Source: Arabidopsis thaliana (Eukaryota > Streptophyta > Magnoliopsida > Brassicales > Brassicaceae). Taken from it: a stretch of DNA of 64,000 bases. Under the pieces are notes generated by a model, which searched no databases, was not told where the DNA came from, and worked only from the letters and a program-made list of their open reading frames with translations. Both the position numbers and the translations under genes were made by a program. The stretch spans positions 3,596,101 to 3,660,100 of the forward strand of contig NC_003074.8 in NCBI RefSeq assembly GCF_000001735.4, in the 5' to 3' direction. This document shows positions 1 through 64,000 of this stretch, one piece after another (the stretch's first letter is position 1; the number at the start of each line of letters is the position of its first letter).

Positions 1-2
1 AC

Positions 3-1578
3 GCAGCTCTCAAGCTCAAGATTTTTGTAGCCACTGTTGGTCTACGTGAACCGGAGATCGAATCAGTGGCTAGAGCCGTTCTGCCAAAATTCTACATGGA
101 CGACGTAAGCATGGACACGTGGAGGGTTTTCAGCTCGTGTAAGAAGAGGGTCGTGGTCACGAGAATGCCTCGAGTTATGGTGGAGAGGTTTGCTAAGGAG
201 CATCTTAGAGCAGATGAGGTCATCGGTACGGAACTGATTGTAAACCGGTTCGGTTTTGTCACCGGTTTGATTCGCGAAACGGATGTTGATCAGTCTGCTT
301 TGAACCGTGTCGCTAATTTGTTTGTTGGTCGGAGGCCTCAACTAGGTCTTGGAAAACCGGCTTTGACCGCCTCTACAAATTTCTTATCGTTATGTGAGGT
401 AAACATTCTAAATTATATACCATTGCATGAAGCGAATACTAAAATATAATTGTTACACTTATGAGAAAGAAAAAATCAACTAGCACAATTTTTTAAATCT
501 AACCAAAATAGGAGCATATAGTAACCAAAATATAGTATATCTATAAATCTAACCAAAATATAACGGATCTTTGTATTTTCAACCAAAATATAGTATTTCT
601 TAATATTTCACTAAATCATAAATATCATTCTGAATTTTTTTTTGTCTTTCTATATAGGAGCATATTCATGCACCAATCCCGGAGAACTACAACCACGGTG
701 ACCAACAACTTCAGCTACGTCCACTTCCGGTGATATTTCACGACGGAAGACTAGTGAAGCGGCCAACGCCGGCCACCGCTCTCATCATCCTCCTTTGGAT
801 CCCATTTGGAATCATTCTCGCCGTGATCCGGATCTTTCTTGGAGCCGTCCTCCCATTGTGGGCCACACCTTACGTCTCTCAGATATTCGGTGGCCATATC
901 ATCGTCAAAGGAAAGCCTCCTCAGCCACCGGCGGCTGGAAAATCCGGCGTGCTCTTTGTGTGTACTCACAGAACCCTAATGGACCCTGTGGTATTATCTT
1001 ATGTCCTCGGACGTAGCATCCCAGCCGTTACTTACTCAATCTCGCGCTTATCAGAGATCTTATCTCCCATTCCAACCGTCCGATTGACAAGAATCCGAGA
1101 TGTGGATGCGGCTAAGATCAAACAACAACTGTCAAAAGGAGATCTAGTGGTTTGTCCTGAGGGAACCACTTGTCGTGAACCGTTTTTGTTAAGATTCAGC
1201 GCGCTTTTCGCTGAGTTAACGGATAGGATTGTTCCGGTTGCGATGAACTACAGAGTCGGATTCTTCCACGCGACTACAGCGAGAGGCTGGAAGGGTTTGG
1301 ACCCAATTTTCTTCTTCATGAACCCAAGACCGGTTTACGAGATTACGTTCTTGAACCAGCTTCCTATGGAGGCAACATGTTCGTCCGGGAAGAGCCCGCA
1401 TGACGTGGCGAACTATGTTCAGAGAATCTTGGCGGCTACGTTAGGGTTTGAGTGCACCAACTTCACAAGAAAAGATAAGTATAGGGTTCTCGCTGGAAAC
1501 GATGGAACGGTGTCGTACTTGTCGTTGCTAGACCAATTGAAGAAGGTGGTTAGCACTTTCGAGCCTTGTCTCCATTGA
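3..1578 (+). CDS. GPAT5: Glycerol-3-phosphate sn-2-acyltransferase GPAT5, 5' end cut by window
   Basis: Two coding exons are visible, 3-398 and 658-1578, joined at a GT-AG intron in phase 0 (438 residues seen). Land-plant GPATs of this clade are about 500 residues, so roughly 60 N-terminal residues lie left of the window. The first exon belongs to the HAD-like phosphatase region of the family. The second carries hydrophobic segments, the acyltransferase motif HRTLMD (codons from 967) and the PEGTTCRE block (about 1157), which bind catalytic histidine/aspartate and glycerol phosphate respectively. By family knowledge the enzyme uses acyl-CoA and glycerol-3-phosphate to make sn-2 acylglycerols for suberin in root and seed coat, at the ER. 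The GPAT5 assignment rests on recognising the sequence; close paralogues such as GPAT7 are the main alternative. Confidence 0.93.
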
Positions 1579-3675
1579 AAATACTAGAAGTATAGATCAT
1601 CCGATGATTTTCTCTCTGTTTTAATATATTAGATCAGTAGTTTCAAATTAAACCTGTTTGCAGTTTCTTTCTTTCGATTTTAGTTTTGTTTGTGATAAAA
1701 GTTTGAGATGATTTTTTTATATGGTCAAGTGTTGAATTCTTGTTTAAATGTTATTCTTTTTCAAATATGTATGTAACTCCCCATAACCAATGTTGATGAA
1801 TAATATATATGAAGGGATAAATATTTTGCTGGTCATTATATTATGAATTGCTGTTAAAAAAATTCCAGCAATTCATTTGCTTCAAAAATATTTTTGTCGA
1901 TCAAATTATTTATTTTGAATGTCGAAACCATATACTGTACAGTATAATTAACTGTTATCAACGTTGGTTCACTTAAAACGTTCTTTTAATTAGGTTCTTA
2001 ACTTCTTATTATATTCAAATATCCAACCCACTAATGGCCACATTTTCGTTTACATACATCAAACACCTATAATAAATTAAAAATATAATAATTGCATTGT
2101 ATTTACATTTTGTAACACGTTGAAACTATTAGAGGAAGGAAAAATAAAGAAATCAAATTCTAACAAAATTTATGAATTTGTTGGATTAGTAGCCAAACAT
2201 ATTCAAATTTGGTGGGCAGATAAGAAATAGACAAACTCGTTGACCAGAAGACTTTCGCTGCCACTGGATCACTTTTCTCGTTCCAGTTGGCCTACCTCGC
2301 CAGTTCCACGCCATCTTTCATAAACCTCTTTTTGCTTTCATTATGATGAAATACTTTGGGTTATAAAAATATAGAGTATGTATTTGGGTATTTATATGAA
2401 TTTATTCCGCATAAGTGTACGAAAATTATACTGTAGATGGCAATTGATAAAGCATCCAATTATATATGTTTGTTATTTCTCCTAAACCTATATATATATC
2501 TTTTGTTGTAAGGAGTAAAATTGTATTCTGAAAAATAAAAGTCCCGAGTCCGAGTGTGTTATCCTACTAATTTCAAAACATTTAGGGTTACGAGTGGTAA
2601 ATATATCTTTAAGTTCTGACATCAACTAAGCGTATTTATGTAATGGGAATTGATCTTTGATTTCGGTTAACTATTTTAGCGGTTTGCAGGAGTAGGTATT
2701 TAAATAACTTTGTTACCAAATGACAAATGTCAGAAATTGATTGCCAAAGAGAAGAGTTCAAATAAAAGATAAGGCGAAAATGCTGTGGAGAACATTGGAG
2801 ACATGATTGGCGTGCTTTTTATATGGGATCCTAGCTAACAGAGCAAAATATATTAAGTTACAGAATACAGAAGCACTAAATGGAAATAAGTGGTAAAAAT
2901 AGCTTCGAATACATTAGCTCCATCTGTTTCACATGCGGTAAACTGAACCTTATAGTTATAGCTCATTTTGCAGGTTTTAGTGTACAAGATGTTGCAAAGA
3001 AAGAAATGTGAGATCCGTGTGATATAAAGAACGGCCACAACCATTATCGACATACCTTACTCGTATGCATTTTCAGTAACAGGCACACAAATGTTCTTCC
3101 AAATTAAACAAAATCATAGTTCTGTTAAAGTTTAATATATCAGATTGTCAAACGATTATCTGTAAAATTAAGTTCTTGCAATACCCACTAATTTTACCAT
3201 TTGGAGCCTAGTCAGAGATTGGCATTTTGGGAAGATGGAATTATAAACAATAAAATTCAATGTGAAAAATCTGTTGGTAGATCTGAATCAAAATACACAG
3301 CAAGAATGCATCACTATAACATATAGTCGTTAAATCTACTCAAACATATATACTGAAGTCATCAGAAAACAAAAATTATGATGAAAGCTGAGAGAAGTAA
3401 AAATCCTAAAATAATGGATCAGTATGATCTAGAGATACTTACTTATATATGAACCAGAAAAAAATTAGGATCATATGAAATAATTTGGATTCTTTTTTCG
3501 GAAAGCTAAGATCATTTGAGAGGTTCAAAACATCTACAAGAATTCAAGATAGAGAGAAAATGAACATACCAAAAAGTTCTCGAGCTATATCCAAGAAATA
3601 CCTCCGATCTGTGAATTCCTACAAAAAGATTGGACTATGAAATTTCCAATCAACACAAACCTGTTTCTATGTGTA
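1579..3675. other. AT-rich spacer between GPAT5 and MIR172C
   Basis: No open frame or RNA gene can be supported here. The right part, roughly 2850-3675, lies downstream of the MIR172C hairpin on the minus strand and may be 3' primary-transcript sequence, but I see no decisive splice or polyadenylation signal. Confidence 0.5.
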
Positions 3676-3808
3676 AGCCACTGATTGCAGCTGCAGCATC
3701 ATCAAGATTCTCATACATACATCAAAAATCTAATCATAAATGGGTTTATTTACACGAATACTTGATGATTTGTGAATCTTGATGATGCTCCAACAGCGAA
3801 CAGTAGCT
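3676..3808 (-). ncRNA. MIR172C: MIR172C precursor hairpin
   Basis: On the minus strand this 133-nt segment folds into a long hairpin. The 3' arm contains the 21-nt mature miR172c sequence (complement of 3691-3711, beginning AGAATCTTGATGATGC). The 5' arm contains its near-complement, the star strand (3771-3791, beginning GGAGCATCATCAAGATTC on the minus strand). Pairing continues below the duplex. From established knowledge, miR172 represses AP2-like transcription factors and promotes flowering and adult phase. The star sequence starting GGAGC, together with the CAG 3' end of the mature strand, points to MIR172C rather than 172A, B, D or E. A TATA box lies about 150 nt upstream. Confidence 0.95.
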
Positions 3809-5990
3809 GGTTGATGATAGGGATGTATGTAGTGATTTGGTTTTGTCTTGGATCTTTTCAAGACTCAAGACGGCACCATTTTGCTGGAAACATGAAACCC
3901 TAATTTCAATCCTTAATCTAGAGTCTAGCTAGTGACCTAGAAAGAGATAGATGTAGACTTTTATATATATGAAGCGATAAAGAAGAGCCTATTTGGTGTT
4001 TTCTCCAATGATGTGCATAAAATATATATAATTAACAAATTAAAAATACGTTAACTGAGATCTCAGATACTCAGGTCATTAGTACAAAGTACAAACGTCT
4101 AATAGAGGCCAATTTTGTCATCCATATTCAATTCAAACCATATCATTTGCCATAACCGTACCCATATATAGATATTTGTTAGTCTACAAAAGACTGTATA
4201 AATCGTTTTATCTTGTGTTCAAGCCATCAACTATGATATCAAATTACCAGATCACTCATGCTAAAGAATCCATCGAAATGTATTAAGTTTGTCGAAGTTC
4301 GTTACTCTATATGGTGGATTTTAAATATTTGATTTGGTTAGATAATTTTTAGTTATACCGTCAAATAAATTTCCAACTATTTAGTCAGCGAATTTAAAGA
4401 TCAAACACTAATCATCAGTAATGGTTTGCTGAAAATCGTCAGAATTTCTTTTACTAGTGAGCAAGTTTTAAGATGAAATAAAAGGTGTGAAACGAAATAG
4501 AGAAAAGGTAGAGAGGGAAGAGACAAGCGTGAGACACGGAGAAGTGGAACTGATCTCTTTACGTTCCTCGTACGTTTACCAAGTTACACTGCTTTCCATA
4601 TTTCTATATTATTATTCCCTCCATCCCTTTCTTCACATACTTTATGTAACTTCTTTTTAAAAACCAATTATTTGTATTCTAATTGATTGAATCAAATAGT
4701 TTCTATAAGACTATAAATAAACATAATTCGAATTCAAATTCGGCAGCGTTGAAAGATATATGTTGAACAATACATTACCACACTTATTAGTAGAATATAT
4801 TTATTTCTAGAGTCTCAAAACATAAGCCAAAAAGCCGAAAGCACCTTTTTATCTTTGTGGGTTTGGTGCAATGGATCATATATATGGTACATTAGCATTT
4901 TTATCATCTTTCTCTTTTATCATTTTTCTTGTATTGTCGGGCTTGCGTCAGGCCTGTACTTATCTTCATACAACATTATTTATGTACATAACCAGAATTC
5001 AGGCCACAAACAATACGTGAGCTATTCAGGATCACGAGGTCCACGCGCTCGCTCACCTTCCTCTTTCCTCAAAGGCTTTAGCTAATTGTTAACTAGATGG
5101 AAAACAGTGCTATGGTTGAATTTTAACATATTGGTTACTACTATCTCAATAATATTTTGTAATACAAATGTCGGTAGATGAATTGATATACCACCTTCAT
5201 GGATGATGAAGATCCACTTTTAAAGCCCAATTTTTTGTTTTTCTTCGATGCCGAAATCAATATGGGCACATGTGGATCCTACTATAGCAGTTCCTCAATT
5301 TGAGTTAAAAATCTTTGGGTTTTAGGCTTTTAGCCCAAGGAAAAAAAAAAAAAAAAGAACCAATTTTTATTTTTTATAATTTAATAAGAACCAAATTATT
5401 CATCATTATATACTTCTGACAACAAATATTTACTATGTATATTATATAGTGAAGAAGCTGTGACATGAAACAGATTCAAGCCAATCGTCTGATTAGCTAG
5501 AGAATCACTGTCATAATCTATTAGTTGACAAAGAATGAATGACACTAGTACAGTAGTTAATATGAGTGCGGATTCTCGTAATCTCAACGTATCTACGTCA
5601 ATAAGCTCATTTATACATCATTAAATTAAAGTACAACATTCCAATTTATGTTTGGTGGGTTCCTTTTTATCAAGACGTATACGATTATACCAAACCTTTA
5701 TCCATAATTATTTTTAAATGATACATTTCGTAAATATTAATATTACGATTATTATTTTTAAACCTAAAATCTTTGAATTTTATAAAATTTTAAAATTGAT
5801 AAAAAAGATACGGGATTTTTTTTGAGTTAATTGATTTTCTAATAAAGATATTGGATTCTTAGTGTTTTTTTTATTCTATAATTTATTTATAACGCGGAAA
5901 TAAAAAGCAAAATAATTAATTAAGTGAGGAGAGTTTTAATATTTTGATGTTTATTTCTAAATTCATCTCTTTTTTCCACTTCTGTTCAGC
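3809..5990. other. Spacer: MIR172C promoter side and MYB65 upstream region
   Basis: AT-rich sequence with no supported gene. The part next to 3809 should hold the MIR172C leader and promoter. A (A)n run lies at about 5340-5356. AGCCCA/TGGGC motifs at about 5223, 5262 and 5332 resemble site II elements, but their target gene is unclear. Confidence 0.4.
3961..3970 (-). promoter_or_regulatory. Probable TATA box of MIR172C
   Basis: Read on the minus strand this is a TATATATAA-type sequence about 150 nt upstream of the hairpin. A start site about 30 nt downstream (near 3930) would leave a 5' leader of roughly 120 nt. This is inference from position and motif only. Confidence 0.5.
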
Positions 5991-6105
5991 TCTGATGAAT
6001 CTTCTTCCTCTGTTACTTTGATCTCTTTCTCCATCCTTGTCTCTGTCGATTCTCTGAGATATCTTCTCTCGAGCTTTTTCCCGCGTTATCTCTCTCCCAC
6101 TCCTG

Positions 6106-6890
6106 GTAATATTTTCTTCTTCTTCTTCTTCTAGATTGTTCTTCCGTTACTAGCTCTTGAATCCATTTCCACGGATCTCTGATCTTCAATCTCTGTTTTC
6201 ATTCTCTCTAATCAGTTGTTGAGCTTGATATTTTTAGCTAACGTTTTTCCGATTCAAATTTACGATTTGTGTGTTTTCCGATAACCAAATCGGATATCTT
6301 CAGCTCAAACTCGAGCTCCGATTTCGTCTCATGTTGTAGATCTCGACGACTTCGTATTTGTCTATGGTTTGCTGATTGTATTCAGATTGCTAGATACTCA
6401 ATATAGAGCTTACTTTTACCTCAGCTAGGGTTCGTCTTTGTTGTACCTTTAGTTGCTGCTTTTTGATTCTTGTATATATGGATTTTGATTGTTCAATCGT
6501 AATTTCTGGTTCATTGAAAATCGATTTATTAGTATTCGAAATTGGAACTAAGATTTAGAGATTGCGAATTTGATACAGAAGTCATTTCAAAGTATCAGAG
6601 CTATAAAATGGTGCTTAGCTAGTTTCTGGTTTCCATTTCTGGATTTTCATTCAAATACGAAATCTATTCGTCAAAATGGTGTCACTAGTGTTCTGTAGAA
6701 ATTTCATTACAGACTTTTAGTTGTTGCCTAGTATCAACTCATATCTCAGCGGTAGATATGATGAATCTACTAGACATATTTTTCAATTATCGCCTCCTTT
6801 TACAAGTTTATCATGTCATTATTTTGTTGATAACTACATGAATGCTGGCTGAAATATTAATTTGTCTCTTTTTCCTCTTAATTGGTTCAG
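6106..6890 (+). other. Leader intron of MYB65
   Basis: A CT-rich exon-like segment (about 5990-6105, typical of Arabidopsis 5' UTRs) ends at the donor TCCTG|GTAAT. The matching acceptor GGTTCAG|GTTGG ends at 6890, 65 nt before the MYB65 start codon. The intron is 785 nt and begins with a CTT microsatellite at about 6113-6133. A long leader intron suggests intron-dependent expression control, which is inference. Confidence 0.65.
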
Positions 6891-6901
6891 GTTGGAGCTT
6901 G

Positions 6902-6949
6902 ATGTCTAAATTGTTATTGAACTGCTGGAGTCTGTCTTGCTTTAAGTAG
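6902..6949 (+). promoter_or_regulatory. Upstream ORF (15 codons) in the MYB65 leader
   Basis: After the leader intron an ATG at 6902 opens a 15-codon frame (begins MSKLLLNCW) ending in TAG at 6947-6949, only 6 nt before the main ATG at 6956. A ribosome starting here would finish just before the main start, so it could dampen MYB65 translation. Not proven. Confidence 0.55.
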
Positions 6950-6955
6950 AAAGAG

Positions 6956-8829
6956 ATGAGTTACACGACGGCGACTGCTGATAGTGATGATGGTATGCAC
7001 TCCAGCATCCATAATGAATCACCAGCTCCTGATAGTATTAGCAATGGCTGCAGAAGTAGAGGGAAAAGAAGTGTCCTGAAGAAAGGACCATGGACTTCAA
7101 CTGAAGACGGGATTTTAATTGATTATGTAAAGAAGCACGGCGAGGGTAACTGGAATGCTGTGCAGAAACACACTAGCCTGGCCCGTTGTGGTAAAAGCTG
7201 TCGTCTGAGATGGGCTAATCATCTGAGGCCAAACTTGAAGAAAGGAGCATTTAGCCAAGAAGAAGAACAGCTCATTGTTGAAATGCACGCCAAGATGGGA
7301 AATAAATGGGCACAGATGGCTGAACATGTAAGTAGTTTTGTAACTGCGGAAGCTACCTGATCATGGTCCATTTTCATATTTTGATATTCTTTGTGAGCCT
7401 AAAGACTAATTAATCTCTGGTATGATGTTTTCTTCTTGTTTACCAGTTACCTGGTCGAACAGATAATGAGATAAAGAATTATTGGAACACTCGTATCAAG
7501 AGGAGACAACGAGCAGGCTTACCACTTTACCCTCCTGAAATCTATGTTGATGACCTTCATTGGAGCGAAGAGTATACAAAGAGTAATATCATAAGAGTAG
7601 ATAGAAGAAGAAGACATCAAGATTTCTTGCAGTTGGGGAATTCTAAAGATAATGTCTTATTTGACGATCTAAATTTTGCTGCTAGCTTGTTACCTGCCGC
7701 TTCTGACCTATCAGATTTGGTTGCATGCAACATGCTAGGAACTGGCGCAAGTTCTTCCCGGTATGAGAGCTACATGCCACCAATATTGCCTTCCCCAAAG
7801 CAAATCTGGGAATCTGGATCTCGGTTTCCCATGTGCAGCAGTAACATAAAGCATGAATTCCAATCGCCGGAACACTTTCAGAATACGGCTGTACAGAAGA
7901 ATCCCAGATCTTGCAGTATCTCGCCTTGTGATGTTGATCATCATCCTTATGAAAACCAACATTCGTCTCATATGATGATGGTTCCTGATAGCCATACAGT
8001 TACGTATGGCATGCATCCTACTTCTAAGCCCTTGTTTGGGGCAGTGAAGCTGGAGCTCCCTTCATTCCAATATTCAGAAACTAGTGCATTTGATCAGTGG
8101 AAGACGACTCCGTCACCTCCACACTCAGATCTCCTTGACTCTGTTGATGCCTATATTCAATCTCCACCACCATCGCAGGTAGAGGAGTCAGATTGTTTCT
8201 CTTCATGCGACACCGGCCTACTAGATATGTTACTTCATGAGGCCAAGATCAAAACTAGTGCGAAGCACAGTTTGTTGATGTCATCACCCCAGAAGAGTTT
8301 CAGTTCAACTACTTGCACGACCAATGTTACTCAGAATGTACCACGTGGCAGCGAAAACCTGATCAAATCAGGAGAATATGAAGATTCCCAAAAGTATTTG
8401 GGTCGCTCCGAGATTACAAGTCCCTCGCAACTTAGTGCAGGTGGTTTTTCATCAGGTGAGTTGATCAAAGTTACTTGTTGATTGGTATCTTATCTACTCT
8501 TGTTCCATATTGATTCTTATGCAGCTGTGTTGGTTTTCGTATATGAAGCTTTTGCAGGGAATGTTGTAAAGACAGAAGAGTTGGATCAGGTTTGGGAACC
8601 AAAGAGAGTTGATATAACACGGCCTGATGTTTTACTTGCGTCGAGCTGGCTTGACCAAGGCTGTTATGGCATTGTTAGTGACACAAGCAGCATGAGTGAT
8701 GCGCTTGCACTTCTTGGTGGTGACGACATTGGGAACAGTTACGTGACTGTTGGGTCATCATCAGGTCAAGCACCACGAGGCGTCGGGTCTTATGGATGGA
8801 CCAATATGCCTCCTGTTTGGTCGCTGTAA
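6956..8829 (+). CDS. MYB65: R2R3-MYB transcription factor MYB65 (GAMYB class)
   Basis: Coding exons 6956-7327, 7447-8455 and 8549-8829 give 553 residues. R2 and R3 MYB repeats occupy about residues 42-145, with the regular tryptophans (GPWTSTED, GNWNAVQ, LRWANHLRP, NKWAQMA, NYWNTR) that contact DNA. An intron splits R3 after AEH. The long C-terminal part is Ser/Pro rich and ends in the GAMYB-type tail DVLLASSWLDQG. GAMYBs act in the nucleus downstream of gibberellin; MYB65 and MYB33 act redundantly in anther tapetum and the seed aleurone. A miR159 site lies in the third exon. The last acceptor is ambiguous: 8549 is chosen because it matches the family, but 8558 also stays in frame and drops three residues. 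Confidence 0.95.
8051..8071 (+). promoter_or_regulatory. miR159 target site in MYB65 mRNA
   Basis: This 21-nt stretch, encoding the ELPSFQ region, is complementary to miR159a except for one G:U pair near the miRNA 3' end and two U:U mismatches: at miRNA position 1 and near position 7. The central positions are paired, so cleavage is expected. miR159 control of MYB33/MYB65 is established knowledge. Confidence 0.92.
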
Positions 8830-9358
8830 CAAAATGAACCATATCACACAATTTGAATCTTTCTGTATTTTCATGCACCTGGCTTACATGACTTGGTGGT
8901 TTGTTATAGTTGAGAGAAGATTTGTGGACTTGGTAAAAATTTGGATTTTCTTCACCTGATTTTTCTTATACTTGGAAGGCATTTATATATACTCATTTCT
9001 TGTTCCTGCTACTTCCATCATACTAGCTCGATTGGTTTTGTTTAGATTGTAAAGAAGCAAATCAAAATTAGGGCTTATTGTAGCCCAACCTCTAATTGGG
9101 ACCGGAGACACAGCAGCATGAGCGATGCGCTTTATTTCACAACTTGAAACTAGACGCTAATCAAACGTTACATAAGATTATGTAAAAAACAACATACTCC
9201 ATAATAGTGGCTCCAGCACTCTCAATATATAGAGACATCAAAGGGAAATGAATCATTACAAATAATAAAAAAGTTTTAGGTCTTGCTTCTCGCAAAGTAA
9301 CGGTGCCCCAAGAGGATTAAAACCCAAAATTCTCATGGGACTCCGAAATGATTTTACC
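8830..9358. other. Short spacer between convergent MYB65 and ZRF1A
   Basis: Holds the 3' UTRs of both genes. The only structure I see is a 26-bp copy of MYB65 coding sequence at 9107-9132, listed separately. Confidence 0.5.
9107..9132 (+). repeat. Stray partial copy of MYB65 coding sequence
   Basis: 26 nt here match 8680-8706 inside MYB65 except for one missing nucleotide and one substitution (both contain GCAGCATGAG and GATGCGCTT). The copy lies about 280 nt past the stop codon in the same orientation. Confidence 0.6.
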
Positions 9359-11302
9359 TCATACTCCGGTTTTCTTGTTTCTAATGATTTCCTTAAGCTC
9401 TGCAAACTTCTTCTTGCATTGGTTCATCGTTTTACCAGGGACAGCTGCAGCTACTCTCTCCCATCTTTGGCTTGTCTCTTTCGGGAATGTCTTTAAAGCT
9501 TGAACCAAAGCTCTTTCTTGCACAGTCGACCAACTATCTGCGTCTGAACTTCCACCTACTTCACCATTGTTGTCTGAGCTTTGACTGCTCGAGCTTTTCC
9601 CCACAACAGTCTCTTTAGAGGGCTTTGCATTTGTTGTGGTCGTCATTGTGGGTAGAGATTCTCCGAGCTCCTCTCTTGTGGAGAGAGGGGATGTGATTGA
9701 AGCAGAGGGTTTCCTCTTCTCGAGGAAAGAATCGAATGCTTTAGCTGAATCTGGTTTTTGCAGGAGAACTGTTTTAGTTGCTTTCAGAATTTCCTCTACA
9801 GATCTTCCTGTACCAATGTACTCTGAAATAACTTCCCATCTCCGCGATGTCCCCTTTGGATATTTTATCATTCCTTTTCTCAGCATATCAATCTCTTCCT
9901 TGCTCCATGGTTGTTTCTTCTGAGTGCTACTATCTAACTGTGAAACTCGGGTTGTAGGCTCTGTGCCACCGTTGGTCTTCTTACTTACTTTTTCTTTAGA
10001 TTCGGCTTCATCATTTCTACTACTGTTGCATCCATCTTTGATCACCTTTGCCAATTCTAGTCCTTCTTTGTTTCCCATTTTATCACATAGATTCTGCAAC
10101 TGCTCGGTGTTAAGTGACATGCATAGATTCTCTATATCTTCCTCAGAGATGTCAAGCAGACGCTGAGCCACGAGAGGAGCTGAGAGAGTTCTAAGACGAT
10201 TTCGTTCTTTGCGTAAGAGCTTCTTCTCTCTTTCCTTAGTTTTCTTTTGTTGTTGTGCAGATTCTGCTGCTCGCTTTTCTTCTTCTTCTTTTCGCCTTTT
10301 CTCTTCTTCAGCAGCAATAGCAGCGTCCTCTTCCTGCTTCTTCTTGGCCTGAATTTTTGCATCTTTTTTCTGTTGCTTCTCAGCCTTTTCTTCCTCTTTT
10401 CTTTTCACAATTCTCGGGTCTTTTCTATACGCATTGTCAACAAGAGTCCTGATTCGAGCATGCTCCTCCTTTCTAGCCTTCACAGTTTTTTTTGCATTCT
10501 CCTTTTCCATCCACCTACGTTCTTCACGGGAATCTGCTTGTTCAAGATCATGCTCCTCTTCATCAGGAAATTCCCTCCAACTCTTGAAAGCGTACCAAAA
10601 GTTGTAGAACTTATCAACATCTTTAAGTGGTGTGTTTTCATCTCCCAAATCTGGAATACGCTGATTCACTGACCACCTAGCATTTCTCTTAAACGCTGGA
10701 CCAAACACCTTGAAAAAGTCTTGCGGCAAGCAATCCGATGGGACCTCGTCATCAAACTCATCAGTGGAGTCAAAAATTCTTCTCCTAGTTGGGTCCATCA
10801 ATACCTCATATGCTTCTTGAATCGCTTTGAAGCGAGATTCAATCTCATCTTTTTTTGCCTCCTTGGCTTCTTCTGTTTCCTCTAACAGAAGGAGACTAGC
10901 GAGTTTATCAGGATGATGCTTCAATGCAGCTTCACGATAACTTTTCCTAATCTGATCTTCCGTCGCAAGATATCTTAGATTGCTCAAACCCAACAACGCA
11001 TAGTGGTCTTGTTGCTGGGTACCAGACTTCTTCTTTCCTTTGTTGGCATACGAGTTGAATGAAGGAACATATTCCTTCTCTTTATCATCTCCCACTTTCT
11101 TATCACCACCTTCATCGTCTGTGGGTTCTTCTGCACAACCATGCAGTTTAAGCGCAGCAGAATGGAAGGCATGACCAGCAGGTTCACGGTTTAAAGCCTT
11201 CACAGGAAGACAATTGGAAAAAGCAAAGAACGGTTTTCCATCCACAAGCTCCTCAGAGTACGTAATTAGCCTAATAGCAGACTCACTTCTCCGGCTCGGC
11301 AT
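9359..11302 (-). CDS. ZRF1A: ZRF1/zuotin-type J-domain and SANT protein
   Basis: A single coding exon of 647 residues on the minus strand. The J domain spans about residues 99-185 with the HPD motif at 130-132. A very Lys/Glu-rich, probably coiled-coil segment follows (about 270-390). Two SANT/MYB-like domains lie near the C-terminus, about 455-510 and 590-640 (PWSKEEIDML, SWSTVQERAL). This order is that of zuotin/ZRF1/MPP11. Yeast and animal members bind ribosomes as Hsp70 co-chaperones, and ZRF1 also reads ubiquitinated H2A; plant ZRF1A/B act in development and chromatin. The start at 11302 is chosen over an in-frame Met at 11377, because an apparent acceptor ending at 11358 closes a leader intron (11358-11795) that would remove the upstream Met. 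Confidence 0.93.
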   Translation of the reverse strand: MPSRRSESAIRLITYSEELVDGKPFFAFSNCLPVKALNREPAGHAFHSAALKLHGCAEEPTDDEGGDKKVGDDKEKEYVPSFNSYANKGKKKSGTQQQDHYALLGLSNLRYLATEDQIRKSYREAALKHHPDKLASLLLLEETEEAKEAKKDEIESRFKAIQEAYEVLMDPTRRRIFDSTDEFDDEVPSDCLPQDFFKVFGPAFKRNARWSVNQRIPDLGDENTPLKDVDKFYNFWYAFKSWREFPDEEEHDLEQADSREERRWMEKENAKKTVKARKEEHARIRTLVDNAYRKDPRIVKRKEEEKAEKQQKKDAKIQAKKKQEEDAAIAAEEEKRRKEEEEKRAAESAQQQKKTKEREKKLLRKERNRLRTLSAPLVAQRLLDISEEDIENLCMSLNTEQLQNLCDKMGNKEGLELAKVIKDGCNSSRNDEAESKEKVSKKTNGGTEPTTRVSQLDSSTQKKQPWSKEEIDMLRKGMIKYPKGTSRRWEVISEYIGTGRSVEEILKATKTVLLQKPDSAKAFDSFLEKRKPSASITSPLSTREELGESLPTMTTTTNAKPSKETVVGKSSSSQSSDNNGEVGGSSDADSWSTVQERALVQALKTFPKETSQRWERVAAAVPGKTMNQCKKKFAELKEIIRNKKTGV

Positions 11303-12149
11303 GATGAACAGTTTATACGAGCTGCACCTTACTCCAAGTGAATATCCACCCTGATTTCTGTCGCAATGATTAAGCATTAACCAAGTAAACGAGAGAACAG
11401 CACAATAAACTCCAGATGTTACACAAAGGCTAATGGTTTCACAAGGCCTGGTTTAAAAACACATTGTTTTCGCAAGACACTGATCAAAGCTACTAATACA
11501 ACTCCGAGTATGAAACTCCATAAAAATGACGAAAAAGAAAGGAACATGATCGCAAAATACATCTCATAAGAACCCTAGAAACCAATCATACTCCTAAGGT
11601 TAGTTATTAGTTATTACTCAGTACCATCAATTGTCTAATCTAGATTTTCTACTATCAGCTTATCCTCCCCTTATGCACAAACAAAAGATGATCTTATTCA
11701 ATCTTAAGATATTTCACGAATCAATCAGATAACATTCGAAAACCACTCAGCTACCATAAGTAATAAAACAACAGTGATTAAACCGATTCTCTTACCAGAA
11801 ACTGAGCTCCTAGTAACCCCGATCCGTTGGTCGGAAGCTGCTCCGGCTATTACTTGCCGCGCGAGCTTCCCTCCAACCTACGGCGGTTGAGAAAGATGAT
11901 GAAGAAGAGAAGGTTTAATCTGGTTTATTGAGGAAATAGCGGCGGCAACGATTTCCAGATGGAGGAAAGTATCTGAGAAGAAGAAATGGTCTATCACAGA
12001 TTAATACCCGTTTGGTTTTACGTATAACTCTATTCCCCCAAATTTTCGGATTACTTTGGGCTACAGGCCCATACTATTTGGGCCTTATTCTCATAAAAAT
12101 TAGAACTATGCGTTTTAACCCAAACAAGTCATAATCAGCGCGGGAGACC
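11303..12149. promoter_or_regulatory. Divergent promoter region of ZRF1A and MEF10
   Basis: This 847-bp region separates two divergent starts. Its left part is ZRF1A leader: a donor on the minus strand at 11795 and an acceptor at 11358 outline a leader intron. The right part has site II motifs close to MEF10, listed separately. Confidence 0.55.
12055..12087. promoter_or_regulatory. Cluster of TGGGCY (site II) motifs
   Basis: Three motifs fall within about 32 bp: TTGGGCT near 12056, GGCCCA at 12066-12071 and TGGGCC near 12079. Site II elements are common in promoters of plant genes for organelle and ribosome functions, which fits MEF10 starting 60-90 bp downstream. Confidence 0.5.
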
Positions 12150-14021
12150 ATGATCGTCGTTACAAGCTTTGTACGGAACTCCGCCGTCGCTGCGGTGGCT
12201 TCGACGCCATGGAACGTACGTTTGAGAGAGCTCGCATATCAGTCATTGTTTTCTGAATCTATATCTCTTTACCGGTCAATGCTCCGTTCTGGTTCTTCTC
12301 CCGACGCGTTCTCTTTCCCTTTCATTCTCAAGTCTTGTGCTTCCCTTTCGCTCCCTGTCTCCGGCCAACAGCTACATTGCCACGTGACCAAAGGCGGTTG
12401 CGAGACTGAGCCGTTTGTACTAACGGCTCTGATCTCAATGTATTGTAAATGCGGTTTGGTTGCAGATGCACGTAAAGTGTTCGAAGAAAATCCTCAGTCA
12501 AGTCAGCTTAGTGTTTGTTACAATGCTTTGATATCTGGGTACACAGCAAACTCGAAGGTCACTGATGCTGCGTATATGTTTCGTAGAATGAAGGAAACTG
12601 GTGTGTCTGTGGATTCAGTTACAATGCTTGGGCTTGTCCCGCTATGCACGGTTCCTGAATACCTCTGGCTTGGGAGGTCTCTTCACGGTCAATGTGTTAA
12701 AGGAGGACTGGATTCTGAAGTAGCTGTTTTGAATAGTTTCATCACAATGTACATGAAATGCGGGTCGGTAGAAGCTGGTAGGAGGTTGTTTGATGAGATG
12801 CCTGTGAAGGGTTTGATTACTTGGAATGCTGTGATTTCTGGATATTCACAGAACGGGCTAGCTTACGATGTTCTGGAACTTTATGAGCAGATGAAATCAT
12901 CGGGTGTTTGTCCTGATCCTTTTACATTGGTTAGTGTTCTGTCTTCTTGTGCCCATCTTGGAGCTAAGAAGATTGGTCACGAAGTAGGGAAGTTAGTAGA
13001 ATCCAATGGTTTTGTACCAAATGTTTTTGTAAGCAATGCATCGATTAGCATGTATGCTAGATGCGGTAACTTGGCAAAGGCACGTGCTGTTTTCGACATC
13101 ATGCCTGTAAAAAGCTTAGTTTCATGGACCGCCATGATTGGTTGCTATGGGATGCATGGAATGGGAGAGATTGGGCTTATGCTTTTTGATGATATGATAA
13201 AAAGAGGCATAAGACCAGATGGGGCGGTGTTTGTAATGGTTTTATCTGCTTGCAGCCATTCAGGGCTAACGGATAAAGGTTTAGAGTTATTTAGAGCGAT
13301 GAAGAGAGAGTATAAGCTGGAGCCTGGTCCTGAACACTACTCTTGTTTAGTTGATCTACTCGGAAGAGCTGGTCGGCTAGATGAAGCCATGGAGTTTATA
13401 GAGTCAATGCCTGTTGAACCGGACGGTGCTGTTTGGGGTGCTCTATTGGGTGCTTGTAAAATCCATAAGAATGTGGATATGGCAGAGTTAGCTTTTGCAA
13501 AGGTGATTGAGTTTGAACCCAATAACATTGGCTACTATGTATTGATGTCAAATATATATTCAGACTCGAAAAACCAAGAAGGAATCTGGAGAATCCGGGT
13601 AATGATGAGAGAGAGAGCATTCAGGAAAAAGCCTGGGTATAGTTATGTGGAACACAAGGGAAGAGTTCACTTGTTTTTAGCTGGCGATAGAAGTCATGAG
13701 CAAACAGAGGAAGTCCATAGAATGTTGGATGAGTTAGAGACTTCTGTGATGGAGCTTGCGGGAAACATGGACTGTGATAGAGGCGAAGAGGTTTCGAGCA
13801 CTACCCGTGAGCATAGCGAGAGGTTAGCAATAGCTTTTGGGATTCTCAACAGTATTCCAGGCACAGAAATTCTTGTGATAAAGAATTTGAGGGTTTGTGA
13901 AGATTGTCATGTGTTCCTCAAGCAGGTTAGCAAGATTGTAGATCGCCAGTTTGTTGTAAGGGATGCATCTCGGTTCCACTATTTCAAAGACGGGGTCTGC
14001 TCGTGCAAAGATTACTGGTGA
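12150..14021 (+). CDS. MEF10: PPR-DYW RNA editing factor, MEF10
   Basis: One uninterrupted exon of 623 residues. A short N-terminal region likely to be an organelle targeting peptide is followed by a run of PLS-type pentatricopeptide repeats (for example [14 protein letters not shown] and [12 protein letters not shown]). Then come E/E+ motifs and a C-terminal DYW deaminase domain with [10 protein letters not shown], the zinc-binding CEDCH and the terminal CSCKDYW. Each PPR reads one RNA base; the DYW domain deaminates C to U. The locus matches mitochondrial editing factor MEF10, reported for a nad2 site; that assignment is from memory, while the class is clear from sequence. Converges on the PPTase gene, with 139 bp between stop codons. 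Confidence 0.9.
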
Positions 14022-14160
14022 TCTTCCAAGTGTCTCACAAACATGATGGTCCAATAATAGGCTACTTTTATTTTTCGCTTGCACAGAATGTATACTACAG
14101 AGAGGATGTACTCAAAACAGAATGATTACAGAGAAATCTGAAGGTTTAAGGCTACACTAA

Positions 14161-15979
14161 CTAAAGAAGTTTGCTTTCAGATATAAGTTCATCTTCTACA
14201 AACGGGATGGTTTTTCGGACAATCACCCTCATAGGAGCTCCTGCAAGAAGGAAAAAGATGTGATGAAGAAATTACTGAATAAAATGGATTTTTCAGTATC
14301 AAGAGATATGTCAACTGAAAATTGCACCTCCACTAGCTTCATCATCTTCAATACAGATTGCAGCATAATGAGAATCATCCAACTCCAAAAGGGAAAACTT
14401 CCATTCTCCATCGCATTTGTTTGTCTCCTCCAGCGAACTTGCAGTCATTTCAGTCATCTAGAGAAAACAATCAAGCGTCTTTAATTTTACCACTACTGTA
14501 TGTATACTGCAAATGAAATTTCAGAAAGTGTACAACACAAAAACTAATCGCATTTGATAAACTCCTTATTCAATTCCACTGTGTAAATTAAGATCAAAAC
14601 AGACCTTGCAAAGATTGTATTCTCCTTTTGTTCCAACCTTGGACTGGATTGTGAAGGTATTAAAAGGTGCAGCAGAAAAGCCTTTTCCTAATGCTTTCAC
14701 ATATGCCTCCTGAAAGAATCATCACAACAGTTTTAAAACTTTTGATAAGCTACAATTTTCAGGCTCAAGTAAATGTGTTGTTAGTAGAAACTACCTTTAG
14801 GGTCCATAACTTAATAAATTCCTTTCTCTGAACTTCAGGGTCCGGTAAAGTTGACAAAAACTTGACTTCATCAGCAGAGTAAAATCTTTCTGCAAATGCT
14901 AAGATATCATGTTTAATCTTCCTTTCCTTGTCTTCAACATCGATACCAACCTACAGTCGTTGTAAACTGCAACTGTTCAAATTTAAAAACAAGAAACCAC
15001 TAATTTTGGAAGAAAAACTGGAGGCATTTGCTTGAATAGAAGACTTACCGGAACGTGTACAGTCACCCCACAGGCAATTAATGAATCTGTGTGAGAAATG
15101 TTGAAATGCAATGGTGGATTATTACAGTTCGTATAATTCTGCCAATCTACCTGTAAAAATTTAAACAAAAACAAATGAAATTTTGCCCCTAAGCCGAGAC
15201 TAAGAGTTAGTCTAGTATAATCCCACAAAACTGTCTCACCTCAGGCTTCCCATACATATTCTTCTTGAACATCAAGGCCTTAGGATCGACTTCATTGTTT
15301 GTCTGATCTAGTAATAAAACCACCATTACAATTAATACTATCCAAACTCGTTAAAATCTAGAGTTTCTATAAGAAAAGTTCAATCTGCAGGTAATCACCA
15401 GATGGTAAAAACAGTAAGCTTCACAGATTCTTGATGAACTGAATAAAGAAGAATTAAGTTTTCTTTCAAATAAAGTTTTACTAGGCCATAACCTGAGAGA
15501 CTTGTGTCATATACAAGGGGCAGGTTCAGGTTACTAAGATGATCAATCTTCAATTAGCAAAATCAAATAGGAAACTCCAATGGCTAATGATGGAAAACTA
15601 GATGGTAAGTAAGTAAGAATTACCATACATCTAGCAATGGTGGTCCGAACCAAGGTTCGAGCAAGCAAAGCATTCTTCTTAAGCTCATCGCCTCGCATCT
15701 GAAGAACTTTCTCTTTCTCGGTTGGTGACAGAAGTTGAGAGTAGTGTTTTAGAAGAGATGTACTCTTCACTTCATCTGGTCGAATAAACCATAGATGAGT
15801 CTCCCTACATGTCAAAAGATAACACAATGTAGAAGATAATAAACAGATAAGAATGTTGAAGATGAGTTTCAACACAATTTGGATCATTGCACAACATTAG
15901 GAACGTACATCCGAGATGGAAGTTGCAGAGGAACCAGTGAAGGCAATTCGATCGATAAGCTTCGCTGCAATTGAGACAT
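14161..15979 (-). CDS. 4'-phosphopantetheinyl transferase (mitochondrial type)
   Basis: Eight coding exons on the minus strand: 15909-15979, 15624-15804, 15240-15302, 15049-15150, 14795-14950, 14605-14709, 14328-14457, 14161-14240, giving 295 residues with every junction in frame and GT-AG. The Sfp-type PPTase signature is complete: GIDVED (about 141-146, Mg/CoA-binding aspartate and glutamate) and WTLKEAYVKALGKG (about 188-201). The enzyme moves phosphopantetheine from CoA to a serine of acyl carrier proteins, as needed for fatty acid and lipoate synthesis. I recall this locus as the plant mitochondrial PPTase; the N-terminus is short (about 20 residues before the conserved WFIRPDEV) and is compatible with, but does not prove, mitochondrial import. 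Intron 5 falls between K and E of the active-site motif. Confidence 0.9.
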
Positions 15980-18443
15980 GACTCTGATTCTCATCAGCTC
16001 CAACAAATTCTTATTCTATTGGAATCCCAAAATCGCAACATTCAAACAAGAATCAGTAATCCAATCAGTGACAAGACAAATTTAGAGAATCGATCTAGAA
16101 TTCTAAGAACAAGTAATCAACTGGACTTGGAATCAATTATTCAGATGAATTACCCAAACGGAAATTAATACTCCGGCTAAACGACGGCGAGGTCCCTTGC
16201 CGGTGACGGAGGAAAGATACTCTAATCGAACGGAGATGGTAATACTTTCTGTTTGAGAAAAAAGTACTAACAGTGTCGAACCAAATCGAATTTTATTTTG
16301 AACCAAACGGTTTTACTTATCCTTAAACCAAACTAACCCGTAAATACTTTGGTTCCCAGTTCCGTTCGCTGGATACCGGGAATTACATTTAACCGGATAT
16401 TAGAATTACAACATTTTTTGTTTTGTTTTGATTAATAACAGAGTTCTACACTTCTACTTCTAACTTGTGAACCTTAAAGTTCCATAGTTAAGGAAAATCT
16501 CATGATATACAAGATTAGGGCAACATTTTTTTGTTTTGTCTTTAACTTATCTAATAAAAACAAAATTTTAGTAAATTCGAAATTCAGTTTGGCCTGTAGG
16601 AGAGGTCCGACCACCCATCCAATATCTCCGGTTTATGAAACATGGACTAGATTATAAAAGAATCTTTTATCGTACGAGGAAATTTGAACGTATGATTCAT
16701 CATGCATGCTTTGCCGATTTTCTAGGATAAAAGGTGGCGTACCATCAATTGGATGGGGCCGCCGCAGAAATTAGTTACTAGTACTACCAAAGAAATAAAT
16801 AAATTTAAATGAGACTTTCGTGTTCCACATGGTCTCTCATCCCTCTCTACTCGGAAATGGAACTGTTGATACGGACAACGGAGTTTTTCTCGACCGCAAA
16901 ACATAAATTGTCGAGTACTATTTGTAATTTGAGATGGTTTACGTAAATTGAAATAGTCCTTTCTGATCATAAATGGCCTGTTTTCTCCACTCTTTTAAAT
17001 GAGTTTGGATTGTTCATAGACAGATTTTCTCATTTTTTTCGATATATGTAAATCTCCGATTATTAAATTGTAGGCCGGATTGTTAGATAAAGCTTCTACA
17101 ACTATAGATTTGTTGAGTTGTCATACGTAAACAGTTTTGCTTCAAATTCACTAACCTAGGACCCTCCTTTTGATATTAATGTGTGGTTGTTAGAAAAACA
17201 ATTTTTCGTGTTCCATATAATTTTAGAATTACGTGGCATGGAACATTTACATCGGGGATAAATTAAGCGTCGTCCACAGATTTTACGACAATGCTCCATA
17301 TAAGAACATGCATTACAAAAAAAAAGGGAAAAAATGCATGTTCATGTATGGTCGTCTGTCTGTTTATAATTGAAAAGGACTTTGATGTTGTTAATGTTAT
17401 TAATGGAGATTACTTTGAATCTCACACGGTTTGATTAAACGAATCTTCGTCAGCACACACTCTGTTCACACTTATTATTTGAGACTAGCAGAAGAAACTC
17501 ACTAGTTTATCATAGATTCTGACCTTCGCACTTGTTAGTCTTTTAATAACTTGAAGATACTCGCCATTGTATATCACAACTAGGCGATTTCTCGTTCATT
17601 TAAAATGTTAATATTCGTGTTTAATGTATATTTAATTGAAGTAATGATTTTACATGTACAAATGTATCCTAGTATTTTGAATCTTCTAGTACCAAGTGGT
17701 TTTCTCTTCGATTACCTTTTTGTCTTTTTTCATTACAACATGAACAACACCAGCAATAATTAAAATATCGTGCTTTTTGTTTTTGTCATTTTTTGGGGTC
17801 ATACATATATAATATATACACGTAAGTTCAAACATTTGTTTGTTGTTCTTTTTGTTTGTCTTGGATTCGACATCCTTAGAAATAAAAACCACATTTTTAA
17901 TAACGAAAGTTCATTAAAAGTATTTCGAATATTTTAGGCATGTTGGTTTGATTAGAGTTTGTATTCCTTATTCAAACTAATGTCGTTGTTTTTTACTGTT
18001 TAGATCGAAAGAAAAGTTTTTTTTCGTAATTTTCGTTTATTTATTTTGTGAAATCACTAGCAAAGAAAAACGTACGTGACTATCACATCAAACCACTATA
18101 ACATCTCATTTTATCTATCGCTTAATTCGTTTTTTAAGATCAGATCTGAGATCATTGTGCATTTCAATTGTAAAACCGAGCCTAAAGTCAATAATATAAC
18201 ATTATTTCAGAACCAATAATTTTTAACAGACGTTGTTTGTTTTTGGGTCTCAAGCTGAACGACTTTGCAACTAGTACACTTGGCATATGTTTCATGTTTT
18301 TTTTATAAATAATGTGCTACCTTGATGAAGTTCCCTCTCTCTATAAATTGAAGTGTGTGAGATGCATCATCCATACACAACATCTTCCATCTTCCGATAA
18401 TTCTCCTTTAGTCTTATAATCACTAATAAGTACGATAATTGAA
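15980..18443. other. Spacer upstream of BSMT1 and PPTase (divergent)
   Basis: AT-rich region containing both promoters. The PPTase leader is likely at 15980-16250. I found no supported gene. An 11-bp perfect inverted repeat (17304-17314 with 17333-17343) is the only clear structure. Confidence 0.45.
18342..18348 (+). promoter_or_regulatory. Probable TATA box of BSMT1
   Basis: TATAAAT about 100 nt before the BSMT1 start codon, placing transcription start near 18375 and a leader of about 70 nt. Confidence 0.6.
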
Positions 18444-21037
18444 ATGGATCCAAGATTCATCAACACCATTCCTTCCTTGAGGTTCTTATCTCCAATTCAT
18501 GTATCATTAATGCAACACATTCACACACACACACACATAAATATTCTGTATATAGAGTTAATGCTTCTTAATTTGATTTAGTTATTTAAATATAGATCGA
18601 TATATATCCATGCAGCTGTTTATGTAACAATATATGCATGTATGTCGCGATGCAGGTATGATGATGATAAGTGTGATGATGAATATGCGTTTGTGAAAGC
18701 TCTATGTATGAGTGGTGGAGATGGTGCCAACAGTTACTCCGCCAATTCTCGCCTTCAGGTTCTTCAATATCTTCGCTTACTTTTAGGGTTTAAGCAGAAA
18801 CAAATTATTAATGTTCAGATTTTTCTCTGGTGATACAAACATTTTTACAATCATTTAATTATGATAAAATTGTAAAAACTGAACATGAACTAACTAATTG
18901 TCAATATCAAATATTAAATGAATTTACATATAAGAACATAATATTTAAATGTCTTTATATGAATTGCAAAAACTTCAAATATATTATGCATGAAGTAGAA
19001 AAATATAAACATATACTCAATAGAAATAGATTTTCTTGTTTTTAAAATTGAAACATATGTTCTTTCTATCTATATGTTGAGACAGTCTTTAATAAAATTC
19101 TACTCAAAAAGAGAAGTTATGAAAGATGCATGATTTCCATCTATTTTATCCAATCAAATTCATTCATATCATATGTTAGTTTGTTTTTAAGAAGTTTACA
19201 TTTGTATTTAGGAAAGTAAAAATATATTAAAAATATAAGTAATTTAAAACGAAATTATAGGTTTCATTTAAAATAAAAAAAATAAAATATAACTAAGATA
19301 TTTATGTTAGATTAACCTCTACTAATTGACTAAAAAATGGTATATATGTTGACCAAAAAAGAAAAAGATACTAATGATACAATTACTAACATATGCGTTC
19401 TGTTAACGACGGTTCTGCCAAACAAATTAAAATGTTGATAAATGACGATTCTTAGGACTAGTATAAATTCTCTAAATTAAAAAGGGCTCATTACATCACC
19501 TATAACTTATAAACCTACAAGTCATTAAAGAATAATAAGGCATGTACATGCACTAGTCAAATTGTAAACTCGAAAATGCATAAACACTAGTAATATATAA
19601 ATGTATATAACTCAAAATCATATATTGTTGTTGTTATCGTATGAAGCATGGGTCCAGTATCACATTATCACGGATCGACATACTGTAAAGAAAAAAATCA
19701 TATTTTCTAAACGAATTATAAAATCCAGATAATAATACTATTTTTTATAACTAAGCTTCTTTTTTTGTTGTTTTTTTTAGAAAAAAGTTTTATCAATGGC
19801 CAAACCAGTCTTGGTAAGAAACACAGAAGAAATGATGATGAACTTAGACTTTCCTACGTACATCAAAGTTGCTGAATTGGGTTGTTCTTCGGGACAAAAC
19901 TCTTTTTTGGCTATCTTTGAGATCATCAACACCATTAATGTGTTGTGCCAACATGTGAACAAAAACTCACCAGAGATCGATTGTTGTCTAAACGATCTCC
20001 CGGAAAATGATTTCAACACGACCTTTAAGTTCGTACCTTTCTTCAACAAGGAGCTCATGATCACAAACAAATCATCATGTTTCGTCTATGGAGCTCCAGG
20101 TTCCTTCTATTCCAGGCTCTTCTCTCGCAATAGCCTCCATTTAATACATTCCTCTTATGCACTCCATTGGCTCTCTAAGGTACTTATAAATAATTTCAAG
20201 ATGTTGTTTATTTCTATGAAACGTTAGAGGTTTTGATATTGAAACGATGGAATTGTGTGTTCATGATTAAAGGTTCCCGAGAAACTTGAGAATAATAAGG
20301 GGAATCTGTACATAACAAGTTCAAGTCCTCAAAGTGCATACAAGGCCTACTTGAATCAATTCCAAAAAGACTTCACCATGTTTCTAAGGTTACGTTCTGA
20401 AGAAATTGTCTCTAATGGACGTATGGTTCTCACCTTCATCGGAAGAAACACTCTTAACGATCCATTGTATAGAGATTGTTGTCACTTTTGGACATTGCTA
20501 TCAAACTCTCTCCGTGACCTAGTCTTTGAGGTATATCAAATCAACTTATTCATTTCTTTTGTAAAACTTTTTAAATATGGGACATTCATGGTCTTCGACA
20601 TAGATTAACATTTTTATATATTTTACTCAAAATATAAGACCAAACATATATATTATTGTGGAACATGGTACTCATTGCTATCTTCATATAAACAGGGTCT
20701 TGTGAGTGAGTCAAAGCTGGACGCATTCAACATGCCGTTTTATGATCCGAACGTACAAGAACTCAAAGAAGTGATACAAAAAGAGGGCTCTTTTGAAATC
20801 AATGAATTGGAGTCACATGGATTTGATCTTGGTCACTACTACGAAGAAGATGACTTTGAAGCAGGACGCAATGAAGCTAATGGCATAAGAGCTGTTAGTG
20901 AACCAATGCTCATTGCTCATTTTGGAGAAGAAATTATCGATACCTTGTTCGATAAGTATGCATACCATGTGACTCAACATGCCAACTGCAGGAACAAAAC
21001 GACTGTCAGTCTTGTCGTTTCCTTGACTAAGAAGTAA
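18444..21037 (+). CDS. BSMT1: Salicylate/benzoate carboxyl methyltransferase BSMT1 (SABATH family)
   Basis: Exons 18444-18481, 18656-18758, 19781-20179, 20273-20530 and 20696-21037 join in frame to 379 residues, the usual SABATH length. The N-terminus has the conserved S-N-S-x-x-Q-like stretch (ANSRLQ). The SAM-binding ELGCSSGQNS lies about residue 72, and HSSYALHWLSKVPE and FLRLRSEE are family blocks. The enzyme transfers methyl from S-adenosylmethionine to the carboxyl of salicylic or benzoic acid, giving volatile methyl esters in flowers and in defence. It is cytosolic by family knowledge. Intron 2 is about 1 kb, long for this genome, and very AT-rich. The first intron contains a (CA)8 tract at 18522-18537. 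Confidence 0.95.
18522..18537. repeat. (CA)8 microsatellite in BSMT1 intron 1
   Basis: Sixteen bases of uninterrupted CA dinucleotide; a likely length-polymorphic marker. Confidence 0.8.
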
Positions 21038-21422
21038 GAAGTAATCAACTTCTGTCATGTTGCTCTATTTGTATTTATTTACTACTGTTATTTTGTTTCC
21101 TTGAATAAATTTCAACACCTGCCATTCAATGTGATGATGTGGAGCTAGTATTGGAAAAAAGTGTGACTGTAATATATTATGGTAAATTTGGTAAATGATT
21201 TATTTCCTGCAAAAGTTGCAGATACTGCTTTCAAGTATGAAGATAAATCCTTGTGAAGAGAAAGAGAAACTGAGAAACTTATCATTGACATTATATGCAG
21301 AAACGTAGCATTTCTTGATACACAAGCAACCATCATCAAAATTCAAAAGCATCCATCCATCCCACAAAACCCAAATTAAGAAATCCAAAAGCTGGATCAA
21401 AAACATCAACAGTAACCTTTTT
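21038..21422. other. Spacer between convergent BSMT1 and RhoGAP
   Basis: Should contain both 3' UTRs; no gene or repeat is visible. Confidence 0.5.
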
Positions 21423-23467
21423 TCATCGCCAAGCTTCGAATAGCTCAACTCTGTAATTCACACGTCCCACAATACTACTCGCTTTCGACATGGTTCTCTG
21501 CTCCTCCCAACCAATGTGTTTCTGTCCAAAACCTCCACTGCTGTTATTAACCAGAGAAGACTTTTTTATGTCAACAAGTTCTACAGATTCGGCACATTCT
21601 TCTTCTTCTTCATCTGCAGACTCTTCTTTGTCTTTCATCTCCGCCTCAAAGTTGTCTAAAGTTTCCTCCTTGTTAGCTTTCATGAGATGTAACAACTGTC
21701 TACTGCTGCTCTGATCACCATTATGGTCCCGAGGACTTGGATTTGAGGCTGGAACCAACTTATCTCTAGATTCTTTTCGGTCTTTAAGCGTCTTCACAAT
21801 AAGTGTTTTCAGAAAGTTCATAACTTGCACAGCATACATTAGAGCCGTCAATGGATCCAACATCTGCAATTTGACTGATGTCATTTACCAAAATACGAAC
21901 ACATCAAACAATCTTTAGAGATTCATTCAAAAAACTTACCTGAGTCATGTTAGGTGCAAAAACCATTGCAATGTTTCGAGCATTCATCTTGTTAAGTTGT
22001 TCCATCTCAACAACATCAGCCATTAGATTGATAGCCCAATCTAACAAAGAAGCTTCTGTTGAAGGAAGAAGCCTTACAAGCTCCACACACTCATCTTCAC
22101 TCTCAGACTCCATTACTTGCTCTGGTGAAAGTGAATCCAAAACGCCACTAGGAAGTTCCCTAAACCAAGCCTAGAGGATAAACCAAGAAAAAATCCACAA
22201 ATTCAAAAAGGGTGAAAGAAGGGAAAGGAAACAATAAGATCCTTGTGGAGTTTATGGGTTTTTACCTTAATGAGACTTGCTAAGCAGTGGACATCAATGT
22301 TATCAGGTATAATACCTTTATTCAACTCTTCTCTTATGTACTCTTCTTGACCATTCTCACCATTAATCCTGAAAATTCCCTCTACCTATATAAGGCAACA
22401 AACAAAGCAAATGAAAACTTTATTCACCCATTGTCATTAAACCAGATGGAAATTGTTTTAAACATGCAGATTAACACGTACCCGCAATCCGCCTCTACTG
22501 TACAAGTGACTCTGCATCATCAAAAGTATCGTAGGCACGATGTTCCCTCTAGTATCATAAGATAGCTGCATTGATTCAGTAGAGACTCCAAACACGGTTG
22601 CACTGCATTTACAGAAAAAGACTAATCAGCTTCTGATTTACACAAAAGAGTTAAACTATCTAATCTGATCAGTCAAGAGTCGTTGACTAGCTATTCACTT
22701 AATAATTACACCCAAATTCATAGAGAATTCACAAAAGAAGTCCTCAATCTATATACCTCACTCAAGATCCTTAACAACTCACAGAAAACAAAGGGATTTG
22801 AATCAAGAACATCAAAAAGTATGGATCATTGATGTCAGGGGACACACTAATTGCAAGTAAAAGACAGAATAGATTCTATTAACAGAAGGGGATTTCAATT
22901 ACGGCAACTACTGGAAATAGAAGAAACCAAAACCACACCCAAAATTGATTTTTAACACATAGCTTCAACAACAACATTATTCCCAAGAATTTGTTAACTA
23001 AAACAAGAACTAAGAGAATCCTAATCACCAAACATTACCAGAAACATCTATCATCGTTACAAGTAAACGAACCTTGCACTAGGAGCTCGTCTAGGGACTT
23101 CAGGTTCAAACTCAACAGGCAAGCCAAGGAAGCCATGGAAACGATCAAAGGTAACATGAGCGACATGTCTAACATCTGTAGGAACACCAATCTCCATTGA
23201 ACAAAGATCCTCTTCACCAACACACCCACCAATCACAGACCTTCTAATAGCAGAAACAAGAATCTCCAATGCAGATGAAAGCTCGAATCTTTCTCTCTCT
23301 TTCTCGCTTCTCTCTTCCTCTTCTTCCTCTTCCTCACGACGAGAAATGTTAAAAGGAGAATGTGGGTCTCTATTACTACCATCATTGCCTCCTCCACATG
23401 ATGTAGAAGAAGAGCTTGAAGGTGAAGGGAAATGACATGATTGGCTCGATTTTAGAACTTTAGCCAT
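21423..23467 (-). CDS. ROPGAP4: CRIB-RhoGAP protein, ROP GTPase-activating protein (probably ROPGAP4)
   Basis: Five exons on the minus strand: 23073-23467, 22482-22602, 22266-22385, 21940-22170 and 21423-21863, giving 435 residues. The N-terminus is Ser- and Glu-rich. A CRIB motif (IGVPTDVRHVAHVTF, about 93-107) is followed by a RhoGAP domain, whose arginine finger lies in VEGIFRING (about residue 178). NMVFAPNMTQ-type sequence is near its end, and the tail is acidic with a Glu run. Plant RopGAPs bind active ROP GTPases through CRIB and speed GTP hydrolysis, tuning H2O2 signalling (hypoxia response for ROPGAP4) and cell polarity. The start at 23467 is preferred over an in-frame Met at 23497 because MAKVLKSS is the conserved-looking start; this is not certain. 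The paralogue number is from memory. Confidence 0.9.
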
Positions 23468-25525
23468 TATTCTCAAAGGATAATCCAAAAAAATCAAATC
23501 TTGGAGTGATGGGTACTCTCTGAAAACAGTGATGGAGAGGTCAAAATCAATGGCTATAAAGAATCAATCTTTAGGGGGAAAAAGAGAAAACCTAGAAAAT
23601 TGGATTAGTGGAGTAATTAATGATATTTCTGTTGGGGAAAATAATTGGGAAACTCAAAAGATTAAAACTTTTTGGGTATTACTAAGCGACGCGTAGAGTT
23701 GAATTGAAGAAAGGATATTAGTTGGTGGCTTGTAATTATCACTTCACAATCTTTCTTTCTTTCTTCTTCTTCTTCGTATCCTATACACAGAGAAGAAAGA
23801 GAGAGAGATTGGTGGAGGTTGGTGAGAGAAGATGAAGGATTAACGAGGAAGATGAATGTCGAGCTGTCTTTTTTATTTTGTGACTTACTTTTTTTTTGGT
23901 GTCTTTCTCTTTATGAAGTAAAGAAACCTTGCAAATTTTGTATTATGTAATAACTTTTTGTTTCTATGTGTATATCAAATCTTACAAGATATCTCAAATT
24001 TGGAGTATTAATTAACTTTTATAGTATCATTTCTCTGCCGGATGAATGTACCACACACAAAAAAGAAGAAGAAGAAATCTAGCATAAATCCATAATAATC
24101 AGTTGAGAAAAAAAAATAGTAAAAGATTATCTACAATGAGACTAGTCTCATGTACTTGGTAAACCTAATAACAACCAATGATCCATAATAACACAATTTC
24201 TATGGCTTTTGGTCATTAAATTTAATGATGATGGAATAGTTAAACACAAATTGTAATCCACGCTAAGATGTGAGATTTTGATATTGTGACAAACAAAAAT
24301 GAGATTGATATTGTAAAATCAAATTTGAAAGAAATAAAAAAAAGGATGGTGAAGTTCATTGAACAGCTTGCATCTAAAGTGAATCTTTTAGTTACTTGCA
24401 AATGGTCCATGAGAATAATATACGAAGATGGTTAACATTTTTATGTAATATTTGTTTACCGTTAGAATTTAGAAAGAAGCAATCTCTCGTACTCTTTCTA
24501 TTCTCTTCCCCAAAAACCAAAGAGAAAAGAATAAAAGAGAAAGTGAAGTTGGTGAAAGTTCTTTTTGGATTAGTTGTAAATCCATGTGTTTAAAATTCGT
24601 TTACTTGTTATATTAGTTGGAGATCCCCGACCACGAAATGTTAAAAAACACATCAAATTGTATAATGACTTGGACAGAAAATAATTTAGAATTTATAGAC
24701 AAAACACAAATACCTACTTTTCTACCAAAAAAGGCATTTCAACTCATAGTTTTGTGGTTGATAATACTTGATATGAATGTAAGTTGGAACAAAGCCCACC
24801 CCACGTGTGTGCCGACGACGACCCACGTGCCGAACATTCCGTTGTGGTTACATGTTGTTGTTGTTGCTGTTTCATTGGAGATTGATAGATATTGTACCGA
24901 TTTCATTCATTTTGCCTCACACACAATACTTCGTGGGGCACATGCTTCCTTGATTCCTTCCACTTTCACTTCTCTTATTTCTCCTTTTCTTTCTTTTAGC
25001 TTCTTCTTATTCATATAACAACATCTTTAATAGTAACAGAGGAGCCAAACGGCATGATTATGATCTCACTTTGATAAAAAGAGGGCTAAAAAAGGGTTTA
25101 AAATACTAATAAAGCAAAAGAAAAACAACCGTTGGAGCTCATTTACCCAAAATTCAGATCCCCACAACAAAAGTATTTTGCTTTCTCTAAGGTTTGGACC
25201 ATTCAAAATTAGCTTTTTCATTACTACATTGATTTCTCTAACTTGAAATGATTATATAACTTATACCTGACTAACACATATGATAAGAGATTATAACACA
25301 AGGACAGTAAGTATCCAAATTTCCTTGTATCCATCAAATCAAGGGTTCAGAAAAATCTATAGGGAACAAACAGGACCGAACAAGGGTAAAATGACATAAG
25401 TAGAGGAGCCAAAGAAGAGGAATTCATCAAATAAAATCAAGATTGATTCATGCCGGTACAGAGAGCAAAGTAAGTCAAAGTCTCATATTACAGAAGATGA
25501 TTACTTGGGGGTGAAAAGTCATAAG
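23468..25525. other. Spacer upstream of RhoGAP, downstream of SmG
   Basis: The first 400 bp upstream of RhoGAP are CT/GA-rich leader and promoter. The rest is AT-rich. Two G-boxes at 24802 and 24824 are the only motifs that stand out. Open frames here (for example 24617-25018) have no recognisable content. Confidence 0.45.
24802..24829. promoter_or_regulatory. Pair of CACGTG G-boxes, 22 bp apart
   Basis: CACGTG at 24802-24807 and again at 24824-24829, both in a GC-rich patch inside AT-rich sequence. A 22-bp spacing is about two helical turns. No start site nearby is evident; RhoGAP starts about 1.3 kb away. Confidence 0.4.
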
Positions 25526-26374
25526 CTAAGATCTTCCAACTGGTTCGAGAGCTTCAACAGTAACAATGCTGTTTCCTCTTATCACCTGCATCCAGGAAAA
25601 AAGTAGAATGTTTAAACAAAACAAATGACAAGAAGATTCTGTGGGTGAGTTAGAGAGATGGAGAGAAACGTACCACCATCCCAATGTCAGTTTTGTCATC
25701 ACCATTGACTTCAACAGTGTTATCCACAACAAGATTCATGAACTGATCAAAGCCACGGAGAGTTCCAACAACCATTCTGTTGGCATTAAGCTTAACTACA
25801 TTGGGGGTAACAACAAAAAAAAGCAGACAAGAACTTCACTTGACCATACCAAGTTACAAAAACATGATAACAAACAAAGTCTAGTAAAATTCTAAATGAA
25901 CGAGATACAAAACCTAAGAATCCATACAACTCTTAACTTTATGTGACATTGATATATTCTTAACCAAGATTAGCATTGAATCTATATATTGGAATTGTAA
26001 ACACAAGTTTAATTAGTACACAAAAACACGCAATCCCAAGTAATACATGAACTGAAATGGCATTAATATAGCTCTTAAGTTGAGAAATCGGGTTGCAAGC
26101 AATTCTCATCTGAGTAAGAGATTTAGGTTCGACTTAAAGACGCTTTAAAATTGAAAAAGTGGAAGAAGAGATCGAGCTTACTTTGGAGTTTCTTGTCCAT
26201 GTACCTGCATTACATGAAACAAACGAAGAACAAAATCAGAAACACGAAGAAGTAGGAGCTCTATGAAACCAAAAACTTCAACTAAATGGATACAGAGAAA
26301 TTAGAAATCAAAAGGAAAAAAGTGGCGAAGAGAACTTACTTCTTGAGATCTGGAGGCTGACCTGATCGACTCAT
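25526..26374 (-). CDS. Sm core protein G of spliceosomal snRNPs
   Basis: Exons 26340-26374, 26182-26204, 25674-25795 and 25526-25585 on the minus strand encode 79 residues, the normal SmG size. Sm1 contains GTLRGFDQFMNLVVD and Sm2 contains the IRGNS element, which forms the RNA-binding pocket. SmG joins six other Sm proteins in the ring around the Sm site of U1, U2, U4 and U5 snRNAs, in the nucleus after cytoplasmic assembly. Exon 2 is only 23 nt. All junctions are GT-AG and in frame. Confidence 0.93.
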
Positions 26375-26591
26375 ACTTGCAGAATCGGAGAAGACGAAAA
26401 ACGAGAGCTTAGGGTTTTTCTCAGCTACGAACACTTTACTCGATTGATTCCAGTCTCCAGAGCGAAAGAGAAAGAAAAAAAATGACGTCGGTCTGCAAAA
26501 CTAGAGTGGTCGAAGCACCGTCGTTTCAAGCCCATTGTTAATGGGTTTGACCGCAAAAAAAGCCTTTCACATGTTTCAAAACATAAAAGTA

Positions 26592-26663
26592 GGGGTGTTC
26601 CGAGAATCGAACTCGGGACCTCTCGCACCCGAAGCGAGAATCATACCACTAGACCAAACACCC
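26592..26663 (-). tRNA. tRNA-Pro (anticodon CGG)
   Basis: On the minus strand the 72-nt sequence folds as a cloverleaf. Acceptor strands GGGTGTT/AACACCC pair perfectly with discriminator C. The A box is TGGTCTAGTGG. The anticodon stem CTCGC/GCGAG holds the loop TTCGGGT, giving anticodon CGG. The T arm contains GTTCGATTC (B box). A TTTT run about 4 nt downstream is the Pol III terminator. There is no intron. Confidence 0.96.
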
Positions 26664-27656
26664 GGTGTTACTAATTAGAGATATTTAGTCATTTATATTA
26701 CTAAATTATTTATAACAATTTATCTTGAATTGTGATTACCCATCCAAAATTATCTGAATTACATGTAGTCAAAAGCCATAAAACTAAAAGAAAGATACCC
26801 ACTGCATCAATTAATTACCAAACCTTTCTCCTTACTAGGAAATATTGCCTGTGATATGGCTCCTCATAGAGACTAAAGAACATAAAAGAGCATTCTTTAA
26901 ACATCCATGTTGTTTATGTCTTCGATAACAACCAAGAGCATCAAGAAATGAGGATATGATGAGTTTTAAGTCATTGCAAGAGGCTATAAGTGGGGTCTGA
27001 TGCTTATAATGCACTAACAGCTCAGGGCTAATAAGAAATATATGATCATAATCTGCTAATCTGTTTTCTTTTTCTTGCAAGAGATGCCATTCAACACAAT
27101 CTAAGCGATAACATTCTAATCAAGAATTCCAAAAGCCGGACTTGGGATATTTGATGTCTTTATCATACAATCTCTCGTATAGTTGTTAATTGCATTCACC
27201 ACATGCCACAAATCAACTCTTTTCATTCTTAAAATTGACTTTTTTGGTTGAATAATTGGGCCTCAAAAACAGATTATGACAAGTTAACAACGATCTGGCT
27301 TGGTTTGATTTCGGAACCAGCACGACATACTAAAACTTGCATCGGACTTTCTAATCTGATTCTGATGAGCAACCATAGCATTAAATATCTCGATAAAGTA
27401 TCCATTCGCCAAAGTTAAAAAGAGAGAAAATGTAAAATATCAATAAGCCAACTAACAGTAACACGACGCGATCAGTAACTTAACATTTTTTTTCTCAATA
27501 CCAAAAACTCCAAATACAAAAAAACACAGCTTATAATGTTCTCAAAGCAACTGGAAAGATAAATTGGAGAGAGACAAAACTAACTTCGAAGTGTACCCAA
27601 GAAAATACCCACAGTCTCAAGAGCACATTGCAACGATGATGAGCCTCATCGTGCAA
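26664..27656. other. Spacer between tRNA-Pro and RPS14B 3' end
   Basis: About 1 kb; the right-hand part is RPS14B 3' UTR. A weak box C/D-like pattern at 26956-27000 and an 81-codon frame on the minus strand were considered and not accepted. Confidence 0.45.
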
Positions 27657-28766
<1,110 letters not shown>

Positions 28767-28869
28767 CTTCAACAATGGATCAGAGAAGAGACGAAACGAT
28801 AAGTGTTTTTAGATTCTGCTCAGTGTAAACAAGAAGGACACTCACGGCGCTACAAATGCACGTTATATA

Positions 28870-28877
28870 TTAGGGTT
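28870..28877 (-). promoter_or_regulatory. Telo-box (AACCCTAA) of RPS14B
   Basis: On the minus strand AACCCTAA followed by TATATAACG, about 105 nt upstream of the start codon. Telo-boxes are typical of ribosomal protein gene promoters and drive expression in dividing cells. Confidence 0.55.
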
Positions 28878-28930
28878 ACATCGGAGTACCTCTATGAATT
28901 GACGTAAATACCCTCATCACTTTCATTACC

Positions 28931-28980
28931 CATTACGTCGTCGTTTGGTGTTTTTTTTTCTTAAACATTACGTCGTCGTT
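28931..28980. repeat. Duplicated CATTACGTCGTCGTT element in RPS14B promoter
   Basis: The 15-mer CATTACGTCGTCGTT occurs at 28931-28945 and again at 28966-28980, separated by 20 bp with a poly-T run. It holds an ACGT core. It may be a promoter element, or a target duplication around a remnant poly-A tail. Confidence 0.55.
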
Positions 28981-29374
28981 CGATTATTACTATTAGTCTT
29001 GTTAATTTTCTTGATTTTTTTTTGACAAGTAACAAAATTCACCAGATTTCTTATTGGAAATTATTATTTGACAAATGTGAACAACTTCACCTTGATCGTA
29101 CCATCGTACTTGGTCTTATGAAGAACAAAGAAGTTTTCAAGTTATAACAGATAACTATGTAATTTGAATTTGACTCCATAGTTAAAGAATATGATGGGAA
29201 AAAGGACCAAAACGATTCTGATTATAGAAGAGAAGAAGAATTTCATTATAATACTTTTGAATTCATACGGAAACATCATTTCTCAACAAGAACCAATACC
29301 TTTACATATAAAACGATAAAAGATAGAGAATCTAAAATGCAGAGTTTGCAAGAGAGCCATCTTTCAAGCCTTGT

Positions 29375-31039
29375 TCATGGAGCAGATGACATAAGAGACT
29401 TGGCTGGTGAAATCAGAGCAACAGCACCTCTTCCAAGTTTCGAATACTTCTTCAACACACCACGTAGCTTGCTCTCCCCCGCTTTCGAGTGAATGAAAGC
29501 TAAAAGCTTTGAGCAATCCCTGATTACACACAGAAACGCACATAGAGAATTAATATACAAACAATATGATCACAAACTTGCTAGTGTAAAGAATTAAGAA
29601 GACTAACATGAGCTGAGATTCGGAGTAGCCTGTGTGGAATTTCAGTGTATCAGTCCAAGTAGGAGTCTTGTTCAAGCAACACCTTGCTGTGTAGACCGCT
29701 GATGCAGCAAGCATGGAAGGACAGAACATTAAACTGTCGTGATGCATCAAACCCAACTCAGCTAGAAAGTGAACCAAGTTCTCCAGTTTCTGGTCAGAAC
29801 CCGAGGCTTTAATAAACCTCACAAGGAACACATACTGTGTTGGAACTGTCAAGTACCATTCAAGATTCCCCAAAATGGTTTTCTCCATCACTAGAATCTG
29901 TCTGCTGTTGTAGGAGTTATCAGTCACATATACCAAATCATTGACCTGAGGAGGCCAGATTTCTTCGTACTTCGAAGCTATAAGCAAAGCACTAACACCT
30001 ACAAGCTGTAGTTCTCTTCTAGGCACAGTCTTCAGAGAAAGAAAACGATCAATTATGTTGACAGTGAGGTAAAGAGTCTCAGGGGAGAGATCAAACTTGA
30101 CATGAACTTCTACAAGCCAATCAATAAGGATTGATCTCATCTTCTCATCAATCTCAGGTTGTGTATGCATATACATCTGAGGTTTGCTCTCATTCTGCAA
30201 CAAAGAACAAAACAACAAACTTAAAGAAGACATTCACATAACTTATCCATAAGCATAAACAAAAGAAGGTTTCACTGTAAGTGTACCACAACTTCTTTGT
30301 AGAAAATGTACATATCCTCAACGTATTCCACAGCAGCAAGATCATTTTCTTTGTCGACATAATCAATATCCAAAGTCTTAGAAGCAGCCTAAGTGTGTAC
30401 ACCAATCACAAAACCAAATAATCAGAACTTTGCACATTATGCTTTCAATGTTGAACAAAGAATCTACCTTGCTTCGAGCATCAAGAACCGAAGAGTATGT
30501 CACTTTCTTCTTGTTCTCTTTAGCTTTAGCAACCTCGTTTGTATCAGGACTTATCACAATCACTTCGATTGGTTTTGACGGCTCACGCTTATCACCTCTT
30601 GCTTTCTTTTGAACCGCTCTTACAACTTCTTGTTTCTTAGTAACTCCATCAAGAATCGGAGCCTTTTTGTTAGCGGCGGCTGCAACTTGTGCGTTTTCTA
30701 GCAACTGAGCACGAAAGTTACGAGTAATGGGGCGGTTAAGCTTTCCTCCTTCGACTCCAATAAGAGAATCGACGTTTCCAATGTCGCCAAGAGCACGACG
30801 ATTCTTTGCTGCTGCGTTTTTGAGGTCGATGGGATCACCTGATAAATTTTAACAAAAAGCAACCTATCAAGATTTGGATCCTTGGAAAACAGATTTGTAA
30901 GCAATCTTTGATAACATCTAAATAAAAGGATTCATAGATGAGAGTTTTTATGCAGATCCTAGAGTTAAAACAAAGATTCATCAGAGGGGAGAAACAAACC
31001 TCTAACTGGTTGAGGATGAACAACTGGTCCTGTCGCCAT
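29375..31039 (-). CDS. CYCB1;3: Mitotic cyclin CYCB1;3
   Basis: Five exons on the minus strand: 31000-31039, 30468-30838, 30287-30388, 29608-30194 and 29375-29519, giving 414 residues. The destruction box RRALGDIGN lies near residue 28 and targets the protein for APC/C degradation. The cyclin box starts at MRSILIDWLVEVH and the C-terminal cyclin fold follows. The protein binds and activates CDKs at the G2/M transition. The promoter has M-phase activator elements, listed separately. The CYCB1 group is clear from the sequence; the number 1;3 is from recognising the locus. Confidence 0.95.
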
Positions 31040-31170
31040 GATTTCTGGTGTTTTCAAACTCTCTGATTACTCCAAGATAAGGGGTTTCTAGATGAGAAGA
31101 AGGATGATTGAGATTTGAGAGAGAGCGCTTAAGGGATAGAGAAGAGAGGAGGAGCCATTAAAAGCATAAT

Positions 31171-31240
31171 CGCAACGGTCAAATTATTAGCGGGATTAGA
31201 CTTCTAGCCGTTGGATGATGAACTTTAAATCTAACGGTGG
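31171..31240 (-). promoter_or_regulatory. Cluster of M-specific activator (MSA) elements
   Basis: A perfect MSA match (TCCAACGGCTA against YCYAACGGYYA) lies on the minus strand at 31205-31215. AACGG cores also occur on the plus strand at 31171-31181 (CGCAACGGTCA) and 31230-31240 (TCTAACGGTGG). All lie 130-200 bp upstream of the CYCB1;3 start. MSA elements bind three-repeat MYBs and give G2/M expression. Confidence 0.75.
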
Positions 31241-32700
31241 ATAAGGAGGTTTTGTCTTATAGGATTGTGAAGATTCACGCCTTTCACACACTTAATGACA
31301 AGGTCCGAGTTTTAATTACTGGTTTATTTCTTCCCATTAGTGACAAGTTTGGAGTTTGATTTCTTCCTATAATTGGTTTTCTTTTCTTTTTTAAGGGAGT
31401 CAAAGCAACGTTTAAATATTGTTATCACCTTATTAGCACACCACAGTTCATGTAAACGATTAAAGATTGGTCGTTCGTTTTTTGTTTGAATTTATATTTT
31501 ATATGAACCACCTTACAAGAAAGGTAGCATTCTCACTTTATTAATATACCATTGTTGTAAGATAGTGCTTTTTATCCAATGAACATGGGTCTCTTAATTA
31601 AATCACAAGGCCACAAAATTACTTAATGCAATTTAGTAAACTTCGAAATAAATAACTCTATGCTTAATCTTGAGGTTACATAGCAATTTGCAAGTCACAT
31701 CATTACAAAAGGGATAAACATCATATATCAACGCAAACTCCAAACAGATAAACAATCAAACTGTTTTTCAATGGCGTAACTACAATATGAATAAGTAAAA
31801 TAATTATGTAACACTCTATAAAAGTTAACTCATCATTATCAAACATTTCGCAGACAATAAAACAATATCGAGTTAAAACCACATAAAGGAGATATATTGG
31901 ATTGAACATAGAGAAATGGGAGATGTCAGATAAATTGCCAAATAGAGTTTTTGAGGTCATGATGAAACCATTCGCACATCTAATTGAATCATCATCCATT
32001 TACCATTCCTCCAAATTACAGAAAAAAGAGTTGACGGCGAAGTCAGATTATAAAATGCCAAATAAAGTTTTTGAGCTCATGATGAAACCATTCGCACATC
32101 TAATTGAATCATCATCCCTCGCCGTTTTTCACTTCAAAGAAACAACCAACGTAACAAAATTAAACGATCGTGCAGTCTGAAAAACAATTCCTCAGATTAC
32201 AAGAAACGATGCTGCAGATTATAAAAAACACAAAAAAAAAAAACTAAATTGCAGAACAACCAACCCTAGACGATGACGGCTAATAATAATCGCAAGGATA
32301 TATATATGAAAGGGGTCTCTTTTAAAATTACGCTTCTACCCTTATGAAGTTCATGGGCTTTTATTATCTGAAGGGCCTTCGGACATTATTTCATGACCAC
32401 GTGTTACAGTTGAACCGTTCTTTGTTAATCTCTCGAAGCTAATCTAGGGATTAGGGAACATTCACAATGATGAATTAAACTTTTTCCTAAACATGCGAAA
32501 CAAAATATTTTGGCACTTAGTTTCAGGAAAAGATTCACAGTGATGAATAAAACTTTTTACAAACATTGAGTGATACAAAGCTTTACAAAAAGAGGGAGAA
32601 GAACACAACTTTCTTAACCACTCATAGTAACCTCATCTTTTCTTCACACTCTCTTTCTCATACGAATCCAATTAGTAATTCACGAGCAGCAACATCTACG
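31241..32700. other. Spacer between CYCB1;3 and VPS55 3' end
   Basis: AT-rich. It contains the 120-bp-period duplication at 31937-32117 and otherwise no supported gene. Confidence 0.45.
31937..32117 (+). repeat. 61-bp direct duplication (120-bp period) inside a 92-codon frame
   Basis: 31937-31997 and 32057-32117 are identical except at two positions. They sit in one open frame, 31902-32180 on the plus strand, where both copies encode MMKPFAHLIESSS. The frame-preserving spacing (120 = 3 x 40) suggests a small coding relic or a young tandem duplication. I do not recognise the peptide. Confidence 0.75.
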
Positions 32701-34224
32701 TTACCAGTCATCATCGAGACTAGCCCGGTGAAAACACATGACAGTGCAAATGAATATGAAGAATGATGTGAACTCTATGAGCATTGCACCTGTCTCGATC
32801 ATCTGTGCGTGCCTTAAGATGATTGGGATAGCAAGGCTTCCCACGGTCGATGCTCCGGTCAAGAACTTCGCTGCGTCTATCCACCTGCGTTTTATGGACG
32901 AGCCAATTTGGTAATCGATCTTTCGTTTAACTCAAAGAAGCAATAAAGTCTCTAGTAACTAACCCTCCACCGTCCCGACTAATAAGGAATTGGGTTGAGC
33001 CTCCTCCAAAGAACATACAAGGCATAGGCACCACTACATACATGAGTGCTGATAGCATTGGCCACCAGTTACCATATATCGCGCATGCCTGACCATTATG
33101 AACAAATAGTTATCACTATATCTCCCAGATGACTATAACACGTGTTACTCATTGCATGGTATAACCAGGTATACCAAAGGAAATCACAAAATATGGGAAA
33201 CGTATCAGATTTGTAAATCAGATGATCCTTTCTTCTTCTAATCGAAGTGCAAAAAAAAAAAAAAACTATACCTATACAAGGACCTGATATAAGCTGAGGA
33301 GAGAAGATGCTTGAGTTTATAGAAGTTGTTCAGAAAGTCTAAGTCAATTAACAAGTTAGACATTGAGGTCGGCTAAGGACCCCAGCTTACCATATGCTCC
33401 GGTCAAATAGTGTTGTAAGGATAAGAATTCTAAGTGTAATTTTGGTTTTTGGGATCCAGAGATCGCTAGTCAACATACTACAAGAGAGTAAAGCTCAAAA
33501 CTTCAAATATGAAAGAAGGTTTGAATGTAACAAACTTTACTTCACAGAGTATCTCTCCCAGTAAAACGGGCCAAAAGACTCACAACTCTGTTTGCTACAT
33601 CAACAAGGGTACAAAAGGAGACCAGTATACTCAGCTCACAACCTAACAGCAGAACTAGCTAACCATCTCTTGCAGGATTTAAAGCTACTAAGTCATGATC
33701 TTATGATCAAGCTTCAAGGGTTATAAGCAGATAGCTATATTCAGAAACGTACCAGGATCTGTAGGAGGATACTAGATGAAAACATGAAAGCAAGTCCAGC
33801 AAGTCTGTGCAATCAAGAAAAATAAAATCTGTAAGATCACGACACACGAGAATACACTGGCAGATGTAACAACAAGGGTAATTAAAGAGCATCAAGTCTT
33901 AGAACTTACACTGTACCAAGAAAGCAATTTGAGCATTCCAGAAGAAATCAGCATCGGAAAAAATTTAGAAAAGAGCAAACAATGAGTGAGTTTGAACAAT
34001 GCAAAACCCAGAAACCCTAGCTCACAAAATTAAACAATTCACGAAGCACAAAATAACTATAATCTGAGTAAATCAATACCAATCTCTAATACGTATGGAA
34101 TATATGAACATAGAGCAAGGGAGAAAAGTAAAAGGGGAAAATCGACTTGAATCTGATTCGATTCCGTCGGGAAATGATACAGTTGGAAGATAGGTGATTG
34201 ATTACCTTCGATGGTCATCGCCAT
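32701..34224 (-). CDS. VPS55: VPS55-family endosomal membrane protein
   Basis: Exons on the minus strand: 34206-34224, 33910 (one nucleotide, predicted), 33753-33804, 32964-33088 and 32701-32884, giving 126 residues. Four hydrophobic segments and the motifs NWWPMLSALMYV and VPMPCMFF identify the Vps55/LEPROT family. Yeast Vps55 works with Vps68 in transport from late endosome to vacuole. The 19-nt first exon ends in phase 1 but the exon at 33804 needs phase 2, so one nucleotide is missing. A lone T at 33910 between TTGGTACAG and GTAAGT restores the frame (GTA, Val) and gives an N-terminus as long as LEPROT's. If this micro-exon is wrong, translation could start at the Met in the next exon (113 residues). 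Confidence 0.85.
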
Positions 34225-34827
34225 GTCGGCGAATGAAAATGTTCTGATTACCGGAGATCGAGTCTTGAATGATCGCCGGTGACGATAAAAGAGAAGGTGA
34301 TGATTTCGTTGTTCCCCTTAGAGAGATACAGAAGGAGAGAGCCCAGAGAGGAGTCGCGATTTGAGAGCAAAATGAAAATTAGTGACCGGTCAAAATTGGT
34401 TTTCTCACCGTTCATCGATTTCATCTTTTTGGTTTGGTTGGTTTATTTTGGTTATAATTGGTTTCCAGGATTGTGGTTTTGATAATACAGCTAGTAGTCG
34501 ATTTTAAAATATCACAAACTAAATGACATGAAAAAAAAATTACGATCAAAATTTGGGTTGCAAGGACCACATAAAACTCATTCCTAAATCATACGTAATA
34601 AAAATGATTTTATAACTGAAATTTTTAACCAAAGTTCATACCAATCATCAAAATATGTGAAATGCTAAATATTTTTTTCTTTTCATTTTTTGTTATTTAA
34701 ATGCAATCAACTATGATTGAAACTGCATCAACGAAAAAGTATTATTAAACTATTAAGCAACCATAAGTTGAGTTGATTCGTTTCCATAATTTTAGTTAGA
34801 GTACGTAAATCTCCATCATAATACACT

Positions 34828-35087
34828 ATCTATGCTATCATTGTTTGTTTTTTTTTTCTTTTTTTTGCTAAGAATGTAAATATCATTAGAAATGAAATGT
34901 TTGGTATTACAAGAGACGTATTACCTAAATTAAATTAACCTTGGCAAAAAGAAATAAAAACAAGGTTAAGATAAAGAGTAGTTAATCAGGAGAGATTAAT
35001 GGATCCAAAGTAGCATAAGTTGTTTCCAATGCTTTCTATGTCTTCGAGAAGTAATGGTATTGCGCACCTCACGATCTATGCTATCAT
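34828..35087 (-). mobile_element. Short retroposon (5'-truncated LINE or SINE) with 14-bp target duplications
   Basis: The 14-mer ATCTATGCTATCAT occurs at 34828-34841 and 35074-35087. The 232 bp between them begin, next to the left copy, with a long T-rich run, which is a poly-A tail on the minus strand. Flanking direct repeats plus poly-A at one end are the marks of target-primed reverse transcription. The body lacks a reading frame and I cannot name the family. Confidence 0.65.
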
Positions 35088-36290
35088 GGTTGGTGCGTTT
35101 ATGACATGCTGCTGCTGGTGACGATTCAAAAGTGTTTATCAGTTGTTCATTATGATGCCATTGTGATGTACCATTACTAATTTCTTACTTAAATAAGGTG
35201 TTGTTTTTTGTTTTGCTCCAAATAATAAGGTGTTGTTTAAAAGGGGCTCTTTCGTTTTGGAGTAAAAGTCTCTCTGAGTAGCTGTATATTATTTAAGTAG
35301 CATAGTCCAATTATTTGACAATGAAAAAAAGTGTATAGTCCAATGAATACCAAATGAATTGACGTCACCACTAGTTGAGACCTGAGACAAGCAAGTGATC
35401 GTTAAATCAAGGAGAACGCAAGTGGACGAGGCCGACATGATCCTAACTATTGGACTCCCACTTGTGAAACTTACTTGATCCATTTCCCACTTCATAATTT
35501 CGTAAAAAAATTAAGACAATGAGAATGAATTTATTTATTTATTTTTCGGTAGAACAATGATTTTTATTTTGTCCAAATAAAACAATCGTGAAAAATTATG
35601 TTTTGGACATTATCAACTTTGTGAGTAAAACAAATTTTGTAGTTTCTTTTAACCAATATTTTCGAAGTCAACTTTTTTCTACGTGTGAGTGTATTGAGTA
35701 AATGATAGATATGTCAATAATAACATAACTCATCAATCAATCTGGCTTCAATAGAACTAGAGAAGTTATAACGTTTTTTTTTTTTTAGACAAGAGGGTTT
35801 TATAACTCTAGACTAGTTTCATAGTCCATGAAAAAAACATCAAATCTCCTAAATGGCTGGACATAATTCAGATGATTTTGTATGAAATAAAACATAAAAC
35901 ATATATTTTCTTGCATATCTGGAGATTTTTGTTTCTTTATTACAATGACTAATTAATTTACCTTGTTCCTTTTTATTTTTGCAAAATGATTACTGTTATC
36001 TATTTTGTCCGTTTCTAATAAAATAAAATAACAATCTGAGCTGTGGAAAGAAAAAAAAAGGAAAAGCGAGGAGAGCTAATCTGAGTCGTTGCCTCTGTCC
36101 ACTGGCTCGGACCGACCTCGTACCTCTTTCATTTGTCCTCGAGCTTATAATAGAGGCTACGCCGTCGCCGCCACCTCCGCTCCATCCATTCACGGCCAAG
36201 CGACGACTCCACCGCTTAGGCTTGGCGTCTGAGGTATACTGATCAACGCTTTCTGTTTTCGGAGGAGCGAGGCGGAGATCAGCTTCTCTT

Positions 36291-36341
36291 ATGTCTACTC
36301 AAACATATCATTCTTCTTTAGCCACTCGATTTCTTCTCTAG
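36291..36341 (+). promoter_or_regulatory. Upstream ORF (16 codons) in the SPY leader
   Basis: ATG at 36291 opens a 16-codon frame (begins MSTQTYHSS) ending TAG at 36339-36341, in the probable first leader exon before the intron 36396-36715. It matters only if transcription starts upstream of it, which I cannot show. Confidence 0.4.
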
Positions 36342-36395
36342 CGGCTCCAGAGGTTTCGTCGCTACAGAGTCAAGTTCCTCTTTTCAGGTTTTGTG

Positions 36396-36715
36396 GTAAG
36401 TAATCGTTAAACCCTAAGTATCGGACCTTGTTGTTTAATCTGTTCGTGTTTACTCTCAATTACATATGCATTCTTCTGCTTAATCGTTTCTTTTAGTTTA
36501 ATTTCTAGGGTTTACATCCCAAAGGTCTGATCTTTTTGCATATTTGTGTGAATCTTAGTTTTTTTTTTTTTTTTTGGAATTGAATGTGATGAGTTGGGTT
36601 TGATACTGTTAAAGATCAAATCTTTAGCTTCGTTGAAGCTTCATATTTATGTCAACAATGCAAGGTTTATTTTTCTTCCACCTTTGATTTGATATTTATA
36701 ATTGTTTCTTTGAAG
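36396..36715 (+). other. Leader intron of SPY
   Basis: Donor TTTGTG|GTAAGT and acceptor CTTTGAAG|GTGAAC bracket 320 nt just upstream of the SPY start codon. Inferred from splice consensus. Confidence 0.6.
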
Positions 36716-36741
36716 GTGAACAAGATTTTAGTTACAAAAAA

Positions 36742-39700
36742 ATGGTGGGACTGGAAGATGATACTGAGAGAGAGAGGTCACCAGTCGTAGAGAATGGTTT
36801 TTCCAATGGGTCTCGGTCTTCTTCTTCTAGCGCAGGTGTTTTGTCTCCATCACGAAAGGTCACTCAGGGGAACGATACACTTTCTTATGCCAATATTCTT
36901 CGGGCAAGAAACAAGTTTGCTGATGCGCTTGCTCTCTATGAGGCTATGCTGGAGAAAGATAGCAAGAATGTTGAAGCTCACATTGGAAAAGGGATATGCT
37001 TGCAGACGCAGAACAAAGGGAATCTAGCTTTCGATTGTTTTTCTGAAGCGATCAGGTTGGATCCGCATAATGCTTGTGCCCTTACACACTGTGGTATACT
37101 TCATAAAGAAGAAGGACGCCTCGTAGAAGCTGCTGAGGTGCAACATTACATTACCTTCTATCTGTGATGATTTGCATTAGAGGGTGCTGCATTAGTTAGA
37201 CCATTGAACTTGTTAAATTGGTGATATGCAATTATGCATTAGGTTTTTTGCTAGGTAATCAGTTTCTAACGATTAATCATCATATTTTGCACAGTCCTAC
37301 CAGAAAGCATTGATGGCAGATGCATCATACAAGCCAGCAGCAGAGTGTTTAGCCATTGTTTTGACCGACCTTGGAACTAGCCTGAAGCTGGCTGGGAATA
37401 CTCAGGAAGGAATTCAAAAGTATTACGAAGCCCTTAAGATTGACCCACACTATGCTGTAATTTTCTGTTCCTCTACCATTTCACACTCTTGGTACCATTT
37501 AACTGATTCTCTAATTCAGTATGTTATAATATATTTATGCAGCCTGCATATTACAACTTAGGTGTTGTATACTCCGAAATGATGCAATATGACAATGCCT
37601 TGAGCTGCTACGAGAAGGCTGCACTTGAGAGGCCTATGTATGCTGAAGCATATTGTAACATGGGTGTCATTTATAAGAACCGTGGTGACTTGGAGATGGC
37701 AATCACTTGTTATGAGAGGTAGCATATCTGTTAATTCATCTCTAACTGTTGACTGGTTTCTTGCTACTTTGTTGAACGTGCAAGTAAGGCGCTGATTTTT
37801 TTCTCTTCTTCTTCTGCCTTTAGATGTCTAGCTGTGTCTCCAAACTTTGAGATTGCGAAGAACAATATGGCCATAGCTCTGACAGATTTAGGAACAAAGG
37901 TAAGAATCCTTAAATTTTATCACAATTTATAACTCAAGTATACTTTTTGTAAGGGGCGCCTTCTGGAAAATTCGTTATAAAACTTCGTTTTGTTTAGCTC
38001 CCCTTTGTGCTGTGTGTGCTTTGTACTTATGTCACGGCAATGGCATTGGAATCTGTTTATGTTCTTTACTAGTGAACTTTTGCGCTGAATAATTTTGATT
38101 TGCAGTTTCTTAATCCTTCTTTTCCATTGGCGAGAAGCTGTTCAGCTGTGAGTACATCTGACTTGTCAAATGTCAATGATATTTCAGGTTAAACTTGAAG
38201 GCGATGTAACCCAAGGAGTGGCATATTACAAGAAGGCTCTCTATTATAACTGGCACTATGCAGATGCTATGTACAATCTTGGGGTGGCTTATGGAGAAAT
38301 GCTAAAGTTCGACATGGTATTTAATTTGTGATTTGTTCATTTCTGTAAGTCAGTAATGGTGTGGTTGTTATCGCGTGTTTATCCTTTCCTCGCCACTTTA
38401 CTCGCTTGATAAAATGATATATATCTTGACTAGTTTATCTACCTAGATTTTTATCCTTCTCCACATGTTCTCGTAATTAATCCAAAACTCTGTATGTAGA
38501 TCTCTATATTATAATGGAATTGTAGAGCCAAAGAATGAAATATGTCTGTGGTCATGATTGCATTCTCAATGTGCAGGCGATTGTCTTCTATGAGCTTGCT
38601 TTCCACTTTAATCCACATTGTGCTGAGGCTTGCAACAATTTGGGAGTACTTTACAAAGACCGTGACAACCTTGATAAAGCTGTGGAGTGTTATCAGGTAA
38701 TATTTTTGCAGATATCTGTAGCGTTTCATGAGAATTTCATTGTGTTTGGTGGCTTATTATATCTCCCAACCTATGTAGATGGCTCTATCAATCAAACCAA
38801 ATTTTGCACAGTCGCTTAATAACCTTGGTGTCGTCTATACAGTCCAGGTTTGATATATATTAAGGGCGGCTTAATGTTTTCTTAATTGAATCTCCTAAGT
38901 CGATAGAATGCCAATTCCTCTGATATTACAGGGGAAAATGGATGCTGCTGCCAGCATGATTGAGAAGGCTATACTTGCTAATCCCACATATGCAGAAGCT
39001 TTTAACAACCTAGGTCTGTTTTCTCATCTTCTGTTCTTTACGAGCTTCCTCACGTGTTACAACTGCTTAGAAACTATATTCCTTTGAAATTTAGATTTTA
39101 TGTTTGTCCTTTTGTTTCTACCTCCCTGGCGCTAAGAGTCTTGTAGTGTCTGTGATAACCAGTTTCATGGTGCGATTCAAATGTAGGTGTTCTTTACAGA
39201 GATGCTGGAAATATAACTATGGCTATCGATGCTTATGAGGAATGCCTTAAGATAGATCCAGATTCTCGCAATGCTGGCCAGGTATCTATACTTTAGCGTG
39301 GTCTTCTTGTTATGAGGTTGAAAGATATATGTGTTTAAAACCTTCTTGTCCCCTTTTGTAGAACCGATTGCTTGCCATGAATTACATAAATGAAGGACTC
39401 GATGACAAACTATTTGAGGCTCACAGGTAAGCACATATATTATTAATGTAGATTTGTATTATGTTGCTTTTATGGGTCTTACAGTGAAAAAATCTTCTGA
39501 ACACAGAGACTGGGGTTGGCGCTTCACAAGATTACACCCTCAATACACTTCATGGGATAATCTGAAAGATCCAGAGCGACCTATCACCATTGGATATATC
39601 TCACCAGATTTCTTCACTCATTCAGTATCTTATTTCATTGAAGCTCCCCTTACGCATCATGATTATACAAAGTACAAAGTGGTGGTTTATTCAGCGGTAG

Positions 39701-41447
39701 TTAAGGTAGGATTTTTACCTATATAACTTATATAGATACATTTTCCCTCTAAGCAATTCATTTCCTGGTTCTCGTGGCATTTTTCCCTTTTGAGCAATCA
39801 TTGGTCTCTCATGGCTTTGCAGGCAGATGCAAAAACATACAGGTTTAGGGATAAAGTGTTGAAGAAAGGTGGAGTTTGGAAGGATATATACGGGATAGAT
39901 GAGAAAAAGATAGCAAGTATGGTCAGAGAGGACAAAATCGACATTTTGGTAGAACTCACTGGTCATACGGCAAACAACAAGTTGGGAACAATGGCCTGCA
40001 GACCAGCACCGGTTCAGGTGAGAGGATATATTAAACCTATCTCATTTTGTTGTTTCGGGTTTTGCCTTTGACTTTCCATTTCAAGTGTACTTATATTGGC
40101 TAAGATACCAGGTTACTTGGATCGGCTATCCAAATACTACGGGTTTGCCCACTGTTGATTACAGAATTACAGATTCGTTGGCTGATCCACCAGATACCAA
40201 ACAAAAGTACGTTTTGGTTCAAGATGCAATTTTGGGTTTCGGAAGTGCTCCAAATAAAAATCTTAATTTTTATTTATTTATTTTGTGATATTTGATTGCA
40301 GGCAGGTCGAGGAGCTGGTTAGGCTTCCGGACTGTTTTCTTTGTTATACACCTTCCCCAGAGGCTGGTCCTGTTTGTCCAACACCTGCGCTTTCTAATGG
40401 CTTTGTCACATTTGGTAGTTTCAACAACCTCGCAAAGGTTAAAAAATTTGTGTCCTTGGATTATGCACACCAATCTCCCCTAGTATCTCTTTCAATGTTT
40501 TGACAGGTTTATCTCTGTTTGTGCAAATCAGATAACTCCTAAGGTGCTGCAAGTGTGGGCTAGGATACTGTGTGCAGTTCCCAATTCTCGTCTAGTGGTA
40601 AAATGCAAACCTTTCTGCTGCGATAGCATTAGGCAGAGGTTTCTCACCACGCTGGAGCAGCTTGGGTTAGAATCAAAGCGTGTTGATCTCTTGCCTTTGA
40701 TTCTTTTCAATCACGACCATATGCAAGCCTATTCCTTGATGGATATTAGGTAAGATTTGACACATAGTGCTCTGTAAAACACCGAGGCTTATAGATTCAC
40801 ATATTTAATTTACATTTATTGCAGTTTGGACACATTCCCTTATGCTGGAACTACCACTACCTGTGAGTCTCTCTACATGGGAGTTCCATGTGTTACAATG
40901 GCTGGCTCAGTACATGCTCATAATGTTGGTGTCAGTCTTCTCACTAAAGTTGGTAAGCTCTTAGCAAAATTTTTTTTTTTTTTTTTGCAAAAATTGTTGT
41001 TAGTCGGACATCTTTTAGCTAATTCAGCCATTTCTTGATTCAGGATTAGGACACCTGGTTGCCAAAAATGAGGATGAGTATGTTCAGCTATCTGTTGATC
41101 TAGCCTCTGATGTCACAGCTCTTTCTAAATTGAGAATGAGTCTCCGGGATCTAATGGCTGGATCTCCTGTTTGTAATGGTCCTTCCTTTGCTGTTGGTCT
41201 TGAATCCGCATATCGGAATATGTGGAAAAAGTACTGCAAAGGTGAAGTGCCGTCCTTAAGGCGAATGGAAATGCTGCAAAAAGAGGTCCATGATGATCCC
41301 TTAATCTCAAAAGACTTGGGACCATCAAGAGTCAGCGTTACTGGAGAAGCCACTCCGTCTCTCAAGGCCAATGGTTCTGCTCCTGTACCTTCCTCTTTAC
41401 CAACCCAATCCCCGCAGCTCTCAAAGAGAATGGACTCCACTAGCTAG
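36742..41447 (+). CDS. SPY: SPINDLY, TPR protein O-fucosyltransferase
   Basis: Seventeen coding exons (36742-37137, 37295-37456, 37543-37718, 37824-37899, 38188-38316, 38577-38696, 38779-38847, 38932-39013, 39187-39281, 39362-39426, 39507-39705, 39823-40017, 40112-40206, 40302-40437, 40532-40749, 40825-40952, 41044-41447) join without a frame break to 914 residues, the known SPY length. Ten or more TPRs fill about residues 45-430 (repeated A-x-x-x-Y/F-x-x-A-L patterns). The C-terminal half is a GT41 catalytic domain ([39 protein letters not shown]). SPY O-fucosylates nuclear and cytosolic proteins including DELLAs and PRR5, repressing gibberellin responses. The acceptor of exon 16 is placed at 40531 after comparing alternatives; an earlier AG at 40505 would shift the frame. 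Confidence 0.97.
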
Positions 41448-42161
41448 ATAACCAGCAAATCGAGCTGCTGCGAAATGCCGGCAGAGAGTCTTGACCCATC
41501 TGGAAAAGGTGTGAAAGAAAGAGTCGATGAGCTTTTCCTGCTATTTACTTCCAAGACAATAGGAACTAGACTTTAGATTACTGCTTGTGTAGTAAAAAGA
41601 ATAGTAAAACCAGCTCTTTCTTTTGTTGTATCTCTTTCTACTCTTAGTTTAGCTTTACATGATTCTTGGGAAGTCGTTAGGTGGTAGTGGATTTGGAGTT
41701 TTTCTTCTCATTTGAGAGATCAAGTTGTTGTGTATCGATTAGGGTTTTAAGGCTTTTTAGGATGTTTTCATGTGTTGGATTTTGACTCATATGATAGTAA
41801 ATATAGTTATAGAAAGCTTTTCGGTGCCTTTACCTATTTCATAATATAATTATCTAAAACTCCTGCTTAAGCTTAATCCCATAGGTGAGACCCAATGAAA
41901 GACTTTTGACTTGTATGATTATGTTGCCAACTCCATATCTCTCTTTAATTAATTAATATGGAGAGAGTAAAAAGGCAAGCAACTAACTACTCTTCAATTC
42001 AACACTTCTTCTGCTCCATTGCTTCCACCAGAACCCTAAAGACCTTATAAAACCCAATCCCAAATCCCTTTGCTCATTCACCACCAAAGCATCCAACTTT
42101 CTTTGCTTCCTCTTTCAAAGCAACACAAAATATTAAATCTCAAGAAACAAAGTAAAGAAAA
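41448..42161. other. Spacer between SPY and CASP2
   Basis: SPY 3' UTR on the left, CASP2 promoter on the right. TATAAAA at about 42047-42053 suggests a CASP2 transcription start near 42080. Confidence 0.5.
42047..42053 (+). promoter_or_regulatory. Probable TATA box of CASP2
   Basis: TATAAAA 109 nt upstream of the CASP2 start codon, consistent with an 80-nt leader. Confidence 0.6.
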
Positions 42162-42952
42162 ATGAAGAACGAATCTACCTTCATTGATGTCCCTGCAGAA
42201 TCCAGCTCAGCCATGAAAGGCAAAGCTCCTCTAATCGGTGTAGCAAGAGACCACACTACTAGTGGCTCAGGTGGATACAACAGAGGACTCGCCATCTTTG
42301 ACTTCCTCCTCCGTTTAGCTGCCATTGTTGCAGCTTTAGCTGCTGCCGCCACGATGGGAACAAGCGACGAGACTCTTCCCTTCTTCACACAGTTCTTACA
42401 GTTCGAAGCTAGCTACGACGATCTACCAACTTTCCAGTACGACTCATAGATGCTTGATTGATCAAACAGATGCTTGTGTTTTTCTTGAGAAACACGTCAC
42501 CTAATTAGGTCATATTTTTTCTTCAGGTTCTTTGTGATTGCCATGGCCCTTGTAGGAGGATATCTCGTTCTGTCTCTTCCAATCTCCGTCGTCACAATCC
42601 TTCGCCCTCTCGCCACCGCCCCAAGACTCCTCTTGCTCGTTCTTGACACTGTATACACTCAAAACTCTTCAAATTATATTGCTTTAAAATAAAACTTTAG
42701 TATCAAGTAAAATACTAAGAATTGTGTTGGGAACAGGGGGTCCTGGCGTTGAACACGGCGGCTGCATCATCGGCGGCAGCAATATCATATCTAGCACACA
42801 GTGGTAACCAGAACACGAACTGGCTCCCCATTTGCCAACAGTTTGGAGACTTCTGTCAAAAATCCAGCGGAGCTGTTGTCTCTGCCTTTGTCTCCGTCGT
42901 ATTCTTCACCATCCTCGTTGTCATCTCCGGCGTCGCTCTGAAAAGACACTAA
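42162..42952 (+). CDS. CASP2: Casparian strip membrane domain protein CASP2
   Basis: Exons 42162-42436, 42527-42650 and 42737-42952 give 204 residues. Four hydrophobic segments are visible (about 50-65, 92-115, 130-155, 180-202). A conserved arginine lies before the first (FDFLLRLAA) and an aspartate in the third (VLDTGVLALN). The first outer loop holds the CASP signature around [10 protein letters not shown] and [10 protein letters not shown]. By family knowledge CASPs form the endodermal plasma-membrane domain that guides lignin deposition for the Casparian strip. CASP2 rather than another CASP is by recognition; CASP1 and 3 are near-identical in plan. Confidence 0.93.
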
Positions 42953-43452
42953 TCAAAACCTTATATGTGTGTTCATCATTATTGTAAAATTTATGTCACC
43001 ATTGTGTAATTATTACTCATCCATGGCCTTGTGAATTGTGTTGTATTAATCTTTTTAAAAAGGAAAATGAAAGTGTGATTGTAGCTCTGCTTTTCTGGAA
43101 AAAAATTGAAATGAGTTTCTCAATTTTTTGTCCACCAAAGCCTATGAGATTATAAATGTCTCCTATATTTGTCTCTACGAAAATACCCGGTAATGATAAT
43201 GTTACAGTGAGTAGCAGAGAAATATCTTACGTGGTGTTATCTTAGTGGACGTTCACGGAGTTGTCGTTGGTCATAATGTTTCTGTCTTCCTTTTTTTGGT
43301 TTAAGGATAAACGAGCCTTCCTGGTGCCACGTCACCTTTTCGTCTTCTGCTACTTCGTCTTCTTCACTAAATGATTCAGTATTTTCTCCTCAATCTTCTC
43401 CATTTTCTCACCAAACCAAAATCGTGAAAGAATATTTTCCCGCTTCATGTAG
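42953..43452. other. Spacer between CASP2 and the LETM1-like gene
   Basis: CASP2 3' UTR followed by a CT-rich likely leader of the LETM1-like gene (about 43330-43452). Nothing else is visible. Confidence 0.5.
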
Positions 43453-46400
43453 ATGGCAGCTAGACTACAACGACCTGGGCTTGTATCCTCAAGGTAAATC
43501 AAACTCACTACAATTTTCAGATCATTCCCAGAAATTTATTAGTGGAATTAATCAAATTTGGGGTTTTCTCCGTCGTCCATCTTCACCAGTGTTCAATTTT
43601 CGATTCCGTTTATACACTCGCTTAGCTCAATCATTAGAGTAGGTGCAGCTTAGTTTAAGTCAAACCCAGAAAAGGGAAACTTAGACGAATGATTCAATTT
43701 TGTACTTTGTTCACGGTAGATCATTCTTTTGATTTTAGTGGCTGCTTAATAACTGAATCTCGCCTTTTGTAGCTCTACTTCAAAACCATGTCTTCCAAGG
43801 ATGTCCATTGTTACTTTCATATCCTGCAAAAGGACTGTACACTTGGAGTACTTATCAAATTGCTTGAGCAATCCGAGGAGCCAATTGTTTGTTAGATATG
43901 GTTTTCTGGAAAGGAGCAACAAGAAGAAATCACAGAGGCTGGTCTTGGCATCTGCTGAAGATGGAGTAGCTATTAATGGAAGTCCTCAGCCAAGATCTAG
44001 TAGTAATTTGGAGGACATGAGGACTAGTTTCACCGGATCATTACAAGACGAAAACAATTCTAATGGACTTAACCAGTCTTTGCATGATGCTGCTAGATCT
44101 ATTGAATTGGCTGTTAAAGAGAAGATTACTCCGTCCAGATTTTCGTGGTTTCCTTCGACTTGGCTTGGTGCTGATAAATATGCATGGGTGAAGACTCTTT
44201 CGTATCAGGTCCGTATGTGCCTTTTAGCTGCACTCTCTTGTTTTACATTAGTTTGATGATTACAGTATTTCTCAGTTCAACTTACATTCATGATTTTACA
44301 GGCTTCTCTGTACTCCTTACTGCAAGCAGTAAATGAGATTTCATCTAGAGGCAATTACAGAGACGAGGATATTAATGTCTTTGTTCAAAGAAGGTACTGC
44401 ACCAATTACTTATTGAATCTGGTATTTGACATGAACACAACTTTTCAATTCGTTTTTTTGTTACCTATAAGTTTATCTCAGCTACTTCCTTGTCTAAAGA
44501 TTAGATTTCTGTAATGGTTAAATCTATCGATGCAATGTCTAAGTTGGCTTTCTGAGTCAGGCCATATCTTCCGGCTAAGCTATTCCTAATGAATCTCAGG
44601 ATCACTATGTTAACTAGTGAACAGAAAGTTTCTAGCTTTTGCAAAGATTGTGTGAGATTTCCAGTGGTGTTGCTTTGTTTTAGTTCCTGCATATTTCCCT
44701 GAGGAATCTTCTTTCATCAATGATGGAAATCTTTCTGGAACTGGTCGTCGCTATCTAACACTTCAACCTTTGAGTTTTTATTTTTAACTATTTTGCTTAT
44801 GTTCAATTTTTGGCATTATGCAGCTTATCACGCCAAGCTGCTCCCCTTGAGAATATGATGCGAGAGAATCTTTCTTCCAAGCATCCTAAAGCCTATGAAT
44901 GGTTTTGGTCCGAGCAAGTTCCTTCCGTGGTGACATCTTTTGTGAATTATCTTGAGGGGGACCAACGTTTTGTTGCTGCCACTTCTGTGTATGTTTTCTT
45001 TTTCAAAACTCCTTCTTTTTGGTTTAATGCTTAGTCTCACCTTATTAGTAAATACTGTAAAACACGAGTTTGATTGTGAGGTTTTGAAAAAGTAATGATT
45101 CTTTATGGTTCCTCCAGCTATGCAAAAGGAAAGTCCGCAGCTGCAAGTAATGAGATTGAAGTGTCACTTCTCATGCTTGTACTCAATTGCATTGCAGCAA
45201 TCACGAAAGTTGGCCCAGCAAAATTTTCCTGCCCACCCTTCTTCTCTATGATTCCAGATACAACTGGAAGATTGATGGAAAAACTTGTAGACTTCGTTCC
45301 ACTCCCTCAAGCGTATCATTCAATCAAAAGCATAGGCCTACAAAGAGAATTTCTTACTCATTTTGGTCCTCGCGCAGCAGTGTGCAGAGTTAATGGTGAC
45401 ATTGATACAGATGAAGTTATTTTCTGGGTTGATCTTATACAGAAACAACTGCAGCGGGCTATAGATAGGGAGAAAATATGGTCAAAGTTAACAACATCCG
45501 AAAGTATAGAGGTAAGAACTGTCCAGAGGATACATTTAAACTGTTTATAGACTTTCTGTGCATTGGTCAAATTAGTTCTTTTTGATGTTTGAATATGAGC
45601 ATAATAGCTTGTCTAGATTACTCACCTTATAAAGTGACTTTGACCATGAGAAAGTGGCACAAATTTAAGGGAGCCCTAGAGGATCTAGATAAAGTGAAGC
45701 TAGTAGAAGCAAAAACAAATAATGGGAGACTATAGTTTACGGAGTTACTTTTCCTAAAAAAACAGTGATTCCAAGTTTATCTCGGTTTTATTACCCTGCA
45801 AGATTTATTGTATACTTGTATATAAATCTTTTGAAGTTAATTGGCACCTGTCGGTGCCTTGCAGGTTTTGGAGAGAGATTTAGCAATTTTTGGATTCTTC
45901 ATTGCTTTGGGCAGGAGCACACAGTCCATTTTAGCTGCAAATGGTTTTGATTCTCTGGAGAATCCTTTGGAAGACCTTGTTAGGTAATTGTCACTGTTTC
46001 ACCCTATTCTCATTCCTATAAACTTTTGTAAGTTTGTGTTTGCTTGTCAAATTGTTGACCAATACTCATGAACTTTTAATATTCAGGCATCTTATTGGAG
46101 GCAGCGTCCTGTACTATCCTCAACTTTCAGCCATCAGTTCATACCAGCTGTATGTAGAGGTAGACATTAATCACATCATCAGTTGAAATTCCCTAAGGAT
46201 TATATTGATGTCTTTTCATGGAAATTAATTGTGTAGGTTGTTTGCGAAGAACTAGAATGGATTCCTTTCTATCCAAACAATACTGGAACACAGCCACCAA
46301 ACCAATCACATGGGCATAAGACCAAACCAGAAGGACCACCCAATTATGAAGTTATTCCCCAACTGTTGGATGTTTGTTCTTATTGGCTACAGAGTTTTAT

Positions 46401-49400
46401 TAAATATAGTAAATGGCCAGAGAATCCATCTAATGTCAAGGCAGCAAAATTCTTATCTAAGGGGTATTTGACATAATGTTTAATTGTTTACTCAATATTT
46501 GGACAAGAAAGAACGTTTTTATTTATCCTGCTGATGGTCTTTCTTAATGTTCAGGCACAAGACTTTGGTTCGGTGTAAAGAAGAACTGGGGATATTAAAG
46601 TAAGATAACGGAACCTCTCTCTCTGATTTATACATTCTTGCCTGCAGTTGGAAAATCACTTTCCTACTTGATTGGTATACTCGACTAATAATTGTGATTG
46701 TCCCTGTGTGAAAAATACTTCCAAGCAAAATCCAAAGCATATGTCTTGGATATTTACAATTATGTCGTAGTTACAACAAATTGAGTGGAAAGCACCCTTA
46801 ACGGCCATCTGCATTAACTTTACATTTGTGACATTCATGATTCTGGAACCTGCCTTTATCAGTTAATCCCAATCTAGCAGACTGTCTGCATTTGGATTAC
46901 TTGTGATGCAGGATGGAAGTAACAAATACCTTCTTTTTTTTTTACAGGAATGCATCATCAATTGTTAGAGAGTCGAACTCATTTGACAAGGTTGGTCTTT
47001 TATGAAATTTTCTATTGGGAAGAACTGTTGTACTTCTTAGTTCTTACACTACTTGTATCCGATTCATGTTAAAGATTTTTGTCATATTGAAGACAATTTA
47101 TATACTAACAGTACATAGTCCCCAGGCCCTAGAAAGTGTAGATGAGGCCCTCGTTAGACTGGAAAGCCTGCTACAGGAGTTGTATGTATCAAACTCATCG
47201 TCTGGAAAGGAACAAATAAAAGCCGCGTGCTCTGACCTAGAGAAAATACGGAAGCTTAAGAAAGAGGCTGAATTTCTGGAGGCAACTTTCAGAGCCAAAG
47301 CAGCTTCCTTGCAACAGGTTTTTTTTTTTCATTGTCACTTTTTGTTTTGATCCTGCTAGTTATAATTTATCTGAATGCTAGATGGACCAAAGCAAACCAA
47401 TTGTATCCCTCTCTAAGCAGTGTAGCATCAGTCTCAGACTCTCAGTATAGGACAATAAAGTAATAATTGAGAGTGCATGTTTTGTTTTTAAATTTGTGTG
47501 GGAGACTATAACCTCATATGTTAAACTCAGGGAGGTGACAAAAATGATTCTCAAGAATCCTACGAGGTACAAAAACGGTATTTTAAAGGGAAAGACACAA
47601 AGAACGCAAATAGTTCTGAGGATCAAGGCAAAAGGTATGCTACCTATTGCTTAGTATTATTCATCTTCATGCTTGCCGTGTTAGTTTCATCTATATAAGG
47701 GTGACTACTCTTTTGTTCCACGCTGGTCACAATGATGTATTTGTTCCCTCTGCATTAGTATAAGTCGTGGATTCTGGGGATTCTTTGTACGGCCTTCAAG
47801 GAAGAAGCTTGATCCTGAGTTATCGGTAAGCTCCATTTTGTGATCCTATCTCAAGTATTCTGGCAACGGGCTTTGCAGTTGTAGTATCCTGAAATTTTCT
47901 GGTGACTCTTCTACGTAGCACTCTGTGTTTGTTCAGTCTGTTACTTAGCATATACTACTCTTTTGTTTTCATTTATGCATTTAAAATCCAGTCATTTCCA
48001 GTCTAGCACGGATAAAGGTTTCAGGAATTAGTTTCGCATATGCAGGGAGATGAATATATTGGGAAATCCAGTGGAAACTTACTTAGCATAGACTCGGAAC
48101 CAATTGAGATCAGCCGATTCGAAATTCTAAGGAACGAGCTAATAGAACTCGAAAAGCGGGTCAAAAGAAGCACTGATCAGTCAGTAGATGAGGAGGTTAG
48201 TAACTGCTGCAAGATTTCTTAGCTGTCAAATTGCTAGTTTCAATAATGCACTCTTTTCATCGTAAGTTAAATAAAAAGCTCATACCGAAAAGGAAAAATG
48301 AAAATACTATTTATCATTTCAGTTGAGTTAACCATCATTTTAGTAAGTCAAACCCTGTATGATGAATAATCCCGCACTAGGATAATTATGTGTTGTGCTC
48401 TTAGCTCTGTTTTTTTCATGATTAAACTTCTCAACATGGTAGAAGATGACCAATCAACTCCCTTATAGTAATCCAAAATGTTGGGTCTTGCGTCTTTTGT
48501 TTCACCAGTACAAGCTTCCAAGTGTTTGTTCATATGTTACAGGAATTAATCTCTGAGGATACACCTCAATCAAGCAGTAGAACGGAAAGTGTTCAGTTGG
48601 TTCAGACTCCCAAGAAGGAAAACATGATGGAGAAAACTCTTCAAAAGCTAAGAGAAGCCACCACGGTATCAATATCTTCAACTAAAGACTACAACTATAT
48701 GGCGTGTTTCTGTGCCATTGGGTCATTGTCTTTTCCTCTTGTCAGCTTTGTTAACATTTTTCCATTTACAGGACGTGTGGCAAGGTACTCAACTTCTTGC
48801 CATTGATTCAGCAGCTGCAGTGCAGCTACTTCGGAGGTCTCTGATTGGTGATGAATTAACAGGAAAAGAAAAGAAAGCCCTGCGCAGAACCATGACTGAC
48901 CTGGCGTCAGTTATTCCCATCGGTATTCTAATGCTTCTTCCTGTAAGTCAAAAATAACCTTACAGATAAGTTTATTTTCACTTCTTTTTTTATTATACAC
49001 TTTTTTCTGAATCACTCCAAGCTACATCTTCAATTAGTTGCTTTGCACAATCTTATGGCGCTAACCTCTGCTGTTTAACATTTCTCATTCACAGCTCCAT
49101 TTTCTAATCTATGGGACTAATATATTTAGTATGCTATTCTGAACAGGTTACAGCGGTTGGTCACGCTGCCATGCTGGCTGGAATTCAGAGATATGTACCA
49201 GGCCTGGTACGCATTCCTTCTCTGTATATAGATTCGTCAGAATTCAAAAACTTCTCATTGAATCAGTTTTGATGATATTCTTCATTCAGATTCCTTCCAC
49301 ATACGGGTCCGAAAGGTTGAACCTATTGAGACAGCTTGAGAAAATCAAGGAACTGCAAACAAATGAAACCGAGAGCGAAGAAGGCGTAGAGGAAATAGCA

Positions 49401-49406
49401 TTATGA
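43453..49406 (+). CDS. LETM1-like membrane protein
   Basis: Eighteen exons (43453-43493, 43773-44208, 44302-44393, 44824-44988, 45118-45511, 45865-45983, 46087-46159, 46237-46463, 46555-46599, 46948-46990, 47126-47317, 47531-47634, 47759-47825, 48046-48195, 48543-48665, 48772-48942, 49147-49206, 49290-49406) join in frame to 872 residues. The start is chosen because the exon-1 ATG opens the frame used by all later exons and gives a Ser/Arg-rich, transit-peptide-like N-terminus. The last 150 residues resemble the LETM1 ribosome-binding-like domain: LLRRSLIGDELTGKEKKALRRT, then a hydrophobic segment with IPIGILMLLPV. A Lys/Glu-rich coiled coil lies at about 570-620. LETM1 proper acts in mitochondrial K+/H+ exchange; this longer plant branch may be plastidial, and I cannot settle that from sequence. 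Confidence 0.9.
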
Positions 49407-49439
49407 GTAGAAGGAAGCAATATAGACTTGTACCTCTAT

Positions 49440-51228
49440 TCACTTTGTTCGGTAATTCATTGCCAAAAGCTGCGCATAGAGAATCTCGTTCCATGTGTCC
49501 GGTACTCCGGGTAAGCACCAGTGACTGCAGTCTTGAGGAGCATCTTCAGGAGTTCCCGGTTCTCGATACCGCGAAGGATGAGCATCTTTCCTGAACTCGG
49601 TCAGATATGTAATGTTCAGAAACTTAACCTTACTATGTTCATATCTCATTTCTTGGATTGCTTGAGAAATATAATTGTTGTGGATAGGGTCAGGTTCCAT
49701 TTTCTTCATATCAGTCTCTGGCTCTGTATCTGCATCACACAAACCACCCAAGTTCCATGTCCCATTCCTACAACACCCATAAAGGTCAAACCTGGGTCAA
49801 AGTTCTAAAGACTATGTCGTCTGATTCGTCCTCTTTTAATTGTTTCTGAAACAGACCTGTAGTGTACAGGAGAGAAGCTTCTGAAGAAGACATGACTCCT
49901 CTCAGAATCTAGTCTCTCTAAAACCCATGACTTCCATGTCTTTAAAGACTTCTCAAATCCCTCCATTACTCCCATCGTCTTGTTCAATTTCCCTCCCTCC
50001 TGAAAATAGCAACCCCTGCAACCACAACAACAACAACAGGAAGAAACCCGGTAAGACTCATCAAACACCTTTCTCTTGTTACCAGAATGTTGCATTCAAC
50101 ATGAAGATCTTACGCGATAAAGGTCTTGTCTTCGTTCCACCAATGCCCTGTATTGAAGACTAGAACATCAGAGCCGACCCATTTTTTGGACTGCCAGTTA
50201 AACTCATCGACTCTAACAGTCATTTTGACATCTACCGGTGAGTTCTCAGGAGGCCGACCAACCACAACCAGAAACGGTGTTCTATGATATTCAACGGTTA
50301 GGTTTTGTTCCGGAAATCGCATCGAAAGGAAACCCTTATGCTTGCTTATAGGGTTTCCATTAACTTCATATATCTCAGATTTATTAGACACTGCTTGTGA
50401 AAGCATACACAGAAGAGATTCCCATTGGTTTCTTCCGATAGAATCTCCGACGAACACAATCCTCCCATTCCGACTCCTCTCCAGAAAATCACTTGCGTTA
50501 AATCTGTAATCGTTTTCACAACAAGTAAACATATTTAACACATAGAGTAAAAGAAAATTGAATTTGATTGGCATTGGCGCAAAGTTCATAAATAAAGGTT
50601 TAAAGTTTCAACCCTTACGTCACAAAAGCAATTCAAAATTCAAGTGGGCAAATCTTTGTTTCTTTTTAATCAAACAAGATTAAAGTTAGTTTTTAGAACC
50701 AGTGATTGTAATAACTCTATAAGCTCTAATGGATCAATGTAATTGCCTGTAACCCTAACCCTGATGTTTGTTTTACTCAGAACCATACCTTCAGGTCCAA
50801 GCAAAATTACATAAGAATTACCGTGGAAGATCGCAGCCATGTGGTTGCCATCGCCATTGTCGAAAACCAGAATCTTTTCTTCCATTATTCAGACAACGAA
50901 AACCAGGATCCAGAAACCGACACTCTTCTCCATAATAAGAGGTTTCGTCCACATCACGGCGTCGACGAACCCATCTTCCGTATGAATAGTCGCATACGTC
51001 GTCGTTTCCTCTTTCCTTCGTTAGGGTTCGGGGCGACAATAAGAATCCGAAACAGAGATGAGGCTCGAAGCCGGCAAGATCAACGACGATAACAGAGAAT
51101 ATTAGGAAGGTGATGAGAAGAGAGATCCCAACAAATATATGTTTCTTGATTTTCAACGTTGAGAAGAAAGGAGACGAAGATAGAGAGAAAATCTCCTTCA
51201 GAGGATTTGATTCTTGATGATGATCCAT
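49440..51228 (-). CDS. TBL8: Trichome birefringence-like protein TBL8 (polysaccharide O-acetyltransferase family)
   Basis: Exons on the minus strand 50822-51228, 50114-50503, 49857-50015 and 49440-49767 encode 427 residues. A single N-terminal membrane anchor (about residues 29-53) predicts a type II Golgi protein. The TBL domain has CDYSYGRWV, the esterase-like GDSIGRNQ with catalytic serine, and near the C-terminus the DUF231 motif [16 protein letters not shown]. Family members acetylate wall xylan, mannan or pectin; the TBL8 substrate is not evident. Its stop codon lies 33 bp from that of the LETM1-like gene on the other strand. Confidence 0.92.
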
Positions 51229-53064
51229 GTATGTCGTATAGAAGAGACGTGAAAATGTGAATATGCTGCGATCTTCTTTTGCGAGAGAAAAGTCTTAATA
51301 AATATGTTTCTGTAGGGAAATAAATTCGTTAATAAATTAATTTATAGATCCATCATCAATTCATCCATGTGACAGACAAAAGTATTAATGCAAATGCATC
51401 CCACATAATTTTATTAACGTATAGTAATAGAAGTTTACTCCCATGTTCGTTTCTACTATATCTTTTAGATCGAGACGAGTTTTAATTTCCCAATATATTA
51501 AAGCTGTAGTATAGCAAACTAATTTCCTTATACATCAATTTGATGATTCTGAGTATCTAATCTAATGATAATAATCAATGCATTGTCCTAATCGTTATTC
51601 TATGATGAAAGATAGTTGATGAGAGATTTAAGTTGAATTTCTTCGCCTACCATATTAATATAGATAAGGAATAGCCCGCAGATATAGTGTATATAGATAT
51701 AATTAATTAAATTGGACCGAACTTTTCGGGTATGGTCGAGTATCCATTACCACCACTCACAAGTAGCACATGCTGATTTGCTTTACAATTTCAATATTTT
51801 TAAAAATCCCTATTGGTGAATCATTATACTAAAGAGCATTAATGGGAATGACGAAACAACTATAAGAGTGAAGAAACAAACACTAAAAAGGCATATTAAT
51901 ATGAAAAGGTTCATACAAGTATGTGAAGACTTTACCTTCACAAGATGGCTTTGATTTAATTACGAGTCCGTGAACTTATATAAACAAGGGAACACTATCA
52001 AAAGTAATAAAATCTTCTCTTTTCTACATGGAAATGTTTCAAATGACAAAGGTAATTACTACACTCTGTATGATTTAATATCCGAAAACTCTTTAATTTG
52101 AAGAGCACTAAAGAAACCAAAGAACAGAGAGAAGAGGAGAAACAAGAATTAGAGAATTAAAAAAAAAACAAAAAAAAAATAGAGAATAAAGAAGACTAAA
52201 AGTCATGATTGTTTGTTTGTGTTTATGCTTGTGTTTGTGTTGCCGTTTTAGAATGTTTTAATCATATATAGAAACAGAAACTTGCGTTTGTGTTGCCACT
52301 TACCATTTACCAATACACTCATATATATGCAGAAACACGAAGACAAACATAAATGCATAGAAAGAATTGGGACCTAAACCCATTTTTGTCATAGCTTGTA
52401 AAAATGATTCATATTCCTTTTACACTGTCTTTGTAATGCAAAAACAAAATAGAGAATCAAAAGAAGAGTGTAAGTAACACAGCAACAAATAAAATGGTCC
52501 CTGGCTTTGGCTTTGGAAAAGAGATAAAAGGCGATGTAACACAACCTATATATTTACACACATGCTATATATGAATATGCTCTCTCTTCTTTAATCATTC
52601 GTAATTAGGCCCACACCTTTTCTTCTCGTAATCTCCTCACATGAATCTCTCAACAGTTCCCAATTCATCTTTCATCATCAAATACATGCTACATGTGTAT
52701 AAGGTTTAGCCTAGGCCTAGCTCACCAATTTGGGGTACCTGCCCTCAAATGACTTTTGTGCTATAGAAAGCTTTCATTGGTTTTATTTTAGCCTTCAAAT
52801 ATCAACTACTATAAACCCACACTAATTCACATCTTTTGCATATACTTTTTTTTTCTGTTCTGACTCAAATGTACAATAGAAACAAAATCTCATCTTTTAT
52901 TTTTATTTTCAAATTAGTTAAATACTAAATACATAACGAAGCTACTAATAATATTAATTCTTGTCCATTTTTTCTCTATGACAATTGGGCCAAGTATGGG
53001 CCCATAATCTAAATTCTAAAGTTAAAAATCTAGAAAGTTGTCACTTCTTTTTGAATGTCAGTCA
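51229..53064. other. Spacer between TBL8 and NGAL2
   Basis: TBL8 promoter and NGAL2 3' UTR; AT-rich with A-rich tracts around 52160-52190. No gene or repeat family is recognisable. Confidence 0.45.
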
Positions 53065-55171
53065 TCAACCTCGTCCATCTCCTACCTGCTCCAATGCTTC
53101 CCCAGCAAATGATATATTCTGTTTCACAATTCCAACACGCAATTTTATTATTTTTATTATCATCAAAAACAAATTGTACACCGAATTGTATAGAATAATA
53201 TGAAAAATAAAACTATCTTTAGTATTCACTTTATTTCATTAATTTAAGTATACAAATATATAATTCTAAGCATTTCAAATTATATCTGAACATTACAAAA
53301 CATGGTAATAAATTCAAAACTTATGTCATTGATAAGTTTGTAATGCTTTTAGTCAGTTTTGCTTTCCAGCTTATTAGTCAATAATTTGGTTTCACAAAAA
53401 AAACTGACGGTGCCTAACAAATTAGAATAGTAAAACCAAAATAGAGACTGTTTTCACAGGAAACTATATACTTACGGCTGATATTAATTAATGAACAAAA
53501 GGAGGCTACAGAGACAAAAGAGTAAACAAAACAAATCAAAGTAATCAAATAAAAACCAAATTGGCCATGTGGTTTTACAGTCAAGTGTATAGTATTATTC
53601 TCTCTGATTCCTCCTTTATATAATTTATTAAACATAAAAATCTCTTTCAGGTCTATTTTAAAATTACTAATTTTCATCTGTCTCGTCTCGAGAAACAGCC
53701 ACGACATCTGTTTAATAATTATATCATACGTAAGCAAAAATTTGAATCTGACAAAAATGTAAAAAAAAAAAATATTTACCATGGGATGAGGAGTTGAGTA
53801 ATAGTAAATGTGTTGGTCATTATAGACATCAGGACGCGGTGGTGGCTCGACGGCATCACCATGACATTCGAGGTTCACGCCAAAAAGCCTCACCGTCCTC
53901 GAGCTACCTGCGACCACCGGTGGTATCGACTGAGCATGATCAACGACGGCGCCTACAATTTTTTTCCACCGTCAAGACACGTGCGCATCTTTTAGTTAAA
54001 TTGTTTTTTTAACATAGAATTAAAAGGAAGAAATAAAGGGCACGTTAGTCTAAGTGGATTGGACGGTTCTCCTCACGCGCATGTAACGGATTAGTTACAA
54101 CTTGGAGAAGATTATTTGAAATTGTCGGGTCCAAAATTAAATAATAAGAATGACAAAAATAAAAGACAAAATGTTATTTCATGTTGTTATTTTATATACA
54201 TTACACACGCAACTAAAATAATTGTCATATAGTTTTAGATAACTCATTTGCTTTTTATAAGAAAGATATTCCACCAGCTAACTAAAATGGTTGAGCTTTC
54301 CAAGTGCTTGCCCTAACCTTTAAAAATTCTCATATTTTGTTTATAAAACCAAATAAAGATGAATGTTCTTGTTTACTACCATATAAAGTAGGCAGATAAT
54401 CTAAAATACCATGCATAAAATATTAATCTCTATTACTTTTTTTAAGAGAACATGTAAATATGCAATACAAATTACGAATCATCTATTTTTATGAAAAAGA
54501 CAAATCTTAAAAGAGAACAGAGAGGAGTATAAATCTGACATATAGATAAGAGAGAAAGAAAAAACAAAAGAGGAAATAAAGGGTTTGAATTTACCATAGT
54601 GTGAATACTCTTGGTGAATATTAGGGTAAGTAGTTGACGCGTGTACTTGACGATAAGGTGTAGTCAAGCCGCTCCAATACGCCGTCGTATTAACTAGAGC
54701 TTCTTGAGACACAACGGAGACAGCGGGAGAGGAAGAAGCTTCACCGCGTCTCCGCCAGCCAATGAAGAGTCTATGGAGATCAAAACGGTGACGTTGAAAG
54801 AAAACAACGTCGCCTGCGTCGAGGTGTTTGTCTTTGACGTACCTGCTCCATCCTTTGGTCAACACGTAGCTTTGGCTACTGTTCCAATAAGAGTATCTGA
54901 ATTTCCAACACTTGCCTGACTCATCCTCGAAGCTAAGAAGCATCCCTTTCTCCGTCGTCGCCACGTCATCTCCGCTGCCGCCATTATTATTATTATTATT
55001 GAGAGGGAAGTATTTCTCGGCGTGTTGTTTTGGTATGACTAAGCGGTTTAGCTTTCCGACGTCGCTTGGTGTGAGTGATTTCTCGAACAAAGACTCTCGT
55101 TGTGCTATAGCTACGTCGTTTTGGTGGTGATGATGCAACGAGAGAGTGTTGTGGTAATGGTTGACTGACAT
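53065..55171 (-). CDS. NGAL2: B3-domain repressor NGAL2 (SOD7)
   Basis: Exons on the minus strand 54595-55171, 53780-53952 and 53065-53118 encode 267 residues. The B3 DNA-binding domain spans about 28-140 ([53 protein letters not shown]) and is of the RAV/NGATHA type. An RLFGV repression motif lies at VRLFGVNL. The third exon is tiny (17 codons plus stop) and lies 660 bp from the second; I place it because it gives a family-like tail ([11 protein letters not shown]). The protein represses KLU and limits seed and organ size. A six-Asn run is encoded by an (ATT)6 microsatellite at 54983-55000. Confidence 0.94.
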
Positions 55172-58100
55172 CTTTTTTTTTGGTTTCTTGGAGTGAGAGA
55201 GAGAGAGAGGATTTGCAGGTGTTGGTTTGGTGGTGAAAGAGAGATGGGTAATGGTACTAATATAGTATTATACAAAGGAGAGAGACAGAGAGTGAAAAAA
55301 ATTGAAAATGGTTAAATTGATGTGAAAACTGTGGGAACTATTTGATGAGGAGAGGACGACACGATACCGATAGTACTTTTAAGGTTTTGCGTGATGATAT
55401 TTCCTTTCAATCATTATTTTTATTTTTTTCTCTTCTTTTCTATATTGTTGTTGCAGTCCATAATCCATATATATTTAAAAATGTGGTATTGTTTTTTTTT
55501 TTCTCGTCTGATAAAATCTTGTCCTAAACGGCATTGGATCCACGAGTGTTCTATAGTTATAGTGTAAAAAAAGAGTAAGCCACACAAAACGCCGCGACGT
55601 AACCCTTTAATTAAAGTTGAAAAGGTTTTGATCATGTAGAAGAAGAATATGTAATTATTTATATATTAGTAAAATTTGATGTCTTGGAATGTTATAAGTT
55701 CAACATATGTTATTTCAGCATTGCCGGAACTAAATTCGAAATCCTCCGGAGAAAAGATGATTTGTGTTTTCTTAATTAAAAAAGTTTCAGTATTCACCGG
55801 ATATGACGTATTGATTAGCAAGATTCTATAGACTGTCAAAGCAGATAAACCTTACATATCAAGCAGCCATAAATATGTGGATTGCGTAAGTCAAACAATC
55901 CTTTATCATGGACTCATGTGGTTTGCAATTACTTGATCAGATCCTCATTGGTTTCTGAAGGATTAAATTTCTCTCATAAATGGTTATTTGATCATTTACT
56001 CTTGTATGAATTTTCAGCTGAGAATCTTACTAACTGCCATTAATTTATTTGCAAGACAAAGATAGTCGTTTTGTTTTTCTCAACCATTTGGTTCGTGGAA
56101 TTGATGTGTCAGTATCTTTTGTCTATAAACGTAAAAATAATCTTTTGACAATTAAATTTTGTTAAAGTAGGATAAGAAATTAACTAGAGATAACACCTTC
56201 CTATGATATTTAGTTTGTAAATGAATCTATGAGAAATTGAAAACGAAAACAAAAACAAAAAGAGAAGGTAATGAAGAAATAATGAAGGATTAAAGATCAA
56301 ACGGTTGAGAAGTGAGGTGGTACATATTACGCAAAAGTAAGAAGGTACAGAGGATACTTATCCCTGACGCAAGTGAGAAGCTCAAGTTGTGTAGCATGTG
56401 CTTTGCCTTTCCGACACACCATCGCATGCATCTTCACTTCTACTTCATACCATCCCTTATGTTCCTCTCTCTCTTTCTCTTTCTCTTTATCTACATTTTA
56501 TTCTCTCTTTTTCTTTTCCTAATCATTTTATAATCGAGAGGGATAAAGACTTCAAGATTTATTTGTGAAATCGACTTGACCTTTTGGCACTCTTTCTCTT
56601 TTTTTCCTTTACAATATTGAACAACGTAACCATCCTATACTTCGACGCTATTTAATGCTCATCAAGCTGTGATATTTGACCAAACATATAAGTCATGAAT
56701 CTAGATGAGAAATTGAGAACAGTGTGAAACATTTGATCAATTGTAGAAGAAAAAGTTCTAACTAATATATCTATGGATCGCAAGTCAACAAGTAAACAAA
56801 CATTTTGGTCTAGCTAGATGCTTGAGTAAATGTTGTTTTCTTGTTTGATGGGTAAATTTCCATCTGTAGTTATTACCGTGCATCTTAAGTCGTGAGTTTC
56901 GTATATAATTCTGTGAATATAAGTAATATAACATACCAAGTCTACCACAAAAATCAATGGGACGTGCAAATGGTTACGTGAGTGGTCCTCTTCTATTTTA
57001 TTTGACGAATTTCTCAAGTATCGTTAATTTTATTTAATATCTTTATCACTTGTTAATTATAGGATCATGAAATATCTGTCACGTGCTTTCAGGAATATCA
57101 TTGGTGCTTACACGTTTCTATTTTTCCTAATTTTCTCGCAAAACTAAGACTAGTGATACTATTTCATATTTGTTTTCATGAACCATTTCCTCTAAGAAAT
57201 GGTTCCTCTCACAATTTAACTCACCTAATTGGGAAGCATTAACGATTAAGAGCATATTTTGTAAAAATTTCCAATTCACGTTTTGTAAAAGTTTTCGTTG
57301 AGGTCAAGTCTTGTGACTGTTATAACAATAGTATAACAAATAGCCGAAACAACTAGGGTTTCCAAATTCCAAGATAATTGTAAGAATAAAAGAAAAAAAA
57401 CAAAGATATAAGATTCGTTATATTTGACGTGTTTCACTCCTCTCCTCACACTTAATCGATTCAAAATAAGTGATATAAAATAAAATAAAATTTGTAGTGA
57501 TCCATGTTAATTATGTCTAAGATATGTCATTGTCAAATATTAGTTTTGCATAATTAAAAGAGGCACTGAAGGACAAACTGACATGATTTTCCAGGTCGAT
57601 TTAGAGGCACCTTTTTGCATGTACGTCTGCAACTCGACCCCATTAATATCAAATTAAACTAACTCTTCAATTCACTATAAGTTAAAGTATTTTATTTTCG
57701 TAAGTATATTTTCGAATAAATATTGAATAAAAGTAAGACTAGTCTAATTGTTAAGTATTAATTCATGAATATAGCACATGTTTGGGGGACATATCCCTTC
57801 CCACGAATAATAGAGGTTGTTGGTCGCTTGCTTACTTCGTCTTTTTTTCTACTAAAAAATTATAAGAGAAAACAGGTGTATCAGAATTTTTTGTTTACGC
57901 ATCGTAATTTTTTAAAAAATAAACTATACTACCGACGTCTCCCATCAAATATTAAGCTTTCTTTTGTAAAATGGCGATTTTTTAGAAGTTACTATATATG
58001 AACAGCCTATCTTAAATGAATGTATTACTAGACAATCACTGATCCAGTAACCACTGACTGATTAGATTCCAGGTTTAGAAAAATAAAATTTAACAAGATA

Positions 58101-58382
58101 AAGAGTTTCTGTTAATTGGGTTTGATTTACTAGCTTCCCGATCCTAGCTAGTCAATAATGCTAAATCATGTATTCAATCACCTAACTAAATTGATTTGCG
58201 TCGTATAATTGACCTGTCACACTTAGTGTACCTACATCCTAGAGCAAACCTCATTTCTGATTTCATAATGTATTATGGAAGAAATTACATCTTTTTAATA
58301 TTAGAACATATATAAGACACAAACACAAAGTTGACTGAAATCTTCTAATTCATGTTATTAGTTTGGTAATATTAACGAATGA

Positions 58383-58596
58383 TACTCCATCCGTTTTCTT
58401 TTAAAAGTTTTTATTTGTTCATATTATTTGATTTTTTTCAATTCACTAGACAAAGTTTATGTTTATTTAAATGATCATCCAAAATCTACAGTACTTGCTT
58501 TCATTGGTTGAATTATTTTTGGTTATATAATAAATCACATTTTATTAGTTTTTGTGTTTTATCTAAAATATTTTAGAAAAAGTAACGGAAGGAGTA
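58383..58596. mobile_element. Stowaway-like MITE (Tc1/mariner type)
   Basis: The left end TACTCCATCCGTT and right end AACGGAAGGAGTA are inverted repeats with one mismatch in 13, and TA at both ends fits the TA target duplication. The element is 214 bp and non-coding. CTCCNTCCGTT termini are typical of plant Stowaway elements. Confidence 0.75.
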
Positions 58597-58614
58597 CAAA
58601 TTAGTACTATTAAA

Positions 58615-58688
58615 CAAAATTTCATCGTGATTAACATTCTCATAGTCAAATATTTTTATTACCCTTCACAACATTTCATCGTGATTAA
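58615..58688 (+). repeat. 20-bp direct repeat, 54-bp offset
   Basis: 58615-58634 and 58669-58688 differ at one of 20 bases (core TTTCATCGTGATTAA). They lie just right of the MITE. Confidence 0.7.
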
Positions 58689-61600
58689 AAAATTGTTTAG
58701 TGCAAAAGAAATGTAGATTAATGAACTTGTGATATTAATAAACACATGTTAATTTTAATTAGTTTAGCCTCTTCTGCGAACAAACTTTCCAACAAGACTC
58801 TTAATCACATTAATCGCCCTTTTCAACAAACACTACAGCTTGTCTAGATACGTCACCGAACGATGCCACAACTTTCTCACCAAACTCGTCAATTCAACTT
58901 TTTTAATATGATGACTTTTTCCTGTTATCAAAATCCATATAAACCCTATAAACTTAGCTACTTTATTGATTAAAATAACACGATTCCCATACTTCTAACG
59001 AATGCGACGTTGCCTCTCAAGCACAGATCCAAAAAAAAACGTATTGTATTTTTTCTTTCCATAATTGGTTTTCACCACTACTATTTTTTTTTCCTTTTTT
59101 GATAAAAACTACTATTGTTTATTTCAATAATTTGTTAATGAAACCTCTTTAAGTTTGAAATATTTACTCCTTAATAACAGAAGAAATGAAGTGTTCGAAA
59201 GTGATTTTTGGTTTAGATCACAAAACGACTGGAGAATTTTGTGACATTTAGAGGTCATAGCTCGAAAAACGGAGATTGTTACTTTATGCGTGTATTCCAG
59301 AAATACGACAAAAATAATGTTTATTATATATAGTCATGGCGTTTGGACGAAATAACAAACAAATCACTCAGTTTTCCACGATCACATAATTTACGTGACT
59401 GTTGCATTAGTGGAAAATAAATAACAAAGCAAAACAACTTACTACCACAAGTTTTAAAACAAATGTTTTAGAAGATTTCCACTTGGCTGCTTGTACCATC
59501 TCTTTTTTTTTTTTTGGATCTAAGGCCGCATGTGCCATCTATATATGTAATATCACAAAACATTTTTGGATTTGAAATTACAGATTAAAGTGTGTTTCAT
59601 GGGTATATAGACATATTACACGACATAGACACGAATATATAGGATTATAATGATATCTTGAGCACAAAGGAAAGACACGAGAGGAATCTGCCATGTAATT
59701 CGTGGAGGGTTCCTAAAATGATAAGTCTGCAAAAAAAATTTTGATAAAAATGTTCAGAAGACGACAAACCTAGTTTGTCATTTATGGAAAGTGAATGGTG
59801 CGAGAAGCTTCATGAAACTCAGGGGTAAGTTGCTACTTTTGCTTTTTATTTTTCTATTTCTGACATTTTCACCATTCCCTAGCAAATTAAAGACAGGTTT
59901 ATGAATTGTCTTTCTATTTTTTTCTCTTTTAGTTCTTGCTATGGCAATATTAATCCATTGGTTATAATATTATGATAATAAATCTACACATTAAACGAGT
60001 CATGTTGAAACCAATGGTGTAGATCCTGCATGCTGTTAATTATATACAAATACGTCGGCAACAATGTTCGAGATGATTAAATATTAGCCCTATCTATGGC
60101 TATTCAAATATTTTCTTAATGGTTTAAATTGGTCTCCGAATTTATAAGAACTACTACTAGTAGAAAACAAGATAATTCAGTCTCTTGACTACCATATATA
60201 GTAAACGTCTTGTTTTTTACAACTGCGACATATTTTCACTTATGATGATGGTAAACGACTAAATGTGTGTTTGACCTCGCGTTATGATTAATGTGTAGCT
60301 AAAAAGTTGCTGCAAGCAAGGAAAATTTATATTTATATGGGAGACGTTGTAACATTAACCACGTCATCAGTCTCTGCTTATTTAAAAAAAATTGTAAGAA
60401 AAGTGGTTTAACCTTTAAAGTAACTATCCAGATTTTGAACAATCCTAAAGTAAAATAGTAACAATCAGATATTTATATATGTACGTGTGAGATTTAATTA
60501 GTTTGCATATAATTTTAAATTTGTTTCTCCTAAGTAGGGGACCAAAGCTATTTGTTGTATATTCTATGAAACCAAAGCTAAATGCTCGGAGGGAGTGGAC
60601 CACACATATTTCTTTTACATCTTTATCTTTTTTTGTGTTAAGAGGTTTAAAAAATAAAAATATCTGCACTGTTCAGATATAAATTTATGCAGCCGATATC
60701 TTAGACTTAGACCGAAAATATTAAATCTCAAAGTATAGAAAGAAAAAAACAAGAGTAATAAGTAACAAACACCAAAATTCCGTAGAAAAAACACACCAAT
60801 AGAGTAAACTGAAATGGAAAATATCACAACTAGAGTAAACTGAAAGATAAGCAATTATGAAACATTATATACAACCCCTAATATAATAATTCATTAATTT
60901 ATTCACATTAAGTTATTGGTTTCTATTTGAATATTAGAGTTATTTAATAGCTGTCAAAAAAAAATAGAGTTATTTAATAAACTTAAAAAAGTCAATATTA
61001 TTTTTGATCGTATATTACAAAAATCATAACGGATGATAAGTTTAACACACTGTTCACTATAGAAGATAAAACATTTAAAACTTTTACTTCTAATAGAAAA
61101 TTAAAATAAAGAAGGTTATAAAATGGAGAAGACAAAAATAAAAGGTACGGCTAAGTTTGGCGGTTTGGGAGAGTTGAAAAACAAAAGAAGATAGAGATGG
61201 TGGGACAATGAGAACAACACACAATTGCACGCCTCTCTCTATCTACTCTCTGAGCTCTCTACATTGCATCAAAATTTCGATTATTTGAGAGTCCCCATTT
61301 CAAAGTTAACCACCTTTTGCTTCTTTTATTACAATATAATGTTAAATCAGTAGTTTACGAACGCCTATGAAAATGATCAATTGTAGTCTTCAACATTACC
61401 AATCAAGATGACAATATAAATACACGGTGTGAAATACTGTAAATAAAAACATAAGAGAAATCATATACGACTAATTAAAAAAAAAATATATATGATTCGA
61501 TGCCTTCGCTTATAATTTTTATAGAAAACAAAAAATTATTGTATTTTCTAATTTTTTTTTTTAACTTTATTTTCTTTACGAATGAAAGATGTGTTTTAAT

Positions 61601-62918
61601 AAAGAACTTACATTATGGGGATAAATAATAATAGAAAAATAAAAATAATGAAAGCCTATATATATGTATCCCTCTAATGATGTGTATAATTAGGATTAGA
61701 CATCTCATAACTCTCAACAAGTTGACTTGTTGACTTAGCTCTTCGTCAATGAGAGCGAACATGTTTGTTGGAACACATCATTAGTGGACAAATGAATGCA
61801 GATTAAAAGAAAAATTATAATCAAATTTTCTAGAAAAACATATGACAGATACTTTGAGAGATAATAGAGTTTTTGTTTGATTGAATATAACATATTGTGG
61901 TTTGTTTTCACGTGGTTTAGAAAAGAAACAAGAGTGGGCTTTTAAATTGGGCCCACAGAGTGGCAGAAGCAGGGCTGAGAGAGTAATGGGTCCTACAAAA
62001 CGCCCATGATCCCAAAATTTCCAAAGAAAATGGAGACAATCTTCTGTGTTTATCCGAAAGCTACCCTCACGCTTTGGATTTTCTTCTTCTTTTTTTTTTC
62101 TCTCTCTTTTCTTTTTTAATACTACTTATTTTTCTATAAATTTGTATATCTAGCTATAAAGGTAATAGAAAATGGTAAGTTATTTTTTCCTTCCGGTACA
62201 AAAGATGAAAACATGCAATAGTCGGCAAAGGTCCACACTCCACACATTTGTCTGCACATCTATCCAATATTCATTCATAGGTTCAACCACAACTTTATCT
62301 ACTACATATATATTTTTTATTTTATTGAACGAATTTATATTCGTTTTCCATTTCTGTCATATATCATAGTAGATGTTGATAGTTGGGTAATGGAGCAAGT
62401 GAAAGATTGATGGTTGGTAGACCATAGATTCATGCATTCATACCATAAGGTATACTGATGGTGATTGGGTAAATTTTTGAGTCAGCTATTACAATTGAAA
62501 AGTTCATCAAATGACAAAACTATTACAACTTAGATCTTTGACAGCCAAAAGAAAAAAAAAAAAAAAAGAGAAAAAAAAAACTAAATTGTTGTTAGAAATT
62601 AGAAGTCAGAAGTAAGAAGACTCCCATAGGAATACAGTTCTGGCAACCAATTTCTTAGTTCTTTATTGGGCATTCATATCTTAGTTGGGCCTGACTCATA
62701 TATATTTTGAACTTTTTGTACGCAATTGTATCTAACACTATAGTCTTACATTGTTCATATATTTAATGTTTTATATTGATTGCTACCTATATATTTTGAT
62801 ATGATGTAGATCCAACTATTTCTAGGTTGAATTGTCTTTTCGAACAGATTTTGTTTCCGGATTCACCATAAAAAAAAAAAAAAACTTATGTGACAGAAAG
62901 TACTATAGAAAGAATCGT

Positions 62919-62974
62919 GTTTACAACAATAAAGAGACTTGACCCAAACAAAAAACGTTTACAACAATAAAGAG
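62919..62974 (+). repeat. 18-bp direct repeat, 38-bp offset
   Basis: GTTTACAACAATAAAGAG occurs at 62919-62936 and 62957-62974, identical. Probably a small tandem duplication. Confidence 0.75.
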
Positions 62975-64000
62975 TTGAACAATAATACGGTACGATTGTG
63001 TATGTTGAATCATCTCCTCCACTTGGACGTGTCCATTTGACAACGGAAAAAAGTGTGGCCGTGTTATCTTTCTTTGTAACGTTTACAGTTTCAATTGTTT
63101 AGTTTGATCAAATAATTAACTTGTGAATTTTATGGATGCAATATCTTGAAAACTAGGAAATCATATCTGATCATCCTGCTATAAAAAAAATAATACATGC
63201 ATTTTAATATTCATGGTTTCACATGAATACTTCGGTCATCCATTTTTCAATTACACGAGTGTAAATCTGTAATATCAATATTCATTTATAATTATAACGG
63301 GTTGTGATTTGTGAAATTGTGGGTATAGATAAAACTTCAAAACCTATTGAAATGAATATCTATATACTTGGAATAGTAGTAGACACATTTTGTAATGAGT
63401 AACTTAAGCACACCGGTTCTCACTCACACTCGTCTAATGGAGAAAAATGGTATATTATATACCTCATATAGGAACATGATCATATGATTTAGGAGTCATA
63501 AGCATGAGATTAACAAGATATTTTGGTCCACATTAGGAATCTACTAAAGGAACTATTTTCTTATAACCTAAAAATCTTGGTTTGGTAAAAAGAACAACCT
63601 TAGATTATTTGGTCTTTTATCGATTCATGTAATTGTGTATCAAATGATTAAAATCTAATGCATCCTACTCAAACACGTCATTTAAGAAACCCTATATAGT
63701 ACAAACACGATCCAATCTCCAAATTAACCCATAGTATATCATAGACGAGCATAATATTTTTGGTCAAATATAAAATTAGATGCACTAGTTCCCTTTATTT
63801 AGGCAGATGGACTTTCTTCTAATCGAAAATAATTGTTCTCAATGAGCCGTCAAACTTTGTGAAATATGGATATAAATTCATGACATCTACATAATTTTTG
63901 GTTTAACATGTGAAATTGAACTTAGGATCTATTTCATTCGAATTCTTACCATATACTAACCAAATATAAATAATGTTTACTGCTAAATACTATTTATATA

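Follow-up and report, generated by a model that had tools for sequence, protein, structure and literature searches.

How does the start-codon exon of the Arabidopsis thaliana gene AT3G11530 (VPS55-1), which is 19 nt long and ends one base into a codon, connect in frame to the rest of its coding sequence? The gene lies on the minus strand of the window, by which we mean the whole 64,000-nucleotide stretch of DNA that was analysed (3,596,101-3,660,100 of contig C3, in a genome of seven contigs). A mutation reported as intronic in AT3G11530 (VPS55) is placed at 3-3,629,794 in the available part of PMC5825158, which is window position 33694 and falls within the intron between the exon end at 33753 and the exon start at 33088; the gene is therefore AT3G11530. 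A profile search of the genome's contigs placed Pfam Vps55 (PF04133) matches at three sites, two in AT3G11530 and one on contig C1.

All the features described here are on the minus strand. The first coding exon (ATGGCGATGACCATCGAAG, 34206-34224) encodes MAMTIE and the first base of codon 7, so that it ends in phase 1, and its donor, GTAATC at 34205, has a U1 duplex energy of -6.6. The next clear coding exon (33753-33804, 52 nt, LAGLAFMFSSSILLQIL) has a homologous stretch in a chromosome 1 paralog and carries an internal Met; TTGATTGCACAG precedes its first bases, ACTTGC at 33804, and GTACGT follows its last base at 33753. This exon takes two carried bases, and with donor 34205 and acceptor 33804 fixed a direct join breaks the frame. 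Between the two exons, at 33919-33904, stands the core TTGGTACAG/T/GTAAGT (slashes mark splice points), an acceptor AG, one base and a donor GT, and inclusion of the T at 33910 restores the frame. The flanking introns, both present in our GT-AG listing, are 295 nt (33911-34205, GT...AG) and 105 nt long (33805-33909, GTAAGT...GCACAG), and the T becomes the middle base of GTA, the codon for Val7. Continued through a 125-nt exon (32964-33088), joined by the splice that yields an open frame, and a last coding exon of 184 nt that includes the stop codon TAA (32701-32884), the coding exons sum to 381 nt and translate into 126 aa, from MAMTIEVLAGLAFMFSSS to a C-terminal DDDW. The T at 33910 is almost certainly a one-nucleotide coding exon of AT3G11530. 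An earlier note on this DNA had proposed as much, and the exons, core, acceptor GCACAG and donors were found where it had put them, as were the phase 1 end of the 19-nt exon, the need of the next exon for two bases and the open frame through GTA (Val). Its statement that no GT-AG pairing of the two exons keeps the frame is correct as regards the donor at 34205 but needs qualification, since from the same ATG a weak donor at 34180 joins 33804 in frame.

Which other splices would keep the frame? Starting from the ATG, we enumerated GT-AG splices whose introns are no shorter than 60 nt and, with the outer sites fixed, an internal exon of less than 120 nt. With the donor of exon 1 and the acceptor of exon 2 kept, eight internal small exons preserve the frame; among them the donor of the T at 33910 pairs best with U1 (-6.4 kcal/mol; the runner-up has -4.4), an energy that serves only as a rough guide. 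Two of the eight solutions are a single nucleotide long, and a GTRAGT donor occurs only at T 33910, the other, a G at 34016, being followed by GTTTCT (-3.5 kcal/mol). Only one GT-AG join of two exons that begins with the ATG stays in frame, and it uses the weak donor ACT/GTATCA at 34180, at which U1 pairing is -1.3 kcal/mol. A further possible donor, ACA/GTGTAAGT at 33911, overlaps the microexon splice sites (33919-33904) and has the lowest U1 duplex energy, -8.5, among the 27 GT sites scored from the ATG to 33804, a value that perhaps comes from shifted or bulged U1 pairing. A repeat search of the gene found no inverted pairs and two repeat families of two 20-nt copies each (75-80% identity).

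The one-nucleotide VPS55 exon is already known: it was found and confirmed by others in 2022, who demonstrated the transcript; what we show here is the sequence and frame logic. Yu et al. (2022, PMC8831610; this and the other papers are cited from the parts of their text that were available) state that AT3G11530.1x "contains a 1-nt microexon", on the basis of RNA-seq and RT-PCR sequencing. They report that the exon is conserved in diverse land plants with a GTRAGT donor, that its absence from the annotation costs the Arabidopsis protein 13 residues, that APC11 and VPS55 (cluster 2) form two conserved clusters of 1-nt microexons, that a sister clade, VPS55-2, is without the microexon, and that Selaginella, a hornwort and a liverwort have transcripts both with and without it. 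We take the T at 33910 to be their exon because it agrees with theirs in gene, in the loss of 13 residues and in a donor of the form GTRAGT, an equation that was made by these features and not by a printed coordinate; in gene, size, N-terminal position, residue loss and donor we saw no difference in the available text. The words "19-nt" and "first exon" are absent from the main text of that paper. A 1-bp Vps55 microexon has also been predicted in the alga Zygnema (PMC11096116, 2024; preprint PMC9915684) with a program of the same group as PMC8831610. Beyond these three, the matches listed from the open-licence literature included no further account of the VPS55 exon. The central proposal of the earlier note, an exon of one nucleotide at 33910, is therefore borne out by the RT-PCR sequencing of AT3G11530.1x, and of the two 1-nt solutions it is the only one with a GTRAGT donor; its figure of 13 residues lost by starting at the internal Met agrees both with our translations (126 versus 113 aa) and with the published count. 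The note had cited APC11 as a reported case, and rightly so (PMC4674806, PMC8831610), but it did not list VPS55, the second published cluster, as another.

What does the protein say about the choice of frame? The 126-aa form scores 110.4 bits with Pfam Vps55, for which the curated cut-off is 24.6, its residues 9-120 aligning to profile positions 2-115 of 120, and the 113-aa form that starts at the internal Met matches with 104.9 bits (profile 8-115), so that the gain is small, 5.5 bits. All four forms tested match the family, the paralog with 117.9 bits and a 134-aa form made through the weak donor with 110.1 bits. We tried the Pfam score as a means of deciding between the splice forms and rejected it, because 110.4 versus 110.1 bits does not separate the microexon form from the weak-donor form. 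LAGLAFMFSSS and the stretch LAGLAFMFSSSILLQILACA align ungapped to the first helix of the paralog, and because they do so this frame is very likely the real one. This alignment fits the weak-donor form equally, and transcript data alone separate the two. A 19-residue Kyte-Doolittle scan gave three hydrophobic segments with the 13 residues and two without them, the first one being lost. With the T included, the N-terminus would be equal in length to that of human LEPROT within a residue, which fits the comparison made in the earlier note. A search of solved structures gave no match at E values up to 1. The available text of PMC8831610 counts four segments with the 13 residues and three without; relative to that count our scan misses one helix, but in both it is the first that disappears.

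If the upstream ATG were unused, the 5' exon would be untranslated and the protein would start at the internal Met with 113 aa, as it is annotated without the microexon. That such a form is still recognizable as Vps55, and that annotations lacking the exon do give an Arabidopsis protein 13 residues shorter (PMC8831610, available text), lend this reading some credit. Nevertheless we regard it as very unlikely, as it would forfeit the first hydrophobic stretch and the first profile positions, and the published 1-nt exon restores exactly the frame that runs from the upstream ATG.

Could the gene instead dispense with a microexon altogether, exon 1 extending to the weak donor at 34180 and joining 33804 to give a protein of 134 aa that begins MAMTIEGNQSPIFQLLAGLAF? 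We consider this still less probable, even though it is the only two-exon solution that stays open from the ATG and it satisfies the Pfam profile about as well as the microexon form does. Its donor has a far better rival 25 nt upstream, at 34205 (-1.3 versus -6.6). However, the first donor of APC11, which is real according to the 2015 paper (PMC4674806, available text), reaches only -1.5 in the same scoring, near the value at 34180, and for this reason U1 pairing alone cannot settle the matter against donor 34180. What does speak against it as the main form is the transcript sequenced by RT-PCR, which contains the 1-nt microexon (PMC8831610, available text); the weak-donor form could be a rare isoform. 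That a different small exon (31, 13, 7, 40, 28 or 19 nt, or the 1-nt G at 34016) restores the frame is conceivable on paper for all seven alternatives and has a negligible chance of being true, since every one of them has a weaker donor (-4.4 or worse versus -6.4 kcal/mol) and the only one of the published size has GTTTCT where the published exon has a GTRAGT donor (PMC8831610, available text).

If the T at 33910 is the exon, as we believe, then the spliceosome would remove the 295-nt and 105-nt introns around it and assemble the Val7 codon from three exons, G/T/A, the single base thereby bringing the first membrane helix of a VPS55/LEPROT-type endosomal protein into frame with the exon that carries the start codon. 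Since there is scarcely room on a single base for two splice complexes at the same time, successive removal of the two introns is the most likely course. If the T were left out while exon 1 kept its normal donor, the frame from the upstream ATG would be lost, and translation would have to begin at the internal Met, giving 113 aa with a damaged first helix. We infer that use of the exon is constitutive in Arabidopsis. An exon of this kind stands at the physical lower limit of size and is missed by gene finders and read mappers, which leaves the annotated protein without its N-terminus and first helix; frame logic applied to the raw sequence can recover such exons. A more speculative idea, which we think improbable, is that the one-base exon acts as a stepping stone by which one long intron is taken out in two (recursive-like) steps, that the VPS55 N-terminus changes from one membrane topology to another according to whether the exon is used or a flanking intron retained, and that short first exons favour this layout, hence the 19 nt in both APC11 and VPS55-1.

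How does this exon compare with the others of its size? The APC11 exon (At3g05870; Guo and Liu 2015, PMC4674806) is likewise a single base near the start codon on which the frame depends, as far as the available text describes it. In the genome it reads AAACAG/A/GTAGGT and, counted by hand, is base 333 of its span, in agreement with the A333 of that paper; the first coding exon that precedes it is 19 nt long. The donors of the two microexons pair about equally with U1 (-6.1 in APC11 versus -6.4 in VPS55), whereas the base is A in APC11 and T in VPS55-1, the donors read GTAGGT and GTAAGT, respectively, and the proteins are unrelated. A 19-nt first coding exon ending in phase 1 precedes both of the published Arabidopsis 1-nt exons (362-380 of locus L006 in APC11; window 34206-34224 in VPS55-1), a likeness that we provisionally take as coincidence. 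Outside plants, the CYP621A exon of Fusarium (PMC12940212, available text) is also one nucleotide long and needed for the coding sequence, but it belongs to a fungal P450 gene that is no relative of VPS55.

In the chromosome 1 paralog, a search of locus L004, 1001-1500, gave no AG-N-GT core whose donor reads GTRAG, and the exon with its ATG (L004 1399-1497) reads straight into the homologous helix. This gene is presumably AT1G32410, a name that is absent from the main text of PMC8831610. Its structure fits the VPS55-2 clade as published, whereas AT3G11530, having the core, falls outside that clade.

Would such a core be expected by chance? Rarely within the 401-nt span, where YAG-N-GTRAGT flanked by 60 nt or more at either end arose in 34 of 20,000 shuffles that preserved dinucleotides; AG-N-GTRAGT did so in 79 and the bare AG-N-GT in 9,706 of 20,000 shuffles of the same span. 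Across the 64-kb window, YAGNGTRAGT was found twice against 1.43 expected by shuffling, and this window-wide count, being at the chance rate, was rejected as evidence. The telling part is the position and frame of the core, not the rarity of the motif over the window. The second core in the window, TAG/G/GTAAGT at 54625 on the plus strand, lies opposite a minus-strand open frame (54479-55171) that we take, from its look, to encode a B3-domain protein, and on that account it is probably a chance occurrence.
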